Below, piece by piece: positions 1-37,953 of a stretch of DNA of 37,953 nt. Every line of letters starts with the position of its first letter. Within the stretch, counting starts at the first letter, position 1. Origin of the DNA: a virus; the IMG/VR virus record IMGVR_UViG_3300025759_000249, positions 1 to 37,953 of that record. One strand, written 5' to 3'. Position numbers and translations under genes: made by a program. The notes beneath the pieces were generated by a model. The model was not told where the DNA came from. It made no database searches and saw nothing but the letters and a program-made list of their open reading frames with translations.

Positions 1-15
1 GAAGAAGAAGAGTAG
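1..15 (+). CDS. 3' end of an upstream gene (partial)
   Basis: The first twelve bases read as four Glu codons followed by TAG at 13-15, in a frame that could close an upstream gene. The next gene starts only 8 nt later, which fits the tight packing of the rest of this operon. Only four codons are present, so no function can be given and the reading is tentative. Confidence 0.3.
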   Translation, partial: EEEE

Positions 16-23
16 GACTCCAC

Positions 24-1466
24 ATGCGTATCATAGGCAACGATCCAAGCGTACCAAGGCAGGAACACGCTGTAGCTAGTGGTACGCTGCCAAACGGCAA
101 GCCTGTTATTGTGAACTCTGATGGCACTGTGAGTGTTGTTAGTGGGTCAAGTGCCTCTTTAGGTTCAGAGGCTGTTTTTGAAAGTGCGTCAGTCAATTAT
201 ACAAATACTACTTTTGATAGTAATTCAAATAAAGTAGTTGTTGCTTATAACGATGCAGATAATTCTTTTTCTGGCACAGCGGCTGTCGGAACAGTAAGTG
301 GTTCATCAATTACTTTTGGAACCCCTGTCGTATTTAATTCTGGCGAATCCGCATGGACTTCTATCGCTTTTGACAGCAACTCAAATAAGGTTGTAATAGC
401 GTATTCAGACAACGCTAATTCTAATTATGGAACCGCAATAGTTGGGACGGTAAGCGGCACAAGTATTAGTTTTGGTAGCGAGGTTGTTTTTAACAGTGCT
501 AGCTCAAGACGGATGGATATGGGTTTTGATAGTAATTCCAACAAAATTGTAATAGCGTTTGCTGATGTGCCTAGCGGTGAAGATGGATATGCAATTGTAG
601 GAACAGTATCGGGAACATCAATATCCTTTGGCAGTAGACAAGTTTTTCATAGCTATCAAATTGAATATCCTGCGGTTGCTTTTGACAGTAATTCTAACAA
701 AGTTGTTATCGCTTATTCTGCTTATGATGGTGGCGACAAGATGAGCGCAGTTGTAGGCACAGTATCTGGCACAAGTATTTCATTTGGAAGCACTGCTTCC
801 ATCTTATCAGGCAGTTATGGCATACATAATGGTGCTACTTTTGATAGTAACAGCAACAAAGTGGTAATTACTTTTAGGCATCAAGGCAGTTCTAGTCATG
901 GTACGGCTGTTGTTGGTACGGTTAGTGGAACTGACATAACTTTCGGAACTGCCGTTGTTTTCAACGCTGCTACTACAAATTACCCTGCGCCGCAATTTGA
1001 TAGCAACTCTAATAAAGTTGTTGTTTCCTATTTAAACTCCGACACAAACGTAGCGAGTGTAGTTGCAGGAACAGTAAGTGGAACGTCTATAACTTTTGGT
1101 AGTGCAACTGCTTTTAACACTGGAACAACTAATTACATCAAAAACACTTTTGATAGTAATAGTAATAAAGTAGTCACGGTTTACAGAGATAACGGCAATT
1201 CAAATTACGGCACAGCAATCGCTTTTGCTCCAGACTCTACAACTCTTTCTTCAGAGAACTACATAGGCATAGCTCGTTCTGGTGCAGCTTCTGGTGCAGG
1301 GGCTATCATAGACACGCAAGGTGCAATAGCCGACAACCTATCTGGGTTAACGGCAGGGCAAAGCTACTACGTTCAGACGGATGGCACACTAGGCACAACG
1401 GCTGATGATCCTAGCGTTTTTGCAGGGACGGCTGTATCGGCAACTAAACTTATCGTGAAAGGGTAA
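24..1466 (+). CDS. Seven-repeat beta-propeller tail/adhesin-like protein
   Basis: This 480-residue protein is probably a virion surface or tail-fibre component; the role is inferred. Residues about 16-38 form a module (ASGTLPNGKPVIVNSDGT) also present at the start of the next protein. Residues about 45-412 hold seven repeats of about 52 residues, each with a core like FDSNSNKVVIAY followed by VGTVSGTSISFGS. The core Phe lies at residues 64, 116, 168, 220, 273, 325 and 376. Seven short beta-rich repeats suggest a seven-bladed propeller. The C-terminal cap (about 413-480) contains SENYIG and LTAGQSYYVQTDGT, a tail-fibre-like end seen in marine phages. ATG at 24 follows AGGA at 14-17. The downstream gene is a longer paralogue two bases away. 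Receptor binding is possible but not shown. Confidence 0.75.
   Translation: MRIIGNDPSVPRQEHAVASGTLPNGKPVIVNSDGTVSVVSGSSASLGSEAVFESASVNYTNTTFDSNSNKVVVAYNDADNSFSGTAAVGTVSGSSITFGTPVVFNSGESAWTSIAFDSNSNKVVIAYSDNANSNYGTAIVGTVSGTSISFGSEVVFNSASSRRMDMGFDSNSNKIVIAFADVPSGEDGYAIVGTVSGTSISFGSRQVFHSYQIEYPAVAFDSNSNKVVIAYSAYDGGDKMSAVVGTVSGTSISFGSTASILSGSYGIHNGATFDSNSNKVVITFRHQGSSSHGTAVVGTVSGTDITFGTAVVFNAATTNYPAPQFDSNSNKVVVSYLNSDTNVASVVAGTVSGTSITFGSATAFNTGTTNYIKNTFDSNSNKVVTVYRDNGNSNYGTAIAFAPDSTTLSSENYIGIARSGAASGAGAIIDTQGAIADNLSGLTAGQSYYVQTDGTLGTTADDPSVFAGTAVSATKLIVKG
159..1236 (+). repeat. Tandem array of seven ~156-bp coding repeats (propeller 1)
   Basis: The phrase encoding FDSNSNK recurs at about 213, 369, 525, 681, 840, 996 and 1149, a period of 153-159 bp. 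The motif is highly conserved while the sequence between motifs varies, as expected for propeller blades with variable loops. Array borders are approximate. Confidence 0.8.
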
Positions 1467-1468
1467 CT

Positions 1469-4030
1469 ATGTTAAGACGTATAGGGGCTGAAGAAGGTGG
1501 TGAGTTTAAAGCGGTAGCCAGTGGCACACTGCCAAGCGGTAAGCCAGTAGTAGTTAATTCTGATGGGACGGTGAGTGTACCGACTTCTACATCTTCTTCT
1601 GTTGGATCTACAGTTACTTTTAATTCTGGCAGTTCAGAAATGAAAATAGGTGCTGCTTACGATAGTAACTCTAACAGAGTAGTTATTGCCTATAAAGATG
1701 CAGCTAACTCCAACTATGGCACAGCAATTGTAGGCACAGTCAGCGGAACCTCTATTAGTTTTGGTACGGCTGTTGTTTTTTTAAGTGGCAATAATGATGA
1801 TGGTGGAATTTGTTTTGACAGTACAAATAACAAAATAGTTATTACAACTAGAGATACCACCCCTAGTGTTGATGACGGTAAAGCATTTGTTGGCACTGTT
1901 TCTGGAACGTCTATAAGTTTTGGAAGCGCAGTAACATACGAGACTAACAATCCCGGCCGTAATAGGGTAGTTTTTGATAGTGTAAGTGGAAAGGTTGCCG
2001 TCTTATATTCAGAAGGGTCTAGTCCTTATCAGGCAAGATGTAGGATAGGCACAGTAAGTGGCACTTCAATTTCTTTTGGCACTGAAGCTAACCTTTCTTC
2101 TAACAGACTTAATAATTTTGAAGCTGCTTTTAATAGTGATGGTAAACTTGTTTATGCTGGTTATGATGTTACTAATTCTTTAGGAAAAGTTTTGTTGGGC
2201 ACAATAAGCGGCACTGATATTTCTTTTAGTTCTGAAACAAGTTTAGGAGTTCAAGCCTACCCAAAAGCAACAGTTTATGATAGCTCTAATGATAAATTTC
2301 TCATCTTATATGCCGATGCAAGCAGTTCAGAAGCTCTTACTGGTGTTGTAACAACATTAAGTGGAACAACTTTTTCTTTTGGAACAGCAGTCCGTATTAA
2401 TGGATCTTCTAATCAATCAGATATGTATGTAAATGGTGCATCATATAATGCATTGTCAGGTACAATAGTAGCAGCTTTTAGAGATAGGGATAATAGTAAC
2501 CAAGGCACTGTTGTAGACATAACAATTAGCGGTACATCTCTTACAGTGGGATCAGAAACAGTTTTTGAAACAGGAGATACAAGGTTTATTAATACAGTTT
2601 ACGATAGCACAGCACAAAAAACAGTAATTAACTTTCGTGATGTTGATGATAGCAGTTACGGTAAAGCACTTGTTTATAGTTCTGCTTCCAACAACCTCAC
2701 CTCAGAAAACTACATTGGTATGTCTAGGGGCGTGGCAGGAACAGATACTCGATCTGAAGCTATTGGCTCACCAACTGTGTTTGAAACAGGAGAACCTACA
2801 TCTATTACTACTGCTTATGACAGTTCAAACAATAGAGTTGTTATAAGCTATAGAGATGGTGGTAACAACTTTTATGCAACAACTGTAGTCGGAACTATTT
2901 CTGGCACATCTATATCTTTTGGAACACCAGTAGTTTTTAACTCTGAAAATTCAAATGGTATAACTAATGTATTTGATTCAAATGCAGGAAAAGTAGTTAC
3001 ACTTTATTTAACCTCTTTAGGTTATCCTTCAGCTAAAGTCGGAACTGTTTCTGGTACTTCAATAAGTTATGGTTCAGCTACTGCTATTATTTCTTCTAAC
3101 GCTTATTATATGTTTGGAGCTACTTTTGATTCAACAAACAACAAAGTAATTGTCGGTCATGGTTCATCAGGAGGAGCTAATGCAAATGTCAGTGTAGGAA
3201 CTGTCTCTGGTACATCTATAAGTTTTGGATCGGCAGCTACTACTGAAGGATCATATATGGGAGCTATGGGCTTTGACAGCACTAATGGTAAAGTTGTTTT
3301 TGCTCTTTATACATCTTCTAACGGTGGGAGAGCATACGTAGGAACAGTCTCTGGTACATCTATATCTTTTGGTTCTGCTGTTCAATTCAATAGTAATATA
3401 GGAGACCTTGCAGGAGTAGCTCATGACCCTAACTCTGGAAAAACAGTAATAGGTTACAGAAAAGGTGGGGGACAAGCTGCTGCTATTGTTGGAACTGTCT
3501 CTGGCACATCTATAAGTTTTGGATCAGAGACAGAAGTACAAACCAGTAACACTACTAACGTAGGTATGGGTTTTGACAGTCGTGTTAACAAAATTATTTA
3601 CGCTTATAGATATGGCCCAAGCCCTTATAATGGTAGATTACGAGTCGGAACTGTGAGCGGAACTTCTATATCGTTTGATTCAGAAGTAACATTTGAATCT
3701 GGTGAAACAAATAGTTTATCCCCCACCAGTATTGCATTTGATAGCACAGAAAATGTGGTTATAATTGGATATAAAGATGCAGGAGATAGCAATAAAGCTA
3801 AAGCCGTAGTTTATCAGGCCGCAGGAAGTTTTGTAAATCGTGCTGAAGTAGCAGATGGCGGCAACGCATCAATGGACATCATAGGCTCTGTGTCAGATAA
3901 CCAGATCGGCCTCACCGCAGGGCAGCAGTATTATGTACAGACAGATGGAACGATAAGCACAACAGCGGGTAGCCCAAGTGTACTGGCAGGGACTGCTATT
4001 TCTGCAACCGAACTCGTAGTAAAAACATAG
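1469..4030 (+). CDS. Double seven-repeat beta-propeller tail/adhesin-like protein
   Basis: This 853-residue protein is a paralogue of the preceding one. It has the same N-terminal module (ASGTLPSGKPVVVNSDGT), then seven repeats (about residues 45-405), a short linker containing SENYIGMSRG, a second set of seven repeats (about 430-785), and the LTAGQQYYVQTDGT cap. It therefore probably folds as two consecutive seven-bladed propellers. Repeat cores here are more diverged (FDSTNNKIVI, YDSSNDKFLI, FDSTENVVII) than in the first protein. The cap is split: its SENYIG half precedes the second propeller and its LTAGQ half follows it. This suggests that the second propeller was inserted into the cap. 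ATG at 1469 is 2 nt after the preceding stop, with AAGGG upstream. A tail or receptor-binding role is inferred. Confidence 0.75.
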   Translation: MLRRIGAEEGGEFKAVASGTLPSGKPVVVNSDGTVSVPTSTSSSVGSTVTFNSGSSEMKIGAAYDSNSNRVVIAYKDAANSNYGTAIVGTVSGTSISFGTAVVFLSGNNDDGGICFDSTNNKIVITTRDTTPSVDDGKAFVGTVSGTSISFGSAVTYETNNPGRNRVVFDSVSGKVAVLYSEGSSPYQARCRIGTVSGTSISFGTEANLSSNRLNNFEAAFNSDGKLVYAGYDVTNSLGKVLLGTISGTDISFSSETSLGVQAYPKATVYDSSNDKFLILYADASSSEALTGVVTTLSGTTFSFGTAVRINGSSNQSDMYVNGASYNALSGTIVAAFRDRDNSNQGTVVDITISGTSLTVGSETVFETGDTRFINTVYDSTAQKTVINFRDVDDSSYGKALVYSSASNNLTSENYIGMSRGVAGTDTRSEAIGSPTVFETGEPTSITTAYDSSNNRVVISYRDGGNNFYATTVVGTISGTSISFGTPVVFNSENSNGITNVFDSNAGKVVTLYLTSLGYPSAKVGTVSGTSISYGSATAIISSNAYYMFGATFDSTNNKVIVGHGSSGGANANVSVGTVSGTSISFGSAATTEGSYMGAMGFDSTNGKVVFALYTSSNGGRAYVGTVSGTSISFGSAVQFNSNIGDLAGVAHDPNSGKTVIGYRKGGGQAAAIVGTVSGTSISFGSETEVQTSNTTNVGMGFDSRVNKIIYAYRYGPSPYNGRLRVGTVSGTSISFDSEVTFESGETNSLSPTSIAFDSTENVVIIGYKDAGDSNKAKAVVYQAAGSFVNRAEVADGGNASMDIIGSVSDNQIGLTAGQQYYVQTDGTISTTAGSPSVLAGTAISATELVVKT
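1600..2685 (+). repeat. Second coding array of seven ~150-bp repeats (propeller 2)
   Basis: Seven diverged copies of the same blade motif can be counted by their cores: YDSNSNR, FDSTNNK, FDSVSGK, FNSDGKL, YDSSNDK, YNALSGT and YDSTAQK. Borders are approximate. Confidence 0.7.
2755..3825 (+). repeat. Third coding array of seven ~150-bp repeats (propeller 3)
   Basis: Seven more blades follow the internal SENYIG linker, with cores YDSSNNR, FDSNAGK, FDSTNNK, FDSTNGK, HDPNSGK, FDSRVNK and FDSTENV. The separating phrase VGTVSGTSIS is nearly invariant. Borders are approximate. Confidence 0.7.
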
Positions 4031-4037
4031 GTGATGA

Positions 4038-5948
4038 ATGCCACTAACCAAACTTCAGTTCCGCCCAGGTGTCAATCGAGAGACTACCTCTTACACCAAT
4101 GAGGGCGGTTGGTTTGACGTAGACAAGGTACGCTTTCGCTTTGGTATGCCTGAGAAGATTGGTGGTTGGCAGAAGTTTACGCCTGCATCATATCTTGGCA
4201 CAGCAAGAGCTATGCACCCTTGGGTTGGTTTGGATAACAGCCGATTGATAGGCATTGGCACATCTCTTAAATATTACATTAACCAAGATAGTGGCTTGTT
4301 TAATGATGTTACTCCTATAAGAAGCACAACATCAGCAGGAGATGTAACCTTTTCTGCTACTAACGGTTCATCAGTAATTACCGTAACAGACACAGCGCAC
4401 GGTGCAGTGGTAAATGATTTTGTAACATTTAGTGGAGCTGCAAGTCTGGGCGGCAATATAACTGCTGCGGTATTAAATCAAGAATACAACATTACAGAGA
4501 TAGTAAACGCTAACAGCTACAAGATTGCTGCTCGTACCGCAGGCACAACTATAGCCAGTATAACTGTAGATGGGGCATTATCCCCAACACCTGTCACCGC
4601 AAACTCCTCTGATACAGGTAATGGCGGCAGTTCTACAGTGGGAACTTATCAGGTAAGTGTTGGGTTAGATACAACTGCAACAGGTGCAGGTTGGGGTGTA
4701 GGTACTTGGGGTCGTAATGGTTGGGGTCAGGCAGCTACTACGCCGATTGTTACAAATACCTTGCGTATTTGGTCACATGATAACTTTGGTGAAGATCTTC
4801 TTATTAACGTGCGTAATGGCGGCATATACTATTGGGATAAAACGAGTGGTCTCAGTGCTAGAGCGGTAAGCTTGGACTCTCTTGCAGGATCTACTACTGC
4901 ACCTACAATTGCTAAACAGATTATGGTTTCTGACAGAGACAGGCACATCATAGCGTTTGGCTGTGATTCAGAACTTAATCCTGGAGTGCAAGATCCTTTG
5001 TTGATACGTTTCTCATCTCAAGAGTCTTTGACTGATTGGGCAACGAGACCCGATAATACGGCAGGGGAACTTAAAATAGGTTCTGGGTCTGAAATTGTTG
5101 CAGCCGTAGAAACAAGACAGCAGATACTTGTGTACACAGACGAGTCTCTCTATGCCATGCAGTTCTTAGGGCCACCGTTTACATTTGGTGTAAACCTAGT
5201 GTCAGAAAACACTACAATAATGGGGCCGTTATCTGCCGTAGCTGTAGAAGACAACGTGTTCTGGATGGGTTTAAAAGAGTTCTACTCTTATGGCGGTACA
5301 GTGCAGCGTTTACCATGTACAGTTCGAGACTTTGTCTTTGATGACTTCAACCTCTTGCAAAGAGAGAAAGTCGTAGCCGCAACCAATACAGCATTCTCTG
5401 AGATATGGTGGTTCTATCCTTCTGGATCTAGCGACAACAACGATAGATATGTAGTTTATAATTACGAGCAACAGGTTTGGTATTATGGAGCACTTTCAAG
5501 AAGCTATTGGATGGATCGTGGTATCTTCGACAACCCTATTGCAGCAGGGCCAAACAACTATCTCTACACTCAAGAGTCTGGATTTGATGACGATGGGTCT
5601 GCATTTACTGCATATATTGAATCAAGCCAAATGGACATAGGAGACGGAGAACAGTTTGCTTTTATCAAACGTATGATACCTGACTTAACCTTTAGAGGAT
5701 CTACAGCGGGTAGCCCATCTGCTAATCTAACAGTAAAAACCAGAAACTTTCCTGGGGGCAATTACTTACATACTACATCTAGCGCAGTAACAAAGTCTGC
5801 ATCTGTGCCTGTAGAACAGTTTACAGATCAAGTTCACCTACGATTACGTGGGCGTAGTTTTGCAATGCGTATTGAGTCTACAGCTTCTGGAGTTGGTTGG
5901 AGGTTAGGTTCTCCAAGGCTTGATATACGCCCTGATGGGAGGAGGTAG
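4038..5948 (+). CDS. Tail hub/nozzle-like protein (P22 gp10 / T7 gp12-like)
   Basis: A 636-residue structural protein. The N-terminus (PGVNRETTSYTNEGGWFD, then KVRFRFGMPEKIGGW) and the middle region (RFSSQESLTDW, then a TDESLYAMQFLGPPF stretch and LPCTVRDFVFDDF) resemble the phage stabilisation/tail-hub family typified by P22 gp10, with a possible relation to T7 gp12. Those proteins are propeller-like and form the tail channel below the portal. The assignment is by remembered family pattern, not a search. A Thr/Ser-rich insert lies at about residues 95-215. ATG at 4038 follows the previous stop by 7 nt with AGGTGA upstream. The stop overlaps the next start by one base (TAGTG). Confidence 0.6.
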   Translation: MPLTKLQFRPGVNRETTSYTNEGGWFDVDKVRFRFGMPEKIGGWQKFTPASYLGTARAMHPWVGLDNSRLIGIGTSLKYYINQDSGLFNDVTPIRSTTSAGDVTFSATNGSSVITVTDTAHGAVVNDFVTFSGAASLGGNITAAVLNQEYNITEIVNANSYKIAARTAGTTIASITVDGALSPTPVTANSSDTGNGGSSTVGTYQVSVGLDTTATGAGWGVGTWGRNGWGQAATTPIVTNTLRIWSHDNFGEDLLINVRNGGIYYWDKTSGLSARAVSLDSLAGSTTAPTIAKQIMVSDRDRHIIAFGCDSELNPGVQDPLLIRFSSQESLTDWATRPDNTAGELKIGSGSEIVAAVETRQQILVYTDESLYAMQFLGPPFTFGVNLVSENTTIMGPLSAVAVEDNVFWMGLKEFYSYGGTVQRLPCTVRDFVFDDFNLLQREKVVAATNTAFSEIWWFYPSGSSDNNDRYVVYNYEQQVWYYGALSRSYWMDRGIFDNPIAAGPNNYLYTQESGFDDDGSAFTAYIESSQMDIGDGEQFAFIKRMIPDLTFRGSTAGSPSANLTVKTRNFPGGNYLHTTSSAVTKSASVPVEQFTDQVHLRLRGRSFAMRIESTASGVGWRLGSPRLDIRPDGRR

Positions 5949-6244
5949 TGTCCAGAAATCTTATTCTGCCCTTCTTTGCTGTACCACCAACGCAGTATGA
6001 GCAGCAATATTTTGCTAACCTGACAAGAAGTTTTGCTGTATATATGGAACAGCAACAAAATCCAGGCGAAGAAAGGGCTACAAAGCTTACATTAACAGAC
6101 CTACAAACTGATGATTCAGGTTTAGAAAATGGAGCATTGTTTCAACAAGAAGGATTTGTTAAGATAGCATTAATCGATAAACCGCATGTCCGTGGTTCTG
6201 GGGCGACAGGTGCGGTAGGAACAGTAACGGTGACAACGACATGA
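5948..6244 (+). CDS. Conserved small phage structural protein
   Basis: This 98-residue protein starts at GTG 5948, sharing one base with the stop of the tail hub gene; GGAGG lies immediately upstream at 5941-5945. The sequence has an N-terminal hydrophobic patch (ILPFFAVPP), a central phrase NPGEERATKLTLTDLQTDDSGLENGALF and a Thr-rich end. Small proteins of this pattern commonly follow the tail hub gene in marine phages, but the function is unknown. The position suggests a minor tail or neck component. The alternative ATG is too far in to be likely. Confidence 0.6.
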   Translation: MSRNLILPFFAVPPTQYEQQYFANLTRSFAVYMEQQQNPGEERATKLTLTDLQTDDSGLENGALFQQEGFVKIALIDKPHVRGSGATGAVGTVTVTTT

Positions 6245-6468
6245 GTGATACAATTCTTACTATGAGCAACGGGTCTAAGTGGAGACCTTCATCATCTGTG
6301 GATACGATACAGTGCCACAGTTGTGATAACTTAGTAGACACACCAGAAGAAGTTGCTACATACCCAGATGGAAATTGTCCAGATTGCGGAGAGTCTTGGA
6401 CGGCAGAAACTAAACGGCACACGGCTATTACGGTAACCGCACCCGAAGCAATATCAGGAGAAGCATAA
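6241..6468 (+). CDS. Small zinc-ribbon protein
   Basis: A 75-residue protein with two CxxC pairs, C25/C28 (CHSC) and C46/C49 (CPDC), spaced as in a zinc ribbon that could bind one Zn ion. The gene overlaps the preceding stop by four bases (ATGA) and its own stop shares a base with the next start (TAATG), so it is embedded in the virion operon. Its role is not known; a minor structural or assembly factor is as likely as a nucleic-acid binding protein. Confidence 0.65.
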   Translation: MSDTILTMSNGSKWRPSSSVDTIQCHSCDNLVDTPEEVATYPDGNCPDCGESWTAETKRHTAITVTAPEAISGEA

Positions 6469-7583
6469 TGCCCGATTATGGTACTACAAGTGGTTCAGGT
6501 ACAGGTGCATCTGATAAATCTTATACAAGGGGTTCTGGCTACACTGCTAGTTCTTCTAAATCAGGTTCTAAAGCCTCGCAAAGAAGAAAAAAATTAGCAA
6601 AACAACTTGAGGCTCAAAAAGCCGCATATGAAAAACAACTTGCAACAGACGCTGCAAAGGCTCGTGAAACTTTTGCAAAAAAACCAACGACAGCAACAAT
6701 ATCAAATCAAGAACAGCAGCGTTTAGCGGCTGAAGCTGCAAAGGCTCGTCAAGCTTTACAAGACTTAGGTGGTATGACAGGTAACGTACCAGTAAGTTCT
6801 ATAAACAAGAGCAGTGCATCAAGACCATCCACAGCGTATGATAGTTCTAGTCAACAAACATCTAAAATAATAACGGGAGAACACTCCAACAAAACCGCAT
6901 TTGAAAAAATGCGAGATGATTTTTTAATGGATCTTGGTTTCAAAGATAAAGACGCAGATTATTACTACCGATTGTCTGATCGCACAAAAGCAGCGCAAGA
7001 CAGGGCAAAAGATGCAACAAGAATCACTACAACTGGTTCAGATGAACGTACAAAAACTATACCGCCAAGACCTGAAGAAGAGGTAGATCCGTTTCGTCCA
7101 CCTGTTTACCCACCCGTAATGCCACCAGAAATAGTTGATCCGTTTCGTCCGATCAACCCTCAATACCCAGGAATGTACGGCGGTCTAGGTGCTTTTGGTT
7201 ACAGCCCTGCGTTAATGCAGTTTGAATCGCAACAAGGTGCAGGTCAGGTTCCGTATTATATGGCGGCAGCTAGGAACGCTCAGACTCCAAACATGAGTCC
7301 TGCATTTATGCATGCTGCTAGGAACTACGACATACTAGGCGGAATGCAAAGAACTATGCCTCGCCCTATAGAAATGATGAGCGCAGCAGAACGTGCTCAG
7401 ATTGCAGGCATGAGTAACTTCAGCACACCTAACTACAACTCACCATACGATCAGTTTAATTTTTTTAGTAATATGGTTAGTAGCGGGATGCCTACACAAG
7501 TACCTACAGGCCCTTCTGGTAAAGGAGCAAGGCCAAGTGGCGTTGGTTTAGGAGCTTTACTTGCAAGTGGGGTGTTTGGGTAA
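6468..7583 (+). CDS. Pro/Gln-rich putative structural protein with coiled coil
   Basis: This 371-residue protein is not recognised as a named family. Residues 1-35 are Ser/Gly-rich. Residues about 38-70 are a Lys/Gln/Ala-rich coiled-coil segment, partly echoed at about 85-100 (RLAAEAAKARQAL). The middle carries a Pro-rich stretch with VDPFRP twice (near residues 206 and 223). The C-terminal half is rich in Met, Asn and Tyr. The composition resembles other low-complexity virion proteins of this operon. The ATG at 6468 overlaps the previous stop and the stop overlaps the holin-like gene. A minor virion or internal protein is inferred from context. Confidence 0.55.
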   Translation: MPDYGTTSGSGTGASDKSYTRGSGYTASSSKSGSKASQRRKKLAKQLEAQKAAYEKQLATDAAKARETFAKKPTTATISNQEQQRLAAEAAKARQALQDLGGMTGNVPVSSINKSSASRPSTAYDSSSQQTSKIITGEHSNKTAFEKMRDDFLMDLGFKDKDADYYYRLSDRTKAAQDRAKDATRITTTGSDERTKTIPPRPEEEVDPFRPPVYPPVMPPEIVDPFRPINPQYPGMYGGLGAFGYSPALMQFESQQGAGQVPYYMAAARNAQTPNMSPAFMHAARNYDILGGMQRTMPRPIEMMSAAERAQIAGMSNFSTPNYNSPYDQFNFFSNMVSSGMPTQVPTGPSGKGARPSGVGLGALLASGVFG

Positions 7584-7813
7584 TGCCTGCTACCGTACTA
7601 GATGATTGGAAAGTTCTACCACGCCTCATGATGTTGGCGGTTACAATCCTTACATACCAAGCGGTGCACTGGTTTATGGGCTTGCCTGATCCATCTGTTG
7701 CACAAAGCGGTCTGGTATCTGTGTGCATGGGTGCTCTGACGGGATGTTTTGGTATCTGGATGGGTAAAGAATCTACCTCTGCGAAGAAAAAAGTTGAAGA
7801 GGAATTACTATGA
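7583..7813 (+). CDS. Putative holin (two membrane segments)
   Basis: A 76-residue protein with two likely membrane helices, about residues 12-31 and 41-60, joined by the short loop MGLPDPSVAQSG, and a charged Lys/Glu-rich C-terminus. The size, hairpin topology and position four genes upstream of the endolysin fit a class II-type holin, which forms the membrane lesion that releases the endolysin. The gene overlaps neighbours at both ends (TAATG upstream, ATGA downstream). A second holin-like protein follows directly, so which one triggers lysis is uncertain. Confidence 0.6.
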   Translation: MPATVLDDWKVLPRLMMLAVTILTYQAVHWFMGLPDPSVAQSGLVSVCMGALTGCFGIWMGKESTSAKKKVEEELL

Positions 7814-8193
7814 TTGCTCAGATGATAGGGCCGATAGCCGAACTTGCAGGTGGTTGGCTCAAAGGTAAAGCAGACGCAAATGCTGCAAACGCAAAACTTA
7901 AACTAACAGAGGCGGAAGCGAAAGCCAAAATTATGCTCTCAAAAGAGACATCGATCGCGGACTGGGAGCGCATCATGGCAGAGGGTTCTAAATCGAGTTG
8001 GAAGGACGAATGGTTTGTAATTATTTTGTCTATCCCATTGATTTTATGTTGGATTCCAGGTGCAGAGGGTTGGGTTGATCGTGGCTTTGAGCAGCTCTCC
8101 AAAGCCCCAGACTGGTATTTTTACAGCCTTGGAATCGCAATTTCAGCGTCTTTTGGAATACGTGGGGCAACAGCTTTCTTTAAGAGGAGATAA
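7810..8193 (+). CDS. GTA-type 3TM holin-like membrane protein
   Basis: This 127-residue protein begins with an amphipathic Ala/Gly-rich segment (IGPIAELAGGWLKGKADA), followed by a Lys/Glu/Ala-rich helix and hydrophobic segments at about 68-83 and 102-120, ending in a basic tail (FFKRR). The pattern matches the holin family described for gene-transfer-agent release (GTA holin, 3TM), from memory of the family. It starts in an ATGA overlap with the first holin candidate and ends in a TAATG overlap with the next gene. A lysis role is supported by the adjacent endolysin. Confidence 0.6.
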   Translation: MIAQMIGPIAELAGGWLKGKADANAANAKLKLTEAEAKAKIMLSKETSIADWERIMAEGSKSSWKDEWFVIILSIPLILCWIPGAEGWVDRGFEQLSKAPDWYFYSLGIAISASFGIRGATAFFKRR

Positions 8194-8462
8194 TGACAGA
8201 TTTAAAAATACCTGTTGCTCTTGTCTTCGCCATGGCTGTGCAGTTAGTGGCGTTGGTCTGGTATATCTCTGGAATGGTTCATGACATTGAGCATCTTGAG
8301 GGAACAGTGTCTGCACAACAAGATATTATTGAGCTACTTAACGCAGATGTAAATGATTTGTGGCACTTCTGTACTTTTACGGAAAACAAATGGGCAGAGA
8401 GCTATACCTCTGACATGGTCTATGAACGTGTCTGTGGATCAAAAGAGGTTGTCAATGAGTGA
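8193..8462 (+). CDS. Single-anchor membrane protein, possible inner-membrane spanin
   Basis: An 89-residue protein with one N-terminal membrane helix (about residues 6-28) followed by a short helical segment likely to lie in the periplasm (DIEHLEGTVSAQQDIIELL) and two Cys residues (C60 and one near the C-terminus). The topology and the position between holin and endolysin genes suggest an i-spanin-like role in disrupting the outer membrane, but no o-spanin lipoprotein gene is visible. It could instead be an accessory holin. The stop overlaps the endolysin start by 8 nt. Confidence 0.5.
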   Translation: MTDLKIPVALVFAMAVQLVALVWYISGMVHDIEHLEGTVSAQQDIIELLNADVNDLWHFCTFTENKWAESYTSDMVYERVCGSKEVVNE

Positions 8463-9063
8463 AGCACTAAAGACCTTACAAGAGAAGATAGGAGCCACAC
8501 CTGATGGTGCGTTTGGCCCTAACACCGCAACAAAGATTTGCCATCATTATGCTTTGAATCCAGAACGTGGAGCACACTTCTTAGGACAGCTTGTGCATGA
8601 AAGTGGTACTTTTCGTTATGTAGAAGAAAATCTTAACTACAGCAAAGAGTCCATACTAGCAGTATTTGGTAAATATTTTAAAACAGAAAGCGATGCCGAG
8701 AGTTGTGCTCGAAACCCACAAGCTCTTGCTGACCGTGTATATGGTGACAGGATGGGGAATGAGGGACAAGGATGGTTGTACCGAGGCCGAGGTTTTCTTC
8801 AGTGCACGGGCAAAAATAACTATTCTCAGTTTGCAGCGGATATGGATCTACCAGAGATCATGAAAGATCCTGACTTGGTTGCTACAAAGTACCCAATGGA
8901 AAGTGCTATCTGGTTCTTTCACAGAAACAAGTTGTGGGAAATATGTGATGAAGGCGTCAATGACGAAACAATAAAAACAATCACAAAAAGAGTAAACGGT
9001 GGTTACAATGGACTGAAGCACCGTAGAGAAGAGACTAAGAAGATATATGGATGGTTAACATAA
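8455..9063 (+). CDS. Endolysin, GH19 (chitinase-like lysozyme) family
   Basis: A 202-residue enzyme expected to cleave the glycan strands of peptidoglycan. The N-terminus (LQEKIGATPDGAFGPNTA) looks like a short peptidoglycan-binding motif. The catalytic region has HESGTF with Glu49, followed by VEENLNYS with Glu57/58, the usual GH19 glutamate pair, then GNEGQGWLYRGRGFLQ, TGKNNY and a C-terminal VNGGYNGLKHR. ATG at 8455 is chosen over an upstream in-frame ATG at 8353 because AGAGG lies 6 nt before it and it overlaps the preceding stop, as elsewhere in the operon. No signal peptide is visible, so export presumably depends on the holins. Confidence 0.88.
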   Translation: MSEALKTLQEKIGATPDGAFGPNTATKICHHYALNPERGAHFLGQLVHESGTFRYVEENLNYSKESILAVFGKYFKTESDAESCARNPQALADRVYGDRMGNEGQGWLYRGRGFLQCTGKNNYSQFAADMDLPEIMKDPDLVATKYPMESAIWFFHRNKLWEICDEGVNDETIKTITKRVNGGYNGLKHRREETKKIYGWLT

Positions 9064-9115
9064 TTGCTAGTTTAGACTTTTGATGTTAGAGTTTGTGTAA
9101 GTTTTGGAGATATAA

Positions 9116-10267
9116 ATGGTTCTGCCACTGTTATTTAGCATAGGATTACCCGCACTAGCAGGTACAGGTGCACTTGGGGCTACCCTTGGGGCAATGTCAG
9201 TGCCCGCATTAGCAGGGATCGGTGCAGGTCTAGGTGGATTTGTGCAGACGGGAGATATAGGTAAAGGCATACAGACAGGTATGGCGTCCTTTCTTGGCGG
9301 TAAAATACTTGGTGGTCTGTCTGCTTCGACTAGCACAAACGCAATTAACGCAGCACAAGGCGCACCTGCCGCTGTAAAACCTGGAATCCTAGAAGCTACA
9401 TTAGGCCCAAGCCCTTCGGCATCATCTGTCGTAGCAGGTGCTCCGTCTCCTTTAGTTACTAAATTTCTTGGAACAGAAACAGCAGGTGCAGCCATGCCCT
9501 TCGGCAGCACTCCAAACGCTACTAAAGGCGGTGCACTTACTGCGGCACAGCAAGGGTTCACACCTGGATTAATAGGACAGTCTTTGACTGACATGCAGTT
9601 GATGCAGCAGGGATATAAAAATCGTGTAGCTGAAGAAGAAGCTAATAAAGTATCAGCACCTATGCCGAATCCTATGCGTAGGACATTTAATCCTAATCCA
9701 TTTGGAGGTGGGTTTGGAGAAGCAAACTATTTTGACTATGTACGTCCTGCACGAGCTGATGGAAGCGTACCACAATATCCATACTACTATGCAAGAGGTG
9801 GTATAACGGCTCTAGCTGAAGGTGGCGAAGTTGAAGCCGACGCAATGATGGAAGAAGCAGGTATGAATGAGAAAGACCTTATATCTGAAGCGATTCTTGC
9901 AATTAAAGGTATGAAAGGTGAGGAAGAGACAAAAATAATTTTAGGTACTTTTCTTTCGAAATACGGTAAGGAGCAGTACTTAGAGTTGGTAGAATCAGTA
10001 CAATCTGGAGAGTATGACGATACAGTAGATAGATTTGCTGCGGGTGAAAAAGGGATGGTTAAAGGCCCAGGAGATGGATCAGGTAAAGATGACATGGTCC
10101 CTGCTACACTTGATGGGCAACAGGATGTTCTTTTGACTGAAGATGAGTTTGTATTAAGACAACCAACAACTAAAGCAATTGAAAAAGCATTTGGTGGTGG
10201 TTTTTTAGATAAAATCAACGAGGCTGAAGAAGATGCACCAGAGATGTTAAGGAGAATGGTGGGGTAA
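9116..10267 (+). CDS. Putative internal/structural virion protein
   Basis: A 383-residue protein. Residues 1-70 are Gly/Ala-rich and hydrophobic (LFSIGLPALAGTGALG), suggesting membrane interaction. The middle has ARGGITALAEGGEVEAD, and the C-terminus has GPGDGSGKDDMVPATLDG then LLTEDEFVLRQPT, a motif common in phage virion proteins of unknown function. GGAG lies 7 nt before ATG 9116. The 52-bp gap ahead of it is one of the few spaces in the + operon. It is followed immediately by the gp13-like gene. By position it may belong to the internal or ejection protein group; this is inference. Confidence 0.55.
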   Translation: MVLPLLFSIGLPALAGTGALGATLGAMSVPALAGIGAGLGGFVQTGDIGKGIQTGMASFLGGKILGGLSASTSTNAINAAQGAPAAVKPGILEATLGPSPSASSVVAGAPSPLVTKFLGTETAGAAMPFGSTPNATKGGALTAAQQGFTPGLIGQSLTDMQLMQQGYKNRVAEEEANKVSAPMPNPMRRTFNPNPFGGGFGEANYFDYVRPARADGSVPQYPYYYARGGITALAEGGEVEADAMMEEAGMNEKDLISEAILAIKGMKGEEETKIILGTFLSKYGKEQYLELVESVQSGEYDDTVDRFAAGEKGMVKGPGDGSGKDDMVPATLDGQQDVLLTEDEFVLRQPTTKAIEKAFGGGFLDKINEAEEDAPEMLRRMVG

Positions 10268-10681
10268 GTGAGAATTAGCTTAGTGCCTGAAAAGGCAATA
10301 GGTCATGTATGGAAGGATGTTGAAGGGATATTAAACAAAGCCGTAGATACCGTTAAAGACAAATCAGATGTGATTGACATACTAAACGGAGTTTTTGATG
10401 GTACTTATGTTCTTTGGGTCGTGTTGGATGAAGATGATAAGATAGTAGCTGCATTCACTACAAGATTAATAGTATACCCTCAACGAAAAGCATTGGCCTT
10501 AGATTGGGTAGGCGGAACGCAAATGAAAGAATGGGAAGATCAGTTGATTGATACTATGAAGCGTTACGCAAATGAGTTAGACTGTAGTCATTTAGAGGGC
10601 TACGGAAGAAAAGGTTGGGGTAGAGCATTGAAAAAATATGGATTTTATCCTGAATACATAGCTTACCGAATGGAGTTATAA
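10268..10681 (+). CDS. T7 gp13-like / GNAT-fold internal virion protein
   Basis: This 137-residue protein shows a GNAT-like arrangement: an N-terminal helix, a beta-hairpin (YVLWVVLDEDDKIVAAFTT), a strand with YPQRKALALDWVGG, a helix (EWEDQLIDTMKRYANELDC) and a terminal GRKGWGRALKKYGF motif. This pattern matches the T7 gp13 family (DUF2833), thought to act in assembly of the internal core. Acetyltransferase activity is not established. GTG at 10268 directly follows the preceding TAA. Neighbours are likely internal virion proteins, which supports the call. Confidence 0.65.
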   Translation: MRISLVPEKAIGHVWKDVEGILNKAVDTVKDKSDVIDILNGVFDGTYVLWVVLDEDDKIVAAFTTRLIVYPQRKALALDWVGGTQMKEWEDQLIDTMKRYANELDCSHLEGYGRKGWGRALKKYGFYPEYIAYRMEL

Positions 10682-10682
10682 G

Positions 10683-11726
10683 ATGGGCAAAGGCAGTCAG
10701 CAAATACCTACAGATACTACGACACGTACCACAAGCTTACCTGAGTACGCTGATCCGTACTTTCGTCGGGTCTTACAAGGTGCTGAAGACACTATGACGC
10801 CGTTTAATCCGTATACAGGACAGTCTACATACACGCCATATCCTGGGGAGAGACTAACTCCGTCTAGTATGTATGGTGATATAGGCGCATCTCGTGCCAT
10901 GACACGCGGTATTGCTCAGATGGGTGTTGCAGGCATGCCAGAAGCTATGCAGGCAGGCAGAATGGGTCTATCTGCTTCAGGTCGTGGTATTGGATTTACA
11001 GACCAAGCAGTGGGTAGACTTAGAGATGCAGGGCAATACAACCCTACAACTTTCACAGGTGGCGCGGTACAGCAATACATGTCTCCATATATGCAGAACG
11101 TTGTAGATATACAAAAACAACAAGCAAGATCTGATTTTAATAGGTCACAAGCAAGAAGAGATGCAGACGCTGTGGGTGCAGGTGCATTTGGTGGTTCTCG
11201 TAGGGGTGTTGTTGACGCTTTAGCAGAAGAATCATTACAAAATCAACTTGAAGATATACAGGCTATGGGGCAGCAGCAAGCATTTGAACAAGCGGGTCGT
11301 CTGTTTGAAGCTGATCGTGCAGATCGACAGTTTGGCATAGGTCAAAGACTTGCAGGTGAACAAGCAGCATTGGGCGCAGCAAGTCAACTAGGTGGCATGG
11401 GGCAGCAGTTTGCCAACATGGGTGCAGGTCTAGCCAGTCTAGGAGAACGTCAACGCGCTGCTGATATACAAGGCGCACAACTACTTGACACTCTTGGTCG
11501 TGACATCCGTGCAGAGGATCAGGCTCGTCTTGACTTGTCTTACGAAGACTTTGTACGTCAGCGTGAGTACCCACAACAACAATACGAACGCCTAGCGGCT
11601 ATATTACGTGGTGTGCCTGTAACGCCAAATATAGAGCAACAACGAATGGCTTCTTACAACCCAATATCACAAGCTCTTGGCGCAGGAATTTCGGCATTGG
11701 GTCTTTATAAGGGGCTAACAGGATGA
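10683..11726 (+). CDS. Putative internal virion/structural protein (Gln/Ala-rich)
   Basis: A 347-residue protein with an N-terminal phrase SLPEYADPYFRRVLQGAED, a Gly/Met-rich central part, a long Gln/Ala/Arg helical region (about residues 145-285) and a C-terminus with REYPQQQYERLAAILRGVPV and a Gly/Ala hydrophobic tail. Proteins of this pattern are common in marine podovirus-type phages beside gp13-like genes and probably correspond to T7 gp14-type internal proteins. The assignment rests on position and composition. It starts one base after the previous stop and overlaps the next gene by ATGA. Confidence 0.5.
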   Translation: MGKGSQQIPTDTTTRTTSLPEYADPYFRRVLQGAEDTMTPFNPYTGQSTYTPYPGERLTPSSMYGDIGASRAMTRGIAQMGVAGMPEAMQAGRMGLSASGRGIGFTDQAVGRLRDAGQYNPTTFTGGAVQQYMSPYMQNVVDIQKQQARSDFNRSQARRDADAVGAGAFGGSRRGVVDALAEESLQNQLEDIQAMGQQQAFEQAGRLFEADRADRQFGIGQRLAGEQAALGAASQLGGMGQQFANMGAGLASLGERQRAADIQGAQLLDTLGRDIRAEDQARLDLSYEDFVRQREYPQQQYERLAAILRGVPVTPNIEQQRMASYNPISQALGAGISALGLYKGLTG

Positions 11727-14257
11727 ATATACTAGAGCTACAAGAAGATCTAAAAGACCTTTCAGATAAAAGATTGATGCAGGAAATGCAAATGCCGACA
11801 GGCAGGATGCCTCAGTTTTTAGTATTAAGCGAACTTACTAGACGCAAGCGCATGCGTGATGAGTACAATCGTCAAGAAGCAAAAGACATACAGACTGTAG
11901 CAGAAGAAGTGGTAACGGCATCAGGCGTACCTCAAGAAGGTCTTACGGCAATGGCAGGCGCACTAGCGTCAAATACAAACGTGACACAAGATACAGGTAC
12001 AGATCAAACTATGCCGATGCAGCCGACACGTGCACCCCAACCACAGATGGCAGCGGATGGTGGTATTGTTAAACTGGCTAATGGAGGAAGAGCAGGCGTT
12101 GGTTTTCGTAGCGGTACAGCTACAAGTGCTATTGCTAGTTTAAAAGTAAACTTTCCTGAACTTTATGAGCAGTACAAAGACGAACCTGAGATATTAGAGC
12201 AACTAGCTCTTTCTAAACTAGCCCCTGCTGTAGAACCTGATGAATCATTTGCTGAAGATATTGGTACGTTTGATTTTACAGACAAAGCAGCTCCTTTTAA
12301 ACCTACAGCAAGCATGTTTAAAATGGACGATAGCGGAGGGTATCGCGGTCCAATAGATGGGACTATCGATTCCATAAAGAAAACGTTTCAACTTGAAACT
12401 GAACCTCAATCTCGATTTGGTAAGTTTATAAGACCTTACTTACGTCCAAGTAGAGATCCAGAAGCATTCATGTATCCACCTGCACAACCAGGAGAGTACA
12501 AGTTTGAAGGCAATATGTTTACCCTTAACCCAGATGGGACTATGGTATCCGAGGCAGGGATTCCAGTTGATGATGCAGGTAAAGCGGCTATCTTAGCGGC
12601 TAATCTACCCAAAGTGCCGATTCCAAACTACGGAGAGAAAGACGAGCTACCCCCTGGTGCTATTGTACAAGACTTTGCAAGTTTGATTGCAGATCAGTCA
12701 GATGGCACACCCGTAGAGCCTTTGGACATTAACAACTTGCCAGAGTCAATAATACAGGCAAGAAAGATGTCTAGTCCTGAATTAGACCCCACTGGTGGAG
12801 TTCCGTCTAACATGATAGGTGGATTTGGTGGTGACATGACCCCATCAAGCGTTGTGCCTACTAGAGTAGATGTGCCGATAGAGGGCACAGAAAGACCTCC
12901 TGCACTTGATCGCTATCCAGAACCTGTAATACCTGAATCGCCTGATCTATCTGGTGTTGAAGAAAAAAATCTTAAAGACGAAATTAGCGCATATTTAGCA
13001 GGCGAACTGTACGACAACTCTAGGTCTAACATAGGATTTTTAGAAAAAAGAGATCTACTTAATCAAGGGTTAGCATATGAAGACAGTCGTCGTCGTGGGT
13101 ACTTACCTAATGAGATACTTAGTTCTGAAATTGGCAATCCTCTTCATCAAAATATGTCAGATCTTGAATACGCACAAATGAAACTAGGGCAACGTGAAAA
13201 ACTAAACATGTATTCTGCTCAAGGAGCAGAAAAAGGTGACGGGATATTATTTGATGGGAGTATAGAAGATAAGCTAAAGTATGATGGCCCTATGAGAAAC
13301 TATTTAGAGGCGCAAGCTACAAAATATTATCAGGACGATCAGTATACCCCACCTGAAGAGATATACAGCGGAGATCCTAGAGAGATTGCTAAGTATCAAG
13401 GAGCTAGTGACAAAGAAATACAAGCAATCAGTGATCGCCTTGCCGTAGAAGCAGATGAAGCAGAAGCTAAGAAAATAGCAGACGCAGCAACCCGTAGAGA
13501 TGTAGAAGAAGATTTAGCAGCAGAAGACGCAGCAGAGTTCTTAGCATTAAATCAACCTCCTGAAGCACCTACTATGCAAGAACAAATTCTTGATCTTTTT
13601 ACGGCGGGAAAAGAAAACGCAGATGAAAGACGGGCTGAAAGAGAAAAAAGAGAAAACGAAACGGCACTATCTAATCAAGAAAAAAGTTTTGACCAACCTG
13701 ATTCGATTTCTAAAGAAGAGTTAGCAACGCTTAAAGAGTTAAGAAGACTCGCAGAAGAAGCAACAGGGACGGCAGGAGAAGGAAAAGCCTCTGGAGCAGC
13801 TACAGACTTAGAAGCTGAGATTGCTAGACAATTACAGAAGTTAGACAAAGAACGAGAAAGTAATAAATGGTTAGCTCTAGCAGAAGCAGGGATGAAGATG
13901 ATGTCTTCTAAGAATCCCACACTGCTTGGCTCAATCGGTGAAGCAGGACTTGCAGGAACTAAAGCATTAAGAACTAGCCAAAGCGCAGATTCTAAAGATA
14001 GACTAGGACTTCTTGCACTACAACAAAGAGCTGATGCAGCAAAGACCAAAGGCGGTATGACTACTTATCAAAGACAGATGGCAGGAAAAGGCTTTATTAA
14101 AGACGGTAATGATATGATAGCAGCAGGTATGCTTGCAGGAGATCCTAATCAGGTTGCTGAAGGTAGGCAGTTAGTAACATATGGAAGAGCGATAGCAGGG
14201 CTTCCTTCTTTAGGTTCATCAGGAATGACTAGAACGACTGTACCCGCACAGGAATAA
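11723..14257 (+). CDS. Large putative internal virion protein
   Basis: An 844-residue acidic, largely helical protein. The N-terminus (LQEDLKDLSDKRLMQEMQ, then FLVLSELTRRKRMR) looks like a conserved helical module. Residues about 108-125 contain ADGGIVKLANGGRAG, a Gly-rich phrase echoed in the protein at 9116. A long Glu/Lys/Ala coiled region occupies about 560-720, and a C-terminal region with KMMSSKNPTLLGSIGEAG and MTTYQRQMAGKG ends the protein. It probably forms part of the internal core or ejection apparatus, analogous to T7 gp15 by position, but no sequence match to gp15 is claimed. It overlaps the preceding gene by four bases. Confidence 0.5.
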   Translation: MNILELQEDLKDLSDKRLMQEMQMPTGRMPQFLVLSELTRRKRMRDEYNRQEAKDIQTVAEEVVTASGVPQEGLTAMAGALASNTNVTQDTGTDQTMPMQPTRAPQPQMAADGGIVKLANGGRAGVGFRSGTATSAIASLKVNFPELYEQYKDEPEILEQLALSKLAPAVEPDESFAEDIGTFDFTDKAAPFKPTASMFKMDDSGGYRGPIDGTIDSIKKTFQLETEPQSRFGKFIRPYLRPSRDPEAFMYPPAQPGEYKFEGNMFTLNPDGTMVSEAGIPVDDAGKAAILAANLPKVPIPNYGEKDELPPGAIVQDFASLIADQSDGTPVEPLDINNLPESIIQARKMSSPELDPTGGVPSNMIGGFGGDMTPSSVVPTRVDVPIEGTERPPALDRYPEPVIPESPDLSGVEEKNLKDEISAYLAGELYDNSRSNIGFLEKRDLLNQGLAYEDSRRRGYLPNEILSSEIGNPLHQNMSDLEYAQMKLGQREKLNMYSAQGAEKGDGILFDGSIEDKLKYDGPMRNYLEAQATKYYQDDQYTPPEEIYSGDPREIAKYQGASDKEIQAISDRLAVEADEAEAKKIADAATRRDVEEDLAAEDAAEFLALNQPPEAPTMQEQILDLFTAGKENADERRAEREKRENETALSNQEKSFDQPDSISKEELATLKELRRLAEEATGTAGEGKASGAATDLEAEIARQLQKLDKERESNKWLALAEAGMKMMSSKNPTLLGSIGEAGLAGTKALRTSQSADSKDRLGLLALQQRADAAKTKGGMTTYQRQMAGKGFIKDGNDMIAAGMLAGDPNQVAEGRQLVTYGRAIAGLPSLGSSGMTRTTVPAQE

Positions 14258-14268
14258 AGGGGCTATAA

Positions 14269-17200
14269 ATGGGAACATTTGACACTACTGGCCCTCGTAG
14301 CGGAAGACCTTACGGTTTTAATATTCAAGGCGATGCTCCGACTGACTACGAATACGCTTGGATATCCAACTATATACAAGAACAAGAAGAAGAATATTCT
14401 AAGTTCTACGAACAACAGCTAGGAAAACCTTTACCTGAGATTGATGATGGCACAGCCATAGGTCGTGGTTTCCGAAGAGGCTTTCAAACCGCAAAAGGTG
14501 AAGTCGGAGAACTGCTTGAATCTGCGGGTCAGCTATCTGGCCTGGAATATTTAGAACGTATTGGATCAGATATAGAGGAGTCTGCACGTCAACGAGCAGG
14601 TGAGCTATCTATTTCAGAACCTTCTGCTAATTACAGCTATAAAGACGTAGTTGCTGATCCTTCCCTCGACAAAGGGCTGACTTATGCAGGTGAGCTTTTA
14701 GGTGGTTCGCTACCTTATATGGGAGCAGGTGTAGCAGGTGCTGCCGCAGGTGCTGTTTTACCATTTACTACTGCGGGTGTCGGCATGACAGCAGGGTTGG
14801 GAACGTTATTTGCAGGGCAGAATTTACAACGTCGTGAAGAGATTGTAGGCGAAGATAATATAACAGGCAAAGACTTTGCTAAAGCAGCAGGCACAGCCTT
14901 ATTCCAAGCAAAACTAGATGCTTTAGGTCTTAAAGTATTAGGCAAGCTGCTTGGTGGGGGACAGATTGCTAGAGCTGTTGCAAACGAACAGGGTCAGGGG
15001 TTTGCTGCTAGACTAATTACAGGTGCAGGCACAGGTCTTGCTGTAGAGGGTTCTACAGAAGTCTTACAAGAATTAGCAGGGTTATGGCAGGCAGGCTATA
15101 ATTTAGACACTCCAGAAGTAGAAGAGATACTGACTGAAGCGTTTATTGCAGGTGGTCTACTCGGAACAGGAATCGGTGGAGCGGGTCGCGCTGCATTCGG
15201 TAAGCGTAAAGAGCCAGAAGTTACAGAAGACACACGCACCACTGACGCAACAGAAATAGAAGTAAAAGAAGATCCCGCAGCCACGATTGCAGGTAATCTA
15301 GATACAGATGAAAAGATAGAAAACAGAGCAGAAGAAATAAAAGCAGAAGAGGATGCCGCACAACCAGAAGCAGATGCAGAAACAGATGAAGAAATAAAAA
15401 CTAGAACAGAGGTAGAGGATAATGTTAGATCTGAACCAAAAAGAACTAGAACAAGCGATGCAGATCGTAGATCTAGCGTGGCAGGAGCGGAAGGGACACG
15501 AAGTAGAGATACGGATACCGAAGGCTTTGTACCACCTGACACAAGAAGAGTGGGAACAGATCTGTCAACTGTTGAGTCACCTAATGTGGCAGAGAGAAAA
15601 CAGTCCACTACAGTAAAAGATAAAGATAAAGATAAAGATAAAGATAAAGATAAAAAAGAAGTTCCTACGTTTACTAGCACTAGAAAACAAACTATCGAAG
15701 AGAACTCAACGGGTGAGTTAGAAATAGAGACCGATGAAGTTCCTACAGAAGTTACTAATGAACTTTTAGACAATCTTGGTGTTACCAAAAATGCTGCAAT
15801 ACGTAGACGTATAACTGGCAAGCCTATAACTGATAAAGATGTACAGCGACAACTATTGAGCTATGGCAATAATGCGATAATAAGAAGACAAGTTCCTGAT
15901 TATCAAACTAAATTAAATGAACTTCTCACCAGTCTACCTGAAGTAAAACCAGAAGTAGAAGAAAACGTAGAAGTAGAAGAAAACGTAGAAGTAGAAGAAA
16001 ACGTAGAAGTAGAAGAAAACGTAGAAGAAGATACAAATAAATTAACTGGACGCGCTCTTGCTGAAGACATTGCTGCTAAAGCTAGAGACCCAGAAAGACA
16101 AAAAGCGAAGGAAAAAGAAGCTCTTGAGTTTGATCGCCAAGTTGCAGAAGCAGAAGCAAAGCGTAAAGAACAAGAACTAGAAGATAAAGCATACGAAGAA
16201 GCAGGTGAGCCTATAGGTGCAGAGTATGATGCTTGGAAAGCTAACTATGATGCACAGAAAGTCGCTAAAAAAGATTCAAGACGTTCAGGTATAGGCGTAG
16301 GAAAAGAAATAGGTGCTCCTGCGGGTCCAAATCAATTTATTCCTGAAGGTATACGACCTGTAGGAAAAGAACCTACGCTTGAAGAATTAAATATAGATGC
16401 GTCTGAAGAAGCACAAAATCAAAGATTACGTGATATTGAAGAACGAGTTAAACAACGCAATCTAAAAGAAGATGCGCCTATTATAGCGCCGTTAAAAGAA
16501 ACATATGCCGCATGGTGGCAACAAAATAACGATAAAGTTTTTAGAGACTTTGTTTACGAGCGTTATGACGCTCCTGCTTCTGATCCCGCTCTTAAATTGC
16601 CAGTTGTATTTTCAGAAGATGTAACAAAGACTCTAACATTACTCGAAACTACAAGGTTCACTCGTGGCACAGGTGCTTTAGGTAAGCCCGCTAAACTATA
16701 TTTTAGCAAAATACCAAGCGTCATAGAAGTGTTAGATTTGATTGCCTACGATGCCGCAGGAGTTATTATACATCAAAGTGGTAAGAGCAAAGGTCAGCCT
16801 GTAGCCACGTATAGAAAAAACAAACAGGTTGGCGATGGAGAAAATGCTTTTTTTGAAGGCACAGGCAATAAAAATGGTTTATTAGCATATGAGTGGGTTC
16901 AAAATAATTTAAGTGATACAGCTAGGCAGTGGTTAGAAGCACGTGCAGGTATGTATATAAGGTTTTCAAATTTCATTAAAGTTAGACAAGCAGCTCAGAC
17001 AAGAAAAGACGAGCGTTTAGAATTTGATAAAGATGGAACAGAAGCTACCGATTTAGGTACAGATATTGACTCAAAAGCTAGTTTGCAAAAACACTTTAGA
17101 GCATTCTTTTTAGGAAGAGACGCCGTAGTACCATTTGATGTGCCTATGCATCCTAGTGTGACACGTGCTCTTGATTCAGGCAGACTTGATTTAGCACTAC

Positions 17201-20200
17201 AAACACTCGCTGCTAACAATATGCAAGCTGCCATAGACGGGGTCGCAGCCACAGAACCAGAGGCTAAAAAAGCAATATTTAAAATTGCAGACAGTCCGAT
17301 GTTGAGAGCAGCAAAATTATCTGCTGCTTTATCAAAATTAGTTGGTAGTACAAAAGTAGAGATTGTAGACAGACTACCTGATCCTGACGCAGTTGGTATG
17401 TTTACGCCTGAAACCAATACAATTAGTCTTGTTCGTGACGGTGGTTTGCATCAACATGTTGTTTTGCATGAAATGATGCATGCGGTTGTATCTCATATGT
17501 TAGATGCTAAAACACCAGTCCCAGAAGTAGCGCAATTAAACAGCTTATTTTTACAGATTAAAGATGATATTGGCGAGTTTTACGGATCTAAAGATTTACA
17601 AGAATTTGTAGCAGAGGCACTGTCTAACCCTCAGTTTCAAACGCATTTAGCATTAACAAAAGTAGATAATGGCACTGTTCCTGCTTATAAAAAGTTTCTT
17701 CGCTCTATTATAAACATGGTAAGAAAAGCCATGGGGCTTCAGCCTAGACCAGTAAACTCTGTGCTAGATGAAGTAGATAATCTTGTACGAGCCATTATGT
17801 CCCCTGCACCTTCTACTAGAGCCGCTCCTGCAATGATGATGCAGATGACCGATCCAAACGAACTAGCAGGCACGGTAAAAGGTTCTTTAGATATGATCCC
17901 AGAAGGAGATCAGAAAAGACTTAAAACATTTATGCGTCAATCTGCAAGCAGATCTGTACCTGAAGCAGCTCGTCGTTTTATACTCAACAGCATTCCTTCT
18001 AACATAATGGCTAAAGAAGCTGCACCGTACATACCATTTGCACCTGAGTTAAACGCAATTATAGAGCGTCAAAGCGGAGAAATGCGTATTGGAAACATGG
18101 TTGTAAACAACCTAGACAAAAGATTAGGTGCGTATAATAGAGGGAACAAAGCAAGGTACAAGATTTTAGAGGGACTTATTCCTCTATCTACCTTTAATCG
18201 TGTAGATATGTCCTTGCCTAGAAAGGTATACTCACAGTTTGGTGTTTCTTTTAGAAACCTAAAGACTGGTAAATCTACTGTAAAATATTTTCCAACAGAG
18301 ATAGCAAGATTAAATTTTGCAAAACAACACAACAAAAATATCGACCCTGCTAAAACTTCAAAAGCTGCTTTGTTGCCTGAACCTAATCCAGATACATTAC
18401 TTATGTATGATACGCTGCAAGCAGAGTATAAAAAATTAGATAACCAAGGTAAGAAGTTATATCGTGAAGTGTTTGATTTGTTTGAAGAAACATACGACAA
18501 AATTATACCTGCTCTAGAATCGCGTATAGCTGCTTCAATAGGTGATCCAAATGGTAGAGCTAAAGCGATGGACAAACTTCGTAAGATGCTTACCGAACAA
18601 GCAGGTGTTATTCGCCCATATGCCCCACTAATGCGTAAAGGTGATTGGCGATTACAGTATACAACTATTGATCCAGACACGGGTGGAGTAGAAGTTTTTG
18701 TAGAGTACTTTCAACATCAGGGCATGCTTGAAAAAGCAGCCGATGCCATACGTACTCGCAATATAGGTCTGATAGGACAGAACCCTAACTTAGCACAGAC
18801 TTTAAACCCTGACACAGCCATAGAGTTCGGTAAAGCTACAGCACGTAGGAACTATGACAACGTGCCACCAAGCTCGTTTATATTTGATTTGTTACAAGAA
18901 CTGAAAGTTCAAGGTGTAGAAGGCGCAGCGTTAGATGGTGTGATCGATCTTGTGTTTGACGCACTACCTGAGAAGTCGTTTATGCAAGGCTTTAGAAGCC
19001 GTAAAGATGTACGTGGCTACCTTGGCGATAAGACACCCACAGGTGCATTAGGTCAACAATTTGATCTACGTGAGTTAGTCAATGTCAAAGGTCGTGACAT
19101 GAACAAGCAGGTCACACAGCTAAAATACGCAGCCGAAACAGAAGCATTTCGTAGAAAATTAGAAGTATCAGGTGCAAAAGAGAACCCTGACACATACCTA
19201 ATGGCAGAAAAACTAGATCAAATGGCTAGGTTTGCACAGTCACCGAACTTGCCTCGTTGGTCACAGCAAGCCAATACATTAGGGTTTGCGACCACCATGG
19301 GTCTTAACTTCTCATCTGCTGCTATAACTTTCTTTGATGTGTTAATGAGTGCGATGCCTTTGATGTCCGCAGAGTATGGGCTAGGCAATACAGCCAAGGC
19401 GTATGGAGTTGCACGCAATTTGTTTGGGCAAGCTTCTTCTGTCTATACTGTTAGAGACATTGGTCCAGACGGTCAGCCACGTGTAAGAGAAATACAATTA
19501 GGTGGTATAAACAAGTCTATAGGTAATCTGGACGTTAACGCACCAGAGGTAGATGCTAACAATCCGCTGTATAGATATAAAACCGCAGTCAATATGGGTA
19601 TGGAACGCGGTATATTCAACCAGTCGCTGACAGGTGAGATGCTAGAGGCAGGTTCGTCTCCAGGAAAAGCTGTAGAAGCGATCAACTCTATCTCTGGTGG
19701 GTTGTTTCACCACTCTGAACGGCTAAACAGAGAGACAACATACATAGCTAAGTATGAGCTTGAGCTACAAAAGAGAGAAAAGAGTGGTCCTCTAACTGAT
19801 CAAGATTATATTGATGCGGCTGAAGCTGCTATAGACTTTACAAATTTCTCTCTAGGTTCGACGGCTGCGGCAGGGCGTCCGATATGGGCACAAAGCGGTG
19901 TAGGTAACATATTATTCCTCTTCAAACGTTTTGCTGTTGGTAAGTACTACCTCATGTATAGACTAGCCAAAGATTCAATCGGCGCACAGATAGACGCTGA
20001 TCCTAACCTGACCCCAGAACAAAAAGCGGAGATGAAACGTATTGCTAGAAAAGCATTGTTCAACTTCCTATTTACCACAGGCGTGGTAACTGGTGTAGGC
20101 GGTATGCCACTGATGGGCTTCTTTGGAATGCTGTATGACATGTTCCGTGAAGAAGAAGATGAGCAGTTTGAAGAAATGATGCGTAACAACTTAGGTGAAT

Positions 20201-20880
20201 TTTATTACGGTGGCCTAGCTAACGAGCTTCTCGGTGTAGACATAGCAGATCGTATCTCTATGAACAGCTTGCTATACAGAGAACCAATCGTAGGTAAAGA
20301 TCAGCCGATGCTATACACAATGTTTGAGCAGCTAGGTGGACCAGTTGTAGGATACTATTTAGGCACTGAGAGAGCTATAACTGACTTTAGTCGGGGAGAG
20401 TATCGCAGAGGTGTAGAAGGTGTAGCACCTGTGGCAATCCGAAATTTCATGAAAGCACAGCGTTACGCCACTGAGGGTGCGTTGACTCGTAGAGGCGATC
20501 CAATCGTAGAAGATTTAAGCCCCTACAATCTAACTACTCAAGCTTTTGGCTTTGCACCGCAACACTTGGGATTGGCGATGGACATAAATCGTTTGTCTCG
20601 CAGACGAGATCAAGCATTAAAAGATAAGAAAACAAATCTACTACGTAGACTAAACATGGCACGTAGAGAAAGAGATACAGCAGAGTATCAACAAGTATTA
20701 AAAGAGATACGTGAGTACAATGCTGGATTACCTGAAGAATCACGGAGAGATACGTCTAAGGTTATTAGTCCTGATTCTATAAAAGCTTCGGCAAGATCTT
20801 TCGAGACAACAACAGCAAACATGCGTAGGGGTATAACATACACCCCAACCATGAGAGAGATAGCCGAACAGTTTGATTAA
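14269..20880 (+). CDS. Giant polyvalent/ejection protein with zincin metallopeptidase motif
   Basis: This 2203-residue protein is the largest here and lies where T7-like phages encode the gp16 ejection protein. Residues about 145-186 and 230-310 are Gly/Ala-rich hydrophobic segments. Residues about 325-600 are low complexity, with (DK)6 and four EVEENV repeats. A metallopeptidase motif HEMMH lies at 1067-1071, preceded by QHVVL and followed by EFVAEALSNP with Glu1116, a plausible third Zn ligand. The last ~500 residues, with a GVGNILFLFKRFAVGKYYLM segment and a hydrophobic stretch near 1930-1960, resemble the large polyvalent-protein domain group (LPD38-like, from memory). An entry role with DNA ejection is inferred. 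ATG at 14269 follows AAAGGGG with 6-7 nt spacing. Confidence 0.65.
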   Translation: MGTFDTTGPRSGRPYGFNIQGDAPTDYEYAWISNYIQEQEEEYSKFYEQQLGKPLPEIDDGTAIGRGFRRGFQTAKGEVGELLESAGQLSGLEYLERIGSDIEESARQRAGELSISEPSANYSYKDVVADPSLDKGLTYAGELLGGSLPYMGAGVAGAAAGAVLPFTTAGVGMTAGLGTLFAGQNLQRREEIVGEDNITGKDFAKAAGTALFQAKLDALGLKVLGKLLGGGQIARAVANEQGQGFAARLITGAGTGLAVEGSTEVLQELAGLWQAGYNLDTPEVEEILTEAFIAGGLLGTGIGGAGRAAFGKRKEPEVTEDTRTTDATEIEVKEDPAATIAGNLDTDEKIENRAEEIKAEEDAAQPEADAETDEEIKTRTEVEDNVRSEPKRTRTSDADRRSSVAGAEGTRSRDTDTEGFVPPDTRRVGTDLSTVESPNVAERKQSTTVKDKDKDKDKDKDKKEVPTFTSTRKQTIEENSTGELEIETDEVPTEVTNELLDNLGVTKNAAIRRRITGKPITDKDVQRQLLSYGNNAIIRRQVPDYQTKLNELLTSLPEVKPEVEENVEVEENVEVEENVEVEENVEEDTNKLTGRALAEDIAAKARDPERQKAKEKEALEFDRQVAEAEAKRKEQELEDKAYEEAGEPIGAEYDAWKANYDAQKVAKKDSRRSGIGVGKEIGAPAGPNQFIPEGIRPVGKEPTLEELNIDASEEAQNQRLRDIEERVKQRNLKEDAPIIAPLKETYAAWWQQNNDKVFRDFVYERYDAPASDPALKLPVVFSEDVTKTLTLLETTRFTRGTGALGKPAKLYFSKIPSVIEVLDLIAYDAAGVIIHQSGKSKGQPVATYRKNKQVGDGENAFFEGTGNKNGLLAYEWVQNNLSDTARQWLEARAGMYIRFSNFIKVRQAAQTRKDERLEFDKDGTEATDLGTDIDSKASLQKHFRAFFLGRDAVVPFDVPMHPSVTRALDSGRLDLALQTLAANNMQAAIDGVAATEPEAKKAIFKIADSPMLRAAKLSAALSKLVGSTKVEIVDRLPDPDAVGMFTPETNTISLVRDGGLHQHVVLHEMMHAVVSHMLDAKTPVPEVAQLNSLFLQIKDDIGEFYGSKDLQEFVAEALSNPQFQTHLALTKVDNGTVPAYKKFLRSIINMVRKAMGLQPRPVNSVLDEVDNLVRAIMSPAPSTRAAPAMMMQMTDPNELAGTVKGSLDMIPEGDQKRLKTFMRQSASRSVPEAARRFILNSIPSNIMAKEAAPYIPFAPELNAIIERQSGEMRIGNMVVNNLDKRLGAYNRGNKARYKILEGLIPLSTFNRVDMSLPRKVYSQFGVSFRNLKTGKSTVKYFPTEIARLNFAKQHNKNIDPAKTSKAALLPEPNPDTLLMYDTLQAEYKKLDNQGKKLYREVFDLFEETYDKIIPALESRIAASIGDPNGRAKAMDKLRKMLTEQAGVIRPYAPLMRKGDWRLQYTTIDPDTGGVEVFVEYFQHQGMLEKAADAIRTRNIGLIGQNPNLAQTLNPDTAIEFGKATARRNYDNVPPSSFIFDLLQELKVQGVEGAALDGVIDLVFDALPEKSFMQGFRSRKDVRGYLGDKTPTGALGQQFDLRELVNVKGRDMNKQVTQLKYAAETEAFRRKLEVSGAKENPDTYLMAEKLDQMARFAQSPNLPRWSQQANTLGFATTMGLNFSSAAITFFDVLMSAMPLMSAEYGLGNTAKAYGVARNLFGQASSVYTVRDIGPDGQPRVREIQLGGINKSIGNLDVNAPEVDANNPLYRYKTAVNMGMERGIFNQSLTGEMLEAGSSPGKAVEAINSISGGLFHHSERLNRETTYIAKYELELQKREKSGPLTDQDYIDAAEAAIDFTNFSLGSTAAAGRPIWAQSGVGNILFLFKRFAVGKYYLMYRLAKDSIGAQIDADPNLTPEQKAEMKRIARKALFNFLFTTGVVTGVGGMPLMGFFGMLYDMFREEEDEQFEEMMRNNLGEFYYGGLANELLGVDIADRISMNSLLYREPIVGKDQPMLYTMFEQLGGPVVGYYLGTERAITDFSRGEYRRGVEGVAPVAIRNFMKAQRYATEGALTRRGDPIVEDLSPYNLTTQAFGFAPQHLGLAMDINRLSRRRDQALKDKKTNLLRRLNMARRERDTAEYQQVLKEIREYNAGLPEESRRDTSKVISPDSIKASARSFETTTANMRRGITYTPTMREIAEQFD
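15619..15654 (+). repeat. Hexanucleotide microsatellite (GATAAA)6
   Basis: Six perfect GATAAA units encode alternating Asp-Lys in the low-complexity linker of the giant protein. Such a tract may change length by slippage in 6-bp steps without breaking the frame. Confidence 0.9.
15952..16023 (+). repeat. Four perfect 18-bp tandem repeats
   Basis: The unit GAAGTAGAAGAAAACGTA occurs four times without mismatch and encodes EVEENV four times, within the acidic linker of the giant protein. Exact identity suggests recent expansion. Confidence 0.92.
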
Positions 20881-20908
20881 AAAAAGACCCCCACAAGATG
20901 TAGGGGCC
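20879..20908 (-). terminator. Leftward intrinsic terminator at the convergence point
   Basis: On the - strand an 8-bp stem with one mismatch (20906-20899 with 20895-20888, three-base loop) is followed by TC and seven T residues, the form of a Rho-independent terminator. It ends the leftward replication operon just past its last gene. The T tract overlaps the stop codon of the + strand giant gene. No T tract follows the hairpin on the + strand, so it should act mainly in one direction. Confidence 0.8.
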
Positions 20909-20957
20909 AGATAACAATGGAGAACAACATCGGGAGGACGTTGTCAGATATAGTATA

Positions 20958-21182
20958 TCACATAGTTCTCCATACTCGTAAACCCAATTTTTTATTTTCG
21001 ACGCAAGTTTGCGTTTTAAACTTCCAATTTTTAAGTTTTTCTACTTCTTTTAGCTGCAACTGTGCTTTTTCTACATCAAGGCAAGGTATAAAAAACGACC
21101 ACCCAACATCCATAGTTTCCCAGTTTATAGTTATCAGCACCCCATCTGGGTCTAAATCATCAATCTTCAACGCCATCTTCAT
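20958..21182 (-). CDS. Small conserved phage protein (VGWSFF/RVWRT type)
   Basis: This 74-residue protein is the last gene of the leftward operon. It has a central VGWSFFIPCLD, a helical segment (KAQLQLKEVEKLKNW) and a terminal VENKKLGLRVWRTM. Small phage proteins with this shape are common, and their function is unknown to me. The start (ATG 21182, or ATG 21176 two codons later) overlaps the 3' end of the primase-helicase gene by 23 nt, which suggests coupled translation. The terminator lies about 50 bp downstream. Confidence 0.6.
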   Translation of the reverse strand: MKMALKIDDLDPDGVLITINWETMDVGWSFFIPCLDVEKAQLQLKEVEKLKNWKFKTQTCVENKKLGLRVWRTM

Positions 21183-24006
21183 TATCCAGTGTATACTTTA
21201 TAGACCATGTTTTTACAGAGGGTGTCTTACCCATGTACGTGTCTGCGAATATGCGCTTTTGTTCACTCTTTGCCTGGAACTTGTTCTTTAGCTTAGTCAA
21301 CAATTCACTATAGTTTATCTGGTTCTTTACACACCAGTCTTTCAACGGTGTGGGTAACAAGTATAGTTTCTCGCTAGTTGTTTCATATCGTGCAACAATA
21401 AAACTTCTTGGGTCTTTCTCCGCAGGTGGCACTAGACTGCTGATATTTGACAACTCCCCATCGCTATCCTCGGTGTCATTTATCCAAAGTATATTGTTCC
21501 ACTTCTCAGCTATGTATCTACCTAGCAACTCATTTGTATTAGACTTCGCATCGCCCATCCGTGCTTTTGCTAAAATAAGCTGTTTTACTGACCACTCAAA
21601 AATATTGCTTGTGTTGTATTTAGTGATGCCTAGTTTCTTCTTGAGTATTATCGCTGCTGTTATCACAGCCGCTACTCCTGCTGACCAGAAACGGTGCTTA
21701 GATGTAAGCCCTGCTGCTTGATCTAGCCGAACACGAACCGCATCTAACATGGTACGTGTTTCTTCTTTGTTATTCATAACCCACTGCACAAACTCAATAC
21801 CTAGCCAACCGTAATTTACTTTAACTTCTTCAAACAACTTGTCTGTTATCTTTTTATCGTCTGTTGAAAGCTCCATGTCTGACACGCTTATTTCAAGAAG
21901 ACGTAATAATTCTGCTTCGGCATCGGCTTTGTAGCCAGTGACAGCATCCCACATGCTTGAGTTAGCCGAACTCAAAGACAGAAGTTCCCACGGTTTACCA
22001 CGCACCCTTTCTATATTGCCCGACTGTGCAAGACGGTTCTTTTGCCTACCGCCAGTCATTTGATATAGATACCCAGACGCGAACTCACCTGATATGCTTG
22101 TAAGCTCGTCCACCACGGGCGGTATATTCTTTAGTACCTCGCACCTATTCATAAAAGAATTTAAGGTATCTTCTGACCCAATAGCGCGGTTCATTATCGC
22201 CCAAGGATCTCCCCATGCAGCTAGTCCCATTGCTTGCGCTGTTGTTTTACCGATGCCAGACCCACCTGTTAGATGGATTGCTAAACTGTTCATACCTGTG
22301 AACGGCATAAGAACAGAGCCGAAACCTGCGCAGACATTAAATTGGTGTAGAAGCCATCCCTCGTCAGGTTTATTGTAAAAATCTATCATCTCTAAATGCC
22401 GTTCTCTAGTGCCCTTCTCTCCAAAAGCATGGAACAAGCTAGATGTAGATGGCGATGCAGGGTTGTATTGCACCTTGTCAGGTCTAATTAATTTATCTCC
22501 AAGGACAAAGCCTGTCATCTCGTCATCAACCCAACCAAACTGCCTGTGTGCTTCGTCTGCTTTAACTGTTTGTTGTAACTCACTTATCCATTTATTTGTG
22601 TACGACATGAGTACGTTTGTCTCCTGTGATGATATTGCTGTAACGCCTTCTTTTGACATTGCTTTACGAAACTCATTCGGCGCTGTCACTATAGTTAGCG
22701 GAACTGTAAACTCACGCACACCGTCTTGCGGCAGGTGCAATCTAAATACTACTAATTCGCCTTGTTCTTGATCATACAAACGGCGAGATACATAGAACGT
22801 ATGCCTATAAATGGCTTTATCGACTAACTCATCATCTTCTTTTACACGCACATAGATACCACCATGCTCTCCACCAAAATACGGTTTCGGCATTTCGGGT
22901 ATAATGTATTCGCGTTTTACACTACTTGGACTGTTAGCGGCTTTTTCAGAAACGGTCTGTGGGCCAGACGCTGCTTTGATACGTTGCCCTAACACCAGAG
23001 GTGTTTTTATCTGTTCCCAATGTGGGCATCCCTCACACACATCTGGGTTTAACTCATTAAACTTGGCGCAAAGGTACGGCCCTTTTATTTCATTAAACTT
23101 CTTGAGCATAAACTCTTTGTCATACTCATCGTGCCGACTTGATATTGTGACTGCGGCTTCTTCACCTTCTTTACAAAACTTTGTAATAGATAACCCTGCT
23201 CTCCATAGTGGTTCGTCCACTGCATTTTGGTTTATAGCTATGTTTCGTAACTGCTCACATCCGTTACCTTTAATTGTTTTCTTCATGATTCGCCCAAAAG
23301 AAAACTCTTTGTTTTCATTTAAAGCTTCTTGTAATGCGTCTGGGCCAAGATCTAGCGCAGGGAGTTTAGGCGCTAATCCACCTAATTTATCAATAAACAC
23401 AGACAACTCTGTGGGCGACACTAGATCTTTACCAAGAAGATCCACAGGTAGTGGTGGGTCTTTTTTATAGTTGTGTGTACTAGGCAATCTTAAAATACTG
23501 GCTGCATCTGTGGTGCGAGATGCGTCCGCAGGAAAGCCATGTTCCCTACAAAGCTGCCCTAGTTTAGAAGCAGCAGGTTCCCACTCTTCTCGCGTCACAG
23601 CCTCTGTCAGAGGCCAATACACATGGATACCATTACCACTGTTAACGGTTATCGGTGCAGGTAAACCAACCTTCTTTTTAAATGTCTGTAACTCTCTAAT
23701 CGCATCGGCTTGCGTAGGGAAGTCTTTACCTTCTCCACAATCTAGGTCTAACCAGAATGCTTTTATATTCTTTACGTTTGCTTTAGATCTACCACCCCAC
23801 TGAGAGCCTTCTTCGTTGTAAGTGCTCGTGGCGAAGTAAACATTATGTGGAAACGTGTCTACCTCTGTGGCTTTACCTACGAGTTCCTGGACTGTCTTGA
23901 ACCAATAGTGTTTCGGTATGGGTTTCTGCTGTTTTAAATCTATCGTGATTAAGCATGAGTATCCCTCATCGCCCAATACACTCTTTAAAAAGTCTACTGT
24001 ATTCAC
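21160..24006 (-). CDS. Fused AEP primase / DUF927-type helicase
   Basis: A 948-residue replication protein combining primer synthesis and DNA unwinding. The N-terminal part has archaeo-eukaryotic primase motifs: FWLDLDCG with Asp87/Asp89, NSGNGIHVYWPL with His128, and RLPSTHNYK at about 173-181. A linker has Cys250, Cys313 and CEGCPHW (Cys324/Cys327), a likely metal site. The C-terminal ATPase has Walker A GGSGIGKT (581-588), a Walker B-like PPVVDE (629-634) and SLSSANSSMWD, as in DUF927 helicases. GTG at 24006 has GGAG seven nt upstream. It follows the ssDNA-binding-like gene and precedes the final small gene. No separate primase or DnaB-type helicase is visible, so it probably serves both roles for the phage. 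Confidence 0.85.
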   Translation of the reverse strand: MNTVDFLKSVLGDEGYSCLITIDLKQQKPIPKHYWFKTVQELVGKATEVDTFPHNVYFATSTYNEEGSQWGGRSKANVKNIKAFWLDLDCGEGKDFPTQADAIRELQTFKKKVGLPAPITVNSGNGIHVYWPLTEAVTREEWEPAASKLGQLCREHGFPADASRTTDAASILRLPSTHNYKKDPPLPVDLLGKDLVSPTELSVFIDKLGGLAPKLPALDLGPDALQEALNENKEFSFGRIMKKTIKGNGCEQLRNIAINQNAVDEPLWRAGLSITKFCKEGEEAAVTISSRHDEYDKEFMLKKFNEIKGPYLCAKFNELNPDVCEGCPHWEQIKTPLVLGQRIKAASGPQTVSEKAANSPSSVKREYIIPEMPKPYFGGEHGGIYVRVKEDDELVDKAIYRHTFYVSRRLYDQEQGELVVFRLHLPQDGVREFTVPLTIVTAPNEFRKAMSKEGVTAISSQETNVLMSYTNKWISELQQTVKADEAHRQFGWVDDEMTGFVLGDKLIRPDKVQYNPASPSTSSLFHAFGEKGTRERHLEMIDFYNKPDEGWLLHQFNVCAGFGSVLMPFTGMNSLAIHLTGGSGIGKTTAQAMGLAAWGDPWAIMNRAIGSEDTLNSFMNRCEVLKNIPPVVDELTSISGEFASGYLYQMTGGRQKNRLAQSGNIERVRGKPWELLSLSSANSSMWDAVTGYKADAEAELLRLLEISVSDMELSTDDKKITDKLFEEVKVNYGWLGIEFVQWVMNNKEETRTMLDAVRVRLDQAAGLTSKHRFWSAGVAAVITAAIILKKKLGITKYNTSNIFEWSVKQLILAKARMGDAKSNTNELLGRYIAEKWNNILWINDTEDSDGELSNISSLVPPAEKDPRSFIVARYETTSEKLYLLPTPLKDWCVKNQINYSELLTKLKNKFQAKSEQKRIFADTYMGKTPSVKTWSIKYTLDNEDGVED

Positions 24007-24027
24007 TGCTCTGCTCCAAAGTTAAAT

Positions 24028-24075
24028 GTCGTGGTGAGCAACGGAGGAGTATACCCACCACGACGGTACTACCGT
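24028..24075 (-). promoter_or_regulatory. Paired hairpins in the leader of the primase-helicase gene
   Basis: The 75-bp spacer ahead of the primase-helicase gene holds two inverted repeats. One is GTCGTGGTG/CACCACGAC (24028-24036 with 24056-24064, 19-nt loop). The other is ACGGT/ACCGT (24063-24067 with 24071-24075, 3-nt loop). On the transcript, the larger loop contains CTCCTCC, which could pair with the GGAG ribosome site at 24014-24017. There is no T tract, so it is not a standard terminator. A translational control or RNA-processing role is inferred. Confidence 0.5.
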
Positions 24076-24081
24076 TAGGTA

Positions 24082-24975
24082 TTATTCGTCCTCGTCGTCA
24101 AACAAATCACCTACGATAGATTCAAGGTCATCATCAGAAGAGGGAGCAGTAACCTCTTTCTTTTTAGCGACCTTTTTTGGTTTCGGCACAGTCTCCCTGA
24201 TGTCCACCTCATCTTCCTGCACCTCACCATCACGTTTAGCTTGCACCCCATCCGTTTGTGCCACAGTCAACGTGATTGCTCGGACAGCGTCTTCACTGTC
24301 TCTAGCCGTTATAGCCTGTTGTAATTCAGCTTCCTCAAGAGGACGCACAGGCTTGAAGAACAACTTCGGTGTATCGCTGTTCTCGTCAAAATACATCTGT
24401 GTAACCACAGCAATAGATGGAGTCTTGTGAGCACGTAAGTGTTTAGCGTATGCTTGCATACCCATTTTACCATCTTTAGCTTCCCCAAATACAGATGTAG
24501 CAGGTAATTGGAGTTGATACACAGTCTCCAAATCACCCTCTAATAACACTGCAATGCGTTGTTGAAACCTACAAGCACGGCTCTCACCTTGCCCAGATCC
24601 CTTAACGTTTTGTTTGCAGTCCATACAACGTTTTGCTTGACGTTGATCCGCAGGTACAGCCGCATCGGGTGCATCCGTATCAGGCGACCAACAAGTGGGC
24701 GCAGATGGATTCTCTGCATCATACTGACCTGCGTAGTAAGTACGAGAAATCTTGGCGGCATTAACGACTATGACGTTTAAAAAACCATCGTTCTTTACGT
24801 TCACTTGTTCGCCGTTTACTAACTCTCTAAACCTACCACCACGCAAACTAATTCGATGTGTCTTTAGACCACTCGAACCACCTGCTAGATTATCGTCTAC
24901 TTCTTGCAACTGTTTAAATAAGTCACTGCTTACTAGGGAGTTGCCCCCTTCAAATAATGACAATTGTTCTGCCAT
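24082..24975 (-). CDS. Putative ssDNA-binding protein with acidic C-terminal tail
   Basis: A 297-residue protein. The core has beta-rich segments (RISLRGGRFRELVNGEQV, LNVIVVNAAKISRTYY) and four Cys residues (TCW, RCMDCKQ and ACRF), a possible zinc site. The C-terminal quarter is Lys- then Asp/Glu-rich and ends DLFDDEDE. An acidic tail behind a DNA-binding core is typical of phage and bacterial single-stranded DNA-binding proteins, such as T7 gp2.5 and SSB, where it recruits partners. The assignment rests on this layout and the location just upstream of the primase-helicase. ATG at 24975 is preferred because GGAGAG lies 4 nt upstream; an in-frame ATG at 24987 overlaps the previous stop but has no SD site. 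Confidence 0.55.
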   Translation of the reverse strand: MAEQLSLFEGGNSLVSSDLFKQLQEVDDNLAGGSSGLKTHRISLRGGRFRELVNGEQVNVKNDGFLNVIVVNAAKISRTYYAGQYDAENPSAPTCWSPDTDAPDAAVPADQRQAKRCMDCKQNVKGSGQGESRACRFQQRIAVLLEGDLETVYQLQLPATSVFGEAKDGKMGMQAYAKHLRAHKTPSIAVVTQMYFDENSDTPKLFFKPVRPLEEAELQQAITARDSEDAVRAITLTVAQTDGVQAKRDGEVQEDEVDIRETVPKPKKVAKKKEVTAPSSDDDLESIVGDLFDDEDE

Positions 24976-24986
24976 GTTACTCTCCA

Positions 24987-25202
24987 TTAATGTTGTTTTA
25001 TAGGAAGTACATCTTCCCCTTCATTGTCACGTTTTGTCAACGCTTTTTCTATCGCTTCTACATTAAAACGATACGTATCCCCTGCCTTAATATAAGTCTC
25101 TCTGGGAATATGCCCTTCACGTAGCCACTTTCTAGTTGTCGATACAGATATACCAAAATAATCGGCAACCCTATTTATGTCTACATACTGTTTCTCTGTC
25201 AT
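24987..25202 (-). CDS. Excisionase-like helix-turn-helix DNA-binding protein
   Basis: A 71-residue protein with the winged-helix pattern of the excisionase/MerR-like HTH_17 group: YVDINRVADYFGISVSTTRKW as helix-turn-helix (about residues 6-26), then LREGHIPRETYIKAGDTYRF as the wing. It should bind DNA, either as a transcription regulator or as a recombination directionality factor. No integrase is visible in the window, so a regulatory role is at least as likely. ATG at 25202 overlaps the previous stop by four bases with GAGGA upstream. It is the most obvious DNA-binding candidate in the window for the 18-bp dyads, but nothing links them directly. Confidence 0.75.
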   Translation of the reverse strand: MTEKQYVDINRVADYFGISVSTTRKWLREGHIPRETYIKAGDTYRFNVEAIEKALTKRDNEGEDVLPIKQH

Positions 25203-25588
25203 TTCTTCCTCACTGATACTGTGTATTCAGAGTCTACATTGAGACCCTTCGGTAAAAGATCAGGATTTTCTACTAGGAACTGACGAACATTTGTCTGGTT
25301 CAAACGTTTTTCAAAGAACTCAGGTACGTCATGTTCTCTTATGAACTCGTACATATGTTCCCAATCGCTTGTCCAGTACCGTTGTTTGATAGACCTAAAG
25401 AACACCCCTTCAGATGTACGCACCGATTCGACATTGTGTTCTTTACAATGATCTAGCAATGCGCTTTTTATTTTGGCTACCTTTTCACTAAGCATGTTGT
25501 CTTCTTCTTTGAACTTAGTGGCAAGTTCGCTACGTTGATCACGTATCTTTATGTACGCTTTTACGAGCTTCTCTATTGAAACGCTCAT
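25199..25588 (-). CDS. Coiled-coil phage protein of unknown function
   Basis: A 129-residue protein. Residues about 5-50 are a charged helix typical of a coiled coil (KIRDQRSELATKFKEEDNM). The rest has RTSEGVFFRSIKQRYW and a C-terminal NPDLLPKGLNVDSEYTVSVRK. Small phage proteins of this shape occur beside recombination or replication genes; the layout faintly recalls the Gp157-type group, but I do not assign it. GGAGAG lies 4 nt before ATG 25588. A 49-bp A/T-rich spacer separates it from the helicase gene upstream. Confidence 0.6.
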   Translation of the reverse strand: MSVSIEKLVKAYIKIRDQRSELATKFKEEDNMLSEKVAKIKSALLDHCKEHNVESVRTSEGVFFRSIKQRYWTSDWEHMYEFIREHDVPEFFEKRLNQTNVRQFLVENPDLLPKGLNVDSEYTVSVRKK

Positions 25589-25637
25589 TTATCTCTCCAT
25601 TGTTATTTATATTTAGTAGATAGTATCTAAACTTACT

Positions 25638-27173
25638 TTAGTCAAGTAGTTCTTTATACAAATCGATAATTTTTGTATGTACGTCTATTCTGTTGTCCAA
25701 CAGTCTGTATATACGCTGTTCAGCGGCTGAACCGTAAAGCTGAATGACAGTACATTTGTGCTTCTGCCCAGAGCGATGGACACGTGCATTCGCCTGTGCG
25801 TATGTCTCTAATGACGATGTTGGACCCCACCACACAACAGTATTTGCTGCTGTTAACGTGACCCCATGGGCTGCGGCTTGTGGTTGAATTATAAGCACTT
25901 GAGGGTTGGGCGTGGTTTGAAAGGAGTCAAATATTTCAGTACGTTTATTCGCAGATACGTCTCCTCGTATGATCCCACACGTTATCCCGTCCGCCGTTAG
26001 TTTGTTAGCTAACAAGTCTATGGTGTGCCGAAACGGAACAAACACTAAAACTTTTTGGCTGCTCTCGTCTACCGCTTCTTTTAAAACTTTGTACCGATTA
26101 GATATGTCAAACTCTAGTGTCTCGCTATCGTCAGTATACACTGCACCTGATGATATTTGTAACAGCTTGTTAAGCACGATGGCTGCATTGACAGCGGTGA
26201 TGCTTTCATCTTCTACCTGCATTACCATCTTCTTACGTAATTCTTCGTAGTATTTTATCTGCTGTTTAGTCATTTCGACTTTACGCTTGACGTAAACCAT
26301 ATCGGGTAAGTCTAAACATTCTTCTTTTGTAAACCGAATCGCAGGTTGCAATACTTCGTGCACTATTTGACTAGCGTTTTCTTTCGGCATCCACTTAAAC
26401 TGTGTAACCTTCCACATTACCATATCTCTAAAAGAACCAAAGAAACGTGGAACATTTAACGGGTTAATTAGCTTTGCTAACCCATACGCATCTAGAGGTG
26501 ATTGTGCCGCAGGTGTACCTGTCATCATCCACAGCCAAGTATCATCAGAGATGAGTTTTTTGAGGGTCTTCCATCTTTTAGTCTGTGCATTTTTATAGTG
26601 CGTTGCTTCGTCTACAATTATACAATCAAACCCACCATTCAGTATTTCTTCTTTTACAATATCAACACCGTCATAGTTTATAATTACAAACTCTGCTCCA
26701 CTATTAATTATGTCTGCACGTTTCTTTTTACTACCGTAAGCTATGTTTACAGAACGGTGCATAGCAAAGGAAAACAAGTCTGCACGCCATGCGCTATCCA
26801 TGATCGAGAGCGGGCAAACTACCAAAACACGCCTTATTTGTTTTTGAGTCATTAGATAGTCAGCCGCCCATATCGCTGATGCGGTCTTACCTGTGCCTTG
26901 TTCGTTGAAACAAAAAGCACGTTTATTCATCGTCAAAAACTCTGCTGTTTTCTTTTGGTGCTTGTAAGGTTTATATTGCCCCGTCCACTTGTAACGTTTG
27001 CTAATAGGTGAGGGTACGTTTATATTTAAACTTTTTAGTTTTAGGGCTTCAAACATACCCCATTTGACTACTACTTCATTCATCGACAACTCCTTGCTGT
27101 TTGGTATTACCGTTGTGACCCTTTTAGGGTTACGCAAATTCAACAGGACTGCCTTATCCCGAATAATCTGCAT
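25638..27173 (-). CDS. SNF2-type DEAD-like helicase/ATPase
   Basis: A 511-residue superfamily 2 ATPase. Visible motifs are Walker A EQGTGKTAS (Lys96), motif II DEATHYKN (188-194), motif III MTGTPAAQSPLDAYGLA, and in the second lobe WWGPTSSLETYAQANARVHRSGQ, whose ending matches SNF2 motif VI. Such phage proteins translocate on double-stranded DNA and may act in replication or recombination, including fork remodelling. Length is ordinary for the compact phage form without extra domains. ATG at 27173 is preceded by GGAGAACAAC. It lies between the HNH-like gene and the coiled-coil gene in the replication operon. Confidence 0.85.
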   Translation of the reverse strand: MQIIRDKAVLLNLRNPKRVTTVIPNSKELSMNEVVVKWGMFEALKLKSLNINVPSPISKRYKWTGQYKPYKHQKKTAEFLTMNKRAFCFNEQGTGKTASAIWAADYLMTQKQIRRVLVVCPLSIMDSAWRADLFSFAMHRSVNIAYGSKKKRADIINSGAEFVIINYDGVDIVKEEILNGGFDCIIVDEATHYKNAQTKRWKTLKKLISDDTWLWMMTGTPAAQSPLDAYGLAKLINPLNVPRFFGSFRDMVMWKVTQFKWMPKENASQIVHEVLQPAIRFTKEECLDLPDMVYVKRKVEMTKQQIKYYEELRKKMVMQVEDESITAVNAAIVLNKLLQISSGAVYTDDSETLEFDISNRYKVLKEAVDESSQKVLVFVPFRHTIDLLANKLTADGITCGIIRGDVSANKRTEIFDSFQTTPNPQVLIIQPQAAAHGVTLTAANTVVWWGPTSSLETYAQANARVHRSGQKHKCTVIQLYGSAAEQRIYRLLDNRIDVHTKIIDLYKELLD

Positions 27174-27188
27174 GTTGTTCTCCAGTTT

Positions 27189-27479
27189 TTATTTTTTCTT
27201 TTTAGGTGGTTTACTCATAGCCCCACCTGCTGCACGATTTTTCTTACGGCTTTGTATTCTCACACCGTCTTTGTTTTTTCCACCTTTACTCAGTGGTTTC
27301 TTGTGGGCAATATCCTTGCCTTCTCGTTTATCTGCTTTGCCATTCTTATTTTTATCTACTCCCTTCTTATCCATTTTACGTCGAGCACGTTGACGCTCCA
27401 TGCGAGCTTCATGCTCGCCTCTAGCTTTTTGTTGCTTGTATTCTTTCTTGTACGGTCTTGGTTTGTTTTTATAAGGCAT
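27189..27479 (-). CDS. Small basic HNH-like protein
   Basis: A 96-residue, strongly basic protein (MPYKNKPRPYKKEYKQQKAR) ending in a Lys-rich tail. The C-terminal half contains GKDIAHKKPLSKGGKNKDGV, then SRKKNRAAGG, which resembles the core of small phage HNH nucleases (DH...PLSKGG...N...R). The first catalytic His is present, and a possible N in NKDG or KKNR. Whether it cuts DNA is uncertain; it may be a DNA-binding remnant. ATG at 27479 has GGGAGA upstream and shares a base with the stop of the Cas4-like gene (TGATG), so it is preferred to the earlier in-frame GTG/ATG extension. Confidence 0.55.
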   Translation of the reverse strand: MPYKNKPRPYKKEYKQQKARGEHEARMERQRARRKMDKKGVDKNKNGKADKREGKDIAHKKPLSKGGKNKDGVRIQSRKKNRAAGGAMSKPPKKKK

Positions 27480-28150
27480 CAGTTTCTCCCATTGTGGGCG
27501 CACTCAAGCACTGGACAATGACGTTTACACAACCCAGAGGGGCGTGGATTCCATACATCCGACTCAAACGCTTTTTGCATTTTACCATAAATCCCTAACC
27601 ATTTCTCCCAAAGATTTGATTCTGAGTCAATTTTATATTCGGCTTTGACTAAGCTGTTTGCAACAACAAACAAGAGACCTGCCTTGACCCTTTTTATCTC
27701 AGGGAAATGTTTGAATATGGTAAGAGCCATTAACTCTAACTGTCCTTTGTCAGCGTACCTAGCCGACTTGCCAGTTTTGTAGTCTATGACATACGCAGTA
27801 TCTGCCAACACGTCTATGATTACTAGGTCAGCTATCCCGCGAAACCACACACGTTTGTCAAAGAAGTCACATGGTTCTAGATTAGCTGTCAAGCCTAACT
27901 TTTGCTCGCATAGCTTTACACCGCGCCTAGACTTTAGATCATCTAGCATACCTTGAATAAACCCAAACTTTTCTGGGATTGGCACATCGCTGCCTATATA
28001 ATCCTCACAAGCTTTATGTAGTTCAGTGCCATAACGCATCGCCTCTGTCTCTTCGACAGGGTACTCTTTAAGTATCTTTTCATGGTAAAATTGTTTGGGG
28101 CACTGCCCAAATGCTTTTGCTTTACTAAATGACCAAGGTGCTATACTCAC
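27479..28150 (-). CDS. Cas4/RecB-like PD-(D/E)XK nuclease
   Basis: A 223-residue exonuclease-type protein. Residues show the RecB-family motifs: GTELHKACE (His45), RGIADLV (Asp108), VIDYKTGK (Asp123, Lys125) and QLELMA (Gln137). Four Cys residues at 17, 208, 212 and 217 (GQCPKQF, then GLCKRHCPVLEC) match the split Cys set that binds an iron-sulphur cluster in Cas4 and AddB. It probably processes DNA ends in replication or recombination. GTG at 28150 overlaps the polymerase stop by four bases (GTGA) with GGGG 7-8 nt upstream; a TTG two codons earlier is the alternative. Confidence 0.8.
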   Translation of the reverse strand: MSIAPWSFSKAKAFGQCPKQFYHEKILKEYPVEETEAMRYGTELHKACEDYIGSDVPIPEKFGFIQGMLDDLKSRRGVKLCEQKLGLTANLEPCDFFDKRVWFRGIADLVIIDVLADTAYVIDYKTGKSARYADKGQLELMALTIFKHFPEIKRVKAGLLFVVANSLVKAEYKIDSESNLWEKWLGIYGKMQKAFESDVWNPRPSGLCKRHCPVLECAHNGRN

Positions 28151-29961
28151 TCGCAATCCCCATAAGACTTAGCTGTTCCACTTTCACAATCAACAGGTAA
28201 GCCTTTCGCCCAACTAGGCGTCCACCGCATACATGTCTCTACAAATGCCTGTGCTTCTTTTACTTTGTTATCTTCTACACAGCATACAATACTATCGTGT
28301 ACGGTCAACACAACTCTGTACCTCTTAGCTATCTTTAACATCTGTTCGCCAATTATACAACGTGCTATGGCTTGGCAAACATTCTCTATCACCTTCCCAC
28401 CATAGATTTTGTTTCGACCTCGCCGCACCTTGTATGTGTACTCATCACCGTCATAACTTAGATCTTCATAAAACAATGGAAGTCCAGACGGTAAGACCAA
28501 AGCCTTGTTACTGGCATCAACGCCAATTACGCCTTTGCGCCCAAACGCCACGGCTCTACCGTTAGTCAACTGACTAACCATGTACTGTGCATCGCGCCAC
28601 AGCTTACTAATCTTAAAGTTCGACTGACGGTAAATATTAATTATGCGTCGGGCTTCATCGGGAGACACTTCATACCCAAACGTCTTTAGTTGTGTTGCAA
28701 ACTTCTCTGCACCCATGCCATAACCTGCACCGAGTATGGTAGTCTTACCAACGAAACGCTGATCTTTTGTAACGTCCTCTTCTGGACAGCCGTATATACG
28801 CCCTGCCATTTTGACGTATACATCTTCGCCGTTAGTGAACTGACTAACAAGATCGTCTTGTTCTGATAACCATGCAAGAACTCGCGCTTCAATCTGAGCA
28901 CTATCAGCCTCGACTATTGTATAGCCTTCGGGTGCAACAATGGCTTTCTTTAGTTTCTTCGCATTGACCCCACGACTTGGTAGATTTTGTAGGTTAATTT
29001 TATCAGCTCCACCCCATCTACCTGTATGCGCGGCGTAGTATCTCACAGGTACAGGGAGCTTACCACGTTGAGCGATCCCTATAAACCTGTCTGTACGTGT
29101 CTCTTCTAGTGTGGACTTGTTGCCTAGCCGTGCCGAAACCAAAGTTTGTACACGATCATCCTCATGCTCAAGTAATTCCTTAAACCCTTCGTCGGACTTA
29201 GCAAACGCATACGTGTCTTTACCTGTTGTCAGACTTACCTTCATCGGTGGTTCGACATCAAACTCACGTAGCATATCAGCAAACTTCTGATTTGACATCA
29301 GGTCTTTCTTGTCGGTGACGTTGGCATCTTCTAATAGTTTTTCTTTACGTGCCTTTGTGTCCTCAAGGTGCTGCTGCAACAACCCAAGATCTAACTCAAG
29401 TGTGGGTTCGATAAACATACGCAGAGACAAGTCTATCAGCTTTAACTCTTGTCGTGGAAACTTGACTCCCATCTGACTGAATAACTGAAACGTCAGGTCT
29501 ACATCGTTCTTGGCATACTGTCCGTATCTTTTTATCTCTTCGTCGGTGAAATCGGCACGGTGCTTGCCCTTGGCATTCTGCACCTCAGTGCCTTTGATAC
29601 CTACGCCGTACCTCTCGGCTACAGCTTTGAGTGATGCGCTTTTCTCTACACCATGCAATGCACGTGACATATACATAGTATCAAACCATATCTTTGGACT
29701 AACACCGTATCGCCACTTTAGTATCGCTCCGTCAAACATCGTGTTGTGACAGAGTATACCACACGCAGAGAAGTCTATGTGTGATAACAGACGTTTGATT
29801 TGTCCAGGACTATCTAACCACACCGTAGAACCATTGTTCTTTTTGATAGCTAAACCAATAACCTCAAATTGTTCATCACGCACATACTCCTCTGTTGTCA
29901 GCTTGGACAGTGAGTAATGTTGATCATAGTAAGTTTCAAAGTCTAGAGTATAAACGTCCAT
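28147..29961 (-). CDS. Family A DNA polymerase with 3'-5' exonuclease domain
   Basis: A 604-residue replicative polymerase. The exonuclease domain has LDFET (Asp7, Glu9), HNTMFDGAIL and YGQYAKNDVD. The polymerase domain has RYYAAHTGRWGG, motif A EADSAQIEAR (Asp353), motif B RFVGKTTILGAGYG (Arg402, Lys406, Tyr414) and motif C TVHDS (His555, Asp556). The residue corresponding to E. coli Phe762 is Leu410. No 5'-nuclease or DnaJ-like insert is seen. ATG at 29961 is preferred over a GTG one codon earlier because it shares its first base with the stop of a 33-residue gene (TGATG) and has GGAAGAG upstream. Two copies of the 18-bp dyad lie inside it. Confidence 0.93.
   Translation of the reverse strand: MDVYTLDFETYYDQHYSLSKLTTEEYVRDEQFEVIGLAIKKNNGSTVWLDSPGQIKRLLSHIDFSACGILCHNTMFDGAILKWRYGVSPKIWFDTMYMSRALHGVEKSASLKAVAERYGVGIKGTEVQNAKGKHRADFTDEEIKRYGQYAKNDVDLTFQLFSQMGVKFPRQELKLIDLSLRMFIEPTLELDLGLLQQHLEDTKARKEKLLEDANVTDKKDLMSNQKFADMLREFDVEPPMKVSLTTGKDTYAFAKSDEGFKELLEHEDDRVQTLVSARLGNKSTLEETRTDRFIGIAQRGKLPVPVRYYAAHTGRWGGADKINLQNLPSRGVNAKKLKKAIVAPEGYTIVEADSAQIEARVLAWLSEQDDLVSQFTNGEDVYVKMAGRIYGCPEEDVTKDQRFVGKTTILGAGYGMGAEKFATQLKTFGYEVSPDEARRIINIYRQSNFKISKLWRDAQYMVSQLTNGRAVAFGRKGVIGVDASNKALVLPSGLPLFYEDLSYDGDEYTYKVRRGRNKIYGGKVIENVCQAIARCIIGEQMLKIAKRYRVVLTVHDSIVCCVEDNKVKEAQAFVETCMRWTPSWAKGLPVDCESGTAKSYGDCE
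28561..28578. repeat. 18-bp dyad copy A, GTTAGTCAACTGACTAAC
   Basis: A perfect inverted repeat with no mismatch across all nine base pairs. It lies in the polymerase gene, where the - strand reads Val-Ser-Gln-Leu-Thr-Asn. Confidence 0.85.
28831..28848. repeat. 18-bp dyad copy B, GTTAGTGAACTGACTAAC
   Basis: A near-perfect inverted repeat with one arm mismatch, 270 bp from copy A and also inside the polymerase gene (Val-Ser-Gln-Phe-Thr-Asn). This stretch precedes a conserved polymerase phrase (GEDVY), so protein constraint may contribute. Confidence 0.7.
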
Positions 29962-30062
29962 CACTCTTCCAGTAAACTCAACAAAAGTTTTGCTTTATGA
30001 TCACCGCGTTTTGTCATGTCTCGTAAATATTCTAGAAGCATATCTCTAAGTTCATCAGTCAT
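29961..30062 (-). CDS. 33-residue small gene upstream of DNA polymerase
   Basis: A short helical, charged protein beginning MTDELRDMLLEYLRDMTKR and ending LLSLLEE. It is too short for standard gene calling, but three signs support it. GGAGG lies 6 nt before its ATG at 30062. Its start overlaps the preceding stop by 8 nt. Its TGA shares a base with the polymerase ATG (TGATG), leaving no gap. It may mainly couple translation into the polymerase gene or make a small regulatory peptide. No family is recognised. Confidence 0.65.
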   Translation of the reverse strand: MTDELRDMLLEYLRDMTKRGDHKAKLLLSLLEE

Positions 30063-30522
30063 TGTCTTCCTCCGTGAGATTACTAACAACTTCGCCGCCA
30101 CAAGCCATGTACCCACAGGCGTCTACCCAGTTGTCTATGTGTATGGGGTTAGAATGTATGCGAGCAATCTTCAGTAGTGCCATCATTGCTGCAACATCTT
30201 CGGTCTTTATGAAATCAACCAGTCCAAGATGCGCGTTCCAGTACAGAGCGATGCGTCTAAAGTTATCTTCCATATCGCCATGATCCGCTGCACGATCCTT
30301 CGTGACGTAACCTTTGGCTGTATCCAGTACCTTTGCACGATCCCACGTTTGTTTTATAGGCACTTCTTCGCGCCAGTTTTCTGATCCGATACGTGATATA
30401 AGGTTCTTTACAAAAGGTATATCCACGTCACACGCGGCTGCTACCTCGGCGTTTTCGGCTTGCCTGTTTTTTAGAAGATACTCCCATACCTTCTCTTCCT
30501 TCTTCGACATACTCATCTCCAC
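30055..30522 (-). CDS. DUF6378-like phage protein
   Basis: A 155-residue protein. The N-terminal part (residues 5-50) looks like a small helical DNA-binding region (VAAACDVDIPFVKNLISRIG). The C-terminal part has the pattern TAKGYVTKDRAADHGDMEDNF, then RIALYWNAHLG, EDVAAMMALLKIARI and HIDNWVDACGYMACGGE, which matches the DUF6378 phage family as I recall it. Biochemical function is not known; the conserved Asp, His and Asn residues suggest a nucleotide-related helical fold. GTG at 30522 has AGGAG 6 nt upstream; ATGs at 30516 and 30510 are alternatives. It precedes the 33-residue gene. Confidence 0.65.
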   Translation of the reverse strand: MEMSMSKKEEKVWEYLLKNRQAENAEVAAACDVDIPFVKNLISRIGSENWREEVPIKQTWDRAKVLDTAKGYVTKDRAADHGDMEDNFRRIALYWNAHLGLVDFIKTEDVAAMMALLKIARIHSNPIHIDNWVDACGYMACGGEVVSNLTEEDND

Positions 30523-30628
30523 GTTGTTCTCCTTTTTGCCATGGTGGTGGCGATAGACTTACGCTATCTTTGCCAAGCATTACTGATCTGCGTCTGTATC
30601 CACAGATTTCTTTTAATGTTACTTTCAT
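30428..30628 (-). CDS. Small overlapping hypothetical protein
   Basis: A 66-residue frame starting at ATG 30628 inside an ATGA overlap with the previous stop, which is the usual junction of this operon. It fills the ~100-bp space before the DUF6378-like gene, then overlaps that gene by 95 nt in another frame. The start (MKVTLKEICGYRRRSVMLGK) looks protein-like; the overlapping end is Arg/Ser/Gly-rich and could be incidental. No strong SD site is seen. It is either a real small gene with an overlapping tail or a relic. Confidence 0.4.
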   Translation of the reverse strand: MKVTLKEICGYRRRSVMLGKDSVSLSPPPWQKGEQRGDEYVEEGREGMGVSSKKQASRKRRGSSRV

Positions 30629-30813
30629 ATTCTTACACCGTTTATTCTCATCCTAGAGACAAACGACTTTAACTCTTCTCGCGCACGATACAAGTCCTGT
30701 TCTGTATTACGCGGTCTATCTCTTCGCCCAAGTTCGTCTTGTAACCTGTCAACTTGTTGCTTTAAGAAACGATACTCATACTTGAGCGCAGGGCTTAACT
30801 GCTCATCCCCCAT
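30625..30813 (-). CDS. Small coiled-coil protein
   Basis: A 62-residue, highly charged helical protein with LKYEYRFLKQQVDRLQDELG and YRAREELKSFVSRMR, likely a coiled coil. It starts at ATG 30813 with GAGGAT 8 nt upstream, overlaps the preceding gene by 11 nt and the following frame by four. The function is unknown; such proteins often act as small adaptors in phage replication operons, but nothing here shows this. Confidence 0.6.
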   Translation of the reverse strand: MGDEQLSPALKYEYRFLKQQVDRLQDELGRRDRPRNTEQDLYRAREELKSFVSRMRINGVRI

Positions 30814-31057
30814 CTGGTCTTATCCTCGGTTTTACGTTGATTTCTTTCATACCAGACGTAAACGGTGTGCGTCTGCAATACATCATGATCTCTTTACCAT
30901 ACGTGTCTGCAAGTATGTCGTACAGATCATCCATCACTCCATTGCCCATAGCTTCGTAACATTCGTACTCGCTTGGGAATATTACGCTCGTTGATACGTC
31001 CTGATTCTCAACAACGTATTCGATAATTAATAATGTGTAAAATAATTTAAACATCAT
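30803..31057 (-). CDS. Small protein with N-terminal membrane/signal segment
   Basis: An 84-residue protein that begins with a hydrophobic stretch (MMFKLFYTLLIIEYVV) suited to a signal peptide or anchor, followed by a soluble part with two Cys residues (ECYEAM and MYCRRT) that might form a disulphide outside the cytoplasm. ATG at 31057 overlaps the previous stop (ATGA) and has GGAG upstream. A role at the membrane, for example in exclusion or host takeover, is speculation. Confidence 0.6.
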   Translation of the reverse strand: MMFKLFYTLLIIEYVVENQDVSTSVIFPSEYECYEAMGNGVMDDLYDILADTYGKEIMMYCRRTPFTSGMKEINVKPRIRPDGG

Positions 31058-31269
31058 TTTTTCTCCAGTTGTTTGGTAATAGGTTTTGCTTGCTCAGTTT
31101 TAATTTTAGTACAAGCTGTAGTTACAAAACTTTTAATTCTTTCAGCCTCATCTAAAGTAAAATTTTCTGTATAATCTCCGAGTTGAATACCTAAATGCAT
31201 TGGTATATCCTCATCGTAAACAAGAGTTATATGTTCTCTCAGTGCAAGTTTGCGTGTCTCTCTAATCAT
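31054..31269 (-). CDS. Small hypothetical protein
   Basis: A 71-residue protein starting MIRETRKLALREHITLVYDE, with a helical Lys-rich C-terminus. ATG at 31269 is chosen over a longer in-frame extension because GGGAGA lies 6 nt upstream and the extension would overlap the 43-residue gene in another frame. It overlaps the next gene by ATGA. No family is recognised. Confidence 0.55.
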   Translation of the reverse strand: MIRETRKLALREHITLVYDEDIPMHLGIQLGDYTENFTLDEAERIKSFVTTACTKIKTEQAKPITKQLEKK

Positions 31270-31279
31270 TTTATTCTCC

Positions 31280-31411
31280 CTAAAATGGTGGTTCTTCTCC
31301 ATCGAAAGAGGGCAACCAAGCAACATGCTCTTCTCGCTGCACCTCCTCACGTTCTTCACACAGACCCATCTCTCTGAGAAACAGGGCTAGGTCTTCTGGT
31401 ATGTCATCCAT
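31280..31411 (-). CDS. 43-residue acidic small gene
   Basis: A short acidic protein starting MDDIPEDLALFLREMGLCEE and ending WLPSFDGEEPPF. Support comes from a strong GGAGG 8 nt before ATG 31411, an 8-nt overlap with the stop of the nuclease gene, and clean filling of the gap to the next gene. The compact terminal motif looks conserved. Function unknown. Confidence 0.6.
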   Translation of the reverse strand: MDDIPEDLALFLREMGLCEEREEVQREEHVAWLPSFDGEEPPF

Positions 31412-31685
31412 TAAATAATTCCTCCACTGTATTGATATTATCTTCGTTTATTACTAGAGCGATGCCACCTGCTCCTTCGATTTGATCAAGGTTCACTTGT
31501 TGCAATGGTGTAGGTTTGTTTTTACCTGCCTTGCATTCGATACCGATGAACCGTCCATCATGACATGCTATGATATCAGGCACACCGCTGCGTCCGTACC
31601 CACTTGTCACTGGATAAAAGAAATACGCTTCATGTTGTTTTAGTATGGCAACGACTTTCTTTTTTACTTTAGCTTCTGGTGTCAC
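31404..31685 (-). CDS. VRR-NUC family nuclease
   Basis: A 93-residue single-domain nuclease of the PD-(D/E)XK superfamily. The core GVPDIIACHDGRFIGIECKAG gives Asp37, Glu50 and Lys52; Glu4 in MTPEAKV is the usual helical acidic residue, and TPLQQVNLDQI provides the Gln-bearing helix. Stand-alone VRR-NUC proteins of this size are common in phages and are thought to cut branched or structured DNA, such as Holliday junctions. GTG at 31685 has AAAGGAG 7 nt upstream. Dyad copy C lies 16 nt ahead of the start, between it and the preceding gene. Confidence 0.87.
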   Translation of the reverse strand: MTPEAKVKKKVVAILKQHEAYFFYPVTSGYGRSGVPDIIACHDGRFIGIECKAGKNKPTPLQQVNLDQIEGAGGIALVINEDNINTVEELFNG

Positions 31686-31701
31686 TGTTTGCTCCTTTGG
31701 T

Positions 31702-31719
31702 GTTAGTCACGTGACTAAC
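31702..31719. repeat. 18-bp dyad copy C, GTTAGTCACGTGACTAAC
   Basis: A perfect 18-bp palindrome in the 68-bp gap before the VRR-NUC gene, just upstream of its SD site. As RNA it could form a 7-bp stem with a four-base loop. Lying outside any gene, it cannot be explained by protein constraint. Confidence 0.9.
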
Positions 31720-31753
31720 GTTGGTAACTGGCATAATTTGAGGGCGGTGAAAA

Positions 31754-32071
31754 TTACTTCCACTCGCCCCCCTCTATATAGAAAACGTGTCTGTCTCTAC
31801 GCTCGCCTACTCCTTTAATAGGGGAAGTGATCATAAGCGCAGCAATCTTAGATTGCATCCACTGTGGCAGATCACTAACCGAATCATATTCTCCACGTAT
31901 CTTCTCACATATACCTATACATACCACATCAACTCTATTCGAGGTAGGTTGTATGTAAACACGGTAAGAGTTGTCGTCAACCCATGAGAAGTATTTATTT
32001 TTGATTATACGTAGTTCACGCCGAGAGCGAATGCCACTTCGCCCGAACCTCTCATGAAACAGAGTAGACAT
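31754..32071 (-). CDS. Hypothetical phage protein
   Basis: A 105-residue protein with a basic N-terminus (FGRSGIRSRRELRIIKNKYF), a central beta-like region (YRVYIQPTSNRVDVVCIG) and a C-terminal phrase DLPQWMQSKIAALMITSP. It is not assigned to a family. ATG at 32071 overlaps the end of the previous gene by 20 nt; the SD match is weak, so a slightly later start is possible. It ends 68 bp before the VRR-NUC gene. Confidence 0.55.
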   Translation of the reverse strand: MSTLFHERFGRSGIRSRRELRIIKNKYFSWVDDNSYRVYIQPTSNRVDVVCIGICEKIRGEYDSVSDLPQWMQSKIAALMITSPIKGVGERRDRHVFYIEGGEWK

Positions 32072-32948
32072 AGTAAATATTACTCACTTCTTCTGGTCTG
32101 AAACCCACACCATCGCAGAACTGACCTTGAGGTAGAATATTAAGTTTCGCTATGCCTTCGGCTAAATGCTGTGGAAGATCCTCTGAGGTATACCATGTGC
32201 AATTCGCACCATCCCAATAGTATTTATCTGTCGTCACCTTAGAAATAACACCGAACTTGTTATCACCAGAACGTGTCTGTGTAACATACACTACGTCTGC
32301 CAGGTGACGCTCACGCTTACGGTTTCTGTAGTCATCTAGTTCTTCAAACATGGTAACAAGATTGAGTTTAAACTCCTGATCCACAAACTCATAACCTGTC
32401 TGTAGTAAGTTTCTCAACTCTATCTCCAACGGAGATTTGTTTTCCACCCCATCATTTGATATGAAGTCTCGCGCTATCTTGTCACGACTTTTTGTAGACG
32501 CTTCGTGTCTTGTCTCTTTTATGGTAGCGAACTTTCGTCTGGCATCGTTGAATGTTTCGTACACTATATCTTCAACAGAGTACGGCACTAGATACCTACA
32601 AGCGTTCTTCACTGCTTTGTCAAAGTTAGTGGTAGCCGCAGAGTACATCCGATCACTATGTGCATATTTGCCGTTGTGTATCTTACGCGAAAACACTGTG
32701 TACATCTTTTTCTTTTCACCAGTATAGGAATAATTTTTGTACCCAACGTATCCCAAAGCATAGGGTTCTTGTTCACGATAGATATAATATTCTGAACCTC
32801 CACCATTTTTAGACTGATACTTAGCACCGATCTTTTTGCATACCGCCTGTGCTAGTTTGAGGCTTTCATAGTTGACGCTTTCGCGGTCTTCGTTTGCCTC
32901 AAATTCGTCTGCTAGTTTAAGCACTTCTGCTATTGTTGTTGCTCTCAT
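32052..32948 (-). CDS. Hypothetical phage protein, 298 residues
   Basis: A charged, Tyr-rich protein with no recognised catalytic motif. Features are an N-terminal helix (TIAEVLKLADEFEANEDRE), a YYIYREQEPYALGYVGYKN beta-like stretch, a central helical region (about residues 105-165) and a C-terminal VVYVTQTRSGDNKFGV segment. GGAG lies 8-9 nt before ATG 32948. The 136-bp leader upstream contains dyad copy D and a weak imperfect hairpin at 32972-33008. It lies in the cluster of unknown genes that precedes the nuclease. Confidence 0.6.
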   Translation of the reverse strand: MRATTIAEVLKLADEFEANEDRESVNYESLKLAQAVCKKIGAKYQSKNGGGSEYYIYREQEPYALGYVGYKNYSYTGEKKKMYTVFSRKIHNGKYAHSDRMYSAATTNFDKAVKNACRYLVPYSVEDIVYETFNDARRKFATIKETRHEASTKSRDKIARDFISNDGVENKSPLEIELRNLLQTGYEFVDQEFKLNLVTMFEELDDYRNRKRERHLADVVYVTQTRSGDNKFGVISKVTTDKYYWDGANCTWYTSEDLPQHLAEGIAKLNILPQGQFCDGVGFRPEEVSNIYYVYSVS

Positions 32949-33071
32949 AATTTTTCTCCAATGTTAAGTTAAGTGTGCAGCCACTCGCAAGGTAACGAGC
33001 CTTACACTGACGCGGTTAAGAAGAATAAACAATATCCGAAACTTCAACGCACTCACGCCTTACGACCAAGT

Positions 33072-33089
33072 GTTAGTCAGTTGACTAAC
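33072..33089. repeat. 18-bp dyad copy D, GTTAGTCAGTTGACTAAC
   Basis: Arms are perfect (GTTAGTCA/TGACTAAC) around two central bases. It spans the end of the 353-residue gene, whose TAG stop lies inside it, and the spacer beyond, so almost none of it is coding. Confidence 0.88.
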
Positions 33090-34146
33090 CTTTGGGTTTT
33101 GTCATAAATCCTGCATTTCTATTTATGAAGGAATTAAACTTGCTCCTCATTTTCTGTAAGTCCTCTTTTGTCTCGACATGCTTTACTGGATACTTGTACT
33201 CCCATCCAGTTGCTCCATAATCATAGTCTGCAATCTGAGTTGTAAACGAGACCCAGTAGTTCAAACGCATGGGATGTTTCTCATCACGTATTATCTCACG
33301 TGCACTTGTCGGTGTGAAATCATGATGTGAGTAGCCATCCTTGCCCCCATAGTATGAACGTAACTCCCTTGATTTATCTGTGTTATACTCACTACTCAAA
33401 GGTAGCAGAGGTGACATTGCCATACCCCACTCAAAGAATTTATTGATATCATCTTTGTATTTTTTCTTTAGGTCTTTGTTCACCTTTGGCTTTTGTGGTG
33501 GCAGCTTACCAGATACTGGATCACGTACCCAAACGTCTCCAATCTTAATGAATACCAACGCAGAGTTGTCGTCTTTGGTTTGCATCCAATCTTTAAAGTA
33601 ATTCTTATCCTTGAATTGCTTGTAGTACCCACGCGGCACAGTTTTACACTTAGCTAGATAATGTGCGTTCACTGTTGTTAGTCCACGCAGAGAGACGTAT
33701 TGAAGTGAGTTACCCATCACAAAAGTCATCCCACGTGGCATGTGTCTGTGTAAGAACGCATAGCGACCCATGGAATAACTAGAGTTACTACCAATACAAT
33801 TTCGTATCTGAACTGTCTCAGTCCCATCCTTGTGCTTACGCCAGACAATCGGTGCATAGTACTCCATCTTACCAAGCCTGTCCCAATGGGTGGTTGTAGT
33901 CTTAGTCTTGTAGTCATACTCATGTATCCCATAAGGTGTGAACTTGTCGTCACCTTCGTGATACCCATCGCTCAATGCGTAGCAGTTTCGGCTTATCTTA
34001 ACGATACGCTCCCACTTACGGTTACGATCACCGATAGGTCTGATGTCGTCCTCACGTATGTGAAGTTTAGATACGAGAGGCTTGATGTTGTTGTACCACG
34101 CCTCGACCTCGTCGAACTTTAGAAAATTTGAATATGTTAGTGCCAT
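33085..34146 (-). CDS. Hypothetical phage protein, 353 residues
   Basis: A Tyr/Lys-rich protein. Recognisable stretches are KISRNCYALSDGYHEGDD, TTTHWDRLGKMEYYAPIVW, HRHMPRGMTFVMGN and SYYGGKDGYSHHDF. They do not match a family I know. It lies between the VWA/microprotein genes and the 298-residue unknown. AGGAG is 6-8 nt before ATG 34146. The TAG stop sits inside dyad copy D. A role linked to the neighbouring AAA ATPase/VWA module is possible only by position. Confidence 0.6.
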   Translation of the reverse strand: MALTYSNFLKFDEVEAWYNNIKPLVSKLHIREDDIRPIGDRNRKWERIVKISRNCYALSDGYHEGDDKFTPYGIHEYDYKTKTTTTHWDRLGKMEYYAPIVWRKHKDGTETVQIRNCIGSNSSYSMGRYAFLHRHMPRGMTFVMGNSLQYVSLRGLTTVNAHYLAKCKTVPRGYYKQFKDKNYFKDWMQTKDDNSALVFIKIGDVWVRDPVSGKLPPQKPKVNKDLKKKYKDDINKFFEWGMAMSPLLPLSSEYNTDKSRELRSYYGGKDGYSHHDFTPTSAREIIRDEKHPMRLNYWVSFTTQIADYDYGATGWEYKYPVKHVETKEDLQKMRSKFNSFINRNAGFMTKPKG

Positions 34147-34158
34147 TGTTTTTCTCCT

Positions 34159-34251
34159 TTACATCCACCAATTAAGTTGTATTCCTGCGGTGAACACAGC
34201 AACAAGTATCGCTGTGAACACCAAGATTAATTTGTCCTGCCAGTCCATCAT
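34159..34251 (-). CDS. 30-residue single-pass membrane microprotein
   Basis: The frame starts MMDWQDKLILVFTAILVAVF and ends LNWWM, with one predicted membrane helix (about residues 8-25) flanked by Trp and charged residues. Its ATG at 34251 overlaps the preceding stop (ATGA), with GGAGG 7 nt upstream, the same junction type as its neighbours, and the next gene's SD follows directly. This is strong evidence for translation despite the length. Function is unknown. Confidence 0.65.
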   Translation of the reverse strand: MMDWQDKLILVFTAILVAVFTAGIQLNWWM

Positions 34252-35483
34252 TGTATGTCCTCCGAATCCACATGTAAGACTGCGCCATGATCTGGTGTGG
34301 CGTTAGGATTATCAACGATCACCCACAACACAGGATGATCCCACTCACCCCAACCACCATACAAGTGTCCGTCTGTGAATACGATTGAGGCTTGCGGTTC
34401 GATCTTATGTTGCTTGAGGTACTCGGGCACGCACGTCACGTCAGTGCCACCGCCGCCGACAGGTTTTGTTTTAGATGCAACGTCAGCTATTTCAGCGCCC
34501 ACGTACTTCTCATAGCCACATACCTGTGTGTCCCAATAGCTTACATGCAGCTCGTCAGGCTTAACTTGTTCACAGATTGCAGCCAACTCACTGATCATGA
34601 TCTGCTGTTCACGTGCGCCAATAGACCCAGACATGTCGTTGTGTTCTGCGAGACACGTCACCGTTTCTTGTACACCGCTCGGCATAGCAATACGCTTACT
34701 GATGTATCTACGGTTTAGTCTTTTGAAAGTACTGAAGTCTTTGCCTGTGCATGTATTCTGAACAAACTCACGCAACGCTTGACGCCAATCGACTTTTGTT
34801 TTTAGCAACTCGTCAAGGTCACGATTACCACCGCTCCCAACCTTGCCTGCAATCGTACTGCCTTGGCGCACCGCCTCGTCGATATCACGTTCCAACTCAC
34901 GCTTATCTTCCTCAGTCATTTCTTTGGCTGCTTCCCAATCGTGATCATCGAATGGTTGTTGACCTTGCTCGTTAGTCGGTTGACTAACACCGCCGCCACC
35001 GTCACCGCCACGACCACCGTCACCACCGCCATTGCCTGGGGGTAACAAGTTAAACACTTCCTGTGTACTCATACCCACGTATTGTCTATCGTAACACCCG
35101 CCTTCCAAGACGCCTGTCATTGTAGCAAACCCATCTTGACTGAACTCGTCTACAATCTTGATGTTGATTACATGGTCTGCTGCTCTGTTGGTACGATCTG
35201 CGTCTTTCTCCCAGAGATGTTTCCACGTGGTTAGATGCTTGAACAATTTGTGGTACACCTCATGTAGCACAAGAAACCGCAACTCGGCATCGTTTAGACT
35301 AGCCACAAACACACGGTTGTAGAACTCGTCTTTACCGTTTGTGTATGCGGTTCGATGTTTTGGATTGTCGGTAATCTCACGCCTACCGATCATCAGCACC
35401 GCAGATAGATACGGTGCTTTGTCCATGATTTTGACAACGGCTTTTGACAGCCGCTGTTCTTCTGTTAGATTTCCTAGAAACAT
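34248..35483 (-). CDS. VWA metallopeptidase-like protein (CobT/DUF2201 type)
   Basis: A 411-residue protein with two domains. The N-terminal part has a zinc motif HEVYH (His74, Glu75, His78), as in the DUF2201 metallopeptidase-like domain. A Gly-rich linker (about 149-166) and an acidic helical region follow. The C-terminal VWA domain carries the metal-site motif NDMSGSI (Asp283, Ser285, Ser287), TDVTC and IVFTDGH. VWA proteins of this kind work with MoxR-type AAA ATPases, and one is encoded directly upstream. GGAG lies about 8 nt before ATG 35483, with dyad copy F just ahead of that. Dyad copy E falls in the linker. Confidence 0.82.
   Translation of the reverse strand: MFLGNLTEEQRLSKAVVKIMDKAPYLSAVLMIGRREITDNPKHRTAYTNGKDEFYNRVFVASLNDAELRFLVLHEVYHKLFKHLTTWKHLWEKDADRTNRAADHVINIKIVDEFSQDGFATMTGVLEGGCYDRQYVGMSTQEVFNLLPPGNGGGDGGRGGDGGGGVSQPTNEQGQQPFDDHDWEAAKEMTEEDKRELERDIDEAVRQGSTIAGKVGSGGNRDLDELLKTKVDWRQALREFVQNTCTGKDFSTFKRLNRRYISKRIAMPSGVQETVTCLAEHNDMSGSIGAREQQIMISELAAICEQVKPDELHVSYWDTQVCGYEKYVGAEIADVASKTKPVGGGGTDVTCVPEYLKQHKIEPQASIVFTDGHLYGGWGEWDHPVLWVIVDNPNATPDHGAVLHVDSEDIQ
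34971..34988. repeat. 18-bp dyad copy E, GTTAGTCGGTTGACTAAC
   Basis: Seven-base arms are perfect around a four-base centre. It encodes Val-Ser-Gln-Pro-Thr-Asn in the flexible linker of the VWA protein, where protein constraint should be weak. Confidence 0.87.
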
Positions 35484-35500
35484 TAGTTGTTCTCCTCTCT

Positions 35501-35518
35501 GTTAGTCGGCTGACTAAC
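35501..35518. repeat. 18-bp dyad copy F, GTTAGTCGGCTGACTAAC
   Basis: Seven-base arms are perfect. It fills half of the 34-bp gap between the AAA ATPase gene (whose stop it touches) and the VWA gene, 17 nt before the VWA start and directly ahead of the SD site, as copy C is for the nuclease gene. Confidence 0.9.
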
Positions 35519-36609
35519 TACACTTTATCTGCTGCAAACATGTAGTTGTTTGCCATTGCCCAATCGGTGAATTTCTTGTTAGTCATCACCATCGATTGCT
35601 TGCTGTACTTCGGTGAAGCAACGTTGTTAGCAAACAAGCCCTGTGTCTCAGGGTCTAGCCGATCAAGATAATCCATCCACGCATTGAGCCAGTCTTTCTC
35701 CAGACTTGCCAGTGTACGATACACGACCATGACTTTTGCTGCCGCCGTATCAGGCACAAGCGCATTCTTCGGATCGTCTTTGATAGACTGAAGCGTAGGT
35801 AGTTTGTCGGCTAATCGTATGAACGCCATGAGATCCTTCGCACCGCGCTGACCGATTGTACCTATCAACGCTGCCGTCAACTGTACGTCACTCAGGTGTG
35901 CACGTTTCTGTAAGATGCGCGACGCTTTCTCACCTGAACGTGGCGTGAAGAAATGCTTACGCCCCACGGCTTTGGGATGAAAGATAAACTCGTTCTCGTC
36001 TGGGTCTTTCACATTCTCCCACGGATAGAACAACTGTGGATTGTCCTTGACCCACGCAAGTAAGAGGTGATCAATACCATTACTGATACCCCATTCGATC
36101 CAGTCCATATGACTTAGCTTACGCAGAGTAATCTCTGTGATACGATTGTACTGATGCGGTTGCAGTATGTCACCGACACCCTCACCACTTTTGTTAGTCG
36201 TCGCAAAGACAATACTATCTGGGTGAAGTTTGTAGCCACCCATCTTACGCTCGTACATGAATAAGTTGAGCGCATTCTTGACCGACGGATTAGCCTTGCC
36301 ATACTCGTCGATCATAACAATGACAGGCTTGTTTAGGTGTAAGCCCATCTCTTCGTTAGGCACAAACCTAACGTACCCATCGTTTGCTGAGTTAAGATCA
36401 GGCAACGCCATGTCGCCCAAGTCTTTGTTTGTTGCGTCAAAGTACACAGGTACGTGTTCTGGAAACCGCTCCGATAGCATATCGAGTAGCGATGATTTAC
36501 CTTGACCCATATCACCAGTGATTAGGAAAGTGATATCTTGACCCAGTTCTGCAAGTAGTCCTTCGGTTTCGTACAGATCTAGGTTGTACATGTTTTGTGC
36601 TGTATTCAT
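35518..36609 (-). CDS. MoxR/CobS-type AAA+ ATPase
   Basis: A 363-residue ATPase. Walker A is GDMGQGKSS (Lys38), Walker B is VIVMIDEYGKA (Asp101, Glu102), and ATTNKSGEGVGD provides the sensor-like segment, followed by HQYNRITEITL. Such ATPases remodel partners together with VWA proteins, as in CobS-CobT and MoxR-VWA pairs. The VWA partner is the next gene and a DUF3150-like protein the previous one. ATG at 36609 is preferred to a TTG five codons earlier because GGAGG lies 8 nt upstream. The stop touches dyad copy F. The phage substrate is unknown. Confidence 0.85.
   Translation of the reverse strand: MNTAQNMYNLDLYETEGLLAELGQDITFLITGDMGQGKSSLLDMLSERFPEHVPVYFDATNKDLGDMALPDLNSANDGYVRFVPNEEMGLHLNKPVIVMIDEYGKANPSVKNALNLFMYERKMGGYKLHPDSIVFATTNKSGEGVGDILQPHQYNRITEITLRKLSHMDWIEWGISNGIDHLLLAWVKDNPQLFYPWENVKDPDENEFIFHPKAVGRKHFFTPRSGEKASRILQKRAHLSDVQLTAALIGTIGQRGAKDLMAFIRLADKLPTLQSIKDDPKNALVPDTAAAKVMVVYRTLASLEKDWLNAWMDYLDRLDPETQGLFANNVASPKYSKQSMVMTNKKFTDWAMANNYMFAADKV
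36355..36372. repeat. Degenerate 18-bp dyad copy I, GTTAGGCACAAACCTAAC
   Basis: Same length and outer arms as the family, but with six-base symmetric arms; position 6/13 is G:C instead of T:A, so the symmetry is kept by a paired change. It lies inside the AAA gene (Val-Arg-Phe-Val-Pro-Asn). It may be chance. Confidence 0.4.
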
Positions 36610-36631
36610 AATGTTGTCCTCCAAAGACTGT

Positions 36632-37636
36632 TTATATATCTAATGACGGTAGGTTAGCGATTGCTTTGTCCACCGCCTGTTTGGTTTCGGCACGGAAGTA
36701 GTCGTCCTCACGCAGTGCATCAGGTGTGACTCCCATGAGTGCCTCTTCTAATTGATCAGCCATAGCTGTCATTCGCGTCGAGTTAGCCACGTTACTAACA
36801 CGCAGCAGTTCGACCATATCGGTGACGTTTGACACAAGCGTATCGTTGAATTTCTTTTTGTCCTCTTTGCTCTGATAGTCGAGACGTTCGGACATATTCT
36901 TCAACACCTTGTACAGACGTTCCCATATGTCATTCATTGCCTGTTTTGTTTTCTCCTCATAATAGTTGACATAGCTAGTTTGTAATTCTGCGATAGCTTC
37001 TTTCGGCAAGTCCACACGGAAGTCACCGCTCTCTGGTAGAGGTGAGTAAGCAATCGCGCATTTGAATTTTTGACGTAACTCGTCCACTGATGGATAGTCT
37101 TTATCATCGTACAGTTCGCCAAGATGAACTTGCGCCTCAGCAATGCTAAGATTGTAATCATCTATAAACGTGTCTACACGTGCATAAAACTCAGTTTGCA
37201 GCATAGTCAATTCACCATGATACTTCATGTACTGCGCTGTCGGTAACAGCCTCGCGCCTTTATCTGCCCACGGCATAGTCATACGTGTATGTATGCGGTG
37301 CATCAAACCTGCGTGGTCAATGATTGCTTTAAATGCATCACTGTTTGGCAACAACTTTTTATGTACGTTAGCTGCGCCACGCTCGGCATTGTTCGACGCA
37401 GCGATTTCCGCTGACGCTTGCTTGTCGTGTGCACGTCCTTGCCACTTCGATATGTTCACAGTCACAAGCATTGCGCTTGATGAAAGTGTTGCGATGTTGT
37501 TAGCCAGTTGGCTAACGCTTTGCATTAGTTCGGCTTTACCTTCGCCCATTGCTCCGTCTACATAATAATCTTTCGATAGTTGTGAGTGCGTAGCATGAAC
37601 CGCTGCGAAATCTATTGCTGTGTCTTCGTATTTCAT
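36632..37636 (-). CDS. DUF3150-like protein
   Basis: A 334-residue, mostly helical protein. The features VNISKWQGRAHDKQ near the N-terminus, LPNSDAFKAIIDHAGLMHRI, MPWADKGARLLPTAQYMKY, KDYPSVDELRQKF, SGDFRVDLP and a long C-terminal helical region match the DUF3150 family as I recall it. That family is found beside CobS/MoxR-type ATPase and VWA genes in phages and bacteria. Its role is unknown; it may be a substrate adaptor. ATG at 37636 overlaps the previous stop (ATGA) with GGAG upstream. Dyad copies G and H lie within it. Confidence 0.7.
   Translation of the reverse strand: MKYEDTAIDFAAVHATHSQLSKDYYVDGAMGEGKAELMQSVSQLANNIATLSSSAMLVTVNISKWQGRAHDKQASAEIAASNNAERGAANVHKKLLPNSDAFKAIIDHAGLMHRIHTRMTMPWADKGARLLPTAQYMKYHGELTMLQTEFYARVDTFIDDYNLSIAEAQVHLGELYDDKDYPSVDELRQKFKCAIAYSPLPESGDFRVDLPKEAIAELQTSYVNYYEEKTKQAMNDIWERLYKVLKNMSERLDYQSKEDKKKFNDTLVSNVTDMVELLRVSNVANSTRMTAMADQLEEALMGVTPDALREDDYFRAETKQAVDKAIANLPSLDI
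36782..36799. repeat. Degenerate 18-bp dyad copy H, GTTAGCCACGTTACTAAC
   Basis: Five-base outer arms and four central bases are symmetric, with two broken pairs between. It encodes Val-Ser-Asn-Val-Ala-Asn in the DUF3150-like gene, in the same frame as the other coding copies. A weak member or chance match. Confidence 0.4.
37499..37516. repeat. 18-bp dyad copy G, GTTAGCCAGTTGGCTAAC
   Basis: Eight-base arms are perfect. Relative to the consensus, position 6 is C and position 13 is G, a paired change that keeps the symmetry. It encodes Val-Ser-Gln-Leu-Ala-Asn in the DUF3150-like gene. Confidence 0.8.
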
Positions 37637-37835
37637 TTTAGTTCTCCATTATCTAAAAGTTCTAGTTCAAAGTTTATTAACTGTTTGGCGTTACGCCTAG
37701 CTTCACGGCTCGCTTGTGTTTTTATAAATGCTGAACACTTACGGCTACCGCTTGGGTTTGGGGAATGTTTCCTATCCCCCAAATGATACTTCACCTCTGT
37801 TAACCAGTGAGTACTTACTCTTAACTTGGGCATCA

Positions 37836-37836
<1 letters not shown>
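37633..37836 (-). CDS. Small basic hypothetical protein
   Basis: A 67-residue basic protein containing TEVKYHLGDRKHSPNPSGSR, CSAFIKTQASREARRNAKQL and an acidic end. It starts at ATG 37836 (or 37833), sharing a base with the stop of the upstream gene (TAATG) with GGGG 7 nt upstream; a longer frame from 37866 would overlap the upstream gene and is not preferred. Its stop overlaps the next start (ATGA). No family is recognised. Confidence 0.6.
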
Positions 37837-37952
<116 letters not shown>

Positions 37953-37953
37953 G

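Follow-up and report, generated by a model that had tools for sequence, protein, structure and literature searches.

The best-known examples of scattered repressor sites come from temperate phages of actinobacteria, in which one repressor family is found with limited specificities, and the usual reason for having many such sites is prophage immunity. In phiC31, a single perfect palindrome, the conserved inverted repeat (CIR), recurs about 16 times in short intergenic gaps and regulatory regions; the repressor binds these CIRs and represses itself. Cluster A mycobacteriophages such as L5 and Bxb1 carry many non-promoter sites for one phage protein, and from one related phage to another the site sequences vary along with the repressor (PMC6550527). 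These stoperators, of which there are 20–30 per genome, are 13 bp long, asymmetric and oriented with transcription (PMC6550527, PMC9283540), and they are bound by a monomer (PMC9283540). For the Nostoc cyanophages A-1 and N-1, the sections of the published description considered here report 21–43 motif copies, typically intergenic, that were suggested to be possible stoperators (PMC4916379).

Here we describe palindromic sites (dyads) in the early operon of a group of ~60-kb tailed phages, together with gene1, a protein of ~170–210 amino acids encoded first in that operon. As in Cluster A, the site class follows one gene, here gene1, the probable repressor, on whose tree it needs the minimum number of changes. 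By contrast, the sites here are symmetric, number ~5–15 per genome and have centres in both orientations, and no lysogeny module was found in these phages. The locus resembles phiC31 in having perfect inverted repeats (~17 bp in the CIRs) in many gaps, one of them at the promoter of gene1, the putative repressor. However, phiC31 is temperate, with a serine integrase and a repressor of ~680 amino acids, whereas gene1 is ~200 amino acids long and no integrase was found; moreover, CIRs also occur in structural genes, whereas the dyads here are restricted to the early region. The pipeline used for the dyads recovers the CIRs as CCTACTCACGTGAGTAGG in NC_001978, and comparison of the gene1 profile with the c repressor of phiC31 detected no similarity (E ~1). 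The Nostoc phages likewise show a repeated motif in non-actinobacterial phages, but their motifs are asymmetric, and the same sections of the description neither name a partner gene nor describe a specificity series (PMC4916379). The gene1 protein and its specificity series are novel, and the system looks like an independent case of scattered repressor sites in phages without detectable integrases.

The window is the whole of a 37,953-nucleotide virus record (IMG/VR IMGVR_UViG_3300025759_000249). A sequence-only reading had reported seven main copies of an 18-bp dyad, GTTAGTC-N4-GACTAAC, and two weaker ones, at 36355 and 36782, and all nine are present (Table 1). Five exact matches were observed against a mean of 0.015 in 200 shuffles that kept every protein and the codon usage. 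With up to two mismatches there were eight, against a mean of 0.70 (maximum 4) in these shuffles and of 0.17 in dinucleotide shuffles. Chance and codon bias as the source of the dyads are rejected by the codon-preserving shuffles, a comparison that the sequence-only reading had named as able to refute it. All eight matches lie in the early operon. Five are within genes (28561, 28831, 34971, 36782 and 37499), and the intragenic dyads share one reading frame because there are stop codons in the other two; those at 33072 and 35501 overlap the upstream gene at its stop-codon end, and that at 31702 is the sole purely intergenic copy.

Whereas four variable central bases were described earlier, the element is a near-perfect 18-bp palindrome, GTTAGTCA-NN-TGACTAAC, with an only partly free centre. 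Contrary to the earlier claim, the interval between 21 and 28.5 kb is not devoid of copies: it holds a degenerate tenth copy, whose equivalents are stronger in the relatives G003 (GTTAGCCTGTTGACTAAC) and G025 (GTTAGCTTGTTGGCTAAC). Relatives carry additional dyads just past the right end of the window, which stops short of them. Two dyads match a loose pattern for intrinsic terminators, but solely on the strand that runs against transcription, and this candidate was rejected.

Table 1. Dyads in the window and the HTH_17 protein considered as their reader
Feature	Positions	Strand	Location and remarks
HTH_17 protein	24987–25202	-	Excluded as specificity determinant
Degenerate tenth copy GTTAGTTTGTTAGCTAAC	25996–26013		In SNF2-helicase gene
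Dyad GTTAGTCAACTGACTAAC	28561–28578		In DNA polymerase I gene; - strand reading VSQLTN
Dyad GTTAGTGAACTGACTAAC, one arm mismatch	28831–28848		In polymerase gene; encodes VSQFTN
Perfect 18-bp palindrome GTTAGTCACGTGACTAAC	31702–31719		In gap, just upstream of Shine-Dalgarno of VRR-NUC gene (31404–31685, -)
Dyad GTTAGTCAGTTGACTAAC	33072–33089		At stop codon of gene 33085–34146
Dyad GTTAGTCGGTTGACTAAC	34971–34988		In VWA/metallopeptidase gene (34248–35483); encodes VSQPTN
Dyad GTTAGTCGGCTGACTAAC	35501–35518		Between MoxR-type ATPase and VWA genes, just upstream of Shine-Dalgarno
Weak dyad GTTAGGCACAAACCTAAC	36355–36372		In ATPase gene; equivalent site in L125 is GTTAGGTTCGTGCCTAAC
Dyad GTTAGCCACGTTACTAAC	36782–36799		In gene 36632–37636; encodes VSNVAN; conserved in G001 and G003
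Dyad GTTAGCCAGTTGGCTAAC	37499–37516		In gene 36632–37636; near-identity with contig L005 stops here

Relatives were drawn from IMG/VR, where the dyad system is common to a large group of these phages. Each genome has one dyad family, located in the early operon and control region; all copies in a genome change together, and the sequence varies between genomes. A scan of 74 gene1 loci, in which the top patterns were far above their own shuffles except at one very short locus, gave 16 dyad classes, including GTTAGTC, GTTAGCC, GTTGGTC, GTTAGTG, GTAGTG and TTTACGG. Of 65 sites in eight near-complete genomes, 64 fall in the early region; nine of these early sites belong to G045, whose contig is circularly permuted and was mis-scored by the script. 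Loss of the sites, the other outcome that the sequence-only reading had named as refuting, was not seen in close relatives, and more distant relatives have a different symmetric element in their place. The gap orthologous to that at 31702 carries GTTAGCC, GTTGGTC, GTAGTG or GCGTGG dyads in other clades. The polymerase hexapeptide encoded at 28561 is VSQLAN or VGQLTN in relatives, in step with the dyad class, and relatives without a dyad at this site have other residues there.

In relatives, gene1 lies just to the right of the window end. It is fast-changing, and the version of the site differs from phage to phage and is matched by the version of gene1 that the phage carries. When dyad class was mapped onto the gene1 tree, 15 changes were required for 16 classes, which is the minimum, against 19 on the tree of g36632; the corresponding numbers were 13 against 17 for TerS and 13 against 16 for MoxR. 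Any gene close to the sites might seem to correlate with them through linkage; nevertheless, nearer neighbours fit worse. Moreover, recombinants uncouple gene1 from adjacent genes. L125 has a MoxR 99% like that of the window, yet carries an F2 gene1 and F2 dyads. L130 has a TerS 98% like that of the F2 genome L129, yet an F1 gene1, and its dyads are F1 near gene1, mixed further out and F2 farthest away. In nearly all loci a dyad lies upstream of gene1, at a distance from the -10 that depends on class. A 66–89-amino-acid 'RNPHVCARW' protein, considered as another candidate, partly tracks class in three related classes, and the remaining 13 gave no match to its motif.

These observations suggest that the dyads are operators for a dimeric phage protein, most likely gene1, that autoregulates and silences early transcription, a reading to which we give a probability of about 0.6. 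The sites are palindromes of 15–20 bp, and a symmetric dimer is therefore implied; we infer that gene1 binds the dyads in this form and with repressive effect. The earlier suggestion of scattered, stoperator-like sites for one repressor is thus the best-supported reading as regards symmetric and concerted sites that track one gene, and its repressive part is probable. gene1 would be made first and would bind the dyad at its own promoter or leader, resulting in autoregulation. As it accumulated, it would occupy the dyads in gaps and genes along the early operon, and the bound protein would block initiation and elongation, turning early transcription down. Recombination would swap gene1 between lineages, after which the sites would drift to the new specificity, giving rise to many classes.

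Several observations fit operators for gene1 less well. No lysogeny module was found, nor any PF00589 or PF00239 integrase in the near-complete genomes, so that the prophage-immunity rationale is missing, although there may be plasmid-like lysogeny. Some classes have the gene1-proximal dyad at a considerable distance upstream of the likely -10, an arrangement less usual for simple repression. For gene1, no search pointed to a DNA-binding family or fold: there was no convincing Pfam or PHROG match and no PDB chain, fold searches with two AlphaFold models (pLDDT 77 and 86) gave no significant PDB match, and the better model gave no significant BFVD match either. The window record ends before its own gene1, and the nearest gene1 is in L133, linked via L005, which departs from the window at 37517.

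It is unlikely, but deserves consideration, that gene1 binds the dyads to organise, protect or segregate DNA or to aid replication, in a ParB/parS-like or nucleoid-like manner without a role in transcription. The ~5–15 spaced sites across the replication genes, within genes and in gaps, would suit such a role, but the sites end at the early/late boundary in near-complete genomes, a dyad lies at the promoter or leader of gene1 itself, and dyads are enriched just upstream of Shine-Dalgarno sites (136 of 493, against 8.5% of random positions). This last property, often with a spacing of 5–10 nt, is shared with what would be expected of activator, antitermination or middle-promoter sites through which gene1 switches the operon on stepwise. 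We consider that option improbable. In genomes of the GTTAGTG and GTAGTG classes the gene1 dyad precedes the likely -10, and a terminator follows gene1 in many loci (26 of 73, against 12 of 365 random windows), an observation that speaks for the operator reading as well; however, the position of the dyad relative to the -10 is not fixed, being over the -35, in the leader or far upstream according to class, and promoter-like sites in the window are no commoner than in shuffles.

RNA hairpins in early mRNA, acting in processing, stability or translational control, were an option of the sequence-only reading that now appears very improbable, even though the dyads are perfect inverted repeats with 2–4-nt centres, often just upstream of Shine-Dalgarno sites. 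Single-mismatch arms on the coding strand comprise 5 G-U and 20 A-C pairs and 39 transversions, whereas an RNA helix predicts the reverse preference for G-U over A-C. Furthermore, the centre at a given place can have either orientation (AAA or TTT in near relatives), and at some gene1 loci transcription probably starts downstream of the dyad. The 6–7-bp arms and 3-nt centres of the odd classes recall the single-strand hairpin promoters of phage N4 virion RNA polymerase, and relatives of the MoxR-type ATPase are found in N4-like phages. N4-type promoters go with a phage-encoded single-subunit RNA polymerase and have an oriented 3-nt loop. Even classes such as TTTACGGAATTCCGTAAA, however, have no free loop, the centres are neither fixed nor oriented, and dyad position is not fixed; there was also no PF00940 RNA polymerase match, which weighs little because the control was silent, and such promoters are highly improbable here. 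There is almost no chance that the dyads are read by the HTH_17 protein, the small HTH protein of the same operon that had been proposed as partner. It is identical (59/59) in G003, with mainly GTTAGTC dyads, and G025, with GTTAGCC, and the genomes of these classes that were compared show no change in its predicted recognition helix; it is therefore not the specificity determinant.

If the dyads are operators for gene1, the gene1 family would constitute a new family of DNA-binding proteins whose targets are known. We tentatively entertain a broader proposal, namely that gene1, with a fold absent from the PDB, is the specificity half of an immunity-like system in phages with no detected lysogeny module. 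The early operon of the phage itself and of a same-class co-infecting phage would be silenced via scattered palindromic operators, and diversifying selection might have produced at least 16 specificities exchanged by recombination. The group offers 16 matched protein/site classes as a natural series, with recombinants caught midway through a specificity switch. It is now testable how a regulator and its dozen or so sites change specificity together, and why phages without apparent lysogeny would keep stoperator-like sites, be it for early shut-off or for the exclusion of co-infecting relatives.

A megablast search against phage records gave no match, and a prophage scan of 84,980 bacterial and archaeal species genomes found no close relative of the polymerase. 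The genome plan and replication genes of the window group are shared by the cultured Rhizobium phages RHph_TM3_14A, TM27A, TM27B and TM29, of which TM3_14A was scanned. Its dyads form a separate class, GTTACCT-N4-AGGTAAC: exact matches to GTTACC-N5/6-GGTAAC number 18, with none in 50 shuffles, and there are ~55 dyads at up to one mismatch; unlike those of the window group, they also run through the late genes. TM3_14A has no detectable gene1 homologue, which counts against the assignment of the dyads to gene1, and EVB41_028 (242 amino acids) sits at the gene1 position. No dyad family was found in the stretches of KPP25 and phiA008 examined, and Rollin has one palindrome, clustered at the start of its record only.

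A pattern search of the window, a linear virus record of 37,953 bp with structural genes on its + strand half and the early/replication operon on its − strand half, found the dyads at the positions given by the sequence-only reading. GTTAGTC-N4-GACTAAC occurs there in five exact copies and in eight with up to two mismatches, all eight within 28.5–37.6 kb, versus means of 0.015 and 0.70 (maximum 4) in 200 shuffles in which the encoded proteins and their codon usage were left unchanged. The same reading saw no dyad at 21–28.5 kb, where a degenerate tenth copy is present at 25996. The window also encodes a 155-aa protein (30055–30522) whose PHROG matches are labelled phosphofructokinase, a label that looks wrong for such a short protein.

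Among 80 relatives drawn from IMG/VR with the window polymerase, each with enough early region carries its own dyad. Class labels were assigned by rule from consensus half-sites; L124, a short locus with too few sites, was left unscored. Close relatives retain GTTAGTC dyads at the same places. In others, GTTAGCC-N4-GGCTAAC or GTTGGTC-N4-GACCAAC stands at nearly all sites of a genome together, and a pattern-free search returned further families (GTAGTG-N3-CACTAC, GTTAGTG-N3-CACTAAC, TTTACGGAATTCCGTAAA, GCGTGG-N7-CCACGC and more). A single intergenic gap holds different dyads by clade: upstream of the SNF2 gene these are GTAGTG-N3-CACTAC, GTTAGTGAACCACTAAC, TTACGGAATTCCGTAA or GTAGCTACAAGCTAC, and the window's clade has none. 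The dyad inside the polymerase gene alters the protein to VSQLTN, VSQLAN or VGQLTN, matching the class, and the residues differ again where the dyad is absent. In the GTTAGTG class, the middle base of the listed centres is C or G, with C commoner on the coding strand.

In relatives, the control region lies right of the window, with the terminase small-subunit gene (TerS) directed away from the early operon. Gene1, which opens this operon, codes for a product of ~170–210 aa; an iterated profile search yielded 97 ORFs, 74 of them unique, with no convincing match to Pfam, PHROG or PDB sequence families. Two structures predicted by AlphaFold (pLDDT 77 and 86) consist mainly of helices, and fold searches gave nothing significant in PDB (both models) or BFVD (one model). 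Because an intrinsic terminator often follows it (26/73 loci versus 12/365 random windows), gene1 looks like a separate unit. The window's own gene1 lies outside the record; the nearest link runs from contig L133, which has gene1, through L005 (100% overlap over 1,651 bp) to the window (99.98% over 13,959 bp). L005 and the window diverge exactly at the dyad at 37499–37516, and near-identity ends at this dyad (37499–37517) as if two genomes were joined there by recombination.

Sequence comparison indicates that dyad class tracks gene1. In FastTree trees of the 69 loci with gene1, g36632 (window gene 36632–37636) and a scored class, the gene1 tree requires 15 changes for 16 classes, the minimum possible, versus 19 for g36632. 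The counts are 13 versus 17 for TerS (65 loci, 14 classes) and 13 versus 16 for the MoxR-type ATPase gene (55 loci, 14 classes). Two recombinants uncouple gene1 from its neighbours. L125 combines a MoxR gene 99% identical to that of the window with a gene1 of the GTTAGCC type and eight dyads of that class. In L130, TerS is 98% identical to that of the GTTAGCC genome L129, but gene1 is of the GTTAGTC type; the dyads near gene1 are mainly GTTAGTC, those farther off are mixed and those at the far end are GTTAGCC, the gradient to be expected of a recent gene1 swap. A further mosaic, G008, carries two dyad types. The HTH_17 protein (24987–25202), earlier suggested as the binding partner, is identical in genomes G003 and G025 despite their different dyads, which argues against that role. 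A 66–89-aa protein considered as a second candidate was rejected, its motif occurring in three classes only.

Early operon content, gene1-associated dyads and signals near gene1 (−10 assignments made by eye)
Feature	Position	Strand	Detail
Early operon, window	~20.9–37.95 kb	−	DUF927 primase-helicase, HTH_17 protein, SNF2 helicase, RecB-type exonuclease
Early operon, continued	~20.9–37.95 kb	−	family A DNA polymerase, VRR-NUC, VWA/metallopeptidase, MoxR-type ATPase
gene1 dyad, GTTAGTC	overlaps likely −35
gene1 dyad, GTTAGCC, GTTGGTC, TTTACG, GGTACGG, GGTAGTCC	leader, roughly 19–32 nt ahead of start
gene1 dyad, GTTAGTG, GTAGTG	tens of bases upstream of likely −10
Terminator, L133	4214–4237		strong, intrinsic, directly after gene1
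Terminator, L128	5813–5836		strong, intrinsic, directly after gene1
Promoter, L128	6515–6543		downstream of gene1; good sigma-70, TTGACA-17-TATAGT; dyad ~50 bp beyond

In eight near-complete genomes (58–62 kb; G042 and G043 covered up to base 60,000), 64 of 65 sites fall inside the roughly 20-kb early region. This reading includes the circularly permuted contig G045, whose sites the script had placed outside; its gene1 lies at 47799 (+), with nine sites downstream (48832 to 60789) and the primase next, at the contig start. A Shine-Dalgarno sequence and start codon follow within 40 nt at 136 of 493 sites (those in related contigs are not independent), versus 8.5% of random positions; most commonly the dyad lies 8–9 nt ahead of the Shine-Dalgarno. 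Junction dyads (window 33072–33089; upstream of SNF2 in relatives) often supply the upstream gene's stop codon, TAG within the arm, and stand directly ahead of the next Shine-Dalgarno.

We propose that a gene1 dimer would bind the dyads, autoregulate its own gene and, when bound, block transcription along the early operon; the dyads may instead serve DNA organisation or activation. A dyad lies upstream of nearly every gene1 at a place that varies with class, which argues for an operator, as the position of a promoter element would be constant. The RNA hairpin offered as an option by the sequence-only reading is disfavoured, since, among the 493 sites in related loci, those with a single arm mismatch include 5 G-U and 20 A-C pairs on the coding strand (5 and 16 with repeated contexts removed), opposite to the prediction for an RNA helix.

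A search of the near-complete genomes for tyrosine and serine recombinases, run with positive controls, found none (G046 and the shorter records being fragmentary), and the GTDB genome set contained no close relative of the polymerase; together these suggest a possibly virulent life style. The closest analogue is the set of conserved inverted repeats of phage phiC31, which our pipeline recovers as a positive control. Cluster A stoperators show co-variation of site sequence too; they differ in being asymmetric and bound by a monomer (PMC6550527, PMC9283540). A dyad class of its own is also present in the cultured Rhizobium phage RHph_TM3_14A, with 18 exact copies and ~55 within one mismatch spread across early and late genes; this phage has no detectable gene1. 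Its 'putative integrase' EVB41_076 (42239–45322) aligns with the window DUF927 primase-helicase (E about 5e-48), so the phage is not to be called temperate on that ground. In Pseudomonas phage Rollin, four near-perfect AAAGGTAG...CTACCTTT palindromes are grouped at the record start (1–500).
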